Assembly (NCBI GenBank): GCA_015075175.1
Contig: JABTUV010000005.1
Location: 124,001-188,000 of the forward strand
Reading direction: 5' to 3'
Source: a bacterium
Lineage (GTDB): Bacteria; Hinthialibacterota; Hinthialibacteria; H5-UNCL2
DNA length: 64,000 bases
In this document: in pieces, positions 1 through 64,000 of the stretch
Layout of the letters: each line of letters starts with the position of its first letter
How positions within the stretch are numbered: the first letter of the stretch is position 1
The notes under the pieces: model-generated
Seen by the model: only the letters and a program-made list of their open reading frames with translations
Databases searched by the model: none
What the model was told of the DNA's origin: nothing
Program-made: the position numbers and the translations under genes

Positions 1-1
1 G

Positions 2-2686
2 GCCATGATGACGGCGCCGGAGGAGGCGGCGCGCTGGTGCGCGGTGATCGCGGAGCTGCGAGGGGCCGGGCTGGCCGTGCATCTCTGGGTGCATGAGATC
101 AACGACGCACCCGAGGCGTTGCTGCGGGACGGTTACCTGGACCTGGACTCCCCCGCGGTCGAAACCCACCTGGAGAAGAAGTACCATCAGTTGTTCACGT
201 GGCAGCCGGAGCTGTCCGGCATCGTCTTGACGCAGTACGAAACGGCCTTTCCCGTGTTCCAGAACCGGGTGGAGTCGGTGCGCGACCAACCGGCGCGCAT
301 CGCCTGGCTGATCCGGCTACTGGCGCGCATCTGCCGGGAGCACGACCGGCAGCTGATCGTGCGCACGTTCGCCTACCGGGCGGAGGAGTACGAGTGGTTC
401 ATCGAAGGCATCAACCGGGTGGGGGAAGAGCCGTTCACGGTCATGTGCAAGGTGGTTCCGTGGGATTTCTTTCCCGACTTTCCGCACAATCCCGTGCCGG
501 CGCGCATCGGAAGGCGGGAGTTCATCCAGGAGCACGACCTGGCGGGGGAATATCTGGGACAGAGCCGGATACCGGCGTGCATGCCGGATCGGATCAAGGC
601 GTGGATGGAGCACGGCGCGCAGTACCACATGGTCGGCGCGGTGGGGCGCATCAGCCGCTATCGCAACAGCATCGTGGGCACGCCGAGCGAAGTGAACCTG
701 GCGGCGTTCTCGAGGTTTCTCAGCGACCGGGGAGCCACGCCGCAGGAGGTTTGGAGGGACTGGAGCCGCGCGCGTTACGGCGCGGGGGCGGCGGGGATCG
801 AGAAGGCGCTGGGGCCGACGGGAGACATCGTCGCGGAGGCGCTGTTCGCGCGGGGCTTTTATTTCCTCAACAACCACAGTCGGGTACCGTCGCTGGGCTA
901 CATAGACCGGATCGCGTATTACAGCCCGGCGCAGTTCGACCCGTCGCGCAAGCGGGACGAATTGGCGCTGCGCTATCCGGACGAGAAAGTGCAGCGGCAG
1001 GTGCTGGCGGAGAAGGATGGGGCGCTGGCGCGGGCGGAGGGGTGTCGGGCGGCGTTGGAGGGTTTTGCGGGCAGGCTGGGCGAGTCGGACTATCGGCAGC
1101 TGGCGGCGCAGTTGAACAACCTGGTGTGGACGTGCCGGGCCTGGCGGGCCATCGCCGACGCCTACTTTTCGCTGCGGCGGTTCGTGCTGGAGCATGACGG
1201 GGCGGCCAAGGCGCGGATGGAGGGGGCGCTGGCGGGGCTGCGCGCGGCGGCGGACGCGGTGGAGGGGGCGCTGGGGCCGGAGGCGTTTCCGGCGGGCGCT
1301 GCGGAAATGCGGCAGCTGGCCGAACAGATGAGCGACCTGGGGCGGCGCGCCGACCAACAGAACCAGCCGTGGTTGATGCAGCAGCGGAGGCTGGCGGCGG
1401 ACATGAAGGGCAAGTATCCCGCCAGCCGCACGCTGGGGGAGTGGCAGAGGAACCGGCAGGAGATAGCGGCCGCGGTGTTGCGGGGGCTGTATCCGGGGGG
1501 CCGGATGCCGGAGCGCACGCCGCTGCACGCGCGCGTCACGGGCACGCTTTCGGGCGAGGGCTACCATGTCGAGAAGGTGATGTTCGAGAGCCGGCCCGGC
1601 TTCTGGGTTGTGGGCAATCTGTATCTGCCGGACGGCGAGGGGCCGTTTCCCGCCATGGTGAATCCCATTGGGCACTGGGGTGCGGGGAAGGCGGTGATGC
1701 AGGTGCAATCGCGCTGTATGGGCCTGGCGCGGCGGGGGGTGGCGGCGTTGGCCCTGGAGACGGTGGGGGCGATGGAGCGGGCGGCGCCGGGCAACGATCA
1801 CGACGTGGGGTTGGCGTCGGTACTGGTGGGGCAGACGGACGTGGGGGTGCAGGTGTGGGACGCGATGCGCGCGGTGGATTATCTGCAATCGCGCCCCGAG
1901 ATCGATGCCAACCGAATCGGCAGTACCGGGGTGTCGGGGGGCGGATTGATCACGCTGTACCTGGCGGCGCTGGACGAGCGCATCGTGTGCGCCGTGCCGG
2001 TGTGTTACGTGGTGACGTACGACAGCCTGTGGTCGACGGGCATCTGGCATTGCGTGTGTTCGCACTTGCCCGGGCTTTTGACGCGGGCGGACATGGGGCA
2101 GGTGGCCGGGCTGATCGCGCCGCGCCCGCTGCTCTTCATGCACGGCACGCAGGACGACATGTTTCTCACCTGGGGCGCGCAGCTGGCGTACCGCGAGGCG
2201 CGGGAGGTGTACGGACGATACGGAGCGGAGGAGCGGATTGGGATTTTCGAGTCGGACTGCCCGCACGATTACAACCAGGAGATGCGGGAGCGGATGTACG
2301 GATTCGTGGGCAAGTGGTTGCAGGGTGCGGGCGGGGAGGCGCCGCAAGCGGAGGCTGCCTACGCGCTGCGCTCGGAGGAGGCTCTCCATTGCGGGATTGC
2401 CCGGGAGAGCCTGACGCTGCGCGACCTGGCGAAGCAGGAGGCGGAAGGCTTCGCCCTACCGGCGCCCGCGGACTTGGGGGAGTGGCGCCGGCAGCGCGCG
2501 CGCATCCTGGCGCGGCTGGAGGAGTTGTTGGCGGCGCAGCCGCTGGAGCCGGCGAAGGTCAAGGTGGAGATGACGGGGCCGGAGGCCCGGCCCGGTCGCA
2601 GCGAGCGATTGACGGTCCGGGTAGCGGAAGAGGGGCGCCTGCCGTTCACCTTCTGGAAGCTTCGCGCCGGAGGGTGCGGTGGATGA
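2..2686 (+). CDS. Glycosidase-like barrel fused to an acetyl-xylan-esterase-like alpha/beta-hydrolase (5' partial)
   Basis: The reading frame is open to the window edge, so the N-terminus (signal peptide, start of the barrel) is probably missing; the ATG codons at 5 and 8 are internal. Residues 1-260 resemble the TIM-barrel part of alpha-glucuronidase-like glycosidases. Residues 320-460 are helical. Residues 510-785 form an alpha/beta-hydrolase of the acetyl-xylan esterase type, with nucleophile Ser about 644 in GVSGGG, acid Asp about 717 in HGTQDD and His about 754 in CPHDYN. The inferred role is deacylation or cleavage of plant-type polysaccharide in or outside the periplasm. The frame ends at a TGA (2684), but hydrolase-like sequence continues downstream, so the true C-terminus is probably near 3261. 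The exact substrate cannot be told. Confidence 0.6.
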   Translation, partial: AMMTAPEEAARWCAVIAELRGAGLAVHLWVHEINDAPEALLRDGYLDLDSPAVETHLEKKYHQLFTWQPELSGIVLTQYETAFPVFQNRVESVRDQPARIAWLIRLLARICREHDRQLIVRTFAYRAEEYEWFIEGINRVGEEPFTVMCKVVPWDFFPDFPHNPVPARIGRREFIQEHDLAGEYLGQSRIPACMPDRIKAWMEHGAQYHMVGAVGRISRYRNSIVGTPSEVNLAAFSRFLSDRGATPQEVWRDWSRARYGAGAAGIEKALGPTGDIVAEALFARGFYFLNNHSRVPSLGYIDRIAYYSPAQFDPSRKRDELALRYPDEKVQRQVLAEKDGALARAEGCRAALEGFAGRLGESDYRQLAAQLNNLVWTCRAWRAIADAYFSLRRFVLEHDGAAKARMEGALAGLRAAADAVEGALGPEAFPAGAAEMRQLAEQMSDLGRRADQQNQPWLMQQRRLAADMKGKYPASRTLGEWQRNRQEIAAAVLRGLYPGGRMPERTPLHARVTGTLSGEGYHVEKVMFESRPGFWVVGNLYLPDGEGPFPAMVNPIGHWGAGKAVMQVQSRCMGLARRGVAALALETVGAMERAAPGNDHDVGLASVLVGQTDVGVQVWDAMRAVDYLQSRPEIDANRIGSTGVSGGGLITLYLAALDERIVCAVPVCYVVTYDSLWSTGIWHCVCSHLPGLLTRADMGQVAGLIAPRPLLFMHGTQDDMFLTWGAQLAYREAREVYGRYGAEERIGIFESDCPHDYNQEMRERMYGFVGKWLQGAGGEAPQAEAAYALRSEEALHCGIARESLTLRDLAKQEAEGFALPAPADLGEWRRQRARILARLEELLAAQPLEPAKVKVEMTGPEARPGRSERLTVRVAEEGRLPFTFWKLRAGGCGG

Positions 2687-3261
2687 CAAGCGGTCTTGTG
2701 GCTGCCGGACAAGAGCGGGAGTTCGCTGGAGGAGCATCCGAGTTGGCGCGGATGCTGGCGGAGGGGCGGACGGTGCCTACGCTGCCCGAGCAAGGGGAGA
2801 GGTGGGCGCTGTGCGAGGACTTTCCGTACGTGATGGCGACCCATCGATACGTGTTGGGGCCGGGATACAGCACGCCGGCGGAGCGGGTGCGACAGGTGCG
2901 GATGATGCTGGCGCTTGCGGAACGGGAATGGGGCATCCGGCGCATTCATGCGCGGGGGTCGGGCAGCGCGGGGCACATTCTGATCCTTTCGGCGGCGCTG
3001 GAGCCGAGGATGGCGTCGGTGTCGGTGCAAACGCCGATGACGTCGTATCGGGAGTTGTTGGAGGGAAACTGGCGGGCGCGTTTTTACGACGTGGTTCCGT
3101 GGCTGCTGGAGACGGCGGACCTGCCGCAGATAGCGGCGTGCCTGGCGCCGCGGCGGCTGGAGTGGGGCGTGACCGACCCGGCTCCCGCGGAGTGGACGAA
3201 GCGCGTGTACGCGCTGACGGGCGCGGGGCGGGCGCTGGCCGTCCGAGCGGGAGAGGAATAG
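2687..3261 (+). pseudogene. 3' continuation of the esterase gene, displaced by a stop and frameshift
   Basis: After the TGA at 2684 the same frame continues with LWLPDKSGSSLEEHPSW. The frame must then change near 2745 to reach RMLAEGRTVPTL, followed by a second, degenerate alpha/beta-hydrolase half that ends at 3261. Two-domain esterases of this family elsewhere in the window (9.2-11.2 kb) have the same kind of second half, so this is the rest of the gene rather than a new one. It has no start codon or ribosome binding site of its own. Whether the interruption is biological or a sequencing error is unknown. Confidence 0.55.
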
Positions 3262-3357
3262 GCGGCGATTTGGCGGAAGAGGCGAGAGGGTGAGGGGGGA
3301 GAGTTGCGCGCGCAACGCGTGACTGTCCCCGGTAATACAGGAGGGAGGCTTAGAGGG

Positions 3358-5814
3358 ATGAGGCGACATTATTGGGGAAGCGCGGCGGTAGCGCTGGCGG
3401 CGGCGCTGCTCATGCCGGCGGCGGGGCGGCGGAAGACGCGCGCTGGAGTACGCGAGAGCTCTGCAGAAAGCCGGCAAGAGCGAGGTACAAGTGAAGGTGG
3501 ATGCATCCGTCGGCGGGCCAGAAGCGTTCAGGCTGACTGACAACGCGATCCTGGCGGAGGGCCGGCGGGGGCGCTGTACGGCGCGCAGGAATACCTGCGC
3601 CCCCCGGCGCAACGCTCGGCGGCGACTTCGCCCGACTTCGAGTTGCGCGGGAGCGTGCTTTTTCTCATGAAGGAGGGCAGCTACGACTACCGCCTCCTGC
3701 CCAGCGAATTCCCCTGGTTCTACGACCGGGAATTGCTCACCAAGTACTTCGATTATCTCTTTGAGCATCGCTTCAACGCGGTGTTTCTATGGACGGGCAA
3801 CTTGTTCGCCAACATCGTGGAGTTGCCGGAGTATCCCGACGCCTCGGACCTGACGAAAGAACAGCTGTTGCGCAACCAGGAGCAGCCCGCTGGTTCACGA
3901 GCGAGTGCGCCAAGCGCAATATTTCGGTGCTGCTGCATTTTTACAACATCCATCTGCCGGTGGCGTTCCAGAAGACGCGGGGCATCCCGATTCACTACAG
4001 CGCGCCGGACGAGTTCGCGGCCAAGTACATGCGCTACGCGCTGGGGCGGTTCATCAACGAGTTCGAGTCGGTGGGACTCTATGTCTGCCCGGGGGAGGTG
4101 TTGCGGGCGCAGTACACGCCGGAGTGGATTCGCGACGTGATCTTCAAGGCCGCCAACGAGAGCGGCAAGAAGCCGTTGATCGTGATCCGGGACTGGGGGC
4201 TGGACGCGCAGGGTTTCAAGGAGCGGGCCAGCCCGCACTACGACAACGCCTACACCGAACTCAAGCACAACATCGAGATGATCGTCCTGCCGGTTCCCGA
4301 CCAGCGGCACGCCATCTGAAAGGGGTGGCCAAGCGGCACATCGTGAACGTGCACGAGGTTTCCGACGTGAAACCGTTCCGCTGGGGCAGCCCGGCGTTCA
4401 TTCACGAGATGGTCGGCAACTGGAAGGCCATCGGGCTGGACGGGCGGAAGTGTACGGCATGATCTCGTGGCGCTGGCCCAACAGTCTGGACAAGTTAACG
4501 CCCGAGCAGAAGACCTTCTGGCCGGCGGGGCCGCGGCTCTTGACGTTCGAGCGGGACGCCATCTGGCTGGCGGCCATCGGGCGCTACCTGTGGGACGTGG
4601 ATCGTGATCCAGCCGCCGAGCGGCGCTACTGGATCGGCGTCTTGGGCGAGAAGTTCGGCAGCCCGGATGCGGGCGAACTGCTCCTGGACTGGTACCAGAC
4701 CACCGGCCCCATCCTGCCAGGCCTTCAGAACCTGACCAGCGTGGCCAACATGAACTGGCATCCCACGGTGATCGGCAAGGAGCAATACGTGGACGACATC
4801 TTGAACGCGCGCAGCTGGGGCGAGCATCAGGGGACGGGCAATCATCCCTCCATGCCGGTGGATGCGCTCTTTTTCGAGCGGTACAAGAGAGAATACCACC
4901 AGCCGGAGCTGACTGATCGGATGACCATGCCGGTAGCGGAGATGGCGTATCGGATGGCCAAGGGGCAGTCGCTGGCGGGCCGCATGACGCCCGACAAGGT
5001 GATGGCGCTCTTGGTGAAAATGGCGGAAGAGTCGGTCGAGACGGCGCGGAAGGCCAGGGCGGCGGCGACGAAGAACCGCGCCGAGGCGGGCCGCTTCATC
5101 AGCGACAGCGAGGCGCTGGTGCTGGTCGCGCGCGCCTGGCAGTGCAAGGTCATGGCGGCCTTGCACAAGGCGCTGTGGCAGGAGACCGGCAGCGAGGAGA
5201 ACAAGAGGGTTTTCCTGCAATACTTGGAGCAGTCGATCCCTGTCTATGAACAACTGGTCGCCCTGACGGACCGAACCTATGTCAATCCCACCGACATGGT
5301 GATGCGCCTGAACTGGAACCCGTATGGTCTCTCGCATTTCCGGCGCGACCTGGAGATGCAGAAGCAGAAAGTCGCGGTAGCCGAGATTCAGAAGAAGCCC
5401 GGTTTCGTCTGGTTGGACACGGAGGAGATGCAGGGGGCAGGCTGGAAGGTGGGAGCGAACTATGCCGGTTATTACGGCAGGGGATTTCGGGCTTCTGACA
5501 GTACCCCGCGGCACGCGGGCGTTTTGACCGGTTCCGTGCAGGTAAAGGAAGCCGGCACGTACACGGTGTGGACGTATGGGTTGGCGGAGCGGCGGGTGGA
5601 TCGGAGTTTTGCGGTGGAAGTGGGAGGCAAGAAGCTGCCGGCGACGCACGCCAGCCTGCCGGAGCGGGGGGCGCGCTTTGTCTGGGAGAAGGCGGGGACG
5701 GTGCAGTTGCCGGCGGGGGCGACGCGCATCGTGATCACCGACGCGGGGGACGGCTACGAGTGCCCGGACGTGGTCGTCCTGGCCAGGGACGCGGAGTGGA
5801 CGCCGGCGCCGTAG
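3358..5814 (+). pseudogene. Secreted alpha-glucuronidase-like glycosidase, multiply frameshifted
   Basis: Starts with ATG and a clear signal peptide (MRRHYWGSAAVALAAALL). The frame then breaks at about 3430, 3590, 3880, 4310 and 4450. Read together, the pieces give a protein of about 815 residues: an N-terminal domain like that of GH67 enzymes, a TIM-barrel (YDRELLTKYFDYLFEHR, then LLHFYNIHLPVAF, then IVIRDWGLDAQG), a helical region, and a C-terminal beta domain of about 120 residues from 5400 that looks like a carbohydrate-binding module (GWKVGANYAGYYG, GTYTVWTYG). The last segment, 4450-5814, is an intact frame of 454 codons. Together with the neighbouring esterase it suggests a glycan-degradation locus. 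GH family assignment is tentative. Confidence 0.55.
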
Positions 5815-5857
5815 GGCGAATGAAGCAACCTTTAGAGTCCTCGTGGGTGGTGTCAGG

Positions 5858-5940
5858 GCGCCGTGGCCTCTCGATACGGCCCCGAAGGGGGGTTGTGATG
5901 GTCATGGGGGTCTGGCGGCGGGGCCTACTCGAGGACACGG
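5858..5940 (+). repeat. Palindromic dispersed element E1 (left edge of the array)
   Basis: Contains the family hallmarks CTCTCGATACGGCC (about 5868) and GGCCTACTCGAGGACACGG (about 5922). The second half is the seed of the tandem array that follows directly. Confidence 0.75.
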
Positions 5941-6560
5941 CACAGGTTTTCTGCATCAAGGGGGCCTACTCGAGGAGACGGCACAGGTTTTCTGCATCAA
6001 GGGGGCCTACTCGAGGAGACGGCACAGGTTTTCTGCATCGAGGGGCCTGCTCGAGGAGACGGCACAGGTTTTCTGCATCGAGGGGGCCTACTCGAGGAGA
6101 CGGCACAGGTTTTCTGCATCAAGGGGGCCTACTCGAGGAGACGGCACAGGTTTTCTGCATCAAGGGGCCTACCGAGGAGACGGCACAGGTTTTCTGCATC
6201 GGCAGCCCTCTACGAGGAGACGGCACAGGTTTTCTGCATCAAGGGGCCCTACTCGAGGAGACGGCACAGGTTTTCTGCATCGGGGGCCTGCTCGAGGAGG
6301 CGGCACAGGTTTTCTGCATCAAGGGGGCCCACCGGAGGAGGCGGCACAGGTTTTCTGCATCAAGGGGCCTGCCGAGGAGGCGCGCACAGGCTTTCTGCAT
6401 CAGGCCTACCGAGGAGGCGGCACAGGTTTTCTGCATCAAGGGGCCTGCTCGAGGAGGCGGCACAGGTTTTCTGCATCAAGGGGGCCTGCTCGAGGAGGCG
6501 GCACAGGTTTTCTGCATCAAGGGGGCCTACTCGAGGGCACGGCTTACTTTTTTCCATGCA
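5921..6560 (+). repeat. Tandem array of 15 units, period 40-41 bp
   Basis: The core CACAGGTTTTCTGCATC occurs 15 times, at 5941, 5982, 6023, 6063, 6104, 6145, 6184, 6224, 6265, 6304, 6345, 6385, 6421, 6461 and 6502, followed by a degenerate sixteenth unit. Between cores lies a 23-24 bp linker of the form AAGGGGGCCTACTCGAGGA. Units at the left carry GAGGAGACGG and units at the right GAGGAGGCGG, a clean polarity. Units 7, 11 and 12 are the most degraded. The linkers are themselves copies of the dispersed element's CTACTCGAGGA arm, so this is an internal expansion of that element. The period is not a multiple of three and no ribosome binding site is present, so it is not coding. Confidence 0.9.
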
Positions 6561-6596
6561 GGGGACTGGAGATTCCGCAAGAAAGCAGAATCCGAG

Positions 6597-6751
6597 TTCT
6601 CGAGTAGCGCCGCAGGCACGTATATCGAGAGAACGGCATGGGAGCGGGCGGGGTGGCGTCAGGTCGCCGCGACCCCTTGATACGGCCTTTGGCCTTCTCG
6701 GGGGACACCTCGAGGACTCGGTTTTTCTTTCTCTCGCAACTCTCTCAGGGG
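6597..6751 (+). repeat. Paired dispersed elements E2 (one inverted, one direct)
   Basis: The left half, 6597-6640, is an inverted copy (CTCGAGTAGCGCC...ATATCGAGAGAACGGC). The right half, 6674-6751, is a direct copy (TTGATACGGCC...CCTCGAGGACTCGG) followed by a T-rich tail (GTTTTTCTTTCTCTCGCAAC). The remaining intergenic DNA up to 6878 shows nothing else recognisable. Confidence 0.75.
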
Positions 6752-6878
6752 TCGTTTTTGCAGCAACCGCCGGCGTGGGGCCCTGCCCGCGCCGGTTTTT
6801 GCGTCTTGCTTGATTGCCCCGTTCAGGGTCCCGCCGATTGTGATAAGCTTGTTCAGCCTCAATTCCCAGGAGTCCACC

Positions 6879-8891
6879 ATGGGTTCACGGCAGTTCGGGC
6901 GCGCTGTCGCGTTTTGCGGGATTATGCTGCTCTCTCCGGCGATGGCGCAGCTGGGACATCGTCCCGGCATCTCCACGTCGACTTTGGAGGTCAAGGACCT
7001 CACCGGCCTCTCCATCAAGGTCCCGCGCGTGCGCATCCCGCATACCACCGACCGGAACCTGGCGGGGGGCAGCGCGTATTTGCAGTGGCGCGATCCCTGG
7101 CTGGGCTACCAGTTGGGCAAGGACCTGACGCAGCGGGAGTTCCAGCTGCGGGACGGGGTTTTCGGGCGGGCCGTCTCGAACTTCAGCGGCAAGCTGCCGG
7201 ACGGGCGCACGCCCACGATCGTGGCCAACGACCAGGTGAGCTGCGGGGGGTGTCATAACATCCCGTACCGGGACGCGGGCGGGGGCGTCAATTTCGCCAA
7301 GTCGGGGGGGTTGGGACGGAACACGCCGCACTTTTTCGGCGGTGGGCTGGTGGAGATGATCGGCTGGCAGGTGCGGCTGCAGTTGCTGGCGCAGATGGAT
7401 GCCAACCGGGATGGGTGGGTCTCCAAGGCGGAGATGAACGGCGCCACGCTGGCGGTCGCCCCCGCACCCGGCGCGCCGCCCATCGTGTACGGCAGGAACG
7501 CCGACGAGGACGGCGACGGCCGGCCCGACCTCAACGCCATCTTCAGCGTCTGGTACGTGGACGGCGAAGGCAAGCTCTTGCGCGCCGCACGGAGTCTGTC
7601 CGACGCCAGCGTGGCCGGCTTCAACTTCTTTACCACCATTTTCGGCTGGGGCGAGCCGGGCGGGGGCCTCAATCCCACCAACCGCGCCTTTTACTGGAAC
7701 CCGATCCATGCCCACACCGGCATGCAGGCCAATGATCCCACGTCGCTGGCCGATCCGGAGAACGACGGACTGACGGGCGTGTCCAACGCCGGCGCGCAGC
7801 AGGTCTGGACCCACAAGCCGATGGACTACGGGTTGGAGACCAACTCGGTCGGCATCTCGATCGACGATCCCGACCGGGACGGCGCCATCTGCGAGATCAC
7901 GGAAGGCGACTTGGACATGGCGGAGTGGTACATGCTGAACGCGCCGCGTCCCGGGCTGGGCCGGCAGACCGCCGAGACGGCGCGCGGCCAGGCGCGGCTC
8001 GGCGACTTCGGCTGCCTCTCCTGCCACGTACCCAATTGGCGGATTCAGCCGCGCAACCACGCTCCCGCCGACTATACCCAGGCCTACCCCGGCGACCGCC
8101 GCTTCTTCGACTTCGACGTGGTCTGGAACGCCTCGACCGAGCGTATGGAGGGCAGGCTCGTCCGGCTTCATCACTACGAGAACGGCAACGAGATTCCCAA
8201 CTACGGGGGCTTTCTCGTGACGGGCATCTACTCGGACTTCAAGCATCACGACATGGGGCCGGAGTTCCAGCAGGTGCTGTATGACGGGAGCGTGCAGAAG
8301 TTATGGCGGACGGCGCCGTTGTGGGGGGTGGGATCGGGACTGCCGTGGGGCCATGCGGGGCAGGACATGACGCTGGACGGCGTCATCCGCCGCCACGGCG
8401 GCGAGGCAGAGGCGAGCCGCGAGGCCTATGTCGGCGCCAGCGAGGCGGATCGGCGGGCGGTGGTCGCGTACCTGGAATCGCTGCAGCTTTACATGACCGA
8501 CCAGGTTCCCGCCGACATCGACGGCGACGGCGAGATCAGCGAACACTTCATGGTCGCGGGGCGGGACACGGGAGTCGAGCGGCTCAACGCGGAGTGGCTG
8601 TTCGCCACGCCGCTCTTGATCGAGGGTCCGGCGGTCGGAGGGGACGGCAGCGTGGTGCGTTCCTCGGCCGGGACCAACATCGCCGAGGCCTACGGGCAGC
8701 ACTTGCCGTATCTGCGGGACCGCGACGAAGACGGCTTCCCCGACGTGGCCGACGAGGCGCCGGAGAGTCGCGGCTTCTTGGACGGAGTGCGCAATGCCCC
8801 CGCCTTCTACTATGCCGACTTGAACGGGGACGGGGTAGTCGACGCGCTGGACCTTCTGGTCTTCCGGGAGTACTACCTGACGACGCCGTAG
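6879..8891 (+). CDS. Secreted di-heme cytochrome c peroxidase-like (DHOR-type) protein with calcium-binding tail
   Basis: Start ATG 6879 is chosen over upstream codons because AGGAG lies 6 bp before it and a signal peptide follows (MGSRQFGRAVAFCGIMLL, cleavage after AMA). Two heme-binding motifs are visible: CGGCH at about 122-126 and CLSCH at about 379-383. The overall layout matches the di-heme oxidoreductase / putative peroxidase family. Extra Asp-rich calcium-binding loops occur: MDANRDGWVSKAE, DIDGDGEISE, a thrombospondin-3-like DRDEDGFPD and a C-terminal dockerin-like ADLNGDGVVDALDLL. The likely role is periplasmic or extracellular electron transfer or peroxide/oxidative chemistry. The calcium-binding additions suggest surface attachment, which is inference. 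Its reading frame is intact, unlike both neighbours. Confidence 0.8.
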   Translation: MGSRQFGRAVAFCGIMLLSPAMAQLGHRPGISTSTLEVKDLTGLSIKVPRVRIPHTTDRNLAGGSAYLQWRDPWLGYQLGKDLTQREFQLRDGVFGRAVSNFSGKLPDGRTPTIVANDQVSCGGCHNIPYRDAGGGVNFAKSGGLGRNTPHFFGGGLVEMIGWQVRLQLLAQMDANRDGWVSKAEMNGATLAVAPAPGAPPIVYGRNADEDGDGRPDLNAIFSVWYVDGEGKLLRAARSLSDASVAGFNFFTTIFGWGEPGGGLNPTNRAFYWNPIHAHTGMQANDPTSLADPENDGLTGVSNAGAQQVWTHKPMDYGLETNSVGISIDDPDRDGAICEITEGDLDMAEWYMLNAPRPGLGRQTAETARGQARLGDFGCLSCHVPNWRIQPRNHAPADYTQAYPGDRRFFDFDVVWNASTERMEGRLVRLHHYENGNEIPNYGGFLVTGIYSDFKHHDMGPEFQQVLYDGSVQKLWRTAPLWGVGSGLPWGHAGQDMTLDGVIRRHGGEAEASREAYVGASEADRRAVVAYLESLQLYMTDQVPADIDGDGEISEHFMVAGRDTGVERLNAEWLFATPLLIEGPAVGGDGSVVRSSAGTNIAEAYGQHLPYLRDRDEDGFPDVADEAPESRGFLDGVRNAPAFYYADLNGDGVVDALDLLVFREYYLTTP

Positions 8892-8913
8892 GAGGGAACT
8901 GGTGGAGGTGAGT

Positions 8914-9067
8914 CGCCGTGCCTCTCGATACGGCCGCAGACGGCCTACTTCCGGACACGGCTTACTACGTCGGCCACGCTATACCCGGCATCGAGACGCC
9001 GTAGTTGCGCAGCGTGCTGCGCCTGCGCCCGACTTCCCAAGCCAGGTGTTCCTGGCCGCCGTAGTAG
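8914..9067 (+). repeat. Dispersed element E3 plus GTTGCGCAGCGTGCTGCGC repeat
   Basis: 8914-8966 has CTCTCGATACGGCCGCAGAC and GGCCTACTTCCGGACACGG. It is followed by a second repeat, 8967-9067, that recurs almost unchanged at 20977-21081 and contains CGTAGTTGCGCAGCGTGC and CAAGCCAGGTGTTCCTGG. The rest of the gap to 9206 is featureless. Confidence 0.7.
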
Positions 9068-9206
9068 GTTTCGCGGGACGAGATGGACGGCATGGGAGCA
9101 GGGATGGGTAGCAGTATGATCCTCCCCTTTTTCCCTTTCCCCGCCCCGGACTAAGCCCAGAATACGGCGCGCTTGTCCTGAATCAACCAGTCTACCGTTG
9201 AGGTAA

Positions 9207-11158
9207 GAACGTCAGGCGCTGCGCACGCTCACCACCATCGTCCTGGGTCTATCACCCCTGTCGTCCGGCCTGGCGGCGGAGACCGCCGCGCTGCTGGGCA
9301 AACGCCTGTTGCCGCGCGATCTGATCCTGCAGCCCGCGAGGAGACGATGGACTATCCTGAATCCTTACGTGGCCGATCTGCCGCGGCTGCAGTCAGCGGA
9401 GGCGTGGAGGGAATACGCAGACAACCTGCGCGAGGAGACGCTGGAGAGCATCATATTCCGCGGCGTGCCGGAGTCGTGGCGTTCGCCCGAACCCAGGATC
9501 GAGTGGGTGGGGCGAGATCCCGGGCGGACCCGGCTACCTGATGAAAACCCTGCGCCACGAGGCGCTGCCGGGACTCTGATTCTCGCGGTGCTGTACGTTC
9601 CGGAGAAACTCTCCAGCAAGGTTCCCGTGGTCCTCAACGTCAACGGGCATACGCCGGAAGGCATCGCATGGGAGCACTACCAGGCGCGCTGCATCAACGA
9701 GGCCAAGCGGGGCATGATCGCGTTGGCGCCCGAGTGGATCGGCTACGGGCAGATGCGGCGCGGTTTTGCGCACGGGCGCATGAACCAGCTGGACCTGTGC
9801 GGCGTGTCGGGCGTGGCGGTGTTCTACCAGGCGATGGCGCGCGGCATCGACGTGCTTTGTCGCTGCCCAACGCCGATCCGGAGCGGCTGGCGGTGACGGG
9901 GTTGTCGGGCGGCGGCTGGCAGACCATCATCCTGTCGTCGCTGGACACGCGCGTGAAACTCTCCATGCCGGTCGCCGGCTACTCCGGCTTTCGCACCCGG
10001 GCCCGGCAGACTTGGGACCTGGGCGACTCCGAGCAGGCGCCGGTCGACCTGGCCATGACGGCGGACTATACGCATCTCACGTGTTTTCTGGCGCCGCGGC
10101 CCGCCCGCCTTACTTACAACGCCAAGGACAACTGCTGCTGCTTCAAGGCGGAGGGCGCTGCAACCCTGGTCGAGGCCGCCTCGCCGGTCTATCAACTGCT
10201 GGGCGCGCCCGAGCGCCTGCGCACCCACGTCAATCACGATGAAGGCCACAATTACGGGGTAGACAACCGCCAGACGTTTTACACCATGCTGCGGGACTTC
10301 TTCTACGACGGCCGTGCCGACTGGAACACGACCGAGATCGACTCCGCCAGCGAGTACAAGACGCCGGCGGAGTTGACCGTGCCCGTGCCGGAGGGCAACG
10401 CGACGTTCAACTCGCTGGCGCGCCAGCTGGCGCAGACCCTGCCGCGCGACGCGACCGTACCCGGGGAACCGGCGGAGCTTGCCGCCTGGCAGAACCGGAA
10501 GCGCGAGGAGCTGGCGCAGATCGTGCGTTGGCAGGATTACGAGGTGAAGGTGGTGGGTTCGACGCCGGAGACCGCCGGGCCGGTCGCGGCGACGTGGTGG
10601 AGGCTGGCGACCTTTGACGCGGACGAGACGTGGACGCTGTGCGCGGTGGAAGTCGCCAAGGGGGAAGCGAAGCGGACGGTAATGCTGGTGGCCGACGGCG
10701 GTCATGCGGGGGCGACGCGCGAGGTGGAGGAGCTGGTCAACGCGGGCGCGCGCGTGTTCGTGGTGGATCCGCTCTTCATCGGCGAGAGCGCGTTCGACTG
10801 GAACCCGGTGCGTTACTCGGTGCATATTTCGTCGTCGGGGGGTCGGCCGATGGGCATTCAGGCGAGCCAGTTGGCGGCGGTGGCGCGTTGGGTGAAGAAG
10901 GAACGGGGCGCGGCGTCGCTGTCGCTTGTTTCCATCGGTCCGCGCGCGGGGTTGGCTGCGCTGGTCGCCGCCGGATTGGAACCGGAGGCCTTCGCCGAGT
11001 TGGAGACGCGCGGCGGGATGCGGACGCTGCAGGAGATCATCGAGAAGGACACCAGCATAGATGCGGAGCCGACTTACTTCACGTTCGGGTTGTTGGAGGC
11101 GTTTGACATTCCGCAACTGTCGGCGCTGGTCGTGCCGCGACCGATGGCGATGAAGTAG
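9207..11158 (+). pseudogene. Secreted two-domain acetyl-xylan-esterase-like hydrolase, frameshifted
   Basis: The coding sequence begins as a signal-peptide-like stretch (RTLTTIVLGLSPLSSGLA) with no visible start codon: a TAA at 9204 closes the frame upstream. It shifts at about 9520-9550 and again near 9860. From 9860 to 11158 the frame is intact. The nucleophile elbow is GLSGGGW at about 9905. The sequence has the esterase core up to about 10290 and then a second, catalytically empty hydrolase half ending at 11158. It is the same architecture as the gene at the left end of the window, so these are paralogous secreted esterases probably acting on acylated plant or algal polysaccharide. Function is by fold only. 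Confidence 0.6.
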
Positions 11159-11173
11159 GGTGCGCATCGCGCA

Positions 11174-11247
11174 CCGGCGCCTATTTTTGTGGCCAAGATC
11201 GGCTTGATCGTGGCCATTACCTTGCAAAAATAGGCGCTGACCCCAAT
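11174..11247. repeat. RAYT/REP-type hairpin (GGCGCCTATTTTTG...CAAAAATAGGCGCTGACCCC)
   Basis: Inverted arms at 11176-11189 and 11224-11243. The same GGCGCTGACCC core recurs at 58599-58677 and 61079-61107. It lies between two converging genes and may act as a bidirectional transcription stop. Confidence 0.7.
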
Positions 11248-11253
11248 TTTTTC

Positions 11254-12612
11254 CTACACGTGCCAGGGGGCGCGGAGGGGGCGGGAGAGGAGGCGGGCCT
11301 GCTCGTCGTCGCCCAGGACGGCCTCGCGCTCGGGGTCCCAGCGCAGGGGCCGCCCCGTGAGCAGACACAGGTTGACCAGGTGGCAGATGGAGACGCTGCG
11401 CTGGCCGACTTCCGCCGGGGCCATGGGTTGCCGGCGGGAGCGCACGCAGTTAAGAAAATCGCGCTGATGCCAGGGGCTGCGGCCCAGCGACAGTTCGCCC
11501 GGTCCGATGCGCTCGGAGAGGAGCGAAGGCGGATCGGCCTCCAGGTTGCCGCCGTGGATGTGGATGAAAATCCAACCTCGGTCGCCCTCGAAGCGCACGC
11601 CGCGCACGCCGCCGCATTGTCCGATCAGGCGCACGCCGTCCGCGTAGCGACACTCGAAGTCGTAACCCATGAAGGTGTCAAAGAGGCCGTCGGTGGGCCG
11701 CCAGCCTGACCCCGTGATCTCGACCGGGCCGGTATGGTCCGTGCCGTGGCCGAGTTGCGCCAGGTCGATGATGTGGGCGCCGCGGTCGGTGATCTCGCCG
11801 CCGGAGTAAGCGAGGATGTAGCGGAAGGAGAAGTGGCAGCGCAGGGGGGTATAGGGGGCATAGGGCGCGGGTCCCAGCCACATGTCGTAGTCGAAGCCGG
11901 GCGGGACGGGCATCTCGGGCTGGGGGGGTGTGGGCTTCTGCTCGGGATTGTCGATGGGCAGATTGACACGGATGGTGGAGAGGCGGCCGATGCGTCCGTT
12001 GCGCACGAGTTCGCAGGCCAGGCGGGCGTTGTCGCGCGAGCGCTCGTGGCTGCCGACCTGCAGGATGCGACCGGTGCGAGCGATGGCGTTGCAGACGGCG
12101 CGGCCCTCGGGGATGCTGTTGGCCAGCGGCTTTTCGCAGTAGATGTCCTTGCCCGCTTCGGCGGCGGCGATGGAAATGACGGCGTGCCAGTGGTCGGGGG
12201 TGACCACGGTGACTGCGTCGATATCGGAGCGGGCGAGGAGATCGCGGAAGTCGCGGTAGGCGGCGCAGCCCGCGCCGGTGCGATCGGGATACTTTTGGGC
12301 GTAGTAGCTGTCGACGAAGCGGCGCGCCGGCTCCCGTCCCAGGACCTGGCCGCCGTAATAGAGGTTGGACTCGGTCTCGACGTCACAGACCGCGACCACT
12401 TCCACGTCGGACTGGTAGAGGAAGGCCTGCATGTCGTAGCTGCCCTGGCTGCCGAGGCCGATGCAGCCCATGACGATGCGTTCGCTGGGCGGGACGGCGC
12501 CGTCCCGTCCCAGGGCGGTGGCGGGAATGAAGGCGGGCGCGGCCAGGGTTCCCAGCGCGGCGGCGGAACTTTGCATGAACGCGCGGCGAGACAGGCGATG
12601 GGACTTCTTCAT
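11254..12612 (-). CDS. Gfo/Idh/MocA-family oxidoreductase, Tat-exported
   Basis: Start at 12612 is supported by GGAGG 7 bp upstream and by the twin-arginine signal MKKSHRLSRRAFMQSS. The Rossmann nucleotide-binding motif GCIGLGSQG follows at residues 50-60, and the conserved EKP (YCEKPLANSIPEG) of the family lies at about 155. The C-terminal alpha/beta domain includes GGEITDRGAHIIDLAQ. The protein has 452 residues, typical for the family. These enzymes oxidise or reduce sugars or inositols with tightly bound NAD(P). The Tat signal fits export of a folded, cofactor-loaded enzyme and is common in polysaccharide-degrading lineages. The substrate cannot be deduced. Confidence 0.85.
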   Translation of the reverse strand: MKKSHRLSRRAFMQSSAAALGTLAAPAFIPATALGRDGAVPPSERIVMGCIGLGSQGSYDMQAFLYQSDVEVVAVCDVETESNLYYGGQVLGREPARRFVDSYYAQKYPDRTGAGCAAYRDFRDLLARSDIDAVTVVTPDHWHAVISIAAAEAGKDIYCEKPLANSIPEGRAVCNAIARTGRILQVGSHERSRDNARLACELVRNGRIGRLSTIRVNLPIDNPEQKPTPPQPEMPVPPGFDYDMWLGPAPYAPYTPLRCHFSFRYILAYSGGEITDRGAHIIDLAQLGHGTDHTGPVEITGSGWRPTDGLFDTFMGYDFECRYADGVRLIGQCGGVRGVRFEGDRGWIFIHIHGGNLEADPPSLLSERIGPGELSLGRSPWHQRDFLNCVRSRRQPMAPAEVGQRSVSICHLVNLCLLTGRPLRWDPEREAVLGDDEQARLLSRPLRAPWHV

Positions 12613-12647
12613 CTTGTCCTCCCGAAACGCAGGTCGGGGTAGGGTGA

Positions 12648-12721
12648 GGGACAGGCGCCGATTTCCGAAGGCGTCTTGTCGGTTTGAGAAAGGACGATCG
12701 GCGGAAATCGGCGACTGTCCC
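12648..12721. repeat. REP-like hairpin with 20-bp arms
   Basis: Left arm GGGACAGGCGCCGATTTCCG at 12648-12667 and right arm CGGAAATCGGCGACTGTCCC at 12702-12721 pair with one mismatch. Related arms are seen at 14244-14262, 32236-32325 and 50174-50239. The right arm ends 9 bp from the ubiA stop codon. Confidence 0.75.
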
Positions 12722-12730
12722 AAGCCCGGA

Positions 12731-13600
12731 TTATAGCAGGATATCCGCCGCGGTGAAGCCAAAGAGTGAGAGGCCGACGAGGCCGTTGGCGGTGAAGAAG
12801 GCGGTATTGACGCGCGAGAGGTCGCCGGGCGAGACCAGGCTCTGCTCCCAGGCCAGCGCGACCGCGGCGATGACTACCCCGGCGTAGTACCAGCCTCCCA
12901 AGTGCGCCGTCGCGCCGAATACAAGCAGCAGCGCGGCGGCCAGGACGTGAAAGAGGCGGCTGGCCAGGAGCGCCCGCCGCCGTCCCAGCGCCGTGACCAG
13001 CGAATGCAATCCCAAATTCTTGTCCAGTTCGTCGTCCTGGCAGGCGTAGATGACGTCGAAGCCGGCGACCCAGAAAAGCACCGCCAGGCCCAGGACCAGC
13101 GGGGGCGCCTCGATGCGTCCGGCCAGGGCGATCCAGGCGCCCAGCGGCGCGCATCCGAGCGCCAGGCCCAGCACCAGATGGGCGACGGGCGCGAAGCGTT
13201 TGATGAAGGAGTAACCGCAGAGGATGGCGAGCACGGGCCAGCTCAACGTGAATGCGAGGGGGTTGAGCCGGCCGGCGGCCAGGATGAAGAGGCCGGACGC
13301 GACGGCCCACAGCGTCCAGGCCTCCCATAGCTTGACGCGGCCCGTTTGCAGGGGGCGGTTGCGGGTACGGGGATTGCGCGCGTCGATGGTTCGGTCGGCG
13401 ATGCGGTTGAAGGTCATGGCCGCGGTGCGCGCGGAGACCATGGCCAGGAGAATCCAGAGAAAGGGCGCGAGCGGCGGCAGACCGTCTGAGACGACGAGCA
13501 CGGCCATGAGGGCGAAGGGCATGGCGAAGATGGTATGGGCGAACTTGACCAGGTCGAGAAAGGCGGCGGTTTTTTCGAGCAGCGGGCGGAGGGCGTTCAT
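12731..13600 (-). CDS. ubiA: UbiA-family prenyltransferase (4-hydroxybenzoate polyprenyltransferase-like)
   Basis: 289 residues with about eight membrane segments. The first Asp-rich motif is degenerate but recognisable, NRIADRTIDARNPRTRNRP at about 65-83. The second is DVIYACQDDELDKNLGLHS at about 180-198, the Mg-diphosphate site of the family. It transfers a polyprenyl chain onto an aromatic acid in quinone synthesis. Start ATG overlaps the stop of the upstream flavin prenyltransferase gene by 4 bp (ATGA), so the two are translationally coupled. In bacteria without the classical ubiquinone pathway, such UbiA/UbiX pairs often serve the futalosine menaquinone route. That assignment is inference, as no mqn genes are in the window. 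Confidence 0.87.
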   Translation of the reverse strand: MNALRPLLEKTAAFLDLVKFAHTIFAMPFALMAVLVVSDGLPPLAPFLWILLAMVSARTAAMTFNRIADRTIDARNPRTRNRPLQTGRVKLWEAWTLWAVASGLFILAAGRLNPLAFTLSWPVLAILCGYSFIKRFAPVAHLVLGLALGCAPLGAWIALAGRIEAPPLVLGLAVLFWVAGFDVIYACQDDELDKNLGLHSLVTALGRRRALLASRLFHVLAAALLLVFGATAHLGGWYYAGVVIAAVALAWEQSLVSPGDLSRVNTAFFTANGLVGLSLFGFTAADILL

Positions 13601-14193
13601 GGCGCCTTGGGCGTCCAGCCGGCGGGTCCGGGGCGGTCGGAGAAGCCGAGGTGGGACAGGATGCGTCCCACCACGAAATCCACCAGTTCGTTGATGTCGC
13701 TGGGGTGGTGGTAGAAGCCGGGGGAGGCGGGCAGGATGATGGCGCCGGCGCGGGAGAGGCGGGTCATGTTCTCCAGCATGATGGTGGAGTAGGGGGATTC
13801 GCGGGGGACGAGGATGAGGGGGCGGCGCTCCTTGAGGGCGACCTCGGCCATGCGGCCCACGAGGTTGTCCGACGTGCCTGAGGCGATGCGTCCCATGCTG
13901 CCGGTACTGCACGGGACGACGATGTAGGCGTCGTAGCGGTTGCTGCCGGAAGCCATGGGGGCGGCGACCTGGGTGGGAGGATAGTAGGTGAGACCGGAGG
14001 GATGGGGCCAGAGGTCGGCGAGCGCGGGCGGGCTGCCCAGCGTGACGCCCATCTCTTCGGCCAGGACTTCCCGGGCCGCGGGGGAGAGCGTGAGGTCTAT
14101 GCGGCAGCCGCGCGCCAAGAGCGCCGCCACGGTGCGAACGCCGTAGATGACGCCGGACGCGCCCGTCATGGCCAGTGCGATCTTCTTCTCCAC
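13597..14193 (-). CDS. ubiX: Flavin prenyltransferase UbiX
   Basis: 198 residues, standard length. The sequence has the flavodoxin-like start KIALAMTGASGVIYG, the FMN-binding PCSTGSMGRIASGTSDNL at about 94-111, and RRPLILVPRESPYS with ENMTRLSRAGAIILPASPGFY, all diagnostic for UbiX/Pad1. It prenylates FMN to make the prFMN cofactor of UbiD-type decarboxylases. Start codon is GTG (14193), with GGAG six bases upstream. It is the first gene of a two-gene operon with ubiA. No ubiD is visible in the window. Confidence 0.9.
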   Translation of the reverse strand: MEKKIALAMTGASGVIYGVRTVAALLARGCRIDLTLSPAAREVLAEEMGVTLGSPPALADLWPHPSGLTYYPPTQVAAPMASGSNRYDAYIVVPCSTGSMGRIASGTSDNLVGRMAEVALKERRPLILVPRESPYSTIMLENMTRLSRAGAIILPASPGFYHHPSDINELVDFVVGRILSHLGFSDRPGPAGWTPKAP

Positions 14194-14280
14194 GGTTGTC
14201 TCCGCGCGGATGGTCGGTTGAGAATAGCACCGACGGGCGGGGGAGTCACCGATTTCCGGCGAGTTCCGGGCTAGAGCATT

Positions 14281-14940
14281 TTAAAATAAACTGTAGCCGC
14301 ATGAGGTAAACCAATTAGCAATTTCGTCGCGTGTGACCTGCTGCAAGGCGTAACCGATGGCCTGTAGCAGTGTCTCGGGTTCGCGTGCCTTGGCCTTACG
14401 TAGAGATGCCTTGATTTTGCTCCACATTTTTTCAATGGGATTGAGATCGGGACTATAGGGCGGCAAGTCCCGGATGGTTGCGCCGGTCGCTTGAATGGCG
14501 GCACGGGCTTGGGGATTCTTATGGACGGAAAGGTTGTCCATGACCACGATGTCGGTCGGCTCCAAGGTTGGCGCAAGTACTTGTTCGGCCCAGACGTGGA
14601 ACGCGGCGCCGTCGATGGCCCCCTCCAAGACCCAGGCCGCCTGTGGACCTTTGCGGACCACGGCGGCGATCATGGTCGTGGTATGCCAACGAGATTGGGG
14701 TACGTAGTCGTGAACGCGGATTCCGCGGGGCGCCCGTCCGTAGAGCCGAGTCATGTTGGTCTTGGCGCTGGATTCATCAATGAAGAGCAGACGGCGGTGC
14801 ACCACCCCAGCCAGGCTTCGAGCCCAGCGCGCCCGGGCGTATCGGATCGCTTGGCGCTTCAGCTCCGCGGGGTGGAGCGACTTTTTTTTAGCGACAGACC
14901 GATCCGTCGCAGGGCGTAATGAATGGCGGGCAGCGTACAA
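14281..14940 (-). CDS. IS630 transposase, C-terminal DDE part (orfB)
   Basis: Carries the DDE_3 catalytic core: LLFIDESSAKT, then VVMDNLSVHKN, then SPDLNPIEKMWSKIK, giving the three acidic residues. It has no ribosome binding site and lacks the DNA-binding half, which is encoded in the overlapping upstream frame. The two frames share a run of eight A (minus strand, 14882-14889), where a -1 slip joins CTAAAAAAA to AAAAAGTCG. The coding part therefore effectively begins near 14890 by frameshifting, and the 14940 boundary is only the open frame. Confidence 0.85.
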   Translation of the reverse strand: MYAARHSLRPATDRSVAKKKSLHPAELKRQAIRYARARWARSLAGVVHRRLLFIDESSAKTNMTRLYGRAPRGIRVHDYVPQSRWHTTTMIAAVVRKGPQAAWVLEGAIDGAAFHVWAEQVLAPTLEPTDIVVMDNLSVHKNPQARAAIQATGATIRDLPPYSPDLNPIEKMWSKIKASLRKAKAREPETLLQAIGYALQQVTRDEIANWFTSCGYSLF

Positions 14941-15218
14941 TCAATTCCGATCGCGGCGCGCAATTCCTCCAGGGTCAGATCCGGGTCTTTGTCCACTAAC
15001 CGCTTCAACCGCCTCTGGTGTTGGGTCGTGATCTTCGGCTTGCGGCCCGAGAAACGGTGCCGAGGCGCAATGTCGCCCGTCCTGCGCCGTTGCTGCAACA
15101 GTTTCTTGACCATGCCCAGCGAGACCGCATAGCGCTCCGCCACCTGCAAGCGCGTGCTGTCTCCTCGGTCGTAAGCCGCCAAAATCCGTTCGCGTAGGTC
15201 GTTTGATAATGTAGCCAT
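14859..15218 (-). CDS. IS630 transposase, N-terminal helix-turn-helix part (orfA)
   Basis: Residues 1-60 are the HTH that binds the terminal repeats (SNDLRERILAAYDRGDS, then AERYAVSLGMVKKLLQQ), followed by a second HTH-like stretch (DPDLTLEELRAAIG). The start at 15218 (MATLSNDL) is preferred to 15236, which lies closer to the terminal repeat. It ends 30 codons after the A8 slippery run. It probably acts alone as a regulator and fused to orfB as the full transposase, as known for two-frame IS630 elements. Confidence 0.85.
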   Translation of the reverse strand: MATLSNDLRERILAAYDRGDSTRLQVAERYAVSLGMVKKLLQQRRRTGDIAPRHRFSGRKPKITTQHQRRLKRLVDKDPDLTLEELRAAIGIDCTLPAIHYALRRIGLSLKKSRSTPRS

Positions 15219-15272
15219 GTCCACGGTATAGCACACGCGCGCTCGGACGGCTACAGAATTATTTAAAATGCT

Positions 15273-17030
15273 CTAATCGAGCTTTGAGAGTTGGAACTCC
15301 CAAATGGTCGGCCCCTCTTCCGCTTCCAATATATTGAGCCGCACCTTTTGCGCCGTGACGGTGGGGAACTTCGCCTTCAGCCGATAGCCGATCTTCCCGC
15401 CGCGGTAGGCCGTCTTCCAGGTTTCTGCGTCGAGATACTGGATTTCAAACCTGCGCGCGCGCCCGTAGTCTTCGGAGATGAGCGCGGCGTTGAAGGCCGT
15501 GGGCGCGCCCAGGTCCACTTCCAGCCAGGCCGACATGGCGCCGGCGTCCGTGGCCCAGCGCGTACCGAAGTCGCCGTCGACCGCCTTGTCGGCGGTGTGC
15601 TGCGGCTCGTTCCGATAGACGTTGGAGGCGGTCGCCGGCTTGCCGGTAGACAACGACGTGTTGGGCAGCGCGAAGGGCGGGATGTCCATCGCGGGGCCGG
15701 AGAGTTCCAGCGCGACCACGGTATCGACGGGATCGAAATACTCGGGCGGGATGGACAAGAGCAGCCCATTCTCCGCCGGCGAGAGCGTGGCCGTGCCGGA
15801 GGGCAGGACGCGCGCGGAGACGATCTTGATCGGCGCAGCAGCACCCCTCGATACGGCCTGCGGCCTACTCGGGGCGAGGCGCTGCGCAACTACGGGCATG
15901 GGCGGAAGCACGACGTTCCCATTCATCCACGCCGCGTCCAGCATGTGCAGGTAGATGGTGTTGTTCTTGCGGGTACTGGCCAGGAGGGCGCCGGGCAGGA
16001 TGGGGCCGCCGCGCGTGCCGTAGATGCTCTCGCCGTGCATTTCCAGCCATTGGCCCATCTCGTGCAGGCGTTCCACCTGGCGCGGCTCGATGCGGCCATC
16101 CGGCATCGGTCCCACGTTGAAGAGGAGATTGCCGTCCCCGCCCGCGCACTTGACCAGCGTCTCGATGCACTGCGGGAGCGACTTCATCTCGTCGTCGGGC
16201 TTGTAGGCCCACTGGGTGCCGATGGTGATGCAGGATTCCCAGGGCCGGTCCATTTGAAAGCGGCCGATGCGCTGCTCGGGGGTGTCGAAGTCCGCCGGCA
16301 GGCCGGCGCGATTGTTGATGAGGAGGCCCGGCTGCAGGTTCCGCAGCATGGGCAGGAGTTCCTCCGACTTCCAGTCCTCCTTCTTTCCTCCCAAACCATC
16401 GAACCAGAGAATGCTGACCTTGCCGTAGTTGGTCAGAAGCTCGCGCAACTGCCCGTGCATGTACTCGAGATACTTGTCGTGGCGTTCGGTGCGATAGTCG
16501 GGATGATGCCAGTCGGGCTGCGAGTAGTAGAAGCCGAGCGGCATATCGGCGCGATGGCAGGCGTCGGCGAGCAGTTTCACGATGTCTTTCCCGTAGGGAG
16601 AGTTGGTGATCTTGTAATCGGTCAGCTGGCTGTCCCATTCGCAGAAGCCGTCGTGGTGCTTGGTAGTAAAGACCAGGTACTTCATGCCGGCGGCGCGGGC
16701 GACGCGGACCCATTCGTCGGGATCGAAGCGGGTGGGATTGAACTGTTTGTAGAGGTTGTCGTACTCCTCGGCGGGGACGGTACCGGGGTCCATGGTGAAG
16801 CGGACGCCGGGGCGCGGCGCCCGGCGCGACCAGCCGATCTCGGTTCCGGCGAGGCTGACAGGCCCCCAGTGGATGAACATGCCGAAGCGCGCCTCTTTCC
16901 ACCAGGCGAGGTCCTGTGGGGAGGCGGACAGGCCGGGCGCGTCGGTCTCTGCGTTGGAGAATGGCGTCATGGTGGAGACTCCCAAAATGACGGCTGCGAT
17001 GAAGCCGAGGATGGGCGCACGATGCGACAT
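15273..17030 (-). CDS. Secreted alpha-L-fucosidase (GH29) with C-terminal F5/8-type carbohydrate-binding domain
   Basis: 585 residues. Signal peptide at 1-27 (MSHRAPILGFIAAVILGV...). The GH29 barrel starts at LAWWKEARFGMFIHWG. KYLVFTTKHHDGFCEWDS and the nucleophile region ILWFDG, with Asp about 211, are diagnostic. The last 140 residues (KPATASNVYRN...WATDAGAMSAWLEVDLG) form a discoidin/CBM32-like binding domain. The enzyme removes alpha-L-fucose from polysaccharides outside the cytoplasm. GGAGG precedes the ATG by 9 bp. Two oddities: an 18-20 residue insert encoded by a dispersed repeat (15843-15895) between the barrel and the binding domain, and an IS element sitting exactly in the stop codon without changing it. 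Confidence 0.92.
   Translation of the reverse strand: MSHRAPILGFIAAVILGVSTMTPFSNAETDAPGLSASPQDLAWWKEARFGMFIHWGPVSLAGTEIGWSRRAPRPGVRFTMDPGTVPAEEYDNLYKQFNPTRFDPDEWVRVARAAGMKYLVFTTKHHDGFCEWDSQLTDYKITNSPYGKDIVKLLADACHRADMPLGFYYSQPDWHHPDYRTERHDKYLEYMHGQLRELLTNYGKVSILWFDGLGGKKEDWKSEELLPMLRNLQPGLLINNRAGLPADFDTPEQRIGRFQMDRPWESCITIGTQWAYKPDDEMKSLPQCIETLVKCAGGDGNLLFNVGPMPDGRIEPRQVERLHEMGQWLEMHGESIYGTRGGPILPGALLASTRKNNTIYLHMLDAAWMNGNVVLPPMPVVAQRLAPSRPQAVSRGAAAPIKIVSARVLPSGTATLSPAENGLLLSIPPEYFDPVDTVVALELSGPAMDIPPFALPNTSLSTGKPATASNVYRNEPQHTADKAVDGDFGTRWATDAGAMSAWLEVDLGAPTAFNAALISEDYGRARRFEIQYLDAETWKTAYRGGKIGYRLKAKFPTVTAQKVRLNILEAEEGPTIWEFQLSKLD
15843..15895 (-). repeat. Dispersed element E4 inserted in frame within the fucosidase gene
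   Basis: CCTCGATACGGCCTGCGGCC and CTACTCGGGGCGAGG match the palindromic family, followed by GCTGCGCAACTACGG of the second repeat family. It encodes VVAQRLAPSRPQAVSRGAA between PPMP and PIKIVSARVL. Confidence 0.7.
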
Positions 17031-17107
17031 GGAGTTGCACCTCCGGTCGGGTGGTTGGGGTATGATACGCCAATGGGGAGCCGCCCGGCCTGGCGGGGGG
17101 AGTGGAG

Positions 17108-17490
17108 GCGCTCCTCACCCGGCGCTGCGCCGACCTCTCCCCAGGGAGAGAGGTGAAATCCTCCCTGGGGAGAGGGCCAGTGAGGGGCGGCGCAAAGGCG
17201 GGTTCCTCACCCGCTCGGCTGCGCTCGCTCTGCCGAGCGACCTCTCCCCTCAGGGAGGTGAAATCCCTCCCTTGGGGAGAGGCCAGTTGAGGGGGGCGCG
17301 GCGTAAGGCGGGTTTCCCCACCCGGCGCTTCGCGCGCCGACCTCTCCCTCAGGGAGAGTGAAATCCCTCCCTTGGGGAGAGGGTTAGGAGTGAGGGGGGC
17401 GTGGCGTAAAGGCGGGTTTCCCCCTCACCCGCTCGGCTGCGCTTCGCTCCGCCGAGCGACCTCTCCCTCAAGGAGAGGTGGAGAATCCCG
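17108..17490 (+). repeat. Four tandem copies of a ~100-125 bp GC-rich hairpin repeat
   Basis: Each unit reads CTCACCCG..., a hairpin of the form GCTCGGCTGCGC/CGCCGAGC, CGACCTCTCCCTCAGGGAGAGG, GAAATCCCTCCCTTGGGGAGAGG, GTGAGGGGGGCG and GGCGTAAAGGCGGGTTTC. The last unit is duplicated at 52534-52672, and a shorter relative is at 57668-57753. Confidence 0.8.
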
Positions 17491-18748
17491 CAGCCGCGAG
17501 ACTTTGCGGCTGCACGCCCTTGGTCACCCGTCGTAACACTTCGTCAGGCGGCTTGACAGTGCCGTACCGCCCGTGCAGAATGAAGCAAAATCGAGGATGA
17601 TCGGCAACGTGACGGATATGCAATTGATCCTTCCCATCGCCATTGCCTAGCCCCCTTTTGCGGAAGGGGGCGCAACCCGACTTTCTCCTATTTCAATCCG
17701 ACCCGAACAAAGCCGTGAGGACATGATGAGCAAACCGTACTTCCCCGTGACTTCGCCCCAGCTGGACTTCCCCGCAATGGAGGAGGAGGTGCTGGCGTAC
17801 TGGCGGGAGCATGACACCTTCAGGGAGTCGATCCGGCGGCGGCAGGCGCAGGGGCGCGTGACTACGTCTTCTACGACGGGCCGCCGTTTGCGACCGGGCT
17901 GCCGCACTATGGCCACATTCTCACATCCTACATCAAGGACACCATCCCGCGGCTGTTCACCATGCTGGGGCGGACGGTGGATCGGCGCTTCGGCTGGGAC
18001 TGCCACGGCCTGCCGATTGAGAACGAAATCGAGAAGGAGCTGGAGATTTCCGGCAAGCGGGAGATCGAGGCCTACGGGGTGGACCGGTTCAACGCGCGCT
18101 GCGCGGAGGCGGTCATGCGCTACACCCGGGAATGGGAGCGCATCATCACGCGGCTGGGGCGTTGGGTGGATTTCGAGCGGGATTATAAGACCATGGACCT
18201 CTCCTACATGGAGAGCATTCTGCGGGTGTTCCATGATCTGTGGCAGAAGGGGCTGATCTACGAGGGGAGCGGGTGGTGGCCTATTGTTATCGCTGCCAGA
18301 CGCCGCTCTCGAACTTCGAGGCGCGGCTGGACGATTCGTTTCGTCCCCGCCAGGACCCGTCGGTCACACCTAAGATTCAAAGTGAGAGACACCGAGCGGC
18401 CGACTTATTTTCTCGCCTGGACGACGACGCCGTGGACGCTGCCCTCCAACGTGGCGCTGGCGGTGGGGGCGGGATCGCCTACGAGCGGCTGCGCCTGGAC
18501 GGGGAGGATTACTACATCGCGGCGGCGCGGCACGAGGCCTACGCCAAGCTCTTGAAGGGCGCCGAGCGGGTGGAGACGGTTCCCGGCGAGGCGCTGGCGG
18601 GGATGAGCTACGAGCCGCTGTTTCCCTATTTCCAGGACACGCCCAACGGCTTTCAGGTGGTGGTGGCGGATTTCGTGTCGACCGAGGACGGACGGGCATC
18701 GTGCACATCGCGCCGGCTTTCGGCGAGGACGACTGGCTGGGCGCGGCG
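17371..18748 (+). repeat. Long direct duplication, copy 1 (ileS promoter and 5' end)
   Basis: Matches 52551-53934 almost base for base, offset 35180-35186. Differences are mostly single-base indels in G/C runs (17851, 18257, 18370, 18470, 18688) plus a few substitutions. Four of the five coding indels are missing G residues in this copy. Confidence 0.92.
17553..17581 (+). promoter_or_regulatory. Candidate sigma-70 promoter of ileS
   Basis: TTGACA, 17-bp spacer, CAGAAT. It lies 145 bp upstream of ileS. A CCCCCTTTTGCGGAAGGGGG hairpin (about 17651-17670) sits between it and the gene and could be a leader hairpin. No T-box features are seen. Confidence 0.5.
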
Positions 18749-20805
18749 CGAAACATCCCCGGTCCCAATCCGTGGATAACGCCGGATGTTTCTGAAGTGA
18801 AGTGGCGGATTCGCCGGCCAGATGGTGCACGACGCCAATCCGCACATCATCACAAGCACCTGAAGGAGCGCGGGATGCTCGTGCGGCAGGAGACGGTCGA
18901 TCACAACTATCCCCACTGCTGGCGCGACGATTCGCCGCTGATTTATCGTTCCATCTCGACGTGGTTTCTCAACGTCGAGAAGATCAAGGCGTCCATGCTG
19001 GCGGCCAATCAGAAGATCAACTGGATTCCGGCGCACATCCGCGACGGGCGGTTCGGCAAGTGGCTGGAGAACGCGCACGACTGGAACATCTCGCGCACGC
19101 GCTACTGGGGCGCGCCGATTCCGGTATGGCGCTGCGACAAGACGGGTGAGATTTACGTGCCGAGCTCACTGGAGGACCTCTCGAGACGTTGGGGCAGGTC
19201 CATCACCGACCTGCATCGGCCCGCCATCGACGAGGTGGTGTTTCCGTCGCCCGGGGCGGGAACTTCCGGCGCGTGCCGGACGTGCTGGACTGCTGGTTCG
19301 AGTCCGGGGCCATGCCGTACGCGCAGGTGCATTATCCGTTCGAGAACAAGGAGTGGTTCGAGAAGAACTTTCCGGCGGACTTTATTGTGGAGTACATCGC
19401 GCAGACGCGGGGATGGTTTTATACCATGGTCGTACTGGCGGCGGCGTTGTTCGACAAGCCGCCGTTCTCGAACTGCATCTGTCACGGCGTGGTACTCGCC
19501 GCGGACGGGCGGAAGATGAGCAAGCGGCTCAAGAATTATCCGGACCCGATGGACGTGGTGGGCCGCGAGGGCAGCGACGCCATGCGCATCTGCCTCCTGT
19601 CGTCGTCGGTCGTGCGCGGGGCAACCTGCGCTTGACGAGAAGGACGTGGAGGAGGCGCTGCGAACGTATCTGATCCCGCTCTGGAACGCGTATCACTTCT
19701 TCTGCACCTATGCCAATATTGCGGGGTACCGTCCGGGGGTGCTGGAGCTTGCCCGCGCGAGCCGGTTGGACCGATATATTCTCTCCAAGCTGGAGAGGGT
19801 GAAGCAGCGGGTCGCCGCGGTAGCGGAGAACTATGACATAGTTTCCGGATGCACGAAGCGATGCGGAGCTCATCGAGACGCTCAACAACTGGTACATCTG
19901 GCAGAGCCGGCGGCGTTTCTGGAGGAGTCGGACAAGCCCGAGAACCGCGCCGCTTATGACGTGCTCTATTTTGTTTTGCGCGAGTTCGCGCAGGTCGCAG
20001 CGCCGCTGGCTCCCTTCATCGCGGAGACGCTGTATCGGGGCCTGTGCGGCGGGGAGTCGGTGCATCTGTGCGACTGGCCGGCGGCGCATCCGGAGCACGT
20101 GGACGAGGCGCTGGAGTCACGGACCGACCGGTGCGGGCGATCGCCAATCTGGGGCGGCAGGTGCGGGAACGGCATCGGTTGAAGGTGCGGCAGCCGCTGG
20201 CGTCGCTATGGGTTTCCGGCGTGGACGCGGCGCTCTTATCTGACTTTGAATCTGAGATTAAAAATGAGCTGAACGTGAAAGAGCTGCAATTCATGCCCGA
20301 TCCGTCCGAGCACGTGGCGCTGCGCTGCAAGCCGGACGGCAAGGCGCTGGGGCCGCGGTTGGGCAGGGCGTTTCCGGCGGTTCTGGCGGCGGCGCGCGAG
20401 GGCAGGTTCGAGCTTTCTCCCGGACGGCAGGGCGCGCGGGAGAGGTTACGCTGGAGCGCGAGGAGTATGAACTCGAGTACCTGCCGACGCGCGAGAGCGA
20501 GGGCGTGGCGGCGGACGGCAACCTGGTGGTGGTACTCTCGCTGGAGGTGACGCGCGAGCTGCTCTTGGAAGGCATCGCGCGCGACGTGACACGCGACATT
20601 CAGGAGCTGCGCAAGCAACAGGGTTGCACTATACGCAGCGCATCCGCACGGAGGTGCGTCCCTTGCAACGGGTCACATTGACGCCTTGCGCGCGCATATG
20701 CCGTGGATCGCCGGCGAGACGCTGACGGCGGAGTACACGCTGGCCGAGCCGCAGGGCCCCGAGAGCGACGAGCCGGCCTGGGACGTGACCATCCAGCCGC
20801 TGTGA
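17726..20805 (+). pseudogene. ileS: Isoleucyl-tRNA synthetase, near full length but with about ten frameshifts
   Basis: Charges tRNA-Ile in the cytoplasm. Start ATG 17726 (MSKPYFPV) has GAGG 5 bp upstream; the ATG at 17723 is too close. Reading across frames gives the class I signature [13 protein letters not shown] (HIGH-type), [24 protein letters not shown], the editing region, [17 protein letters not shown] and KMSKRLKNY near 19515. It ends with the anticodon-binding and C-terminal domains at TGA 20803. Total about 1027 codons, the normal length. Frame changes occur near 17855, 18258, 18370, 18470, 18690, 18735-18850, 19190-19270, 19615, 19850, 20120, 20445 and 20620. An essential gene is unlikely to be this degraded. 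Comparison with the second copy shows the early breaks are lost Gs, so most are probably sequence errors. Confidence 0.85.
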
Positions 20806-20816
20806 TAGTCGTGTGG

Positions 20817-20910
20817 GCGCCCCCGTTTTGTACTCAAAAGGGTGGAGCTGTGGCTGGTCTTCTTCGATGGCTGGCGGGCGGACATGCACCCCTTTGAATA
20901 CAAAAGGGTG
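20817..20910. repeat. Two CACCCTTTTG/CAAAAGGGTG hairpins
   Basis: Arms around 20824-20843 (loop TACT) and 20887-20910 (loop AATA). A third, perfect copy is at 42387-42410. They lie just after ileS and may terminate it. Confidence 0.6.
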
Positions 20911-20976
20911 GCGCCCGGCGCGGACCTCGAAGTCTGCGACTCGGGCAGGAATGCCCGAACCATCCCGATCATTATT

Positions 20977-21081
20977 ACACTACGTCGGCGACGCCTTACC
21001 TGGCATCAGGACGCCGTAGCTGCGCAGCGTGCTGCGCCTGCGCCGGACTTCTCAAGCCAGGAATTTCCTGGGCGCGGTAGT
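20977..21081 (+). repeat. Second copy of the GCGCAGCGTGCTGCGC repeat
   Basis: About 85% identical by eye to 8967-9067: CTACGTCGGCGACGC, GACGCCGTAGCTGCGCAGCG, TCAAGCCAGGAATTTCCTGG. It ends 32 bp before the next gene. Confidence 0.7.
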
Positions 21082-21112
21082 GATCGTGCACTGAGAGAGG
21101 GTTGAAGCGACA

Positions 21113-22222
21113 ATGCAGTCGTCCAGCGGGGTGCGGGCGTTGGGTTCCGTGGCCATCGGGGTGATGGCGCGGCGGGGAGGGTTTGTCTTCGACCGGTGCT
21201 ATTACTATGACCCGGAGCATCGGTGGGAGCAGGACGTGGCGATCGCGCGCTGGGCGGAGCGGGAGTACGCGCCGTATCCCATCTATAACGCCGAGGCGCA
21301 CCTGGTGCAATTGTCGCACCAACCCCGCCCCTATCGGCAGGTAGGCGGACTGCAACCCAACCTGATTGTGGGCGCGGCGCTGGGGGCGGACTTGGTTTTT
21401 CCCGGCGACAAGGACCCGGACATCACCGTGACGCCGCTGCGGGGAGTGGACGATCTCTCACAGTTGCGAAGCATCCGGTGGGACGAGCGCGAGCCCATCC
21501 GCACGTTTCTCTCCCAACTTGATGAATTAAGAGCGAAGTACGGCGGCGACGTGGATGTTTTTCCGCCGTTCTTCTGGGATCGGTCGGGGCGGGCGACGGT
21601 GCATGGTCCGGTCACAACGGCGCAGAAGCTGTGGGGCGAGGACTTCTTCGTGCTCCTGCTGGAGGACTTCTCCGCCGCCTTGGAGCGGTTGATGTGGATT
21701 TCGGAGGTCTACAATCATCTGATCCGGCTGTTTTCGGAGCGGGCGGAGCTGCGCGTGACGGGCATCCACATCGGGGAGTGCTCGGGGTGCCTCCTGTCGC
21801 CGCAGCACTGGGAAGAGGCGGTGATACCGGCCATGAACGCGATGGTGGATGTGTGGGGGCCGGTGCGGATTCATTCGTGCGGCGGCAGCGATCACGTGCT
21901 GGAGCCGATGTCGAAGGTTCACCATCTCGCGGTGTTCAACATCGGGACCAACACGAGCGTGGCGGAGAGCCGGCGGCTGGTGGGTCCGAAGGTGAAGCTG
22001 GACGTGATTCCGGACGCGCAGATGCTGTGCTTCGGCAAGCCGGTGGACGTGCGGGCATGGGTTCAGCGAACGCTGATGGAAAACGACGGGGGTCCGCTGG
22101 AATTTCAATTCCACCTGGACGCGGGCGTGCCCCTGGCCAACGCGGTCGCCGTGTTCCAGACGCTGGCGGAACACGGGCTGCCGCAGCCTTACGAGAGCCT
22201 TGTGGAGAGGTGGGGCGTTTGA
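21113..22222 (+). CDS. Uroporphyrinogen-decarboxylase-family (URO-D / cobamide methyltransferase-like) protein
   Basis: 369 residues. The barrel contains TVHGPVTTAQKLWGEDFF, HIGECSGCLLSPQHWEE and the metal-binding HSCGGSDHVLEPM (His-x-Cys type), with DVIPDAQMLCFGKPVDVRAW near the end. This pattern fits the broad URO-D superfamily that includes methylcobalamin:coenzyme M methyltransferases and many unassigned methyl-transfer proteins, rather than HemE itself, because the porphyrin-binding N-terminal signature is absent. The likely role is methyl transfer from an unknown donor to a corrinoid or thiol. It has a weak purine-rich ribosome binding site and stands alone. A corrinoid partner is not visible nearby. 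Confidence 0.72.
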   Translation: MQSSSGVRALGSVAIGVMARRGGFVFDRCYYYDPEHRWEQDVAIARWAEREYAPYPIYNAEAHLVQLSHQPRPYRQVGGLQPNLIVGAALGADLVFPGDKDPDITVTPLRGVDDLSQLRSIRWDEREPIRTFLSQLDELRAKYGGDVDVFPPFFWDRSGRATVHGPVTTAQKLWGEDFFVLLLEDFSAALERLMWISEVYNHLIRLFSERAELRVTGIHIGECSGCLLSPQHWEEAVIPAMNAMVDVWGPVRIHSCGGSDHVLEPMSKVHHLAVFNIGTNTSVAESRRLVGPKVKLDVIPDAQMLCFGKPVDVRAWVQRTLMENDGGPLEFQFHLDAGVPLANAVAVFQTLAEHGLPQPYESLVERWGV

Positions 22223-22555
22223 CGCCGGTTTCCGAAATATCACGTGCGAGAGAAGAGAGGGCGGGTCCTCGATGAGTCCGCCGCCCCGGCCGGACTCGTC
22301 TTCCGCGCCACCACCGCCTCCAATACCAATAGACGCCGCCTTTGCTACTCACTCATCGCTATCATGTCCTTTTGTGTTATGGAAACGTTCCAGCTGAGCA
22401 GTCAAGGCGGGGCGTTTTTGTCGAGCTTACACGGCTGGGACTCAACTTGACACGGCTTGGTCGCGTACCGACCATCGAGTCGGCCGTCCGCGCTTGACTG
22501 TTAGGGACGGTCGCAGTCGTCGCGCGGGGCCGTTTCAGCGCGCAGGAGGGGAGAG
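22223..22555. other. Intergenic region without a recognised gene
   Basis: No plausible coding frame. TTGACA occurs at about 22447 and could be part of a promoter for the toxin-antitoxin genes, but no good -10 follows. Base composition starts to become less GC-rich here. Confidence 0.5.
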
Positions 22556-22774
22556 ATGAAGGCCGAATTCACCGCGATCATCGAACCTGCACCGGAGGGT
22601 GGTTACTGGGCGATTTGTGCGGAAGTACCCGGCGCCAACGGACAGGGCGAGACGATCCAGGAGACCAAGGAGAGTCTCCGCAACGCCATCGAGCTCATCC
22701 TTGAGGACCGCAGGGCCGACGTTCTTCGCGGGTTGCCCGAAGACGCCATTCAGGAAACGGTCGTCATTGGATGA
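22556..22774 (+). CDS. hicB: HicB-type antitoxin
   Basis: 72 residues with the HicB fold pattern FTAIIEPAPEGGYWAICAEV, then PGANGQGETIQETKESLRNA and IELILEDRR. It neutralises the HicA mRNA interferase. No separate DNA-binding domain is visible after residue 65, so autoregulation would need the complex or another factor. GGAGGGGAG lies just upstream. Its stop overlaps the toxin start by 4 bp (ATGA), the usual tight coupling, here in antitoxin-first order. Confidence 0.85.
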   Translation: MKAEFTAIIEPAPEGGYWAICAEVPGANGQGETIQETKESLRNAIELILEDRRADVLRGLPEDAIQETVVIG

Positions 22775-22949
22775 AGCAAAGGGACTTGGAGCGGCAGCTG
22801 AGAATCGCCGGTTGCTACCTGAAGCGGGAAGGCGCCACGCACTCCCTTTGGATCAATCCGAAGACTGGGGCGACCGAAGTGGTCCCTGACACATCGAGAT
22901 CAAGGAACCCCTGGCCAAGAAGATACTGAAGAACCTGGGGATGGAATGA
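22771..22949 (+). pseudogene. hicA: HicA-type toxin (mRNA interferase), one frameshift
   Basis: Reads MKQRDLERQLRIAGCYL... with catalytic His about 24 in EGATHSLWINP. The frame then breaks near 22887 and resumes as HIEIKEPLAKKILKNLGM, ending at TGA 22947. With one base restored it is 59-60 residues, the normal HicA length. HicA binds double-stranded-RNA-like structures and cleaves mRNA when free. A toxin gene can carry a genuine inactivating mutation, so unlike ileS this frameshift could be real. Confidence 0.75.
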
Positions 22950-23284
22950 AAGGGCAGGGTACCTGCTTGGCACGCGGGTCCAGCACCCCGGGCGCGATTC
23001 CCGCCGAACTGCTCGAAAGCCTCAGCACGAAGATCTCCGATGGAAAACTCTCCACCGCGAGCCTGCCGAGCCTGATGGGCGAGTCCATCGAGTACCTGGA
23101 TGACGTGGAGGCGCTCCTGCAGCAGGACACCGACCTGGGCAAACTGGTCGCCTTCAACCGCATCCGCGAACTGGCGGAGATGCCCCACCTCAAACCCGCC
23201 GACCTCGACGCTGCCCGCCAACTGATCCAACAAGACATCGCTCGCTTCGAAAGCCTCATTGGGACCGCGCCAGTCACGGCGTAG
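22946..23284 (+). CDS. Hypothetical protein following hicA
   Basis: 112 residues, mostly helical (AIPAELLESLSTKISDGKL, SLMGESIEYLDDVEALLQQ, DLDAARQLIQQDIARFESL). Start ATG overlaps the hicA stop (ATGA), so it would be the third gene of the transcript. No recognisable domain. The first 15 residues are low-quality and the true start may be downstream. It could be an accessory part of the toxin-antitoxin unit, but there is no evidence beyond position. Confidence 0.5.
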   Translation: MKGQGTCLARGSSTPGAIPAELLESLSTKISDGKLSTASLPSLMGESIEYLDDVEALLQQDTDLGKLVAFNRIRELAEMPHLKPADLDAARQLIQQDIARFESLIGTAPVTA

Positions 23285-23424
23285 CACCTCCCCAACCTCT
23301 ACTCCCCCCACCTTCCACCGACCGCAGCCATCCTCTTCAAGCCAACCCGCCAACCCAGGAGGGGGCGACTCCCTTTTTACGAAGCCGCCCCCGTTCATCC
23401 TCCTGCCAAGGGCGGTTTTTCACC

Positions 23425-23453
23425 TTGACACCACTCCGTCAAGTTCTGAGAAT
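23425..23453 (+). promoter_or_regulatory. Candidate promoter of the 23.5-kb secreted protein
   Basis: TTGACA, 17 bp, GAGAAT. It lies 30 bp upstream of the ATG, with GGAGG in between. Confidence 0.45.
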
Positions 23454-23482
23454 CTCCAACAATCCGTACTGGAGGTGTCGCC

Positions 23483-24652
23483 ATGCGCCTGACCATGGTA
23501 CCCATCTTGTTGCTTCTCCAGTTCGCAACCGTCAACGACGCCCTCGCGCAAGATGCCGGACAACCGATCCCGTTTGATTACCTCTTTCCCGAGGAGACCA
23601 GAGGTTCTGCGGGCCTCAACAAGCTTACCCCGTCCGAACAGCAGGCCTTGGCTAACCACGTTAGCGGTCTTCTCCTGTTGGCTGTCCAGTCCATTCAGGT
23701 TGCGAGTAGTCCCGACGCTGCCAGCCCTCTTCAGGAACTGGATGAATCCGTTTTTCAAAACACTTCGTGGCGGAGGCAAATTGCCCAAACTGTTCTGCAG
23801 GAGCACGGGGTCCGTATTGACTGGCGAAAGCACTCGGCCCTTGAGTTACTGGACGTGCAAGCGCGTCTCAACCTCGCCAAGAGCATCAAGGATGACTATG
23901 GCATCAGCTTCGACTGGCAGAAGTCCTCGGTCCTGAGCCTTGTTGACGCGCAGTCCAGGGTCAGCATCGCGAGCCGCATCTCAAAGACTACCGGCATCTC
24001 GATCGACTGGCGGCAGTATAGCCTCGGCACCCTTTTCGAATTGGAGAGGAAACTCTTTGCGCCTACCGCGGCCTCCCTAGACCAGGGTGAGTGGTTGCTG
24101 CAGACTCAGGAGCCAGCACCACCGCGCACGGCCAGTGCATATGCGGGCGTGGGGGAGAAACACTGGATCAAGGAAAACACCCGCAACGGCCAATTTATTC
24201 GACTTGAAGATGATTCGCTGTGGGAGGTCAGCGCCCTAGACAGAATCAATTCTAGCCTGTGGCTGCCAACAGACAACATCCTGGTGGTAGAGAGTAAGAA
24301 TCCGTTGTACCCCTACAAACTCGTCGCTAAGCGAGATACTGCAGAGGCGAAGCTCGTTACCGCGGACGCGGCATCTGCCGCCATCGGAGAGCGCTCTTTG
24401 TCAGGCCATGCACGAGTTGCGCCGAATGCGTCTGCATCCGTGATCGAAAGCAAGGTCGATGGCGAATTCAACGGCTGGGAGGGTGAAACAATCGTTAAGT
24501 TGGCCAACGGGCAGATCTGGCAGCAGAGTGAATACTTCTATCATTACCACTACGCATTCAGACCTGACGTGCTGATTTTCCGATCCGGTGCCGGCTGGAA
24601 AATGAAGGTCCAGGGCGTCGATAGGGCTGTTGGCGTGGTCCGACTGCAGTAG
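23483..24652 (+). CDS. Secreted protein of unknown function with about three 31-residue repeats
   Basis: 389 residues, signal peptide MRLTMVPILLLLQFATVNDALA. Residues 110-195 contain an internal repeat of about 31 residues, beginning VRIDWRKHSALELLDVQ, ISFDWQKSSVLSLVDAQ and ISIDWRQYSLGTLFELE. The last 160 residues are beta-rich with two related motifs (GQFIRLEDDSLWEV and ETIVKLANGQIWQQSE). GGAGG is 7 bp before ATG. AT-richer codon use than the flanking housekeeping genes suggests acquisition by transfer. No family is recognised. The repeats look like helix pairs with an exposed Trp, possibly a binding surface. Confidence 0.7.
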   Translation: MRLTMVPILLLLQFATVNDALAQDAGQPIPFDYLFPEETRGSAGLNKLTPSEQQALANHVSGLLLLAVQSIQVASSPDAASPLQELDESVFQNTSWRRQIAQTVLQEHGVRIDWRKHSALELLDVQARLNLAKSIKDDYGISFDWQKSSVLSLVDAQSRVSIASRISKTTGISIDWRQYSLGTLFELERKLFAPTAASLDQGEWLLQTQEPAPPRTASAYAGVGEKHWIKENTRNGQFIRLEDDSLWEVSALDRINSSLWLPTDNILVVESKNPLYPYKLVAKRDTAEAKLVTADAASAAIGERSLSGHARVAPNASASVIESKVDGEFNGWEGETIVKLANGQIWQQSEYFYHYHYAFRPDVLIFRSGAGWKMKVQGVDRAVGVVRLQ

Positions 24653-24719
24653 CAGAAAGACGTGCCCAGCCGCGGGCGAAAGCTTGGTTTCTCCAGATTG
24701 GGGTGCGAAGGGCTACGTC

Positions 24720-25439
24720 GTGGATAACGTCGATCTGATCCGCGAAATTGAAGCGCAACGCAACATGATGGTCGCGGTTGCGACTGGTGGACCACGAATT
24801 GACACCGTCAACCAGGAATACGTGAAACGACGTATACTCATCAGGGAGGAATTGGCACGGCGGGGGATAGAGGACCCCAATCCGTATGGGGACCTTTGGG
24901 CGTGGTACGGCAAGTGGAGTAGTGGCGACTTGCCTTCCTACTCGTCAAGACGGAATTACTTGTCGGAGATCTTTCAACCACTGATTGATCTACTCGCACC
25001 GTCTTCGATTACGGGTGTTCGTCCGACGGTTGAACTCACCGGCTGGACCGCCGTCGATCGTGATCTCGGAGAAATGCGCCGCCTACTTGAGACTGCTCAA
25101 ACCGCACCTCAGTTCCAAGCTGTCGGGCTGTTCTGTCGAGAAATACTGATAACCGTCGCTCAAATTGTCTGGGACCGCGAACGACACCCGATCGAGGACG
25201 GCATCGAGCCGAGCGACACCGACGCAAAGCGACGCCTTTCAGCCTTCTTTGCTTCTGAGCTCGCAGGGGGGCCGAACGAAGAAGCACGACGCCATGCGCG
25301 TGCTTCCCTTGACTTGGCTAACAGTCTGCAGCACGCTCGCACCGCGGACTTCCGCAAGGCTGCCTTGTGCGCGGAGGCAACGACAGCAGTGGTGAATCTT
25401 GTAGCGATTCTTTCGGGTCGGCGCGATCCAGATCGCTAA
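24720..25439 (+). CDS. Helical protein of unknown function, possibly defence-related
   Basis: The frame is open from 24630, but the first 30 codons look untranslated. The GTG at 24720 (VDNVDLIREIEAQRN) is the likely start, giving 239 residues. The N-terminal half has RNMMVAVATGGPRID and WAWYGKWSSGDLPSYSSRR. The C-terminal half is helical with RRHARASLDLANSLQHARTA, an Arg/His arrangement seen in HEPN-like and abortive-infection-type proteins. That similarity is weak and is stated as inference. It sits 70 bp after the secreted repeat protein, in the same AT-richer islet behind hicBA. Confidence 0.55.
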   Translation: MDNVDLIREIEAQRNMMVAVATGGPRIDTVNQEYVKRRILIREELARRGIEDPNPYGDLWAWYGKWSSGDLPSYSSRRNYLSEIFQPLIDLLAPSSITGVRPTVELTGWTAVDRDLGEMRRLLETAQTAPQFQAVGLFCREILITVAQIVWDRERHPIEDGIEPSDTDAKRRLSAFFASELAGGPNEEARRHARASLDLANSLQHARTADFRKAALCAEATTAVVNLVAILSGRRDPDR

Positions 25440-25604
25440 TAGAGGTTGATCGTTGCGACCGCGATTGAGCTGATACCGCAGCGCCCTAATCTCTCAATCC
25501 GCTAGCGAACAGTGTTGATCAGGAATCGGCCAGAACGAGGGGAAGCTACTATTTAGCGACTTCTCCCTTTCCATTTCAATCGATTAATCTAAAGGAGAAC
25601 ACCC

Positions 25605-25800
25605 ATGAAAACCTATCGTCTCTGGTTGGAGCCGGACCCAGTCGTACCGCGGTTCCTGAAGTTGGCCGTTGGGCGTGTGGAGGTCCCCGCGGCCGACGTG
25701 TTCGAGAAGGGCGTCCACCCCATCTGGAACTTCGAAGACCCCGCCACTCTCCAGGAAGCCTTCGTCGAACGCCTCAACTCGCCCGATGTCAAACTCCCAC
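25605..25800 (+). CDS. Short hypothetical protein, 3' end uncertain
   Basis: A good ribosome binding site (AAGGAGA, 7 bp) precedes ATG and MKTYRLWLEPDPVVP..., which continues plausibly to ERLNSPDV at about 25790. After that codon quality collapses and the frame runs into the antisense of the ankyrin gene, so a frameshift near 25790 is likely and the end given here is arbitrary. No domain recognised. Confidence 0.35.
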
Positions 25801-25982
25801 CTCGAGCAACTCGGCTACTGCGAGAATGCCGACGCCATCCCGCAAAGCTCGCTACTGCGGTCTGCTGGAGAGCGTCGGCAACTGGGCCGTCCGGTCCCAT
25901 CGAGCCGGGCTTGCGTGCTGGGGCCACGCCTGGCCGCTCGCTTTGCGGCGTGCACGGTGCAGTTGCGTCGGGGTTTCGAGCC

Positions 25983-26714
25983 TTACGGAGCGAGGAGTAT
26001 CGCCGCCGCTTCGGTCTGGTCGTAGCTCTTGGCCAGGTCCAGCGGGGTGTGGCCGGCTTTGTTTTTGACCTCTCGGTCCGCGCCGCGCGCGAGCAGGAGT
26101 TTGACGGCCTGGGTGCTGCCGGCCAGCGCCGCGCCGTGCAGCGGCGTGTTGCCCGCATCGTCCCTCGAGTCCAGCCGGGCGCCGCGCGAGAGCAAGAGCT
26201 CCATCGTCTCCCCATGGTCGTACAGCGCCGCCCAGTAGAGCGGCGTGGCCTCCGTCCCGTCCCGACTCTCGACCTGCGCGCCCCGGTCCAACAGTTCCCG
26301 CGCAATCTCCGTCCGGCCCGCAAAGGCGGCGAAGTGCAGCGGCGTGGAAAGATTGTGGTCGCGGCTCTCCACCCGCGCCCCCTTGGCCAGAAGCAACCGG
26401 ACCGCGGGCAGATGTCCCTCCAGTACCGCCAGGTGCAAGGGCGTGGCGCCGCTGCGATCCTTGGCCTCCAGGTCGTACCCGTCCGCAACCAGCGCCTGGA
26501 TGCGGTCCAACTCGCCGTTCTCAGCGGCCACATGCAGCCATGTCCCGCCCAGCGCCTGCATCGACTCGGGAATGGAATCGGGGGTGGAAACAGACGGAGC
26601 GGAGGAGACTTCCCCTCCGCTCCGGTAAGAAGTGCACGAACCAAGGCCCGCGGCCAATACCAGCAGGCATCCCAAGCGACCGGCCTTGACCCATCGCACG
26701 GGGATGCGCTTCAT
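25983..26714 (-). CDS. Ankyrin-repeat lipoprotein
   Basis: 243 residues. Lipoprotein signal with lipobox LGSC at about residue 27, so the mature protein is likely anchored in a membrane. Six ankyrin repeats follow from residue 58: GTWLHVAAENGE, RSGATPLHLAVLEGH, HNLSTPLHFAAFAGR, GTEATPLYWAALYDH, DAGNTPLHGAALAGS and KAGHTPLDLAKSYDQ. Ankyrin repeats bind other proteins; in bacteria exported ones often act as inhibitors or protective partners of secreted enzymes. It starts 14 bp after the stop of the DNRLRE-type gene, so the two are probably co-transcribed. Confidence 0.88.
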   Translation of the reverse strand: MKRIPVRWVKAGRLGCLLVLAAGLGSCTSYRSGGEVSSAPSVSTPDSIPESMQALGGTWLHVAAENGELDRIQALVADGYDLEAKDRSGATPLHLAVLEGHLPAVRLLLAKGARVESRDHNLSTPLHFAAFAGRTEIARELLDRGAQVESRDGTEATPLYWAALYDHGETMELLLSRGARLDSRDDAGNTPLHGAALAGSTQAVKLLLARGADREVKNKAGHTPLDLAKSYDQTEAAAILLAP

Positions 26715-26727
26715 GCCGTCCCTCGCC

Positions 26728-27498
26728 CTATTCCGGCCACTGGGCGCGGGCGACCTCGGTCACCGGCTGGTAGGTGATCACCAGGGCGGGCCGCAAGGCG
26801 ATGGTGGCGTTTTCCGCCGAGGCGAACCGCTTGGCCGACTGCGACGTGACTTCGTCGATGCGCAGAATCCAGCCGTTATTGGGCTGCGAGCCGTTGGCCC
26901 ACGCCTGCACGTCGGCGATCATGCCGGCCCCGCGAATGTGGGTGGGTCCGGCCAAGGGGACGATGCCCGAGCCGCTGGCGGGAGTGGCGAAATCCCCGCC
27001 GGGGGTAGTCCAGTTGGACACGTTGTAGTGGTTCTGAAGCCAAGTGGCATCGCCGGTCGCCGCCTGCTCGCCCTGGCCTTCGGTGTCGTCCGCCGGTCCG
27101 CCGGTATCTACCGTCCCCTCACCCCAGGTATTGGTGAGGCGAAACGCCTCGATGGGGATGGCGCTGGCGACGGAGGACGTGGCGTTCAGCGACAACGTGA
27201 CGTCGACGATCTGAATGTTGGCGGGAAGAGAACTTAAGTCAAACAGAATCAGACCTCGGCGCAAGGCTCCGCTGGCGGTGGCGCCGGTCTTGCCCACGAT
27301 GATGGACTGCCCGCCGCCGTTCGAGTGGGTTTCGTAGGCCGCGCCTTCGTAAATCGTATTATCGGACGTACCGGAGACGGTGGTAAAGCCCTCCTGAATG
27401 GTTATCGTGGTCAACTGCGCACCCGCGGTCAGGCACGCAAACGCCATCCACAGGGCCCCGACGAGAAGGCCCCCAGTACGACAAGTGCAAACTGTCAT
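26728..27498 (-). CDS. Secreted DNRLRE/CBM96-like beta-sandwich protein
   Basis: 256 residues, signal peptide MTVCTCRTGGLLVGALW.... The mature sequence begins with TTITIQEG and SDNTIYEGA, the pattern of DNRLRE domains, with RRGLILFDLSSLPANIQ and the closing ALVITYQP. These jelly-roll domains bind uronic-acid polysaccharides or serve as surface modules in multi-domain enzymes; here the domain is alone. GGAG at 9 bp supports the start. It shares a -10 region (GTATGATACACTG) with the secreted protein at 43.9-47.8 kb, suggesting common control. Confidence 0.75.
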   Translation of the reverse strand: MTVCTCRTGGLLVGALWMAFACLTAGAQLTTITIQEGFTTVSGTSDNTIYEGAAYETHSNGGGQSIIVGKTGATASGALRRGLILFDLSSLPANIQIVDVTLSLNATSSVASAIPIEAFRLTNTWGEGTVDTGGPADDTEGQGEQAATGDATWLQNHYNVSNWTTPGGDFATPASGSGIVPLAGPTHIRGAGMIADVQAWANGSQPNNGWILRIDEVTSQSAKRFASAENATIALRPALVITYQPVTEVARAQWPE

Positions 27499-27560
27499 CG
27501 CGTTAAGACTCCTTTCCAGATTGTAAGAAATATTAAAGCCAATCCAATATGATCCAGTGT

Positions 27561-27588
27561 ATCATACGGCGCGATGGCTGACCACGAA
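27561..27588 (-). promoter_or_regulatory. Candidate promoter of the DNRLRE-type gene
   Basis: On the minus strand: TTCGTG, 16 bp, TATGAT within GTATGATACACTG. The same 13-mer occurs upstream of the large secreted protein gene at 47.8 kb. Confidence 0.5.
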
Positions 27589-27627
27589 TAATTTCGACGA
27601 TTCGGCGGATTTTTCCCGACTTGCCCC

Positions 27628-27655
27628 TTGCGGGAGGCGCTTTCTCTTCTAAAAT
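27628..27655 (+). promoter_or_regulatory. Candidate promoter of queF
   Basis: TTGCGG, 16 bp, TAAAAT, 45 bp upstream of the ATG. No preQ1 riboswitch-like structure is apparent. Confidence 0.35.
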
Positions 27656-27700
27656 GGGCGTCCTCTTTGGGTCGTCATCTCAAGAAGGGGAGTTGCCAAG

Positions 27701-28060
27701 ATGTCCCGTCAACCGTCCCGGAGCCTGGAAGTTTTCCCTAACCCTAATATCGACAGGGATTACGAGATACGGATGGAGTGCCCGGAGTTCACCTGCCTGT
27801 GCCCGCGCACGGGCCAGCCGGACTTTGCCACGATCCGCATTCGGTACGTGCCGGACCAGTTGTGCGTCGAGCTGAAGTCGCTCAAACTGTACCTGTGGTC
27901 GTTCCGCAACGAGGGGGCCTTTCACGAGGCGGTCGTCAACCGGATTCTGGACGATCTGGTCGGCGCGGTGCATCCGCGGCGGATGCGGGTCGAGGGGGAC
28001 TTCATGGTGCGAGGGGGCATCCACACTACCGTCGCGGTGGACTACGAGGCGCCCAAGTGA
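27701..28060 (+). CDS. queF: NADPH-dependent 7-cyano-7-deazaguanine reductase (QueF, type I)
   Basis: 119 residues, the short unimodular type. [15 protein letters not shown] at 31-45 has the catalytic Cys 34 and Asp 41. [20 protein letters not shown] is the QueF signature binding substrate and NADPH. It reduces preQ0 to preQ1 in queuosine biosynthesis in the cytoplasm. GGGGAG lies 9 bp before ATG. Other queuosine genes are not adjacent; QueD-like PTPS domains occur 30 kb away. It is followed 28 bp later by the DJ-1 gene, probably in the same transcript. Confidence 0.93.
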
Positions 28061-28088
28061 GATTTAACTTGAACTAAGGAGGCCAGTT

Positions 28089-28622
28089 ATGTCGATTCAG
28101 GGGAAGCGCGTCGCCATCCTCGTGGAGCGCATGTATGAGGACCTGGAGCTCTGGTATCCCTACTACCGCCTGAAGGAGGCGGGGGCCGTACCCGTGCGCG
28201 TGGGGCCGGGGACGGAGAAGGTCTTTCCCTCCAAGTACGGCTATCCGGCGCCGGTCGACCGGCAGGTGGTGGAGGTTGCGGCGAGTGACTTCGATGCGGT
28301 AGTGATCCCGGGCGGGTTTGCGCCGGACTTCATGCGCCGGACCCAGGCCATGATCGACTTCGTGACCGAGTTCGCCCGGCTGGGCCGGCCGATGGCGGCC
28401 ATCTGCCACGGGGTGTGGATGCTGTGCTCGGCGGATGCCCTGCGCGGGAAGCGGGCCACATGCTTTTACGCCATCCGGCATGATGTGATTCATGCCGGGG
28501 CTGCTTACGTGGATGAAGAAGTGGTGGTGGACGGGAACATCATCACCGCGCGCAAGCCGGAGGATCTGCCGGCCTTCGTGAAGGCGCTGTTGGCGGCGCT
28601 TGGAGAAAGGCACGAGAAATGA
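28089..28622 (+). CDS. DJ-1/PfpI family protein (deglycase/protease-like)
   Basis: 177 residues. KRVAILVERMYEDLELWYP at the start, with the family Glu (ED.E), then DAVVIPGGFAPD and the nucleophile elbow AAICHGVWML with Cys about 106. It is close to the PfpI/YhbO group, linked to glyoxal or methylglyoxal damage repair and stress. An AAGGAGG ribosome binding site stands 7 bp before ATG. Followed by a perfect 10-bp-stem hairpin. Confidence 0.9.
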   Translation: MSIQGKRVAILVERMYEDLELWYPYYRLKEAGAVPVRVGPGTEKVFPSKYGYPAPVDRQVVEVAASDFDAVVIPGGFAPDFMRRTQAMIDFVTEFARLGRPMAAICHGVWMLCSADALRGKRATCFYAIRHDVIHAGAAYVDEEVVVDGNIITARKPEDLPAFVKALLAALGERHEK

Positions 28623-28636
28623 GAAATCGTTCAGGA

Positions 28637-28664
28637 CCACCCATGATCCGCACGTCATGGGTGG
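28637..28664 (+). terminator. Hairpin after the queF-DJ-1 transcript
   Basis: Perfect arms CCACCCATGA and TCATGGGTGG with an 8-base loop; no T tract follows. It is 15 bp after the stop codon. The rest of the gap to 28919 shows nothing recognisable. Confidence 0.5.
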
Positions 28665-28919
28665 GTGCTCGTGACTCGAGTGGGAAGATACTGCGGCCGC
28701 CCGGTCCTTTGCTGTTTGGCACGAGGAAGAGGTTGATCCGCCCGTCCGCCGACGAGAGTCCGTGTCGACATGAATTTCTCGGCCATGCTGGTTCAGGTCT
28801 TGATCGGTTATGGTCAACTGCCCAAGAAGCGGAACGGCGTCGATGTTCAGGGACAATGCCGAACCATGCGGGGGGAATGAGTGGAGGTCCGAAGGACGGG
28901 CGGGGGGAAGCGGGCGGCA

Positions 28920-30605
28920 TTACCGCGCCGCGCTTTTGAGGGCGGCGACGAACTCGACGTAGCTGTCGGCGTGCAGGGCCGCTTCACGGACGGAAGGATC
29001 GTGGAAGGCGCGGCCGATGTCGCGCAGGATTTCCAGCTGGGTCTTGTTGTCCCCTTCCGGCGTCAGGATGAGGAACACCAGGCGGGCGGGTTCGCCGTCG
29101 GGGCTGTCGAAGTCGATGCCGCGGCGCGAGAGTCCCACCACGACCAGGGGACCGGGCAGGCCGGGCAGGCGGGCGTGGGGAATGGCGACGTCCTCGCCGA
29201 TGCCGGTGGGGACCATCTGCTCGCGCATCCACACCGCCTGGGCGATGCGGTCGGTTTTCCATCCCAGCGCCTTGGAGGCGACGGCGGAAAGCTCCTCTAT
29301 GGCGGCGCGCCGGTCCGTCGCCTCCAGCCGGCGCACGAAACCGGCGGGCGACAGGAAGTCCAGAAAGCGCGTGACCTTCTCCCGCTTCAAGAGCCGCTGC
29401 ATGAGGTCTCCGGCGATCACAGAGGTGAAAAGCGACATCACCACCAGGGCCACGAACATGCGCTCGCGGATGAGGCCGGCCTCCAGGGCCAAGAGGGCGA
29501 GAATGATGCCCATGCCGCCGCGTGCGTTCATGCCGACGCTCACCGCCAGCGACTCGCGCCAGGAGAGTCCCGCCATCCGCCCGGCCCAGCTGCAGCCCAC
29601 CATCTTGCCCGTGCACGCGATCACCAGCACCCAGGCCACCAGCGGGGCGTCGAAGTGCGCGGCGAAGTTGACGCGCAGTCCGATGGTCCCGAAAAAGATC
29701 GGCGCAAAAATGAACGAAACAAAGTTCTCCAGCGTATGCCGCGTCTTCTCGCGCAGATGGCGGCTGTCGCCCAGCGCCACGCCGAATAGGAAGGCGCCGA
29801 AAATGGCGTGAATGCCGATCCACTCGGTGAAGGCGGCGCACAGGAGGCCGCCCACCACGGCGAATCCCAGGATGCCTCCGGGCCAACTGGTGTACGCCTG
29901 CACGTGGGGGAGGATGCGATGGATGATCCAGCGTCCCAGGGTGAGCATGAGGAGCGTGAAGACGAGGGTCAGGGTGATGGTCATGGGGACGCTGAAGGCG
30001 CCGTTGGCGCCGCCGCCCATCATGCCCAGGATGACGGCGAAGAGAATCCAGCCCACCAGGTCGTCGATGACGGCGACGGAGATGACGACCATGCCCAGGT
30101 CGGAGCGGTACATGTCCAGATCGAGGAGGGTCTTGGCGATGACGGGAAGGGCGGAGATGGAGAGGGCGGTACCCACGAAGAGGGCGAAGACCAGGCGGTC
30201 GCTGTCGGGTTCGGCGCCCAGGGTGCGGGGAAGCAGCCAGGCGCTGAGGAAGCCGAAGAGAAAGGGAACCACGATTCCGAAGAAGCTGATGACGAGGGAG
30301 GAGCGGCCCTGGCGGAAGACGCTGGAGAGGTCGACGTCCAGACCGGCGACGAGGAGAAAGAGAGCGATGGCCAGGGTGGTGATGGCCTGGAAGGCGATGG
30401 GGAGGGCGCCGTCGCGGGGGAAGAGTGCGGCCTGCAGGTCCGGGGCCAGTGCGCCGAGGACCGTCGGTCCGAGCACGATGCCGGCCAACAGCTCGCCCAG
30501 CACCGCGGGCTGGTTGAAGCGGCGTGCCAGTTCGCCCAGCGACCGCGCGGAAAAGAGCACGATCGCCATCGACAGGAAGAAGACGGGCAGCTCGTGATGG
30601 GTCAT
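28920..30605 (-). CDS. Kef/CPA2-type cation:proton antiporter fused to a PTS EIIA domain
   Basis: 561 residues. Residues 1-400 form a 12-13-segment CPA2 antiporter, with LGELLAGIVLGPTVLG, AIALFLLVAGLDVD, the ion-site region AVIDDLVGW and SVGMNARGGMGIILA. Residues 420-561 are a PTS EIIA type-2 domain with the phosphorylatable His about 477 in EDVAIPHARLPG. The fusion suggests that K+/Na+ : H+ exchange is gated by PTS-type phosphorylation. It is last in a minus-strand cluster with a UspA gene (22 bp gap) and an EIIA(Ntr)-like gene. No EI or HPr is in the window. Confidence 0.88.
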   Translation of the reverse strand: MTHHELPVFFLSMAIVLFSARSLGELARRFNQPAVLGELLAGIVLGPTVLGALAPDLQAALFPRDGALPIAFQAITTLAIALFLLVAGLDVDLSSVFRQGRSSLVISFFGIVVPFLFGFLSAWLLPRTLGAEPDSDRLVFALFVGTALSISALPVIAKTLLDLDMYRSDLGMVVISVAVIDDLVGWILFAVILGMMGGGANGAFSVPMTITLTLVFTLLMLTLGRWIIHRILPHVQAYTSWPGGILGFAVVGGLLCAAFTEWIGIHAIFGAFLFGVALGDSRHLREKTRHTLENFVSFIFAPIFFGTIGLRVNFAAHFDAPLVAWVLVIACTGKMVGCSWAGRMAGLSWRESLAVSVGMNARGGMGIILALLALEAGLIRERMFVALVVMSLFTSVIAGDLMQRLLKREKVTRFLDFLSPAGFVRRLEATDRRAAIEELSAVASKALGWKTDRIAQAVWMREQMVPTGIGEDVAIPHARLPGLPGPLVVVGLSRRGIDFDSPDGEPARLVFLILTPEGDNKTQLEILRDIGRAFHDPSVREAALHADSYVEFVAALKSAAR

Positions 30606-30626
30606 GGGCGCCGTCCCATGGTTATG

Positions 30627-31493
30627 TTACCGGGCGCCCGGATCGCGGTGCACGAGCACGGCGCAGGGCAGGCGTTCCATCACCGTCTCCGCGGGATGAT
30701 GGAAGAAGCGGTCCCAGAAGTGGAGGGGGCGCGTGGGGGCCGGATAGATGAGGAGGTCGGCGTGATGGCGGCGGGCGTACTCGACTGCCCCCAAGCCCTC
30801 GGCGCCTTCCAGGACGGCCGTCTCGACCTCCAGATCGGGAAACTGGAACGGCTCCAGGAAGGCGTGCAGTTGCAGGTGGTGTGCGGCGCGGCGATGGCGT
30901 CGCTCCTCCTCCTGGGCGGGCAGGCCGGCCTCGTGATAACGGCCGGCGAGGCGGTCATAGAAGTCGGGTTCGTAGAGCACGTGGAAGCGCTCGGCGTGCA
31001 CGGCGGCGGCCAGACGCAGGCCGAACTGGAGCATGTGGGCGGAGGCCTGGTCCAGTTGGGTACTGAGGGCGATGGTGCGAAAGGGACTGCCGCCGGGCGC
31101 GGGATCGGACAGGAGGAGGACGGAGCAGGCGAGTTTGCGCACGATGCGGCGTGCGACGGAGCCGAAGAAGCCTTCGACCAGGCCCTCGCGTTCCAGCGCG
31201 CCGGCGACCACGAGTTGGGGGTGGAGTTCCTCGGCCGCGCGGCGCACGACTTCATCGGGCCGTCCGGGGCGGACGAGGCATTGGGCGGGATGGATGGCGC
31301 GGGCCTCGGCCAGCACCGGTTCGAGGGCGGCGCGATGGGCGGGGGTATCGTCGGCGACGTGGAGGAAGGTGAGTTCGGCGTCGAGGCGGCGGGCCAGGTG
31401 GGCGGCTTCGCCGGCGACGGCGCGGGCGCGCGGCGAGAGCGCCAGGCAGGCGATCATCTTGAACGGCGCGGCCGGAGGGGAAGTTGTCGTCAC
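30627..31493 (-). CDS. Tandem-domain universal stress protein (UspA family)
   Basis: 288 residues with two USP folds. Domain 1 is FKMIACLALSPRARAV, TFLHVADD and ELHPQLVVAGALEREG...GFFGSVARRIVRK. Domain 2 is FRTIALSTQLDQASAHML, HVLYEPDFYD and HHADLLIYPAP...FFHHPAETVMERLPCAVLV. A Gly/Ser ATP-binding motif is present in domain 1 (G-x2-G-x9 type) but altered in domain 2. It is co-transcribed with the antiporter, consistent with USP proteins that regulate ion transporters. Confidence 0.85.
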   Translation of the reverse strand: MTTTSPPAAPFKMIACLALSPRARAVAGEAAHLARRLDAELTFLHVADDTPAHRAALEPVLAEARAIHPAQCLVRPGRPDEVVRRAAEELHPQLVVAGALEREGLVEGFFGSVARRIVRKLACSVLLLSDPAPGGSPFRTIALSTQLDQASAHMLQFGLRLAAAVHAERFHVLYEPDFYDRLAGRYHEAGLPAQEEERRHRRAAHHLQLHAFLEPFQFPDLEVETAVLEGAEGLGAVEYARRHHADLLIYPAPTRPLHFWDRFFHHPAETVMERLPCAVLVHRDPGAR

Positions 31494-31541
31494 GATGGCC
31501 TCTCTCCCGCGGGGGATGATGTTATTGGCGCGCCGCCGGAT

Positions 31542-32003
31542 TTACCAGTCCCGCTCCTCGTCCTCGATGATCGCCAGCGCCTCTCCCGGGCTGCCCGCGT
31601 CGATGAGGCGGGCGCGGAGGTCGTCCTTGCGCATGAGGCGCGAGATGCGGGACAAGAGCGAGAGGTAGGGAATGCTTTGATGCGATTCGGCGGCGATGAG
31701 GAACACGATGTGCACGGGTTGATGGTCGAGGGCGTCGTAGTCGATGTCGCGGCGCGAAACCCCGAGGGCGACCACGATGCCCTCGACGCTGTCGGACTGG
31801 GCGTGGGGGATGGCGACGCCGTGGCCGATGCCGGTGCTTTTGAGTTCCTCGCGGGCGTAGAACAGCCGCAGCACCTCGTCGCGATCGTGCACGCGGCCGG
31901 AGGCGACGGCCAGGTCGCAGAGCTCGGCGATGACGTCGGCCTTGCGCGAGCCGGACAGACCCAGCTTGATGCGCTCCGGCGCCAGGACGCTGGACAGCTT
32001 CAC
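31542..32003 (-). CDS. EIIA(Ntr)/PtsN-like PTS EIIA type-2 protein
   Basis: 153 residues, one EIIA-2 domain. The phospho-acceptor is His about 67 in HGVAIPHAQSD. HIVFLIAAESHQSIPYLSLL is typical of PtsN. It resembles the EIIA domain fused to the antiporter two genes downstream (shared VAIPHA and VxGxSRRxIDxD). First gene of the cluster, 48 bp upstream of the UspA gene. The likely role is regulatory, sensing cellular energy or nitrogen state by phosphorylation and competing or cooperating with the fused domain. Confidence 0.85.
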   Translation of the reverse strand: MKLSSVLAPERIKLGLSGSRKADVIAELCDLAVASGRVHDRDEVLRLFYAREELKSTGIGHGVAIPHAQSDSVEGIVVALGVSRRDIDYDALDHQPVHIVFLIAAESHQSIPYLSLLSRISRLMRKDDLRARLIDAGSPGEALAIIEDEERDW

Positions 32004-32235
32004 CTCTCCTCCACCTCCCTGCGGTGAAAGCCCGGCTCAGGCGCCGGACGGAACACGGTCAGGTCGAACTGCAAGTTTACCAAAGTTTGTGGGGAGGGGC
32101 AAGTTGAACGCGCGGGTGCAGGCGGCCGCGGTTGGGAGGCCGGCGGTGAAGGTCGCCCGCTTCGACTGCGCTCAGGACTGCGTTTGGACATCGGCCTTCG
32201 GCCCGCGCTCAGGGCTGCCGGAGAGCGGAGGGGAG

Positions 32236-32325
32236 AGAGACCGATTTTCCACGGGGGTTTTGGCATAGGAGTGAAAATTCCCCGGAAAATCGGCGACTTT
32301 TCCGAAAAGGGGGGAACCGGAGATT
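32236..32325. repeat. REP-like hairpin (CCGATTTTCC...GGAAAATCGGCGACTTTTCC)
   Basis: Arms at about 32240-32250 and 32284-32303. Same family as 12648-12721 and 50174-50239. Confidence 0.6.
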
Positions 32326-32334
32326 TCGGGGAAA

Positions 32335-32520
32335 AAAGAAAAAACCGAGTCCCCGAGGCGTGCCCCCAGTAGGCCGAGGGCCGTATCGAGGGATGTCGAG
32401 AGGACGGCATGGACGTTGAGGGCCCGCCTTCGAGCCGCCGCGCCTCTGGACACGGCCCCCAAGCGACCTATTGCCCCGCGCGAGAGAACGGCGGCGGGGT
32501 CTACTCGAGGACGCGGCTTG
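32335..32520. repeat. Paired dispersed elements E5 (inverted then direct)
   Basis: Inverted copy at 32340-32412 (ACCGAGTCCCCGAGG...GTATCGAGGGATGTCGAG). Degraded direct copy at 32440-32516, ending in GTCTACTCGAGGACGCGGC. The remaining 32004-32732 gap holds only a possible promoter for the SDR (TTGGCC, 18 bp, TATATG at 32666-32695). Confidence 0.65.
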
Positions 32521-32732
32521 CATTTCCGCATTTTCGCTCTGTTCCGAAAACGGGCGCGATTCGTTGAGGGCCGGCGCCGAACACTCGCCCGTCGTTCCTT
32601 TTCATCGATGGTGGGTGAGGCGAAGTCTCATGCGGGACGGCGCCGGTAGGCGCGTGCTTTTTTGCTTGGCCGGGGGCGGCGATCTGGCGTATATGCATAG
32701 GCGTCTGTATCCAGGTTGCGAGGACGAGCGGG

Positions 32733-33434
32733 ATGAATATCAAGGACAAGGTCGCCATCGTGACGGGGGCGGCCGGCGGGCTGGGCCGGCATTTGTGCCG
32801 GGGATTGTCGCAGGCGGGGGCGCGGCTGGTGTTGGCGAGCCGCAACCGGCCGGCGCTGGAGGGGCTGGCGGGCGAGCTGCGCTCGCGCGGGGCGACCGCC
32901 ATCGCCGTACCCACGGACATCACATCGGAGGAGTCGGTGGAAAGCTGCGTCGCCTCGGCTTTGGCCGCCTTCGGGCAGATCGACGTGCTCATCAACAACG
33001 CCGCCGTTTTCACCCGCGGGCGGGTGGTGCAGATGGCGCCGTCGGAGTGGCGCAAGGTGATCGACACCAACCTGACGGGCACGTTTCTCATGACGCGGGC
33101 GGTATTGCCGCACATGATCAAGCGCCAGACCGGCAGCATCATCATGATCTCGTCGACCTCGGGGCGGAAGGGGGATCCGGGCGCGTCCGCCTACGCCGCC
33201 AGCAAGTTCGGGCTCCTGGGCCTGTCGCAGTCGCTGTTATACGAAGTGCGCAAGGACAACATCCGCGTGTCGGTGTTATTTCCCATTTACGTGGACGTGG
33301 GCGAGCCTAAGGGGGAGGAGGGGGCGGGCATCCACATGCACGCCAAGGACGTGACGGACACGATTATCTCCATTCTGTCGCTGCCCAGTCGGGCGCTGGT
33401 GCGGGAGGTGGAAATCTGGGCGACGAATCCGTGA
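32733..33434 (+). CDS. Short-chain dehydrogenase/reductase (FabG-like)
   Basis: 233 residues, classical SDR. The NAD(P) motif is TGAAGGLG at 11-18. NNAA is at 88-91, the catalytic Ser is around 140-142 (MISSTSG) and YAASK carries Tyr about 154 and Lys about 158. It is closest in pattern to FabG-type 3-oxoacyl reductases and sugar or polyol dehydrogenases. Substrate unknown, with no pathway neighbours. It is followed within 60 bp by a terminator-like dispersed element. Confidence 0.9.
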   Translation: MNIKDKVAIVTGAAGGLGRHLCRGLSQAGARLVLASRNRPALEGLAGELRSRGATAIAVPTDITSEESVESCVASALAAFGQIDVLINNAAVFTRGRVVQMAPSEWRKVIDTNLTGTFLMTRAVLPHMIKRQTGSIIMISSTSGRKGDPGASAYAASKFGLLGLSQSLLYEVRKDNIRVSVLFPIYVDVGEPKGEEGAGIHMHAKDVTDTIISILSLPSRALVREVEIWATNP

Positions 33435-33486
33435 ACCCTCTCGCTTGAGGGAGAGGGCGGGGTGAGGGGGCGGCTGCGGAGGGGGC

Positions 33487-33564
33487 TGGCCGCATCGAGG
33501 CCGTCCTCTCGATACGCCGGAGTACCGGCTACTCGAGGACTCGGTTTTTGTTTTTCTCGCAACC
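33487..33564 (+). repeat. Dispersed element E6, terminator-like
   Basis: CCGTCCTCTCGATACGCCGG, AGTA, CCGGCTACTCGAGGACTCGG form an imperfect hairpin, followed by TTTTTGTTTTTC. Nearly identical over 70 bp to 50041-50115. Position just after a stop codon and the T tract suggest it terminates the SDR transcript. Confidence 0.75.
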
Positions 33565-33613
33565 CGGGAGCATTGATTGACTTCTCCGCCGGCGCGCTTA
33601 AAATGAGCGCGCG

Positions 33614-35127
33614 ATGAGCGTACGAACCCTGGCCCCGTGGTGGAATTGACGCAGGCCTTCAGCCAGCCGTTTCTGAATGCGGTAGCGACCGCGCGCACCT
33701 GCTACTCGGGCCGGGGATCATCGACGAGTCGGGCGTGGGGCGCGCGCGGTCGAGATCGCCAAGAGCATCTACCAGGCTGGGCACCACACCACGCTGCAGC
33801 ACGCGACCTTCCAGCCCGCGTTGACCAACGTCGCGGCAGCCCATCTGGTCGTTTCTGCACAGTCATCCTTTTTACAACTCGGAGCAGGTGAGCCAGCGTT
33901 ACGTGGCGGTGAAGCCGGACATGGTGTATCTGCCGCCGCTGTCGGGGGAGCATCTGGCCATCTACGAGCGCTGCGTCAACCGGCAGCATGAGAGCTACCG
34001 GCGGCTGACGGAGCGGCTGATCCCGCTGGTGGAGGCGGAGATGCTGCGGCTGTTTCCGGCGCGGCGGCCGGGGCACGTCGAGAAGGCGGCGCAGAAGAAG
34101 GCGCAGGAGCTCGCGCGCTACGTTTTGCCCGTGGCGACCTTTTCGTATCTTTATCATACCGTCTCGGGCATCACGCTCATGCGTTACTGGCGGACCTGCC
34201 AGGGGCCCGACGCGCCCGAGGAGCAGCGGGCGGTAGTGGGGCGCATGGTCGAGCTGCTGCTGGAGCACGATCCCAATTATCGGGAAATCCTGGAGGCGCC
34301 GCTGCCGGTCGAGGCGTTTCCCGAGGTGGGGTTTCTCCACGATCGGGCGCGGCGAGGCGGTTCGTGTCGCAGCTCGACGAGGAGCTGGCGGCTACACGTC
34401 CAAACTGGTGGGACGCAGAGAACAACGTGGGCTGTTGGCGGACGCGGTGCGCGAGGTGCTGGGGCGGGCGCGGGCGGAGTTGTCCGACGCGGAGGCGGTG
34501 CAACTGGCGCTGTCGCCGGCGCGCAACCCCCTGCTATCGGAAAACATGAATCTTTCCACGCACAGCAAGCTCTTGCGGGCGATGGTTCATCCCTCGTACA
34601 CGTTCAGGAAGAAGCTGAGCCATACCGCGGACAGCCAGGACCAGCGGCATCGCATGACGCCGGCCTCGCGGCCCGTGCTGGGGCTGCATTACACGGGGGA
34701 GCCGGACTACATTACGCCGCGATTGATCCAGAACGACGAGGCGGTGCGACGCGAGTATGACGAGGAGATGGCGCGGACGTGGGAGGATATCGAGGGGCTG
34801 GTTGGGCGCGGCGCGGCGATGGAATACGCGCTCTATCTCCTGCCCAACGCGGTCGCGATCCGTTTCACCGAGTCCAGCGATCTCTTGAACTTGCATCACA
34901 AGCACGCCATGCGGCTGTGTTACAACGCGCAGGAGGAAATCTGGCGGGCCAGTTGGGAGGAGGCGCGGCAGGTGCGGGCGCTGGAGCCGGAGATCGGCGC
35001 CAGTCTCCTGCCGCCGTGCGCGCATCGCGCCCAGGCGCGGCGACGGCCCATCTGCCCGGAAGGGCAGCGCTACTGCGGGGTGCTGGTGTGGAAGCTGGAC
35101 CTTGGGGAGTACCGGCGGGTGATCTGA
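33614..35127 (+). pseudogene. thyX: Long (two-part) FAD-dependent thymidylate synthase-like protein, frameshifted
   Basis: ThyX methylates dUMP using FADH2 and methylene-THF. Start ATG 33614 (MSVRTLAP) is followed by shifts at about 33645, 33720, 33850 and 34350-34400. From 34408 to 35127 the frame is intact. Recovered motifs include HHTTLQHATF and NSEQVSQRYV in the first half, and a second half with SQDQRHRMTPASRP and LLNLHHKHAMRLCYNAQEE. At about 500 codons it is roughly twice the usual ThyX length, a duplicated form. The ThyX signature RHR-x7-S-x-R is close to RHRMTPASRP only in shortened form. It is the only thymidylate synthase gene seen. Confidence 0.7.
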
Positions 35128-35190
35128 GGGGACCTATGGGACGGATACGACGGACAGGCGGCGGCGCGCGATTTGTGCTAGGCTGGCGGC

Positions 35191-36078
35191 ATGTCGGAGA
35201 CGATGCGGGAGAGAGCGCGCTGCACGGTCGTCGTGCTGAGTTACAATGCGCGCGCCTACCTTGAGCCGTGCCTGGAGTCGCTGGAGGCGGACCGCCAGGC
35301 GGGACGGGCGCGGGTAGTCGTGGTGGACAACGGCTCGCGGGACGGCAGCGCGGCGTTGGTGCGCGGGCGATTCCCAGGCGTTGAGCTCTTGGAGCTGCCG
35401 CGCAACGTGGGTTTCTCGGCGGGCAACAACGCGGCTCTTGCGCGCTGCGAGAGCGAGTACGCGCTGCTCCTGAACCCGGACACGGAAGCGCGCGCGGGCG
35501 CGATCCAGAGGCTGGTGGCCTTCATGGACGAGACGCCGCGCTGCGCCGTGGTCGGCCCCCGGCTGGTCAATCCCGACGGCAGCCGCCAGCTCTCGTGCAG
35601 GTCCTTTCCCGGCTACAAGACGGCTTTCTTCAACCGCTACTCGCTCTTGACCCGCTGGTTTCCCGAGAACCGCCACTCGCGCGACTATCTCATGTCCAGC
35701 CTGGAGGCGACGGAGCCGATGGAGGTGGACTGGGTGAGCGGCGCGGCGATGATGGTGAGGCGCGGCCATGGCCGAAGTGGGTCTTTGGACGAGCGCTTCT
35801 TCATGTACGCGGAGGACGTGGACTGGTGCTATCGCTTCAAGGCGGCGGGCTGGGAGGTGTGGTACGAGCCGCGGGCGGAAATTTTGCACCACATCGGAGG
35901 CTCTTCCGCCAGTCTGCCGGTGCGGTCGCTATTGGAGCGGCATCGCAGCAGGTATTATTTCAATCGCAAGCATTACAGCCGGGGCGTGCCCATTCTGGAC
36001 CTGATGGTTGCGGTAGGAGTGCTCGTGCGGCTGCTGGTGCATCTGCCCGGCGCGCGTCGCGGGAGGAGCGCGCCATGA
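35191..36078 (+). CDS. Family 2 glycosyltransferase (rhamnosyltransferase-like)
   Basis: 295 residues. GT-A fold with VVVLSYNARAYLEPCLESL, VVVDNGSRDGS, LPRNVGFSAGNNAAL and ALLLNPDTEA. The acceptor-site region DERFFMYAEDVDWCYRFKAAG is typical of WbbL/rhamnosyltransferase-like enzymes. It adds a sugar from a nucleotide donor to a surface glycan at the cytoplasmic membrane; the C-terminal IRR-rich tail has one hydrophobic stretch that may anchor it. First gene of the polysaccharide locus. Confidence 0.9.
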   Translation: MSETMRERARCTVVVLSYNARAYLEPCLESLEADRQAGRARVVVVDNGSRDGSAALVRGRFPGVELLELPRNVGFSAGNNAALARCESEYALLLNPDTEARAGAIQRLVAFMDETPRCAVVGPRLVNPDGSRQLSCRSFPGYKTAFFNRYSLLTRWFPENRHSRDYLMSSLEATEPMEVDWVSGAAMMVRRGHGRSGSLDERFFMYAEDVDWCYRFKAAGWEVWYEPRAEILHHIGGSSASLPVRSLLERHRSRYYFNRKHYSRGVPILDLMVAVGVLVRLLVHLPGARRGRSAP

Positions 36079-36160
36079 GGCGCGCGCGCCCCGCCGGAAC
36101 GCGACACATCCAGGTCGTGCCCTTGCACCGGCTGTGTTGCAGGTCAAACGGGCAAACCCG

Positions 36161-36465
36161 AGCCGTGTCCTCGAGTAGGCCCCGCCGGAGGTCCAGCGTC
36201 GGAGTTGAACTCCCGCCTCGGGGCCGTATCGAGAGGCACGGCGGCGACGGCGCGACAGGGCCGCGCCCATGCCGTTCTCTCGATACGCGCCTTCGGCGCT
36301 ACTCGAGAACTCGGGTTTTCTTTTTCAGGCGCTACTCGAGAACTCGGGTTTTCTTTATCGGGCGCTACTCGAGGACTGGGGTTTTCCTTTTCGGGCGCTA
36401 CTCGAGGACTGGGGTTTTCCTTTTTATGCTGCTGGGAGGAGCTATCGAGAGGCACGGCGGCCTGC
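36161..36465. repeat. Composite dispersed element E7
   Basis: Inverted copy at 36165-36246 (GTGTCCTCGAGTAGGCCCC...GTATCGAGAGGCACGG). Direct copy from 36271 (GCCGTTCTCTCGATACGCGC). The 33-bp array follows, then a final inverted half (GCTATCGAGAGGCACGGC) at 36442-36460. Confidence 0.75.
36298..36430 (+). repeat. Four exact-period 33-bp tandem units
   Basis: Units start at 36298, 36331, 36364 and 36397: CGCTACTCGAGAACTCGGGT (then GGACTGGGG variants) plus TTTTC tails. The same CTACTCGAGGA arm is expanded here as in the 5.9-6.6 kb array, but with its own T-rich tail. The period is divisible by three and in frame with the following gene (LLENSGFLFQA-type 11-mers). Confidence 0.85.
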
Positions 36466-36481
36466 GGGGGAGCCTCTACCC

Positions 36482-37336
36482 ATGACGCCGACCTCTCTTT
36501 CCGGCGCCTTTGTCCTCTACGCCGTCACGCTCCTGTGCTGCGAGGCGGCGCGGGTACTGGGGGTGCGGAGCGGACTGGTCCGTCCGCGGTTGTTTGGACC
36601 GAGCCGGGGCCGGCTGGTCTCCAAGCTGGGCGGCCTGCCCATCCTTCTGGGAAGTTTCTTCGGCCTCGGCTACTTTTTCTCGAATCGAACCCCGGAGGCG
36701 TATCCGGCGGACTATCTGCGGCAGCTGCCGGAGATGCAGACGCTGTCGATGGGGGTCGTGATCGCGGCGGCGCTGCTGTACGGGGAGGGCTATTACGCCG
36801 AGCGGCGGGGACGCTCACATGCGCGCGCGCTGATCGTCTATCTCCTGTCCGCCGCCGTGCTGTGCCGGTCGGGGCTGGTCGTCGAGCATATCAGCCTGTG
36901 GGGGCGGACGATCGAGCTGGACGGGTGGGGCGTGCCGGTGACCATGGTTTACGTCTTGGCGCTGTTGCTGTTCTTCCGCAGCCTGGAGGGACTGGACGGA
37001 CTGCCGACGGGGCTGGCGGGGCTGATCCTGTGCCTCCAGCTGTGGCTCTTGCGGGGAGGCGACGAGGGCCTGGCGACGGAGTTCTGCGCGATACTGGCGC
37101 TGGTATTGGCCGGCTCGTTCAGCTACGAAGTGTATCCGGTGCGATTGGCGCTGGGACGCAGCGGAAGCAGCCTGCCGGGCCTGTTCGTGGCGGCCAGCAC
37201 CCTCCTGACGCGGCAGAAGACGTTCGTGGCGGCGGCGCTCTTCTTCCCCGCCGCCGTGGTCGTGATCGTGGCGGGACTTGTAGCCCTGCAAATCCTGGAG
37301 AAGAGGCTCCTCTTTGGCGGGCGAAGGCTCAGGTAA
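36482..37336 (+). CDS. MraY/WecA-like membrane protein with altered catalytic motifs
   Basis: 284 residues from ATG 36482, about nine membrane segments. SKLGGLPILLGSFFGLGYFF and SLEGLDGLPTGLAGL match polyprenyl-phosphate N-acetylhexosamine-1-phosphate transferases. However, the DD motif is replaced by GEGYYAERRG and the usual N-x-x-D by S-x-E. It may be an inactive paralogue, or use a different lipid or sugar. The open frame extends to 36269 through the 33-bp repeats, but that extension is probably not translated. It lies between GT2 and GT4 genes, consistent with a role in lipid-linked glycan assembly. Confidence 0.65.
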   Translation: MTPTSLSGAFVLYAVTLLCCEAARVLGVRSGLVRPRLFGPSRGRLVSKLGGLPILLGSFFGLGYFFSNRTPEAYPADYLRQLPEMQTLSMGVVIAAALLYGEGYYAERRGRSHARALIVYLLSAAVLCRSGLVVEHISLWGRTIELDGWGVPVTMVYVLALLLFFRSLEGLDGLPTGLAGLILCLQLWLLRGGDEGLATEFCAILALVLAGSFSYEVYPVRLALGRSGSSLPGLFVAASTLLTRQKTFVAAALFFPAAVVVIVAGLVALQILEKRLLFGGRRLR

Positions 37337-38536
37337 ACCCCAACCGGCCGGCGTGCTCTACGTCTGCTCGTCGGCGGATGCGGACGGGGGGATGGAACTG
37401 TTCACGCTGGAGCTGGTGCGGTTGTCGGTTGCGCGCTGGCGGACGCATGTGCTCCTGCCGGAGGAAGGCCCGCTGGCGGCGGCGGCGCGGGCGGCGGGCG
37501 CGAGCGTGCACGTCACGCCCTACCGCCGCCTGCGGCGGCTGCGCTCGATTACGGACCTGCCCGCCTTTCTTTTCGGCTGGCTGCGCCTGGAGCGAAGGTT
37601 GACGCAGCTGATCCGGGAGCATGAAATCAAGTTGGTTCATTTTGGCGAGAACATCGACGCCTTCTTTGTGCCGGCGGCGCGGTGGGCGGGGGCGGGCGTG
37701 GTGGTGCGCTGTAACTTTGTGCCCCACTCGGGGCCGGCGCGCTGGGTCCTCTCGCGGCTGACCCGGGCGCTGGCGCATCGCGTCTTGTGCATATCCAAGG
37801 CGACCATCCGGCTGCTCTACGGCCCGTCGGGAGAATCCCATCCCAAAATCGTGCTTTTGCGGAGCGGCGGGCCGGACCCGGCGGTCTTTTCCCCCGAGAC
37901 TCCGCCTTATCCGCTGCGGGCCGAGCGCCATCTGGCTGCCGACACGCTCGTGTTGGGCATGGTCGCGCGGTTTTTGCCGGACAAGGGCACGACCGCTTCC
38001 TGGACGTGGCGGAGGCGCTGTTGCGACGCGAGCCTGGGCGCTATCACTTTCTGATGGTGGGGCGGGAGGTCGCGGGACACGAGGCGTTCTACCGGCAGTG
38101 CCGGGCGCGGATGGAGCGGCCGCCGCTGGCGGGAAACGTCACGCTGGTGGAGGACTTGGCGCTGACCGACCGGGCGGCGGAGGCGCGCCTGGCCTCGCTC
38201 TACCGTTGCATGGACGTTTTCCTGCATCTGCCCCGCTGCGAGGACACCTTTCCTACCGTCATCCTGGAGGCGATGGCCTGCGGCCTGCCGGTCGTCGCGC
38301 CGGCGGCGGGGGGCATCCCCGAACAGGTGCAGGACGGCCGGACCGGTCTCTTGATTTCACCGTTCGGATGTGAAACAATTGTCAATGCGATACAATCTGT
38401 ACTCAGTGCACCGGAGACGCGGGCGGCGATGGGGTCGGCCGGGCGGCGATATTGTCAGGAACTGGTAAGCCGCGATCGTCTGGCCCGCGAGATCGAGGCC
38501 ATTTACCGGCCGTTTCTGGAGTTGCGTAGCGAATAA
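37314..38536 (+). pseudogene. GT4 glycosyltransferase, one frameshift
   Basis: Begins with TTG overlapping the previous gene by 23 bp. The N-terminal domain is VLYVCSSADADGGMELFTLEL and IKLVHFGENIDAFFVPA. After a one-base shift near 37990 the GT-B C-terminal domain continues with YHFLMVGREVAG, MDVFLHLPRCEDTFPTVILE and AMACGLPVVAPAAGGIPEQV, the donor-binding E-x7-E region. Restored length is about 407 residues. It adds a hexose in the surface-polysaccharide pathway. Confidence 0.8.
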
Positions 38537-38539
38537 GAC

Positions 38540-38567
38540 GTAGGTGGTGGGTGGAACCCATCCTACC
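38540..38567 (+). terminator. Hairpin between the two GT4 genes
   Basis: GTAGG...GGGT, GGA, ACCC...CCTAC, starting just after the stop codon. Similar GGTGGGT/ACCCACC hairpins are at 42315-42331 and 60753-60769. No T tract. Confidence 0.4.
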
Positions 38568-38581
38568 GGAGGGCGCGGGAC

Positions 38582-39850
38582 GTGAGGATCGCGCTGGTCA
38601 CGCATAACTTCCCCCCCGTGGTGGGAAGCATGTCCAACTGGAACCAGCAGATCGCCGAGCTGCTGGCGTCGGTGGGACATGACGTGACCGTGTACCACTT
38701 TCAGAACCGCCGTTATCCCCTGCCCGACATCAAGAACATCCGCGTCAAGCAAATCCGCGTCGGCAAGCTGCGCGCGCAACCCGGGTCCCGGGGCTTCGTC
38801 TATCGCCTGTGGCGGACCTTCCGCATCACCGTGCGGTTTCTTTTCATCCTGCCCGGCCTGGCGCGGGCGGACCTGTGGCAGGGCAGTTTCAGCGAGGAGC
38901 TCTACCTGAAGGTGCTCTTGTCGCTGTTCCGCTTCGTCTTCCGCAAGCCTCTCTGCCTGGCGGTCAACAGCCACCTATTCGTGCATACGCATACCGGCTG
39001 GAAGGCCAAGTTGCGGGACGGGGCCATGGACCTCGTGCTCATGTCCACGAGCGTGATCATCACCTCGGGCGAGGACCTGAAGTTGAACATATTGCAGGAG
39101 GGGATCGTCAGCAAGACGATCAAGGTGTTGTTGCCGGCGGTGAATTGCTCGGAGTTTCATCCCGGGGTACCGACGGGTGCGTTCATCGCGGCGCTGAAGG
39201 AGCGGAGTCTCACTCTGCCGGCGCGACCGCGGCTGATGTTCGTGGGGGAGATGACGGAGGACAACGATCCGTTCGAGTTTCTGGAGGTAGGGCAGCGCTT
39301 TCCCAAGTGCGGGATCGTGCTGGTGGGGGATGGTCCGCTCAAGAAGGAAGTGCGGGACCGGCTGGCGCCGATCGCGGACCATGCCATCATCGCCGGGTTC
39401 ATACCGACGTGGCTTCTGCCGAGCGCCTTGGCGGCGGCGGACGTGGTGGTGCTGCCGTTTGCGCGCAGCCGGGGGGGCGTGCCATTTCAAGTGATCCAGG
39501 CGATGGCCTGCGGCAAGCCGGTCGTCGCGTACGAGATTGGGCATCTGGGGGCGGTGATTGAGCAGGGGGCGGACGGCATTTTGGTTCCCCAGGGGGACCG
39601 CAAGCGGCTGGAGGCGGAGGTGCGGCGCCTGTTGGAGTTTCCCTCCTTGTGCGAAAAGATGGGGGAGGCGGCGGCGCGCAAGGTCTGCAAGCACTGGGAC
39701 CTGACGCATCGGCGCGAGGAGTACGCTAAGTTCTACCGCGAGTTTCTGGACGACTGGAAAAAAGGTCTAACATCCGCACCAGGTCGTAAGGCCGCGGAAG
39801 CAGTTGCCACGGAGAAATCCGGCTCTCCCAAAGGACCAGCCCGCCGGTAA
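38582..39850 (+). CDS. GT4 glycosyltransferase
   Basis: 422 residues, GTG start (VRIALVTHNFPPVVGSMS). GT-B fold with LMFVGEMTEDNDPFEFLE, IVLVGDGPLKKEV, ADVVVLPFARSRGGVPFQ and VIQAMACGKPVVAYEIG. It acts on a lipid-linked intermediate at the inner membrane face. The last 25 residues (after FLDDWKKG) overlap the 3' end of the convergent flippase gene by 125 bp and are of low quality, so the real stop may be near 39770. Confidence 0.88.
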   Translation: MRIALVTHNFPPVVGSMSNWNQQIAELLASVGHDVTVYHFQNRRYPLPDIKNIRVKQIRVGKLRAQPGSRGFVYRLWRTFRITVRFLFILPGLARADLWQGSFSEELYLKVLLSLFRFVFRKPLCLAVNSHLFVHTHTGWKAKLRDGAMDLVLMSTSVIITSGEDLKLNILQEGIVSKTIKVLLPAVNCSEFHPGVPTGAFIAALKERSLTLPARPRLMFVGEMTEDNDPFEFLEVGQRFPKCGIVLVGDGPLKKEVRDRLAPIADHAIIAGFIPTWLLPSALAAADVVVLPFARSRGGVPFQVIQAMACGKPVVAYEIGHLGAVIEQGADGILVPQGDRKRLEAEVRRLLEFPSLCEKMGEAAARKVCKHWDLTHRREEYAKFYREFLDDWKKGLTSAPGRKAAEAVATEKSGSPKGPARR

Positions 39851-41142
39851 GCAACATGCCGCCGGCGTAGGCGACGGTCGTGGCGGCGGCGGCGCCCACG
39901 ATGCCCCAGCGGGGAATCCACCACAGGTTGAGGAAGACGTTGGCGGCCAGCATGGCGCCGGAGACGCGCGTGTTCCAGTGCGGCCGTTTCTTGCCCAGGA
40001 GGTGGCTGGAGAAGATGTCGTCCAGTCCGAGGCAGATGGAGCCGCCGTAGAGAATCCAGAAGACGGGCCAGCCGGCGCTGTAGTCTTCCCCGCGCATGAA
40101 GAGAATCTCCTGGGCGAACCAGTAGACGAGGGTGAGGAAGGGCAAGACGCCGATCATGACGATGAAGACGATGCGGGCGACGAGGGGAGTCTGGCTTTCG
40201 CGGCCGGCCAGATGGTCGGAGGCGGTCTGGGAGACGAGGAGGGTGGCCACGGCGCCGGAGAAGAGGCGGGGGATTTCCGCCGCCAGAGTAGTCAGGGCGT
40301 AGATGCCGACGAGGCGGGCGGGGCGCGAGTGGGGCAGGAGCATGAAGAGCATGAAGTGGTCCAGGCGCAGGAGGAGGAGGATGTTGAGCGAGGCGGCCGC
40401 CGTGGCCGCGCCGTAGGGCAGCGCCATGCGCAGAAAGGAGAAGGTTTTGGCGTAGGCGACGGGATGGCCGACGCGTCGCTCGACGGTAGCCAGAAGCGTG
40501 GCGAGAAAGAGGCCGGCCATCCAGGCCAGTGGCGCCCACACGCGCACGCTGGGGTCTCCTTCCGAAGGGGCCGGCAGCGAGACCAGGACGACGCACACGA
40601 GGAAGAACGAGATGACGGCGCGGACGAGGACGAGATCGTTGTAGCGAGCCATGTCGCCCATCGCCATGCGGGTCGCCGCCTGGCCCTCCCAGGTCGCCAG
40701 GAGGCAGGCGCAGGCGATAAGGATGCCCAGGAGGGTGTAGCTGGAGTATCCCAGGACGGTTTCCAGAAGGGCGGTAAGCCATCTGGGGTGCAAAGCCTGG
40801 TGAAGAGGAGATAGGGCCCAGGAGAACGAACCAGAGGAAGCCCAGCGTCCAGGAGGCTTCGCGGGCGACCCAGCTGTTGGTTTCGCCGCGGGCGACGTGG
40901 TAAAGGATGGCGGTAGGCAGGCCCATGCCGAGGACGAGGCCGCCGATCAGGGCGGCGGCGATGAAGAGGGCGAAGAGGCCCTGCTCCTCGCGGCCCCAGA
41001 TGAAGCCGACCATGAAGAAGGTGAGGAAGCTGAGGCCGGCGTGGGCCACGCGCACGAGAAAGAGCGAGAATCCGTGCGACAGGTAGGGGATGCGCTCGGC
41101 GGGGGGGCGACGGCGGACGCGCTTCGTCCTCACTTCGCGCAC
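39726..41142 (-). pseudogene. Polysaccharide flippase (MOP superfamily), one frameshift
   Basis: The N-terminal part from 41142 reads HGFSLFLVRVAHAGLSFLTF, GREEQGLFALFIAAALIGG and GLPTAILYHVARGE. The frame shifts near 40800 and resumes to 39726 with about ten more membrane segments (TLAAEIPRLFSGAVATLLV, LLGKKRPHWNTRVSGAML, WIPRWGIVGAAAATTVAY). Restored length is about 470 residues with 12-14 segments, like Wzx-type flippases that move undecaprenyl-linked repeat units across the inner membrane. Its start is 1 bp from the stop of the FemAB-like gene, so the two form an operon. Confidence 0.8.
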
Positions 41143-41143
41143 C

Positions 41144-42187
41144 TCAATTGGAGTGCGGCGGCTTGCCGCCGCTTTCTGGTGTGGGGTGCGGCGGCTTGGT
41201 ACCGCTTTCGCCGCCTCTCCCTGGGGGAGAGGGTTGCGGAGACGGGGCGCCGTGGGACCAGGGTGCGGAACTCCAGATGGCCCAAGCGGGCGTATGCCGC
41301 CAGTGGACGACGGGCGTTTCGAGCGCGCCGAAGGCTTCTTTGAATTGGGCCAGGCCCGGCTGGCCTTCGCTGCCGCCCAAGTCGAACCGTTCGATGCCCA
41401 GCCCGCACAGGTCCTCGATCACGCGCGCGACCAGCAGGCGATTGGGATTGAGCGGTCCGGCGCTGCGGTCGACCACTCCCTGCCACCAGTGAGCCTGCTT
41501 TTTGCCCAGGAGCACAACGGCGACCGCCAGGGTCTGCTCGGCCAGGCGGGCGGCATAGAGCTTGCACCAGGGTTGGGTAAAGAGGGCGCCCCAGAAGGTG
41601 GTGGTAAAGGGCAGCGCCAGCCGCCGGCGGTCCTGCATCTGGCGCCAGAGGAGCTGGAAGTCGGCGAGGATTTCGCGACCCGTCGTGGGGCGGACGAGGA
41701 TCTCCAGTTTTTCCGCCTTGCGCACCTGGTTGCGCAGGTTGCGGGAGAAGCTCCGGTCCCAGAGGACGCGGTAGCCGGCGGAGAGGTCGAGCACGTGGGT
41801 GGTGGTGTAACGGGCGCGGAAGCCGGGCGGGGGCGGCTGGGGCGCCAGTGGATCGGGGGTGATGGTGATCCAGGGGCCGACGGCGTGTTTGAGATGGGAA
41901 AGGAGATCCGCCAGGAGCGGGGGGGGAGGAGGCTCGTCGCCCAGGAGTCCGCCGTGGGTTCCAAAGGGGAGGGATTGAAAGGAGCGCAGGCTGAGCGGTT
42001 TCCTGAGCAGGAGGCCGGGGAGGATCCAGAAGGTCGAGCCGGAGCGCAGGCGCAGCGAGGCGGCAGAGTAGCCGTCGAGGTAGCGTTGCAGGAGATAGCA
42101 CCACTCGGGGCGGACGAAGGGGGAATGGGCGGGCAGGCGCGCAAGGAGCGCGGGCCAGTCGGGATCGCGGGGAGAGATGGGTTCCAT
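41144..42187 (-). CDS. FemAB-like / GNAT acyltransferase with a repeat-derived tail
   Basis: 347 residues. The double-GNAT arrangement includes SPFVRPEWCYLLQRYLDGY, FSRNLRNQVRKAEKLEILV, RLALPFTTTFWGALF and NRLLVARVIEDLCGLGIERF, as in FemAB-related proteins in exopolysaccharide loci (PEP-CTERM/XrtA-type 'CelD/FemAB'). It probably acylates a sugar or peptide of the surface polymer. Residues after about 312 (PSPQPSPPGRGG...) are encoded by an intergenic hairpin repeat and are unlikely to belong to the ancestral protein. Confidence 0.72.
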   Translation of the reverse strand: MEPISPRDPDWPALLARLPAHSPFVRPEWCYLLQRYLDGYSAASLRLRSGSTFWILPGLLLRKPLSLRSFQSLPFGTHGGLLGDEPPPPPLLADLLSHLKHAVGPWITITPDPLAPQPPPPGFRARYTTTHVLDLSAGYRVLWDRSFSRNLRNQVRKAEKLEILVRPTTGREILADFQLLWRQMQDRRRLALPFTTTFWGALFTQPWCKLYAARLAEQTLAVAVVLLGKKQAHWWQGVVDRSAGPLNPNRLLVARVIEDLCGLGIERFDLGGSEGQPGLAQFKEAFGALETPVVHWRHTPAWAIWSSAPWSHGAPSPQPSPPGRGGESGTKPPHPTPESGGKPPHSN

Positions 42188-42274
42188 GAGGCGCAGTGTA
42201 GGGAGTTGATGGCCTGCTGTAGAGGGAAAAAATTGCGCCCATGTCGAGGGGAAGCGGGGGGATCATCCACGGCT

Positions 42275-42410
42275 CCCCCCTTGAAAAAGGGGGGAGGGGG
42301 GATTGCCCCCGTAGGGTGGGTTTTACCCACCTTCGCCGGAAGACGAGGCGGAGTACAGGCTTCAGCCTGCTCGCTAGCGGCGCGTGCACCCTTTTGAGTA
42401 CAAAAGGGTG
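42275..42410. repeat. Three hairpins in the intergenic region
   Basis: CCCCCCTT/AAGGGGGG (42275-42294), GGTGGGT/ACCCACC (42315-42331) and CACCCTTTTG/CAAAAGGGTG (42387-42410, perfect, loop AGTA). They follow the beta-helix gene stop at 42427 (minus strand) and probably end that transcript. Confidence 0.65.
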
Positions 42411-42426
42411 GCGCCCACGGTTGTGT

Positions 42427-43923
42427 TCATTTCGACAGCGCCTCGATGAGAATGAGCAGGTCGGCGGCGTCGACCGTGCCGCTCTGGTCCAGGTCGGCTT
42501 TGCGGGATGACTCGTCCGTGCCGTTCCAGTGGAGCGACAACTCGAACAGGTCCAGTGCGTCGATGCGCCCGTCGCGACGGATGTCGCCCGCCGGCGGGGG
42601 AGTGCTCGTGGGCGTGAACGTGTTGGTCGCCAGGATCGGGGTCTGCACGACCGGCGGATAGTATTCATAGCAACCAAGGTCGTGGGCGTAAAGTCCCAGC
42701 GGTGGAAGGCGCGTCCAGACGCCGCCCTGGCGGAAATCCAGATCCAGGCCCGGCCAGCGCGCCACAAACGCGTCAATGACCGGCGACTCGGCGCGCAAAT
42801 GGAAATCACCTTCCTCGGAATCGACGAACAGCGGGTCAACATCAAAGAAGTTGGGGTAATACGGCGGCCCGGTGTCGGCGCGATCGATGACGCTGTTGCT
42901 AAGATTCAGGCAGCAACCCCAGAGACGGATGTGCAGAGGGTTTTGCGGGGTATCCGGGTGGGCATAGATGTCGCCGCCGGCCACGCCGGCGACGTTGTTC
43001 CAGAGAATCGTGGCAACTCCACCGCCCCACGCGCCCCAGGTACCGCCCCCCTCCAGTTCCGCGCGGTTGCCCACGATGGTGCAATGCTCGAAGCGCCCGC
43101 CGGCGTAGGATGCGCCCCCGCGCGGCGCCTCGTTGCCGTAAATGAGACATGAGTAATAGTATGCGTTGAAGCCGTCATCCGCGGCCGCCATCCCGCCTCC
43201 GCCTTCCCCGGCGCGGTTGCGCAAGATATAGCAGTAGCGCACCTGGCTGGGAGGTTGGAGTTGATAGAGACCTCCGCCGCGCCTGCTCGCCCAATTGTCC
43301 TCAATGCGGCACGCCTCGATGTTGACCTGCGCTCCGTTACCTCGGATGCCGCCGCCGTATTCTGAAGAACCGTTGCGGATGGTGAAACCGTATAACTCGG
43401 CCGCCGGCCAGAAGGGCAACTGTCCCGGTATCCGCTCCGTCCCCGCAAACGTCACCACGCTGCCCCGCCGCCCGCCGTCGATGATGGTGCTCCTGATCAC
43501 GCTCCAGTCCCGAACGTTGGTGGAACGGATCAGGATTCGCTTCCCCTTGAAGTGAATGTTCTCTTCATACACGCCGGGAGAGACGATGATCTGGTCGCCG
43601 TCAATTGCGTAGTCAATCGCCGTCTGAATCGTCGGGGCGTCGGCGGGAACACGAAGCGTGTAACTCCGCGGCGTGGGAGTCGGCGTCCACGTCGGCGAGG
43701 GCGGGCCGGGCGTCGGAGTGGGCGATCGCGTCCATGTCGGCGTCGGCGTGCGCGTCGGCCGCAGCGTAAACGTGGGTGTGGGCGTCCAAGTGGGAGTGGA
43801 ACCGTATTGACTCCACACCTCCACAGAAAAAAACTGGAGAGATCCGACCACCGCAATCCACAAGGAAAACCGCGCCGCCAGGCACGCGAAACGTGCCTGA
43901 CGGCGCAACAAGAGACCACGCAT
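42427..43923 (-). CDS. Secreted beta-helix (pectate-lyase-like) protein with Pro/Thr linkers and C-terminal dockerin-like domain
   Basis: 498 residues. Signal peptide, then a TPTPT-type linker (residues 43-88). A right-handed parallel beta-helix follows from LRVPADAPTIQTAIDYAIDG to about 430, with repeated GGG and N-stack positions. A second short TPTSTPPP linker leads to a dockerin-like pair, GDIRRDGRIDALDLF and ADLDQSGTVDAADLL, each an F-hand calcium loop. The polysaccharide or surface-binding role is inferred; no lyase catalytic residues can be assigned. Its AAGGAG ribosome binding site lies in the last codons of the upstream gene, so translation is coupled. Confidence 0.85.
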   Translation of the reverse strand: MRGLLLRRQARFACLAARFSLWIAVVGSLQFFSVEVWSQYGSTPTWTPTPTFTLRPTRTPTPTWTRSPTPTPGPPSPTWTPTPTPRSYTLRVPADAPTIQTAIDYAIDGDQIIVSPGVYEENIHFKGKRILIRSTNVRDWSVIRSTIIDGGRRGSVVTFAGTERIPGQLPFWPAAELYGFTIRNGSSEYGGGIRGNGAQVNIEACRIEDNWASRRGGGLYQLQPPSQVRYCYILRNRAGEGGGGMAAADDGFNAYYYSCLIYGNEAPRGGASYAGGRFEHCTIVGNRAELEGGGTWGAWGGGVATILWNNVAGVAGGDIYAHPDTPQNPLHIRLWGCCLNLSNSVIDRADTGPPYYPNFFDVDPLFVDSEEGDFHLRAESPVIDAFVARWPGLDLDFRQGGVWTRLPPLGLYAHDLGCYEYYPPVVQTPILATNTFTPTSTPPPAGDIRRDGRIDALDLFELSLHWNGTDESSRKADLDQSGTVDAADLLILIEALSK

Positions 43924-43926
43924 TGT

Positions 43927-46900
43927 CTACTCCTTGAAATCCCACCCGCGATAGTGGTAACCCACGTCGAGGAGGCGGTATTCCGAAGTAGCGGACTCGA
44001 GATTGTTGTCCACCCGGCCGTCGGTGCTCGTGGTACCGTTGCTCCATCTATTGTTAGTGCGATAGATGTCCAACGCGCCGTTCCACCCCACGGCGTCCCA
44101 ATAACTCTGCATCAGGGAGCCATCTTCGTGCCACATGGCGTAGCGGGCGTCGTGGCTGACCATTTGCGACCAATTGGTCGACGGCGCGCGGCTCGCGCTG
44201 GCGTAATACGTACTGCCGTCCAGACCCACCCAAAGGCATAGCGTCGCGCCGACCGGAATCCCGGAGACGCGGCTGGCGTCAAACACGAGCCCGATGCCGT
44301 AACTATTGGCGAAATACACGTTAACCCAGCAATCCCCGCCGGCTGCCTGGGTTCCCGAAGCCAGCCGGCAAATCGCTACCATCATGTCACCTTCGTATGC
44401 CGAAGATGAATTGTACCAGGTATCGTCAATCCCATTTCCGGCGTAAATCGTCGCCGAAGCCTTCGGCGCTGTGTTGCCGGACCACCCGCCGACGCCATCC
44501 AATCCGTACACCGTGAGTCGGAAATCCCCGCTCGGCCACTTGGTCGCGTCGGATACAACGGTGCTGGCGGCGATAACCTTGGCGATGCGCAGTGGAATGC
44601 GGGAAGCATCGCCCTCATTCTGGGACAGGTAAAAGGACTGGCACTCCCTTTCGCGTGTGGCGCTGGCCAAGCTTACAAAGCGCGGATTGTCGCGGCGCGG
44701 GTAGAAATATTCGGTGGGGAATGCAATGAAAACGCCAGCCTCGTCGACGTCCGACGGCGAGTCGTCCCCGTTGTTCCAGAAGCAATCATGCATTTCCGGA
44801 ATCGTGACGGTCGTCGAATCGATGTCACTGCCGAACAAAACCCACTGGAAGTCGGGCGTGGCGGGATCGCCGCTGATAACCGTCGCGCACCGGACGGCCG
44901 CGTTGCAGTCGTAATTCACGCTGGTAACCCAATGCAGCTGCGACGTGCTTCCCCTTATCCACACTGCATAGGGGCAGTTGTAAACGGTGTTGTTGGTAAA
45001 GGAAAACTCAAATCCCACGTTGCGGATATGCTCGTCTTCCGAGTCGTAGCCGTACGGCGAATCGACCAGCGCCGCGACTCTTGAAAGTCGGCGGAACCGG
45101 CTGAACATGGTGACGACGGTGCTCCAACCCGGCACGTCCCACGTGGGGCTGGAATTCAACGGCAACTCGTAAGCATATATCCCCGCGTCACCCCGTTCAA
45201 AAACACAACCTCGAATGAGGTTTACGGTTTGCGTGTATTGATTGTATTGATCCGCCCTGCATCGGTCCAACACGAGGCCGATGTACATGTGGCGAAAAAG
45301 GGTCGCCCATACGCTGGGATAGTCACTGGCGGTCCACACCGTTCCGGCTTCGGTATACATTCCATGGCCCGTGGCGCCCTCAATCCACCTGCGGTTTACG
45401 AATCGGGTACCCAAGTAGTACGAGGAGTCGAAATGAACCATTTCCTCGCGGTCGAATGGCAGTTCGGAGGCGTCGCTGATGCTGTTGTTGATCTGCAACC
45501 CACCCATGCAGATGAGATTCGTGAAGAATTCAGAACCGGCAGCAAAATCGGGTCGAAAGAGAGCGACCACCACGCCCGAATTGATCGTCAAGTCCCAAAG
45601 ATATACGGTCGATTGATCCGGCGTGGCGCTGCCCGGGTCCACGCCGACGATGTAATCTACACGAGGGTGGTGATATCCGAGATCGACCGTGCCGGTGTCG
45701 CTGGGGCGCGGGAACCAATGCTCTGAACCGTAATTGTCATCGCAGTTTCTTTCCTGCGGAGCCAGCGTGGCCATACCCTCGATCCCAAAGTCCGCAAGCG
45801 TTCCACAACCCGCGTTCACAAACGCACCAGTCGGATCCAGATAATGCTCCCCGTTCGCCACGTGTGTCGCATCAAACGGGGTCGTCGACTGATACGGCGG
45901 GTCATTGGCGCCCTGTGGATTCATCCAGTCCTCGTAAAGGTAAAGAAAGTATCCGGTCGCGGACGCGCCGTCGATCTGAGCGAATCCGGTGTAGTCCAGG
46001 TCCAATCCACCACCCGTGAAAATGTTGTTCAATTTCAGTGCGGGGTCCGCATACCCGTCGTAACAGCTGGTGAAAACATTGTTGCGCGCCGTTGCGTACA
46101 CGTAAGTCATGTCGCTGTCGCCATCAAGCGTTAATGCTCCGTAATCAATGTTGTCCATAGTATTCTGCTGCAACGCGACGTAAATGGCAGGCGTCTCGTA
46201 GCCACCGCTCGTTCCCCGCAGCAGCAAACCGTGGTTGGCATAGTAAATCAGGTTATTCGTCAGGGTAATTTCCGGATTGACGCCCGGGCCGGGAGCATGC
46301 GCCGTATTCCAGTCGAAAAGGCGAACCGCGCTCTCGCAATCATTGAACACGTTATCGCGCACCGCGTGGTTCAACTTGCTCCGCTCATTGAGGATACCGT
46401 CTTTGGCCCAACGGATGCGACAGAATTGTATTCGCGAATCGTTGGCCTCTGCAGCGTAGAAATGGAAGGCCGCCTTGTAGTTGGCGGCGCCGCGAGTGGG
46501 CGTGGCCTCCGCAGGCAGCCCGCTGCCGCCGTCGGTGTTTTCGCCGTACCCGTCGTCCGAGTACGCGGTGAAGAAAACCGGCAGGTACGGTTCGCCTACG
46601 GCGAGCACCGTCCCGCCGTCGTTGACCACGATGCATTCGTCGTTGCTGTTGTCGTCATCGCCCAACTTCACAACTGTGCCCGGTCGGATCACCAACGTGC
46701 AACCGTCTACGTAATAGGGCGCGGTAATGTGATAGGTCTTATCACGATACCACACTTCGTTCTTGCCCGAAGTGGCGACCTGCATGACATAGTCAATCAC
46801 TACCGGGCGCGCCATGTCGGCCACTTGCGAGTACCGCAAGCCCTCCAGGAGCAAGAGCTTCCCATCCTCCCACTGGAAACGCTTCCAGACGGGACGCCGC

Positions 46901-47797
46901 TGTCCGCCACAGGTCTGGGACGTGCCACCCGGAGCCGCTCCAGGCGAAGCCGAGGTTCAAACCGGTCACGGCGTGGCCGTCATTATCCCGGATCCAGTAC
47001 TGACGCATCAGCGAGCGCCGTGGCGCGCAGGTTCAACTCGCCCTCGCGCGTTCTGGCGACGACCGCCCGGTCGGTCTGCGACAGGTCGATCTCAGTGATC
47101 ACGACCAGCATCGCCGACGCCGCATTCATCCCGTAGGACGCCGGATCGAATGGTAAAGTCATCCGCAAGATAAGATTCTGCTTGAGCGTGACGTTGCCGT
47201 TGTCACAACAACATCACAGCCGGGAAACACGCTCGAATACACCGCCTGATTGCCATCCGCCACAGGTCTAGGAGACCTGGCTATCCTGATAATGTGACGT
47301 TGGCCGGTCTCGGGCACGAGCAGAGCCAGCGCCCGCACGCCGGTGCGAATCGCCCGTCCGTCGACTGGGTAGGAAACGTTCCACGAGTTCTCCCCGATGG
47401 GAGAAAGGGATTTCGCCCGCTGCCGGACGGCCTCAATACTGCGCCGGCGACGGCGGGACTGGGGCCGGCGGGCTGGATGGTCGTCGGTCCGTTCCCAGGC
47501 GCCTTCGGGGTGCGATAGTTGATGTCGGTCCCTTTTCGACGATCTGGGACGGGACGTCTACTCCAGCGAGGTAGGTTGTCCGGTAATGGGGTGCACGAAG
47601 ACCTGGTGGCGGGTAGCCTCCCAGACGCGGGTATGGGCGTCGCGCAGGGCTACGTTTTCCTGAAAGTCAGCGGCAACCGCCGCGCCGGACGAGAGAAAGA
47701 TGACGACGCCGAAGAAGAAGAGGGGGGTAAATGCCCTCCCAAGGCGGGCCCAACCCACGATGCCACGAACGGACGAACGAAAGGGCCTGCCAAACAT
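43927..47797 (-). pseudogene. Very large secreted beta-helix protein, broken near the N-terminus
   Basis: The 975-codon frame from 46854 to 43927 is intact. Upstream, the same gene continues in other frames: GNVTLKQNLILRMTLPFDP (around 47165), ENSWNVSYPVDGRAIRTGV (around 47390) and a signal peptide (PLFFFGVVIFLSSGAAVAA) starting at ATG 47797. Frame changes lie near 47560, 47200, 47000 and 46920. Restored length is about 1290 residues. The body has TLVIRPGTVVKLGDDD and many NNLIYY, NNVFTS and NNTVYN strands of a parallel beta-helix; the C-terminus ends YHYRGWDFKE. Probably a surface or extracellular polysaccharide-binding protein, co-transcribed with the dockerin-tailed helix downstream. Confidence 0.7.
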
Positions 47798-47907
47798 GAT
47801 CCGGCCTCCAAAAACAAAGTTCCATGCTGCGCAATGCAGCAAGAGGTTTACAAGTTTACAGCCTGGCGCCGTCGGCGCACAATATTGGGTAGAGCCAATC
47901 TCAGTGT

Positions 47908-47936
47908 ATCATACCCAGCTGGAGCGTCAACAAGAA
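47908..47936 (-). promoter_or_regulatory. Candidate promoter of the large secreted protein
   Basis: On the minus strand: TTCTTG, 17 bp, TATGAT within GTATGATACACTG, about 110 bp upstream of ATG 47797. Shares the 13-mer with 27561-27588. Confidence 0.5.
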
Positions 47937-48041
47937 AAGTCTCGCAGCCGAACGATTTGATCCGGGAGATTTCAGGGCAATTCTTCGTACCCATGCCGCG
48001 TTGCGGATTCCGCGCGGCAGCAAGCTGCCGCAGTCCACATC

Positions 48042-48101
48042 ACCCCCTCGACAAGGGGGGTTGGGGGAAAATGCGCCGTAGTTGCGCAGCGTGCTACGGG
48101 C
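48042..48101. repeat. CCCCCT/AGGGGG hairpin and GTTGCGCAGCGTGCT repeat
   Basis: A hairpin at 48043-48060 (loop CGACA) is followed by a short copy of the GTAGTTGCGCAGCGTGCT family that overlaps the last codons of the Wzz-like gene. Confidence 0.55.
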
Positions 48102-49887
48102 GGCGTTGCACGGGGGGCAGGTTTTCCAGGCCCTCGCGGACGAAGGCCAGGAGGGTGAAGACGAGGAGGGCGGCGAAGGCGCCCAAGAGAACCATGCGCG
48201 TCCGCTTGGGGGAGATGCGCTTGGCGGGAGGAATGGCCTTGCTGGAGAGGGAGAGGTTGGGCGCGCGCAAGAGTTCGGGGTTGTCGGCTTCCACGAGGCG
48301 GGAGAGGTTCTGCTCGTTGTCGAAAAAGGCGCCGGCCAGTTTGAGTTTACGTTCGAGGTTGTCGCGCTCGACCAAGTACTGGGCGGCGGGCAGTTGGAGG
48401 GCGTCGCGGCGGGCCTCCAGCTCGCTGATGCGTGCGGAGAGGCTGTCGCGCTCGGCCTGGGCGGCCAGGAGGTCGGCCTGGGCGCGGGTGAGCGACTCGT
48501 GCAGGGACTGGTAGCGCTTGCGCAGTTCTTCCAGAGCGGGGCCGCCAGCACCCTGGCCGGGCAGGAGGTTTTTCTGCGCGGAGAGGACGGTCAGGATGGC
48601 GGCGCGCGCCTCCAGGCCGAGGAGGGTGTTCTGCAGGTCGGTGCGCTCGGTGCGGGCGGTTTGGAGTTCGGCCTCTTTAGCTTTGCGGGCCTGCAGGGCG
48701 TCGTCGTAGAGATTGGCCAGGCGCACGTCTTCGGCATGGAGGGCGGGGGGGATGGGCTTGGTCTCTTCTTTGAGGGGACGAATGTAGAGGATGTGGTAGG
48801 TGACGTAGTTGGTCCAGGCGGCGTCCTCGGCGGAGGCGAGTTGTACGAGTTGGGCGGAGAGTTGGGCGCTGCGGCGGGCGTTGTCGGTGAGGTCGGCCTG
48901 GACGCCGCGCCGCAGGGTAGCGACTTGGCCTTCCATGCGGGCCGCATCCTGGATGACGCCCGGCTCGCCGATCCAGCGGCCTTCCTCTTCCTGGTGGGCC
49001 AGAAGCGCGCGCAGGCGTTCGATCTCCTTTTCCCGTCCCTCCACCTTCTGCCGGGCGGCCTGCAACTGGCCGTAAAGGCCCGTGTCGGCCAGGTGCTGGC
49101 TGGTCGTGGTTTCGCCGGTTCTGGAGTCGGTCGTGGTCTGGGTTTGCGTCTTGCCGTAGAGCGTAGCGACGAGGGTTTCCAGTTCGTTGAAGGACTTCTC
49201 GCCCAGCACCAGGGTGGGGGTGTTTTCACGGCGGCGGGCGATCTGGCCGAGCTGGGCCTGGACGCGCGAGGCGCTGTCGACGGTGAAGGCGATGTTGCGG
49301 TCGGCCTCCTCTTGGATGGCGGCCTGGTCGAGGTCCAGGAGTTTTTTGGCCCAGAGGTTGGCGAGCACGGCGGCGGAGCCAGCGTTGGGGGCGCGGGCGA
49401 CCAGGGTGAGGAGGTTGGCGTACTTGACGCCCAGGTTGGTTTCCTCCTCGATGTAGGTCTTCACCTGCATCCAGTCGCCGATGGTGACGGTGTCCAGGTC
49501 GTCCAGCCAATCCGGGTCGAGGGCGGCGAGGTCGGTGATCTCCTTTTCGGACAGGCCGGAGAGGAGGGGGCTGCCGGCGCGTTCGCGGGCGGCATCGCCG
49601 AGGATGCGCAGCTCGGAGACGACCTCCATTTTCAGGTTTGGATTGTCGGCGCGCTTCTCGTAGGTGACGACGGAGTTGGGTTCGGAGACGAGTAGGAGCG
49701 TCTTCTTGTAGCCGGGGGGATTGACGAGGATGTCGGCGGCGGCTTGGAAGGTTTTGGGCCAGAGGAGGGCGGCGACGGCGGTCACCGCGGCCACGGATAA
49801 CACGCCGGCGGCGATGAAGGCGCGCCGGCGATAGAGTACGGCCAGTATGGAGCCGAGACTGATTTCTTGCGGCGGCGCGGCGTTCAC
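48094..49887 (-). CDS. Wzz/GumC-like polysaccharide chain-length / export protein
   Basis: 597 residues. An N-terminal membrane segment at about 24-44 (FIAAGVLSVAAVTAVAALLW) is followed by a Wzz-type domain. A long coiled-coil lies at about 180-520 (LQAARQKVEGREKEIERLRA; RDSLSARISELEARRDAL). A second membrane segment is near the end (RMVLLGAFAALLVFTLLAF). This is the shape of polysaccharide co-polymerases of the PCP-2a/GumC/ExoP type lacking the kinase domain. It controls polymer length and export together with the flippase/GT locus 6-13 kb away. Confidence 0.85.
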   Translation of the reverse strand: MNAAPPQEISLGSILAVLYRRRAFIAAGVLSVAAVTAVAALLWPKTFQAAADILVNPPGYKKTLLLVSEPNSVVTYEKRADNPNLKMEVVSELRILGDAARERAGSPLLSGLSEKEITDLAALDPDWLDDLDTVTIGDWMQVKTYIEEETNLGVKYANLLTLVARAPNAGSAAVLANLWAKKLLDLDQAAIQEEADRNIAFTVDSASRVQAQLGQIARRRENTPTLVLGEKSFNELETLVATLYGKTQTQTTTDSRTGETTTSQHLADTGLYGQLQAARQKVEGREKEIERLRALLAHQEEEGRWIGEPGVIQDAARMEGQVATLRRGVQADLTDNARRSAQLSAQLVQLASAEDAAWTNYVTYHILYIRPLKEETKPIPPALHAEDVRLANLYDDALQARKAKEAELQTARTERTDLQNTLLGLEARAAILTVLSAQKNLLPGQGAGGPALEELRKRYQSLHESLTRAQADLLAAQAERDSLSARISELEARRDALQLPAAQYLVERDNLERKLKLAGAFFDNEQNLSRLVEADNPELLRAPNLSLSSKAIPPAKRISPKRTRMVLLGAFAALLVFTLLAFVREGLENLPPVQRRP

Positions 49888-50040
49888 GAAGGCTTTCCTC
49901 TGCCGTTGCTGGATGCGGGGACAAGCGTGGAATCTGGGCCAAGGGCTGTCAAGGCGAAAGGGGGGGGAGGGGGACAGTCCCTCCTGAGGCTTCGCCTCAC
50001 CCGTAGAGGATAGAAACCCAGGCCGCTCCGAAGGCGGGAT

Positions 50041-50155
50041 GGCCGCATCTAGGCCGTCCTCTCGATACGCCGGAGTACCGGCTACTCGAGGACTCGGTTT
50101 TTGTTTTTCCGGTTACTGCCGGACTCGGTTTTTGTTTTTCCGGCAACTCTCTCAG
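50041..50155 (+). repeat. Dispersed element E8 with duplicated tail
   Basis: Near-identical to E6 (CCGTCCTCTCGATACGCCGG...CTACTCGAGGACTCGG). Its tail GACTCGGTTTTTGTTTTTCC occurs twice, at 50091 and 50122, period 31. This is an incipient array. The rest of 49888-50308 holds only the REP below. Confidence 0.8.
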
Positions 50156-50173
50156 GGTCCATTTATAAGAGCG

Positions 50174-50239
50174 CGCCGACTTTCCGCGGGGGTACTCGAC
50201 TTGAGGGAGAGAATCGGCTGGAAAATCGGCGACTGTCCC
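50174..50239. repeat. REP-like hairpin
   Basis: CCGACTTTCCGC (50176) and GGAAAATCGGCGACTGTCCC (50220-50239). Ends 70 bp before rng. Confidence 0.6.
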
Positions 50240-50308
50240 GGGGCGGCCGTCGGGGGGCTTGCGCGGGGCGGGCAAAGCGCCTATGATCCCGCCGATTAGC
50301 GAGGTATT

Positions 50309-51571
50309 ATGGCTCAGAAAAAGATCGTCATCAGCGTGCGTCCTACCGAAACCGTGGTCGGGCTATACGAGGACAACCGCCTCGTCGAGCTCGGCGTGGA
50401 CCGGCCCAACGAGATCAAGCTGGTGGGCAACATTTACGTCGGCAAGGTCCAGAACGTGATCCCGTCGATGCAGGCCGCGTTCGTGAATTACGGCGCGGAG
50501 CGGGACGGGTTCCTGTCGCTGGACGACGTGCGCTTTCCGCCGGGGACCAAGAATCCGCGGCGGAGCCGCATCCAGGACGTGTTGCGCAAGGGGCAGAGCC
50601 TGATCGTGCAGATCGAAAAGGAGCCCATCGGCGAGAAGGGCTGCCGGCTGACGACCGACATTTCCCTGCCCGGCCGGCACCTGGTGCTGATGCCGACCAA
50701 TCCGCGCCGGGGGGTGTCGCGGCGGGTGGAGAGCGAGGAGGAGCGCAACCGGTTGAAAGCCCTGCTGGACGAGGTGGTGCCCAAGGAGTACGGCGTGATC
50801 GCGCGCACCGTGGCGGGCGGCGTCTCCAAGCGGGACCTGGCCGCCGATTATCGCTACCTGTCGCGCATCTGGAAGGAGATCGAGGAGGACTATCGGCGCG
50901 ATCCGGACCGCCCGCACCTGGTGCACAAGGAACTGGACATGGCGCTCTCTTTGGTGCGCGACAACTTCACGCGCGAGTGCGAGGAGATTCTCTGCGACGA
51001 TCGGTTCGTATACGAGGAGATCAAGGAGTTTCTCTCCACGTTTGCGCCGCGGGGGGACTGGGACCGGAAGACGGTGGTATTCGACAAGCCGGGCAGTCTG
51101 GTGCATCAGTACGGGCTGGACAAGGAAATCCGGCAGGCGCTGGCCAAGCGGGTGCCGTTGCCCTGCGGGGGGTCGCTGATCATCGAGGAGATGGAGACGC
51201 TATCCGCCATCGATGTCAATTCGGGGCGCAACGTGCATGGGGACGAGCAGCGGCAGATCATATTGACCACCAACATGGAGGCGGCGGAGGAGATTCCGCG
51301 CCAGTTGCGCTTGCGCGGGATCGGGGGGATCGTGGTGATCGATTTCATCGACATGGAGAGCAAGGGCGACAAGCTGAAGGTGCTGAATCAATTGCGCAAG
51401 GGATTGCGGGCGGACAAGGCGGCCAGCGACGTGTACGCCTTCTCCGAGCTGGGGACGATCCAGTTGTCGCGGGAGCGCACGCGGCCCAGCCTGTCGCGGC
51501 TGTTGACGCGCGAGTGTCCGCATTGCGAGGGCAGCGGGCACGTACCCAAGATCAAGCTCCTGCGGGGATAG
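50309..51571 (+). CDS. rng: Ribonuclease G
   Basis: 420 residues, the RNase E/G family. The S1 domain is at 35-110 (VGNIYVGKVQNVIPSMQAAF). The DNase-I-like catalytic domain has Asp about 302 in AIDVNSG and Asp about 345 in VVIDFIDM. The zinc-link is C403-x2-C406 in CPHCEGSGH. It processes 16S rRNA 5' ends and mRNA in the cytoplasm. Slightly shorter than E. coli RNase G, losing part of the small domain. The frame is clean, in contrast to nearby broken genes. Confidence 0.95.
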   Translation: MAQKKIVISVRPTETVVGLYEDNRLVELGVDRPNEIKLVGNIYVGKVQNVIPSMQAAFVNYGAERDGFLSLDDVRFPPGTKNPRRSRIQDVLRKGQSLIVQIEKEPIGEKGCRLTTDISLPGRHLVLMPTNPRRGVSRRVESEEERNRLKALLDEVVPKEYGVIARTVAGGVSKRDLAADYRYLSRIWKEIEEDYRRDPDRPHLVHKELDMALSLVRDNFTRECEEILCDDRFVYEEIKEFLSTFAPRGDWDRKTVVFDKPGSLVHQYGLDKEIRQALAKRVPLPCGGSLIIEEMETLSAIDVNSGRNVHGDEQRQIILTTNMEAAEEIPRQLRLRGIGGIVVIDFIDMESKGDKLKVLNQLRKGLRADKAASDVYAFSELGTIQLSRERTRPSLSRLLTRECPHCEGSGHVPKIKLLRG

Positions 51572-51656
51572 GCTGGGGACGGGACGAATGGGACGTGTGG
51601 GATTGCCGCTGGGGGCCGTCAGGCTGCGCGGTGGCGCGAGGTGAGGGGGCGGCAGG

Positions 51657-52538
51657 ATGCCGGTGGCGTTTCTTGTTGTAGCGCCGTTGTTTGTGACGGC
51701 GGCGACGCCGGAGCTTGCCTGGGAGAGCGCGCCGTGGGGGCGCTACGCGCTGGCCGCCATGCAGGCGGCGCCGTTTCCGTCGGCGAGCCGTGCGCAGGGC
51801 TATCGCCAGGGCCCGATCAACTTTCCCGCCGATCCGCATTACGTGGACAACCGCGTGCCCGTGCTCGTGCCGCACAGCGTGCCGCCGGTGGGGGCGGTGG
51901 ATTTCGTCGTGTACCTGCACGGGCACATGACCAACATGGAGCGGCGCTACTACGAGGGCTGGCCGCAGAAACTGGCGGCGGAAGCGGACCTGCCGGCGGT
52001 GTTTCTCTTTCCCCAAGGGCCTAAGATGGCGACGGACTCCGACTATGGGAAATTGTGTGAACCGGGAGGACTCGTGCGGCTGCTGTCGGAGGCGCTGGAG
52101 ATGCTGACGCGGGAGCAGGTGGTCGGCGATGCGACCGTGGGGCGGGTGGTGCTGGTGGGGCACAGCGGGGCCTATTATGGGATGGGCCGTATTTTGAGCG
52201 ATCCGGATCAGCGGAAGATCGTGGACGAGGTAGACCTTCTGGACGCCAGTTACGGCGAATACGAGGGGCTAGTGGCGGCGGCGTCGGAGCCGGGGATAGT
52301 TTTTCGCAGCGTGTTTTCCTCGACGCTGGCGGCCAACAACGTGGAGATGATGGGGCGGCTGGAGGCGGCCGGGTGCGCGTTTCACGTGCTGCGCGAGGCC
52401 GATCTTACGGATGAGCGATTAAGTTCGGAGCGCGAGCCGCTGTTCATTCACAGCCAGGCGGCGCACGACCAGCTTCCCGAGCTGTACTTTGCGCGGTTGT
52501 TGCGGACGGGCTTCCAGCTCTGGCAGCGGGAGAGGTGA
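51657..52538 (+). CDS. Secreted alpha/beta-hydrolase-fold protein
   Basis: 293 residues with a short signal peptide (MPVAFLVVAPLFVTAA). VDFVVYLHGHMTNMERRYYE is the strand before the oxyanion hole, VVLVGHSGAYYGMG the nucleophile elbow (GHSGA) and VDLLDASYGEYEG the acid strand; a candidate His is HSQAAHDQ at about 277. Substrate unknown: an esterase or peptidase-like enzyme. It starts 86 bp after rng, probably a separate transcript. Confidence 0.75.
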   Translation: MPVAFLVVAPLFVTAATPELAWESAPWGRYALAAMQAAPFPSASRAQGYRQGPINFPADPHYVDNRVPVLVPHSVPPVGAVDFVVYLHGHMTNMERRYYEGWPQKLAAEADLPAVFLFPQGPKMATDSDYGKLCEPGGLVRLLSEALEMLTREQVVGDATVGRVVLVGHSGAYYGMGRILSDPDQRKIVDEVDLLDASYGEYEGLVAAASEPGIVFRSVFSSTLAANNVEMMGRLEAAGCAFHVLREADLTDERLSSEREPLFIHSQAAHDQLPELYFARLLRTGFQLWQRER

Positions 52539-52672
52539 AATCCCCTCTCCCTTGGGGAGAGGGTTAGGGTGAGGGGGGCGTGGCGTAAAGGCGGGTTTCC
52601 CCCTCACCCGCTCGGCTGCGCTTCGCTCCGCCGAGCGACCTCTCCCTCAAGGAGAGGTGGAGAATCCCGCAG
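52534..52672 (+). repeat. Copy of the GC-rich hairpin repeat of 17.1-17.5 kb
   Basis: GAAATCCCCTCTCCCTTGGGG, GTGAGGGGGGCGTGG, CACCCGCTCGGCTGCGC and CCGAGCGACCTCTCCC. It begins over the last codon of the hydrolase gene and forms the left edge of the long duplication. Confidence 0.8.
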
Positions 52673-52732
52673 CCGCGAGACTTTGCGGCTGCACGCTCCT
52701 TGGTCACCCGTCGTAACACTTCGTCAGGCGGC

Positions 52733-52761
52733 TTGACAGTGCCGTACCGCCCGTGCAGAAT
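52733..52761 (+). promoter_or_regulatory. Duplicate of the ileS promoter
   Basis: TTGACA, 17 bp, CAGAAT, identical to 17553-17581. Confidence 0.5.
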
Positions 52762-52905
52762 GAAGCAAAATCGAGGATGATCGGCAACGTGACGGATATG
52801 CAATTGATCCTTCCCATCGCCATTGCCTAGCCCCCTTTTGCGGAAGGGGGCGCAACCCGACTTTCTCCTATTTCAATCCGACCCGAACAAAGCCGTGAGG
52901 ACATG

Positions 52906-53934
52906 ATGAGCAAACCGTACTTCCCCGTGACTTCGCCCCAGCTGGACTTCCCCGCAATGGAGGAGGAGGTGCTGGCGTACTGGCGGGAGCATGACACCTT
53001 CAGGGAGTCGATCCGGCGGCGGCAGGCGCAGGGGGCGCGTGACTACGTCTTCTACGACGGGCCGCCGTTTGCGACCGGGCTGCCGCACTATGGCCACATT
53101 CTCACATCCTACATCAAGGACACCATCCCGCGGCTGTTCACCATGCTGGGGCGGACGGTGGATCGGCGCTTCGGCTGGGACTGCCACGGCCTGCCGATTG
53201 AGAACGAAATCGAGAAGGAGCTGGAGATTTCCGGCAAGCGGGAGATCGAGGCCTACGGGGTGGACCGGTTCAACGCGCGCTGCGCGGAGGCGGTCATGCG
53301 CTACACCCGGGAATGGGAGCGCATCATCACGCGGCTGGGGCGTTGGGTGGATTTCGAGCGGGATTATAAGACCATGGACCTCTCCTACATGGAGAGCATT
53401 CTGCGGGTGTTCCATGATCTGTGGCAGAAGGGGCTGATCTAGGAGGGGGAGCGGGTGGTGGCCTATTGTTATCGCTGCCAGACGCCGCTCTCGAACTTCG
53501 AGGCGCGGCTGGACGATTCGTTTCGTCCCCGCCAGGACCCGTCGGTCACACTAAGATTCAAAGTGAGAGACACCGAGCGGCCGACTTATTTTCTCGCCTG
53601 GACGACGACGCCGTGGACGCTGCCCTCCAACGTGGCGCTGGCGGTGGGGGGCGGGATCGCCTACGAGCGGCTGCGCCTGGACGGGGAGGATTACTACATC
53701 GCGGCGGCGCGGCACGAGGCCTACGCCAAGCTCTTGAAGGGCGCCGAGCGGGTGGAGACGGTTCCCGGCGAGGCGCTGGCGGGGATGAGCTACGAGCCGC
53801 TGTTTCCCTATTTCCAGGACACGCCCAACGGCTTTCAGGTGGTGGTGGCGGATTTCGTGTCGACCGAGGACGGGACGGGCATCGTGCACATCGCGCCGGC
53901 TTTCGGCGAGGACGACTTCAAGCTGGGCGCGGCG
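52906..53934 (+). pseudogene. Truncated second copy of ileS (N-terminal third)
   Basis: Encodes MSKPYFPV... through the HIGH-type motif and into the editing domain, ending at [12 protein letters not shown]. It is more correct than copy 1: indels at the equivalents of 17851, 18257, 18370, 18470 and 18688 are absent. But it has one nonsense change, TAC to TAG at 53440, after KGLI. It cannot make a working synthetase. If real, it is a promoter-driven fragment that would transcribe the ABC transporter genes downstream; otherwise it marks an assembly join. Confidence 0.85.
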
Positions 53935-54004
53935 AAGCAGGCGAGATGGTGGCGGGGACGCCGGCGGTTCCGGCGGATGAACATGGGGCCGGCGTCTGCC
54001 CGCG

Positions 54005-55484
54005 GTGGAGATGGCCGGCATCGCCGTTTCCGGCCCTGTGCCGGCCTTGTCCCAGGTGGATTTCACGCTGGCGGCGGGCAAACCACGCGCTCTGGGTGAA
54101 AACGGCGCGGGCAAGACGACGCTGGTCAACATCCTCTTCAGCTCGCGCCGACGCGGCCGCATCTCACTTTTCGGTCAACCGGTGCACATCCACTCGCCGC
54201 GGGCGGCGATGGCGATGGGCTGGGATGTGCATCAGCACTTCACGCTGGTGCCGGACCGTCGGTGGTCGAGAATCTGGTGCTGGGCGCGGGGTGGGCGGGT
54301 GGTGCAGCTGGACCTGTCCACCGCGCTGGCGGCGCTCGACGAACTCTGCGAATCTGCACCAATTTCAGCCGCTGGACCCGGATCGGGACGTTTCCGACCT
54401 GTCCGTGGGCGAGCAGCAGCGGTTGGAGATTCTCTCGGCGCTCCATCGGTCGGCGCGCATCCTGATTCTGGACGAACCGACGGCGGTACTGGCGCCGCAG
54501 GAGGTGGAGGAGCTCTTCGCGGTGCTTTCACGCCTGCGGGAGGCGGGCCGGAGCATCATCTTTATTTCACACAAGTTGTCGGAGATCACGAGCCTGTGCG
54601 ACCGCGTGACGGTACTGCGCAAGGGGCGGCGGGTCGCCACGCTGCCCGTGTCGGAAGCGGAGGTGGGGCGGCTGGCGGAGCTGTTGGCGGGGCGGGGCGT
54701 GCCGGAGCTGCCGGCGCGCGCGGCGCGCGCGCCGGCGGAGATCGTCCTGGAACTCCGCGAACTCACCGTAAGGAGTGAGCTTGAGCGAGTCGCGCTCGAG
54801 CGGGTCTCGCTGTCCGTGCGGGCGGGGGAGCTGGTGGGCGTGGCTGGGATCGCCGGCAACGGACAAGCGGAGCTGGAGGAGGTATTGGCGGGGGTGCGGC
54901 GCGCGGACGGCGGCGAGCTGCGGTTCGCCGGGCGCTCCGCCGCCGGCTGGAGCGCGCGCGAGCGGCATCGCGCGGGCTGGGCGCAGATCAGCTCGGACCG
55001 GCGCGAGACGGGGTTGGTCGGGGGCATGAGCGTGGAGGAGAACCTGGCGGTGCGCGCGCATCGCGCTCCGCCGCTTTCGCGGCGGGGTTTTCTGTCGCCG
55101 GGGGGGATGCGAGGGGTCGCGCGGGCCGCACTCGAGGAGTACGCGGTGGCGTGTCCGGGGCCGGACGCGCCCCTCGCGGCGCTGTCGGGGGGCAATCAGC
55201 AGAAGGTGGTGCTGGCGCGGGAGCTGCGGGGGCGGCCGCGGCTGATCGTGGCCTGTAGCCCCACGCGCGGGCTGGATGTCGCCGCGACGCGCTTCGTGCA
55301 CGAAACGCTGCTCACCCACCGCGCTGAAGGCGCGGCGATCTTGCTTGTTTCCACCGAGCTGGACGAAGTTCTGGCGCTGTCCGACCGGCTTGCCGTGCTC
55401 TTTCGCGGAAGGCTGCGGGAAGTTCCCGAGGGAAAACGCAGCCGCGAGAGCGTGGGGCGCATGATGCTGGGAGCGGAGCCGTGA
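54005..55484 (+). pseudogene. ABC transporter ATP-binding protein, nucleoside/sugar (BmpA-NupOPQ, RbsA-like) type, frameshifted
   Basis: Two ATPase domains. Domain 1: [20 protein letters not shown], Walker [11 protein letters not shown], shifts at about 54245, 54300 and 54345, then signature LSVGEQQRLEIL and Walker B ILILDEPTAVLAP. Domain 2: degenerate Walker A GIAGNGQAELEEVL (normal for this family), ALSGGNQQKVVLARELR and the D-loop region PTRGLDVAATRFV. About 490 codons restored, so almost full length. Start is probably GTG 54005. It powers import together with the two permeases downstream. The usual upstream lipoprotein (BmpA) gene is missing; the ileS fragment takes its place. Confidence 0.82.
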
Positions 55485-56509
55485 GGACGGCGCTGCGCGT
55501 CGCGTTGGGCGAGCACATGCGCGCGCCCATGGTCGCAGTCGGCGCGATGCTGCTCTTTGCGTTGCTCGTGTGGGTGGTCGGCTACAGTCCTGCCGCCGCG
55601 GGGCGGGCGTTGTGGACGGGGAGCCTGGGTTCCTTGCCGGCGCTGGGGAGCACGTTGAACAAGGCCGTGCCGCTGCTACTGTGCGGGCTGGCGGTGGCCT
55701 TGGCGTTTCGGGCGGGGGCCCTGAACATCGGCGCGGAGGGGCAGTTCTACATGGGCGCCTTGGCCGCGCTCTTTTGCGGTCAACGTTGCGCGGGATGGCC
55801 GGCGGTTGTTCTTCTCCCCATGATTCTCGTGGCGGGCATGGCGGCGGGCGCCGCGTGGGCGGGGCTGGCGGCGCTCTTGCGCATCGGGCGGTCCGTGCCG
55901 GAGGTACTCTCGACCATCATGCTCAACTTCATCGCCGTCCTCGCGGTGAGTTTCGCCGTGCATGGACCGTTGCGCGAGGCGGCGGGGGCCTATCCGCAGA
56001 GCGATCCCCTGCCGCCCGCCGCGCTCCTGCCGCGGCTCTTCGGAGACATGCGCCTGTCGTGGGGGCTGGCGGTCGCGTTGGTCGTCCTCTTCGTGGTCGG
56101 GATCGTCATGCAGCGCTCGACGTGGGGATTCCGCCTGCGGGCGGTGGGAAACGCGGAGCGCGCCGCGGCGTATCTGGGCATTGCGCGTGCACCGCATCTT
56201 TTGTCGGCGATGCTGGCCTCGGGCGCCCTGGCGGGGCTGGCGGGGGCGCTGGAACTATCGGGGGTGGCGCGGCGGTTGTACGAGAACTTCTCGCCGGGTT
56301 ACGGGTACACGGCGATTGCGGTCGCGCTGCTGGCGCGGCTGTCTCCGGCGGGGCTGTTGCCGGCGGCGCTTTTTTTCGGCGCGTTGGAATCGGGGGGCCG
56401 CTCGCTGCAGACGACGGCGGGGATTCCTTCGGTACTGGTGCAAGTGCTCTTGGGGTTGGTGGTGTTATTGGCGGTGGGCGCGGGATTGTACGAGTCGCGG
56501 CGGGCGTAA
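55481..56509 (+). CDS. ABC transporter permease, nucleoside type (first subunit)
   Basis: 342 residues, about nine to ten membrane segments, BPD_transp_2 family. LNIGAEGQFYMGALAALF and RSVPEVLSTIMLNFIAV carry the family signature, as in YufP/NupP. GTG start overlaps the ATPase stop by 4 bp (GTGA). It forms the channel with the second permease for nucleoside or related uptake across the inner membrane. Confidence 0.88.
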   Translation: MRTALRVALGEHMRAPMVAVGAMLLFALLVWVVGYSPAAAGRALWTGSLGSLPALGSTLNKAVPLLLCGLAVALAFRAGALNIGAEGQFYMGALAALFCGQRCAGWPAVVLLPMILVAGMAAGAAWAGLAALLRIGRSVPEVLSTIMLNFIAVLAVSFAVHGPLREAAGAYPQSDPLPPAALLPRLFGDMRLSWGLAVALVVLFVVGIVMQRSTWGFRLRAVGNAERAAAYLGIARAPHLLSAMLASGALAGLAGALELSGVARRLYENFSPGYGYTAIAVALLARLSPAGLLPAALFFGALESGGRSLQTTAGIPSVLVQVLLGLVVLLAVGAGLYESRRA

Positions 56510-56624
56510 CGCCGGCATCTTGCCGGCCCACGTGGGTGGCGTCTCGCCTCCACGCTTCGGGTAGGCGGCGGGAGGCGAAGCGTGTAGGCAGGATGCCTAC
56601 ACGCAAGCCGGCAAGATGCCGGCG
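56510..56624. repeat. Inverted repeat between the permease genes
   Basis: Perfect 17-bp arms CGCCGGCATCTTGCCGG (56510-56526) and CCGGCAAGATGCCGGCG (56608-56624) enclose a smaller hairpin GTGTAGGCA/TGCCTACAC (56582-56602). The right arm runs into the 23-bp array. Confidence 0.8.
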
Positions 56625-56729
56625 CTACGGGGAAGAGGATGCCGGCGCTACGGGGAAGAGGATGGCGGCGGTGCGGGGAAGAGGATGCCGGCGCTACGGG
56701 GAGGAGGATGGCGGCGGTACGGGGATGAG
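56615..56729 (+). repeat. Tandem 23-bp array ahead of the second permease
   Basis: Units at 56615, 56638, 56661, 56684 and 56707, GATGCCGGCGCTACGGGGAA-type with a GAGGATGGCGGCGGT variant. Every unit contains a purine-rich GGGGAAGAGG next to ATG. The period of 23 shifts the reading frame by two with each unit. Confidence 0.85.
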
Positions 56730-56732
56730 TGC

Positions 56733-57662
56733 ATGAGTTGGGACGTGTTTGTGGGAGCGGAGACGATGGCGGCGGCCATGCGGCTGGCGGCGCCGCTGCT
56801 CTTTGCGGCGCTTGGGGAACTGGTGTGCGAGCGGTCCGGCGTGCTCAATATCGGGCTGGAGGGCGTGATCCTTATTTCGGCTTTCAGCGCCTTCTGGAGC
56901 GCGAGTGCGGGGGCGCCGCTGCCGTTGGCGCTGGTGTCCGGCGTTCTTGCGGGGTGCCTGTTGTCGTGTCTTTTCGCGCTCTTCGTGTTAAGGTACCGGG
57001 CCGACCAGGTGGTCGCGGGGATGGCCGTCAACATTTTGGCGCTGGGATTGACCGGGCTTTTCTATCGCGCCGCGTTCGGCATGACGGGCCGGATGGTATC
57101 AGTGGATAATTTCGCCACGCGTCCCATCCCGCTTCTGTGCGAGCTGCCGTATCTGGGGACGGTACTCTTTCAGCACAACTGGCTGGTGTACGTGGCGGGG
57201 CCGATTGCGCTGGGGGTGGGGTACATGCTTTACCGCACGCGGGCGGGGCTGGCCCTGCGGGCGCTGGGGGACGGTCCGCGCGCCGCCGACAGCCTGGGAA
57301 TTCCGGTACTCTTGGGACGGGCGGCGGCGATCCTTTTCGGCGGCATGATGGGCGGACTGGCGGGAAGCTATCTCGTGCTGGCGCACGCGAATACGTTTGT
57401 GGAGGGCATGAGCGCGGGGCGAGGGTTCATCGCGGTCGTCTTGGTGATCCTGGGCGCGTGGCGGCCCGGGGGAGTGGTGTTGGGAGCGGTCTTTTTCGGG
57501 TGGGCGACGGCGCTGCAATATCGCTTGCAGGCGACCATGACGGGCGTGCCGTACCTGTTGTTCCAGATGCTGCCGTACGTGCTGGTGCTGGTGGTATTGT
57601 CGGGGGTGGTGGGACGGCGGCGGGCGCCGCGGGCGCTGGCGATGCCGTATGTGAAGGAGTAA
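56733..57662 (+). CDS. ABC transporter permease, nucleoside type (second subunit)
   Basis: 309 residues, BPD_transp_2 family, like YufQ/NupQ. CERSGVLNIGLEGVILISAF is the family signature; RYRADQVVAGMAVNILALGLT and GDGPRAADSLGI follow. Start ATG 56733 (MSWDVFV) lies right after the 23-bp array; the frame is open back to 56616 through it, so the array may supply or disturb ribosome binding. Pairs with the preceding permease. Confidence 0.88.
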   Translation: MSWDVFVGAETMAAAMRLAAPLLFAALGELVCERSGVLNIGLEGVILISAFSAFWSASAGAPLPLALVSGVLAGCLLSCLFALFVLRYRADQVVAGMAVNILALGLTGLFYRAAFGMTGRMVSVDNFATRPIPLLCELPYLGTVLFQHNWLVYVAGPIALGVGYMLYRTRAGLALRALGDGPRAADSLGIPVLLGRAAAILFGGMMGGLAGSYLVLAHANTFVEGMSAGRGFIAVVLVILGAWRPGGVVLGAVFFGWATALQYRLQATMTGVPYLLFQMLPYVLVLVVLSGVVGRRRAPRALAMPYVKE

Positions 57663-57667
57663 CGCCG

Positions 57668-57753
57668 CGCCCCCCTCACCCTAGCCCTCTCCCTGAGGGA
57701 GAGGGGATTGCGCCCCCCTCACCCTAGCCCTCTCCCCGAGGGAGAGGGGATTG
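57668..57753 (+). repeat. Two 43-bp direct repeats with CTCTCCC/GGGAGAG hairpins
   Basis: CCCCCTCACCCTAGCCCTCT then CCCTGAGGGAGAGGGGATTG, twice (57668 and 57711). Short relative of the 17.1-kb family; likely a transcript end. Confidence 0.75.
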
Positions 57754-57768
57754 GAGCATGGAAAAGAG

Positions 57769-58146
57769 ATGCAGAGTCGGATTCGATTGGTGCGGCGATT
57801 GGAGTTCGCCGCCTCGCACAGTTACGAGGGTTACGGCGTGCCGGACGGTGAGCGCGCCGCGCTGTTCGGCGCGGCCGCCGTCTCCAGGCACGGCCATAAC
57901 TATCTGCTGGAGGCGACCGTCGAGGGCGTCCCCGATCCCCGAACCGGCATGGTCGTCAACATCAAGGACATCGACGCCGTCATGCGCCGTTACGTGGAAG
58001 ACGTTCTCGACCATCATCATCTCAACGCGGATGTGCCATTTTTCGGCGACCACATTCCCACGCTGGAGAATCTTGCGCGATTCATATGCCGCGAGCTTGC
58101 ACCGAGACTTACCGACTGTCGGCTGGTGCAACTCCGCGTGTTCTAG
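57769..58146 (+). CDS. 6-pyruvoyl-tetrahydropterin synthase / QueD-like domain 1, cut by an amber codon
   Basis: 125 residues before TAG (58144). PTPS fold with zinc ligands His 17 (AASHSYEG) and His 41/His 43 (RHGHNYLLE). The catalytic Cys seen in PTPS/QueD is absent: FGAAAVSRHGHNY has Ala there. The frame continues past the TAG as HSGFWIDYFGDEN and then directly into the second PTPS domain at 58186 in the same frame. By alignment with domain 2 (LWETARSAFEYYGEEN), the TAG replaces the conserved Glu (GAG to TAG). So this is probably the first half of a two-domain protein of about 277 residues. Confidence 0.75.
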   Translation: MQSRIRLVRRLEFAASHSYEGYGVPDGERAALFGAAAVSRHGHNYLLEATVEGVPDPRTGMVVNIKDIDAVMRRYVEDVLDHHHLNADVPFFGDHIPTLENLARFICRELAPRLTDCRLVQLRVF

Positions 58147-58185
58147 CATTCGGGATTCTGGATCGACTACTTTGGAGACGAGAAC

Positions 58186-58599
58186 ATGTATTATCTCACG
58201 CGCACGTACACTTTTTCCGCGGGCCATCGCCTGCACAGCGAGGCGCTCTCCGAGGAGGAGAACCGGCGCGTATTCGGCAAGTGCAACAACCCGACCGGCC
58301 ACGGCCACAATTACACGCTGGAGGTGACGGTTCGCGGACAACAGGACGAACGCACCGGCACGATCGGGGACGTATTCAAGCTGGACGGGATCGTCGAGCA
58401 GCACGTCTTGGCGGATTACGATCATCGTTTTTTGAACACGGACGTACCGGAGTTTGCGAGGCTCGTGCCCACGTCCGAGCACATGGTGCAGGCGATCTGG
58501 CGGCGGCTGGCGCCGCATTTGGAGAGGCCGCAATTGTACCGGGTGCGTTTGTGGGAGACGGCCCGCAGCGCATTTGAGTATTACGGGGAGGAGAATTAG
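58186..58599 (+). CDS. queD: 6-pyruvoyl-tetrahydropterin synthase / 6-carboxytetrahydropterin synthase (domain 2)
   Basis: 137 residues with a full active site: His 14 (SAGHRLHSE), Cys 33 and His 39/41 in FGKCNNPTGHGHNYTLEV, and Glu about 124 in LWETARSAFEYY. The C-x5-HGH spacing is that of PTPS and many QueD homologues. It converts dihydroneopterin triphosphate to a tetrahydropterin (queuosine precursor or a pterin cofactor). GGAG 8 bp before ATG could allow independent initiation, but the frame is continuous with domain 1 apart from the TAG. Confidence 0.85.
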   Translation: MYYLTRTYTFSAGHRLHSEALSEEENRRVFGKCNNPTGHGHNYTLEVTVRGQQDERTGTIGDVFKLDGIVEQHVLADYDHRFLNTDVPEFARLVPTSEHMVQAIWRRLAPHLERPQLYRVRLWETARSAFEYYGEEN

Positions 58600-58677
58600 G
58601 GTCAGCGCCTGTTTTTGCAGATGGTCTTCGCAAGACCGCCAAGTCCACCCGCAAAAATAGGCGCTGACCCTAATTTT
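58599..58677. repeat. RAYT/REP-type hairpin, 20-bp arms
   Basis: GGGTCAGCGCCTGTTTTTGC (58599-58618) pairs with GCAAAAATAGGCGCTGACCC (58651-58670). The left arm starts inside the TAG stop codon of the PTPS gene. TAATTTTCC follows. Confidence 0.8.
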
Positions 58678-58713
58678 CCGGTGCGCGGTGCGCACCCTAC
58701 GGGAGCGTCGATC

Positions 58714-59721
58714 ATGGCGATCAAACTCGGCGAACGGTTGTTGCCGCCGGAGGGGCTTTGCCTGGTCTCGCTGGAAGTGGGCATGAACCACAACGGCGAC
58801 ATGGGGTTGGCGGAGGAGATGATCGCCGCGGCGGCGGAAGTCGGCGCGGACGCGGTCAAGTTTCAGTCCTTCCAGACGCATCGGCTGGTATTGCCGGACG
58901 ATCCCAGCTGGGCCTTTCGCAAGTCGGTGGAATTGTCGCGCGCGCAGCATGAGCGATTGCGGGACGCCTGCGCGCGTTACAACCTGCTTTTTCTGTCCAC
59001 GCCGTGCGATGAGGAGGGCGTCGATCTGCTGGTGTCGCTGGGGTGCGCGGCGATCAAGCTCGGGTCGTTCGATCTGACGCATCATCCGCTGTTGGCTCAC
59101 GCGGCGCGGACGGGCCTGCCGATGATTTTGTCCACGGGCGTGGCGACGCTGGCGGAGATCGAGGAAGCCGTCGGCGTGATGCGAAAGAACGGCGACCCGC
59201 CGCTGATTCTGCTTCACTGCGTGTCGCGCTATCCGGCGCCGGAGGCGGAGGTGAATCTGGCCGCGATGGAGACGCTGGCGCAGGCATTTTCGGTTCCCGT
59301 GGGTTTTTCCGACCACACGCTGGGCGTGGGGGCGGCGGCGTCGGCGGCGGGGCTGGGCGCGGTCGTCATCGAGAAGCACTTTACGCTGGACAAGCGCCTT
59401 GCCGGTCCTGACCAGGCCATCTCGGCCGATCCGGAGGAGGCGCGGCGGCTGGTGCGCGCGGTGCGCGAGGCGGAGGCGGCGCGGGGACGGCCCGAGATTC
59501 GCCCCTCCCCGGAAGAACTGGAGTTGGGGCGGCTGGCCCGCCGGAGTCTCTGGACGACCCGCGCTATAATGAAGGGCGAGGCGTTTTCCGCCGATAATAT
59601 CGACGTACTCAGACCTCCCGTGGGTCTGGCCCCGAAGCATCTTCCCACGGTCTTGCAAAGGAGGGCGGCCGAGGACATCCCGGCCCATACGCCACTGGCA
59701 TGGAAACATCTCTCGGACTAG
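58714..59721 (+). CDS. NeuB/SpsE-type nonulosonate (sialic-acid-like) synthase
   Basis: 335 residues. The N-terminal barrel has SLEVGMNHNGDMGLAEEMI, DAVKFQSFQTHRLVLPDD, LFLSTPCDEEGVDLL, ILLHCVSRYPAPEAEVNL, GFSDHTLGVG and IEKHFTLDKRLAGPDQAIS, all NeuB signatures for condensing PEP with a 2-acetamido hexose. The C-terminal SAF (antifreeze-like) domain is at about 270-335. The ATG at 58714 is used because upstream codons lie in the hairpin repeat. Its 3' end overlaps the ATP-grasp gene by 22 bp, so they form an operon. Confidence 0.9.
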   Translation: MAIKLGERLLPPEGLCLVSLEVGMNHNGDMGLAEEMIAAAAEVGADAVKFQSFQTHRLVLPDDPSWAFRKSVELSRAQHERLRDACARYNLLFLSTPCDEEGVDLLVSLGCAAIKLGSFDLTHHPLLAHAARTGLPMILSTGVATLAEIEEAVGVMRKNGDPPLILLHCVSRYPAPEAEVNLAAMETLAQAFSVPVGFSDHTLGVGAAASAAGLGAVVIEKHFTLDKRLAGPDQAISADPEEARRLVRAVREAEAARGRPEIRPSPEELELGRLARRSLWTTRAIMKGEAFSADNIDVLRPPVGLAPKHLPTVLQRRAAEDIPAHTPLAWKHLSD

Positions 59722-60752
59722 CACCGGTCACGGTGATGATCACGGCGGCGGGGGGCGCGGGGGCGCCCGGCATCATCCGCAGCCTGACGCACAACGACGA
59801 GCGGCGCGTGCGCGTGGTCGCCGTGGACAAGGACGAGGAGGCGGTGGGGCTGTACCTGGCCGACGCCGGCTACGTGGTTCCCGCGCCCACGCAGGAGAAT
59901 TACGGCGAAGTCATTGTGGAGCTGTGCCGGCGGGAAGCGGTGAAGGTGATTCTGCCCGGCATTTCCTACGAGCTGGGGTGGTTTTCAGAGCATCGGGCCG
60001 AGTTGGGAGCGGCGGGGATCAAGGTCGCCGCGCCGGCCCCCGGCGACTACGCACGCATGGACAACAAGGCCAAGTTGTACCAGACGCTGGAGCAGGCGGG
60101 CGTGGCGGTCGCGCCCTTCCTACCGGTGGATTGGCCGGAGGACCTCTTGTCGTCGGCCAGGCAGCTGGGTTTTCCGCGCCGCACGCTGGTTTTGAAGCGG
60201 CAGGTCGGCTCGGGGGCCAAGGGGATGATGATCCTGAACTATCGCGCCGACATGGGCAAGATATTGGACCAGTTGCAGGCCGAGGACCCGTTTCGCCCGC
60301 GCGTGCTGATGGATTTTCTGCCGGGAGTCGAGTATAGTAGCGACCTCCTGGTCGAAGGCGGGCGCGTGTTGGCGGGCGCCTACCGGGTGCGCGAGGAGGT
60401 GCGGTCGGGGGCGAGTTTTGCGGGCCGGATTGCGTGCAATCCCGATGTGGAGCGGCTGTGCGCGGAGATGATGGCGCTGTTTGACTACACCGGCAACGCG
60501 AACGTCCAGGTGAAGGCCGGGGAGCACGGACAATTCTTCCCGGTCGAGATCAATCCTCGGCTGTCAGGGAGCGTGGTGCTGGCGACGGCGGCGGGCTTGA
60601 ATCTGCCCTACCTGGGCGTCAAATTGCACCTGGGTGAACCCTTCCAGATTCCCACCGTCGCGGCCGGGACTCGCATGGTGCGATTTTGGGACGAGGTCTT
60701 CACCTCGCCCGACGGGGAACGCTTCCGCTGGCCCAAGAACGGCCGCGCGTAG
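59700..60752 (+). CDS. ATP-grasp ligase (CarB/PylC-like)
   Basis: 350 residues. N-terminal Rossmann-like VMITAAGGAGAPGIIRSL. The ATP-grasp core has DNKAKLYQTLEQAGV, RRTLVLKRQVGSGAKGM (nucleotide Lys and Gly loop), RVLMDFLPGVEYSSDLLVEG and the metal-binding FFPVEINPRLSGSVV. It joins a carboxylate to an amine with ATP. Overlap with NeuB suggests that the acid it activates, or its acceptor, belongs to the same sugar-acid pathway. The reaction is unknown. Confidence 0.82.
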   Translation: METSLGLAPVTVMITAAGGAGAPGIIRSLTHNDERRVRVVAVDKDEEAVGLYLADAGYVVPAPTQENYGEVIVELCRREAVKVILPGISYELGWFSEHRAELGAAGIKVAAPAPGDYARMDNKAKLYQTLEQAGVAVAPFLPVDWPEDLLSSARQLGFPRRTLVLKRQVGSGAKGMMILNYRADMGKILDQLQAEDPFRPRVLMDFLPGVEYSSDLLVEGGRVLAGAYRVREEVRSGASFAGRIACNPDVERLCAEMMALFDYTGNANVQVKAGEHGQFFPVEINPRLSGSVVLATAAGLNLPYLGVKLHLGEPFQIPTVAAGTRMVRFWDEVFTSPDGERFRWPKNGRA

Positions 60753-60769
60753 GGTGGGTTTCACCCACC
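60753..60769 (+). terminator. Hairpin directly after the ATP-grasp stop
   Basis: GGTGGGT, TTC, ACCCACC, extendable with flanking CGCGCG/CGTGCGCG. No T tract. Confidence 0.45.
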
Positions 60770-60794
60770 GTGCGCGTTCCATGCGGCCGTGCGG

Positions 60795-61015
60795 GGAAAG
60801 ACCGAGTCCTCGAGGCGTCCCCCGAGTAGGCCAGAGGCCGTATAGAGGGATATCGAGAGGACGGCATGGACGGGGGAATCTCTCGAAGCGGGATTGACAG
60901 CGTATCGGTCGTCCTCTCGATACGCGGCCCGAAGTTACAGCTCATACCAATGCGGGGTCCTGAGCGGGCCGCTACTCGAGGACTCGGATTTTCTTTCTCT
61001 CGCGACTCTGTCGGG
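60795..61015. repeat. Paired dispersed elements E9 (inverted then direct)
   Basis: Inverted copy at 60799-60870 (ACCGAGTCCTCGAGG...GTATAGAGGGATATCGAG). Direct copy at 60905-61010 (CGTCCTCTCGATACGCGG...GCTACTCGAGGACTCGG then ATTTTCTTTCTCTCGCGAC). The space between the halves of the direct copy is unusually long. Confidence 0.75.
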
Positions 61016-61078
61016 GCGCAATTTCGGAACAGCGCCCATTTTTGGGGTTCGCCTCAGGGAGATGCAGGTGGTTATCGG

Positions 61079-61107
61079 GAAAAAAATAGGCGCTGACCCT
61101 AATTTTT
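61079..61107 (+). repeat. Half of a RAYT/REP-type hairpin next to the ispG start
   Basis: AAAAATAGGCGCTGACCCTA followed by ATTTTTC; only one arm is present. It ends 5 bp before the chosen ispG ATG and seems to replace the usual N-terminus. Confidence 0.65.
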
Positions 61108-61112
61108 CAGTC

Positions 61113-62306
<1,194 letters not shown>

Positions 62307-62354
62307 TTGCGCAGCGTGCTGCGCTGATGCTGCATCCACGAAAGGCAGGTCCCC

Positions 62355-63571
62355 ATGCTGCGAGCGGCGGCTGTCGGCATCGCGCTGGGCGTCGGGATGG
62401 TCGCGCTGCTGTGGGCGGGGGCGCGGCGGCCGGGGCCGGCGCGTCGCATCTTTCCGCTTCTGGCCGTGGCCCTGGCCCTGGCCGGACTGGCCTGGAACGC
62501 CAAGACCCTGGCGACAACTCGCCCATCCCAGGCCTGGGATTTCCGCCCTCATGGACGGCAAGCTTTGGCCGTGGCGCTCAGAACTTCTACGATGCCGCCA
62601 ACTATCGGGCGCTCGCGCCGCAACCCAGCGTTGCCCTATGAGATCGACCAGGAGTTCGACGAAGTCAACTCAGCGTGGGCTTTCATTACGCGCCGCCGAC
62701 CATCCTGCTGCACTATCCGCTGGGGTTTTGAATACGAGACGGCGCACGCGCTGTGGGTGGTGTTTTCCGTCGTCGTGCTCGCGGCGGACAGGGCGCTGCT
62801 GTATCTCATGTTTCTGCGCGGGCGAGGATGGGAGGGGATGGCCGCGGCGGGGGCGTTGTTTCTGCTCTTTCCGCGGTGCGATACACGCTCTACTTCGAGC
62901 AGACGTCGCTGATGCTGCTGCTGCCCTGTCTTTTATTCCGGCGCGACGGAGGCCGCGACCGGGCGGGCGTACGGCGGCGCTGGCGGTGCATCGGTCAAGC
63001 CGCTGGGCGCGTTCCTGTGGTTGTATCTCGTCCTGAGGCGGCAATGGCGGGCGCTGGGAGCGGCCACGCTCACCTTGCGCTGCTCTGCGGCGTGGTCGCG
63101 ATCCTGTGCGGGCCGGCCACGGTCGTCAGCTTTTTTTCGCCGGGGCGTTACACGCACGTGCCCGACTGGCAATACAGCGAGTACGTCAACCAGTCGCTGC
63201 TGGCGGAAATCATCCGCCTGACGGGGCCCTCACCGTGGGGCGGACCGGCGACGCATCCGCTCTTTCTGGTGCTGGGAGGTCTGCTTTTCGCGGTGGGCGC
63301 ATGGGCGATGGCGCGGCTGCCGGCGGAGCGCGAGAGCCTGGCACAGAGTCTTCTCCTGCCGCTGGCGCTGCTGCTCTATCCGGGCACGCTGAATCACTAC
63401 TCGGTGTTGCTCCTGCCGGTCGTCTTCCGGCTGGCGACGGGGGCGGGCGCGGCGTGGGGATCGTGGGTGCTTGTGGGCGCCACGTACGCTCTCATGCCGC
63501 CGGGGCTGAACGTCTGGGCGCACCTGGCGTTGTTTGGCGCTTGCGCGTGGCAAGCGAGGCGACTAGAGTAA
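62355..63571 (+). pseudogene. GT87/DUF2029-like polytopic membrane glycosyltransferase, frameshifted
   Basis: Start ATG 62355 with a membrane segment (AAAVGIALGVGMVALLW). Shifts occur at about 62530, 62560, 62660, 62700, 62870 and 62990. After 63050 the frame is intact. Pieces show QNFYDAANYRALAPQPSV, TILLHYPLGF, ALLYLMFLRGRGWEGMA, FFSPGRYTHVPDWQYSEYVN and LNHYSVLLLPVVFRLA, about ten segments, as in GT87-type polyprenyl-phosphate-dependent mannosyltransferases. Function and exact reading frame are uncertain. Confidence 0.6.
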
Positions 63572-63581
63572 CGTCCATCCC

Positions 63582-64000
63582 ATGAGCGGCGCGGTCTATC
63601 TCAACGGGCGATACGTGGATGCGGCGGAGGCGCGCGTGTCGGTGTTCGACTCGGCGTTTCTTTATGGGTTGGCGGTGTTCGAGACGCTTGCGTTGGAGGA
63701 GGACGGCGGGCCGCTGGGCCTGGAAGAGCATCTGGCGCGGCTGTGGGAGGGGTGCCGGCGCATCCGGATAGCGCCCCGGTTGAAGCACGCCGACGTGGGG
63801 GCGATTTTCCGCGAATTGGCGCGCCGGGGCGGCCCCGGCCGCTATCGCGGGCGCATCACCATCTCGCGCGGAGCCGATGCGTCCCTGGGACTGGCCTCCG
63901 AACCGACGGAAGTAGTCGCGCTCCTGCCCATGCCTCCCTGGCCCAGCCAGTATCGGGTGAAGACGATCGAGACGGAGCGCGGACCCTTGCGCGTGTATCC
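63582..64000 (+). CDS. Class IV aminotransferase / aminodeoxychorismate-lyase family protein (3' partial)
   Basis: First 139 residues only. AVYLNGRYVDAAEARVSVFD, SAFLYGLAVFETLALEEDG and GRYRGRITISRGADASLGL are the N-terminal domain of fold-type IV PLP enzymes (IlvE, PabC, D-amino acid aminotransferase). The PLP lysine lies beyond the window edge, so the exact enzyme cannot be chosen. ATG 63582 follows the previous stop by 10 bp. Confidence 0.85.
   Translation, partial: MSGAVYLNGRYVDAAEARVSVFDSAFLYGLAVFETLALEEDGGPLGLEEHLARLWEGCRRIRIAPRLKHADVGAIFRELARRGGPGRYRGRITISRGADASLGLASEPTEVVALLPMPPWPSQYRVKTIETERGPLRVY

Follow-up and report, generated by a model that had tools for sequence, protein, structure and literature searches.

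An intergenic tandem array of single hairpin arms beside a dispersed REP-like element

Organization of the array locus

The tandem array lies between two co-oriented genes in a 64-kb window, a term that designates here the whole stretch of DNA analysed. It is bordered by elements of a dispersed hairpin family that comprises four forms, named A to D. The features of the locus, and two related ones found further along the window, are listed below, with the basis of their delimitation in brackets where it applies.

4459–5814, + strand: upstream gene, matched weakly and in part only by an alpha-galacturonidase model
5861–5940, + strand: founder hairpin, long-loop C type, made of 5' arm CCGTGGCCTCTCGATACGGCCCC, loop and 3' arm GGGGCCTACTCGAGGACACGG (sequence; type recovered at other loci)
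5920–6543, + strand: tandem array of 15.5 units of ~41 bp, each unit being core GGCACAGGTTTTCTGCATC + junction AAGGGGGC + arm CTACTCGAGGAGAC (TRF, unit list)
5925–5940, + strand: first arm CTACTCGAGGACACGG, common to the founder hairpin and the array (unit list)
6527–6560, + strand: last arm (CTACTCGAGGGCACGG) followed by tail CTTACTTTTTTCC, which is like the tail of unexpanded C-type elements and unlike the array core
6592–6638, − strand: short D-type hairpin, inverted so that its tail faces that of the founder (sequence)
~6668–6721 (boundaries approximate), + strand: third element, a variant, facing the D-type element head to head (sequence)
~6879–8891, + strand: downstream gene coding for a di-haem oxidoreductase-like protein with a dockerin/EF-hand end
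36276–36425, + strand: second array of like kind, in which four arms with a period of 33 bp come after a D-type hairpin (TRF and sequence)
50058–50148, + strand: A-type hairpin with a second, degenerate arm and T-rich tail 31 bp on (sequence)

TRF assigns 15.5 copies to the array with a period of 41 (89% matches, score 950). It holds 15 cores, the first at position 5939. The fifteen-unit array of about 40–41 bp reported in the initial annotation is thus real, though its core-to-core spacings range from 36 to 41. The linker of each unit had been described as an arm of a dispersed element that flanks the array on both sides and inside which the array was born. This description is borne out: the linker is the 3' arm of the founder, CCTACTCGAGGACACGG, which doubles as the first arm of the array; the founder precedes the array while the D-type and the third elements follow it; and birth inside a dispersed element holds at many other loci too.

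The arms of units 1–8 carry the variant GAGAC and those of units 9–14 the variant GAGGC. This split has no exception, and a perfect 8/6 ordering would arise by chance with a probability of 2/3003 (simple arithmetic). The blocks, noted on first inspection as GAGACGG and GAGGCGG, are therefore exact. The polar growth that had been proposed from them, with the split as its one basis, is not established: the degenerate units are found in the middle of the array and neighbouring units are no more alike than shuffled ones (p 0.84, from an alignment with poorly placed gaps). The outermost arms retain ACACGG and GCACGG. Changes are concentrated in the 14-nt junction segment (26 of 37, p 6e-6), and the 19-nt T-rich core is almost invariant across the 15 units. 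Such clustering fits imprecise re-priming; selection on the core could equally generate a similar distribution.

The units are arranged head to tail and have the length, within ~10–100 bp, that characterizes minisatellites or VNTRs. The initial annotation saw in the array no resemblance to a CRISPR or to a coding minisatellite, and both negatives are supported. The sequences that separate the arms duplicate one another, the units repeating throughout where a CRISPR would have unique spacers. Open frames exist in the forward direction, but the reading frame changes between units because their lengths range from 36 to 41. An Rfam scan of the 64-kb window gave no match and no tRNA genes were found in it. 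The window also carries, at 56615–56729, five copies of a 23-bp repeat, GATGCCGGCGCTACGGGGAAGAG.

The dispersed hairpin family

The arm CTACTCGAGGACTCGG, with at most one mismatch, has 308 matches in the 4.98-Mb genome and none in the reversed control. Among 60 relatives, none of them closer to the source genome than the same class, three have a match, one each and each with one mismatch; the sole match in a relative of the same class lies in an apparent coding frame. A stricter hairpin pattern gives 99 matches in the source genome and none in 13 other genomes of the class.

The forms A to D are told apart by their inner stem and loop, and all have the collars TCGATACG and CTACTCGAG around the inner stem. 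The A and D types are ~40 bp long while the B and C types reach ~75 bp with long loops, the yardstick for GTAG REPs being 20–40 bp with a short loop. The elements are palindromic stem-loops, as in the GTAG REP superfamily. The CTAC of the family, which is GTAG on the opposite strand, is invariant beside the inner stem; GTA lies within an internal loop, the G is paired, and an outer stem extends beyond. Inner stems covary in two hand-picked sets of short-loop elements, whose rows are distinct hairpins chosen by hand with one mismatched 24-mer excluded: 100% of cells are paired and covariation amounts to 0.63 and 0.39 vs 0.17 and 0.13 after shuffling. The family is both high-copy and extragenic, since 67 of 69 full elements from two sampled contig stretches are intergenic according to a home-made gene model that covers 74–79% of the DNA. 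Nearby elements alternate in orientation, as in BIMEs; this is the case of the founder, the inverted D-type element and the third element, and pairs in opposite orientation are found also on contig C8 and at several loci of contig C45. Some A-type elements are nested in longer terminal inverted repeats (CTAGTGCCGTTTCA..TGAGAAACGGCACTAG) with a MITE-like organization (L031, ~1420–1570).

The collars TCGATACG..CTACTCG with covarying stems occur also in records titled Planctomycetaceae, Chloroflexi, Gemmatimonadetes, Gulosibacter and Zimmermannella (L070–L074), with 5 to 38 collar matches per genome vs none in the reversed control. Arm-only arrays show no excess over the reversed control in these genomes of other phyla that bear a like hairpin. 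The family is termed here REP-like and is treated as a candidate member of the GTAG REPs, since its tag forms part of a longer stem and a RAYT gene flanked by the element was not found. A REPtron has a RAYT gene flanked by its cognate element, an arrangement that neither of the two Y1 transposase genes of this genome displays. Because the genome is 84% complete, a RAYT gene may be missing from the assembly.

Recurrence of single-arm arrays

The window array is not unique: it is one of many arrays grown from one hairpin arm. In 1.60 Mb sampled, 37 of the 360 places with the 3' arm (GTAG side) have it in tandem, compared to 3 of the 323 with the 5' arm (Fisher p 3e-8), counts in which some tandem places lie inside larger repeated blocks, and so are not all independent, and in which about one third of single-arm matches at that tolerance are due to chance as estimated by a simple shuffle. 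The periods of tandem arms are mostly 33–35 or 39–41 bp. Genome-wide, two exact arms separated by 18–36 bases give 47 matches, distributed over more than 20 separate loci, vs 1 in the reversed control. The largest array found is the following.

Contig C8, L148, 5377–6621: ~31 (31.4) units of 40 bp, with a higher-order period of 119 bp

Its order is that of the window locus, namely a C-type hairpin, the units, an ancestral-looking tail and an inverted short hairpin, and the core GGTTTTCTGC is common to both arrays. The core of the window array is, as noted initially, absent from the rest of the window, but it is present elsewhere in the genome, its GGTTTTCTGCNTCAAGG being found in the contig C8 array and related cores at further loci. 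A CATCAAG core is common to the 40–41 bp units of C-type elements at many loci. Note that contig C45 (e.g., L055 and L061) has many other intergenic tandem repeats, such as GGTCGAAATGACAG at 17–22 bp and AGATTA hexamers.

Origin and growth of the arrays

Array units keep a record of their locus. In elements with a short loop, 2.25 nt at the end of the first unit match the local inner-stem 3' strand vs 0.96 nt on permutation of the loci (2.25 nt being reached in 0 of 5000 permutations), while the tail of the first unit agrees with the final tail of its own locus at 6.7 of 12 positions (4.9 when permuted). As unit ends match their own inner stem and unit tails their own final tail, the arrays arise locally, and the two tests together define a duplicated piece running from near the hairpin apex into the tail. 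The unit end of the window array matches its founder over 5 nt, GGGGC. For the long-loop C elements, to which the founder belongs, the junction test yields p 0.2 and is powerless because their inner stem is always GGGGC. Given the common CATCAAG core, the first duplication of the window array was probably not made at the array's own site. The same core suggests that an early two-arm C-type form was copied around before growth occurred at some sites.

The reading that we favour, with moderate confidence, is that one REP/BIME-like hairpin seeded the array, a non-coding minisatellite, through hairpin-provoked re-priming, and that slippage and recombination then extended it; the anatomy and recurrence of the array are direct observations, and we infer the replication step. 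Folding of the single strand would halt DNA synthesis near the hairpin apex. The nascent end would then re-prime on a short homology beyond the tail, duplicating one segment composed of inner-stem 3' strand, arm and tail. Once two arms are present, ordinary slippage and unequal recombination could enlarge the array. For the C type, the first duplication would have occurred in an ancestral element, followed by copying around and by later growth at single sites, including that of the window. A host function would not be required, and the array is most likely a by-product of the hairpin.

A different route, which we regard as unlikely, is that a REP-associated transposase (RAYT, HUH/Y1) nicks the single-stranded hairpin near its GTAG side and that repeated nick-primed synthesis lays down units of arm plus tail. 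It would accommodate the restriction of amplification to the GTAG-side arm and is in line with E. coli TnpA-REP, which requires GTAG and cleaves at a CT adjacent to the REP (PMC8266576). The two Y1 transposase genes of the genome (L039, L040) have the REP-associated family as their best NCBIfam match, but both proteins are under the family cut-off (70 and 74 vs 80 bits) and their genes lack flanking hairpin elements. Direct repeats unlike the hairpin family surround the start of the second gene (L040, 1833–2372) and are possibly that transposase's own sites. The orientation of A-type elements with GC skew also suits a single-strand mechanism. They run along the G-rich strand in a ratio of 46:7 (26:5 without the window's contig), as do those at 33507–33544 and 50058–50097 in the window. 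Because the bias persists in the convergent and divergent gaps of the window's contig (13 to 2), gene direction does not explain it, and A-type orientation seems tied to replication rather than transcription. Single-strand insertion has been discussed for IS608 and REPs (PMC3116915; PMC8266576), and the A-type skew suits such a process; the bias, however, concerns insertion and bears in no direct way on array growth. As a general proposition, it is quite doubtful that tandem arrays of half-hairpins are the work of a single-strand transposase that targets REP-like hairpins and primes synthesis time after time from nicks on their GTAG side. If true, transposase-built half-hairpin arrays would constitute an undescribed route from a dispersed bacterial hairpin to a satellite.

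Explanations by function or by artefact have less to commend them than hairpin-provoked re-priming. The array could be maintained as a regularly spaced DNA-binding platform with the core or the CTCGAG palindrome as candidate site, a proposal that draws on a core kept near-invariant in the 15 units while the junction varies, and common to the contig C8 array. We find it improbable, as cores differ between arrays at other loci, no neighbouring regulator was identified, and recent homogenisation with an error-prone junction would yield the same pattern. A role in RNA, as hairpin array, terminator or 3'-end protector of the upstream gene, is very improbable. The array does lie downstream of a co-oriented gene and founder-type short hairpins with a T-run fold well (z −2.7), but the units and the array fold no better than shuffles (z +0.16 for one unit, −0.86 for two units and −1.7 for the whole locus, the latter from 20 shuffles only), which gives the RNA-hairpin array envisaged initially no support. 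The terminator role was rejected on gene context, where its signature is not clear: the elements are not significantly enriched in convergent gaps or biased towards one gene direction, nor are they depleted from divergent gaps.

Least probable of all is that the array results from assembly or sequencing. The assembly is incomplete, in 49 contigs, and has signs of single-base indel error. A 1.3-kb stretch is present twice (17390–18691 and 52569–53873), in copies identical but for 1-nt shifts. It includes the beginning of an ileS-like class I tRNA synthetase gene, which in the longer copy is split between several frames; this suggests either indel errors or decay of a duplicate. The assembly probably contains single-base indel errors; differences in G-run length between units are therefore not trustworthy and single-base differences in unit length may be sequencing error. 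The flanks of the array are nevertheless unique, and creation of the array by the assembler from a single unit is unlikely because substitutions between units are arranged in blocks and a like anatomy, with locus-specific units, recurs at many loci. The artefact doubt is confined to the exact unit number and to G-run lengths.

Comparison with known repeat systems

Tandem clusters of whole REPs are known and the route of their formation is not settled. Here, a single genome contains many loci with unit numbers ranging from 1 to 31; their junctions bear the mark of the locus and one arm is strongly favoured. From this genome, in which dispersed hairpins visibly seed minisatellites, one can read how a bacterial minisatellite is born and grows, and hairpin-provoked slippage and transposase-driven copying make differing, testable predictions. 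A limited search of the open literature yielded no description of arrays of one hairpin arm only, and a search with the element's own letters returned nothing on such an element.

Mycobacterial MIRU-VNTR loci are non-coding tandem repeats of 40–100 bp found between genes and derived from a dispersed unit. The window array is likewise non-coding, intergenic and derived from a dispersed unit, with the difference that its founder hairpin persists beside it and that unit ends follow the founder's stem. CRISPR arrays share with it a short repeat of similar length and regular spacing; they differ by their unique spacers, whereas here the inter-arm stretches duplicate one another and hairpin elements border the locus.

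The closest parallels are found in REPs and BIMEs tagged with GTAG, whose clusters are reiterated in tandem together with flanking DNA (PMC3733652). Like them, the hairpins described here are short, numerous and intergenic; they have GTAG next to a stem that varies between copies, and they form pairs in opposite orientation. The family departs from them in that GTAG is inside a longer imperfect stem (outer CTCGA/TCGAG pairs), in its many long loops, and in the tandem unit, which is one arm plus tail instead of a whole REP or dimer. In Pseudomonas fluorescens SBW25, REPINs are also dispersed REP-derived units of which some are in ordered tandem including flanking sequence, but their clusters repeat whole REPs or REPINs with spacings of ~70–180 bp (PMC3116915), compared to half-hairpins at 33–41 bp in a genome where an element-flanked RAYT gene was not found. 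Tandem clusters being already known in REP/BIME systems, the single-arm arrays are a variant of REP/BIME biology.
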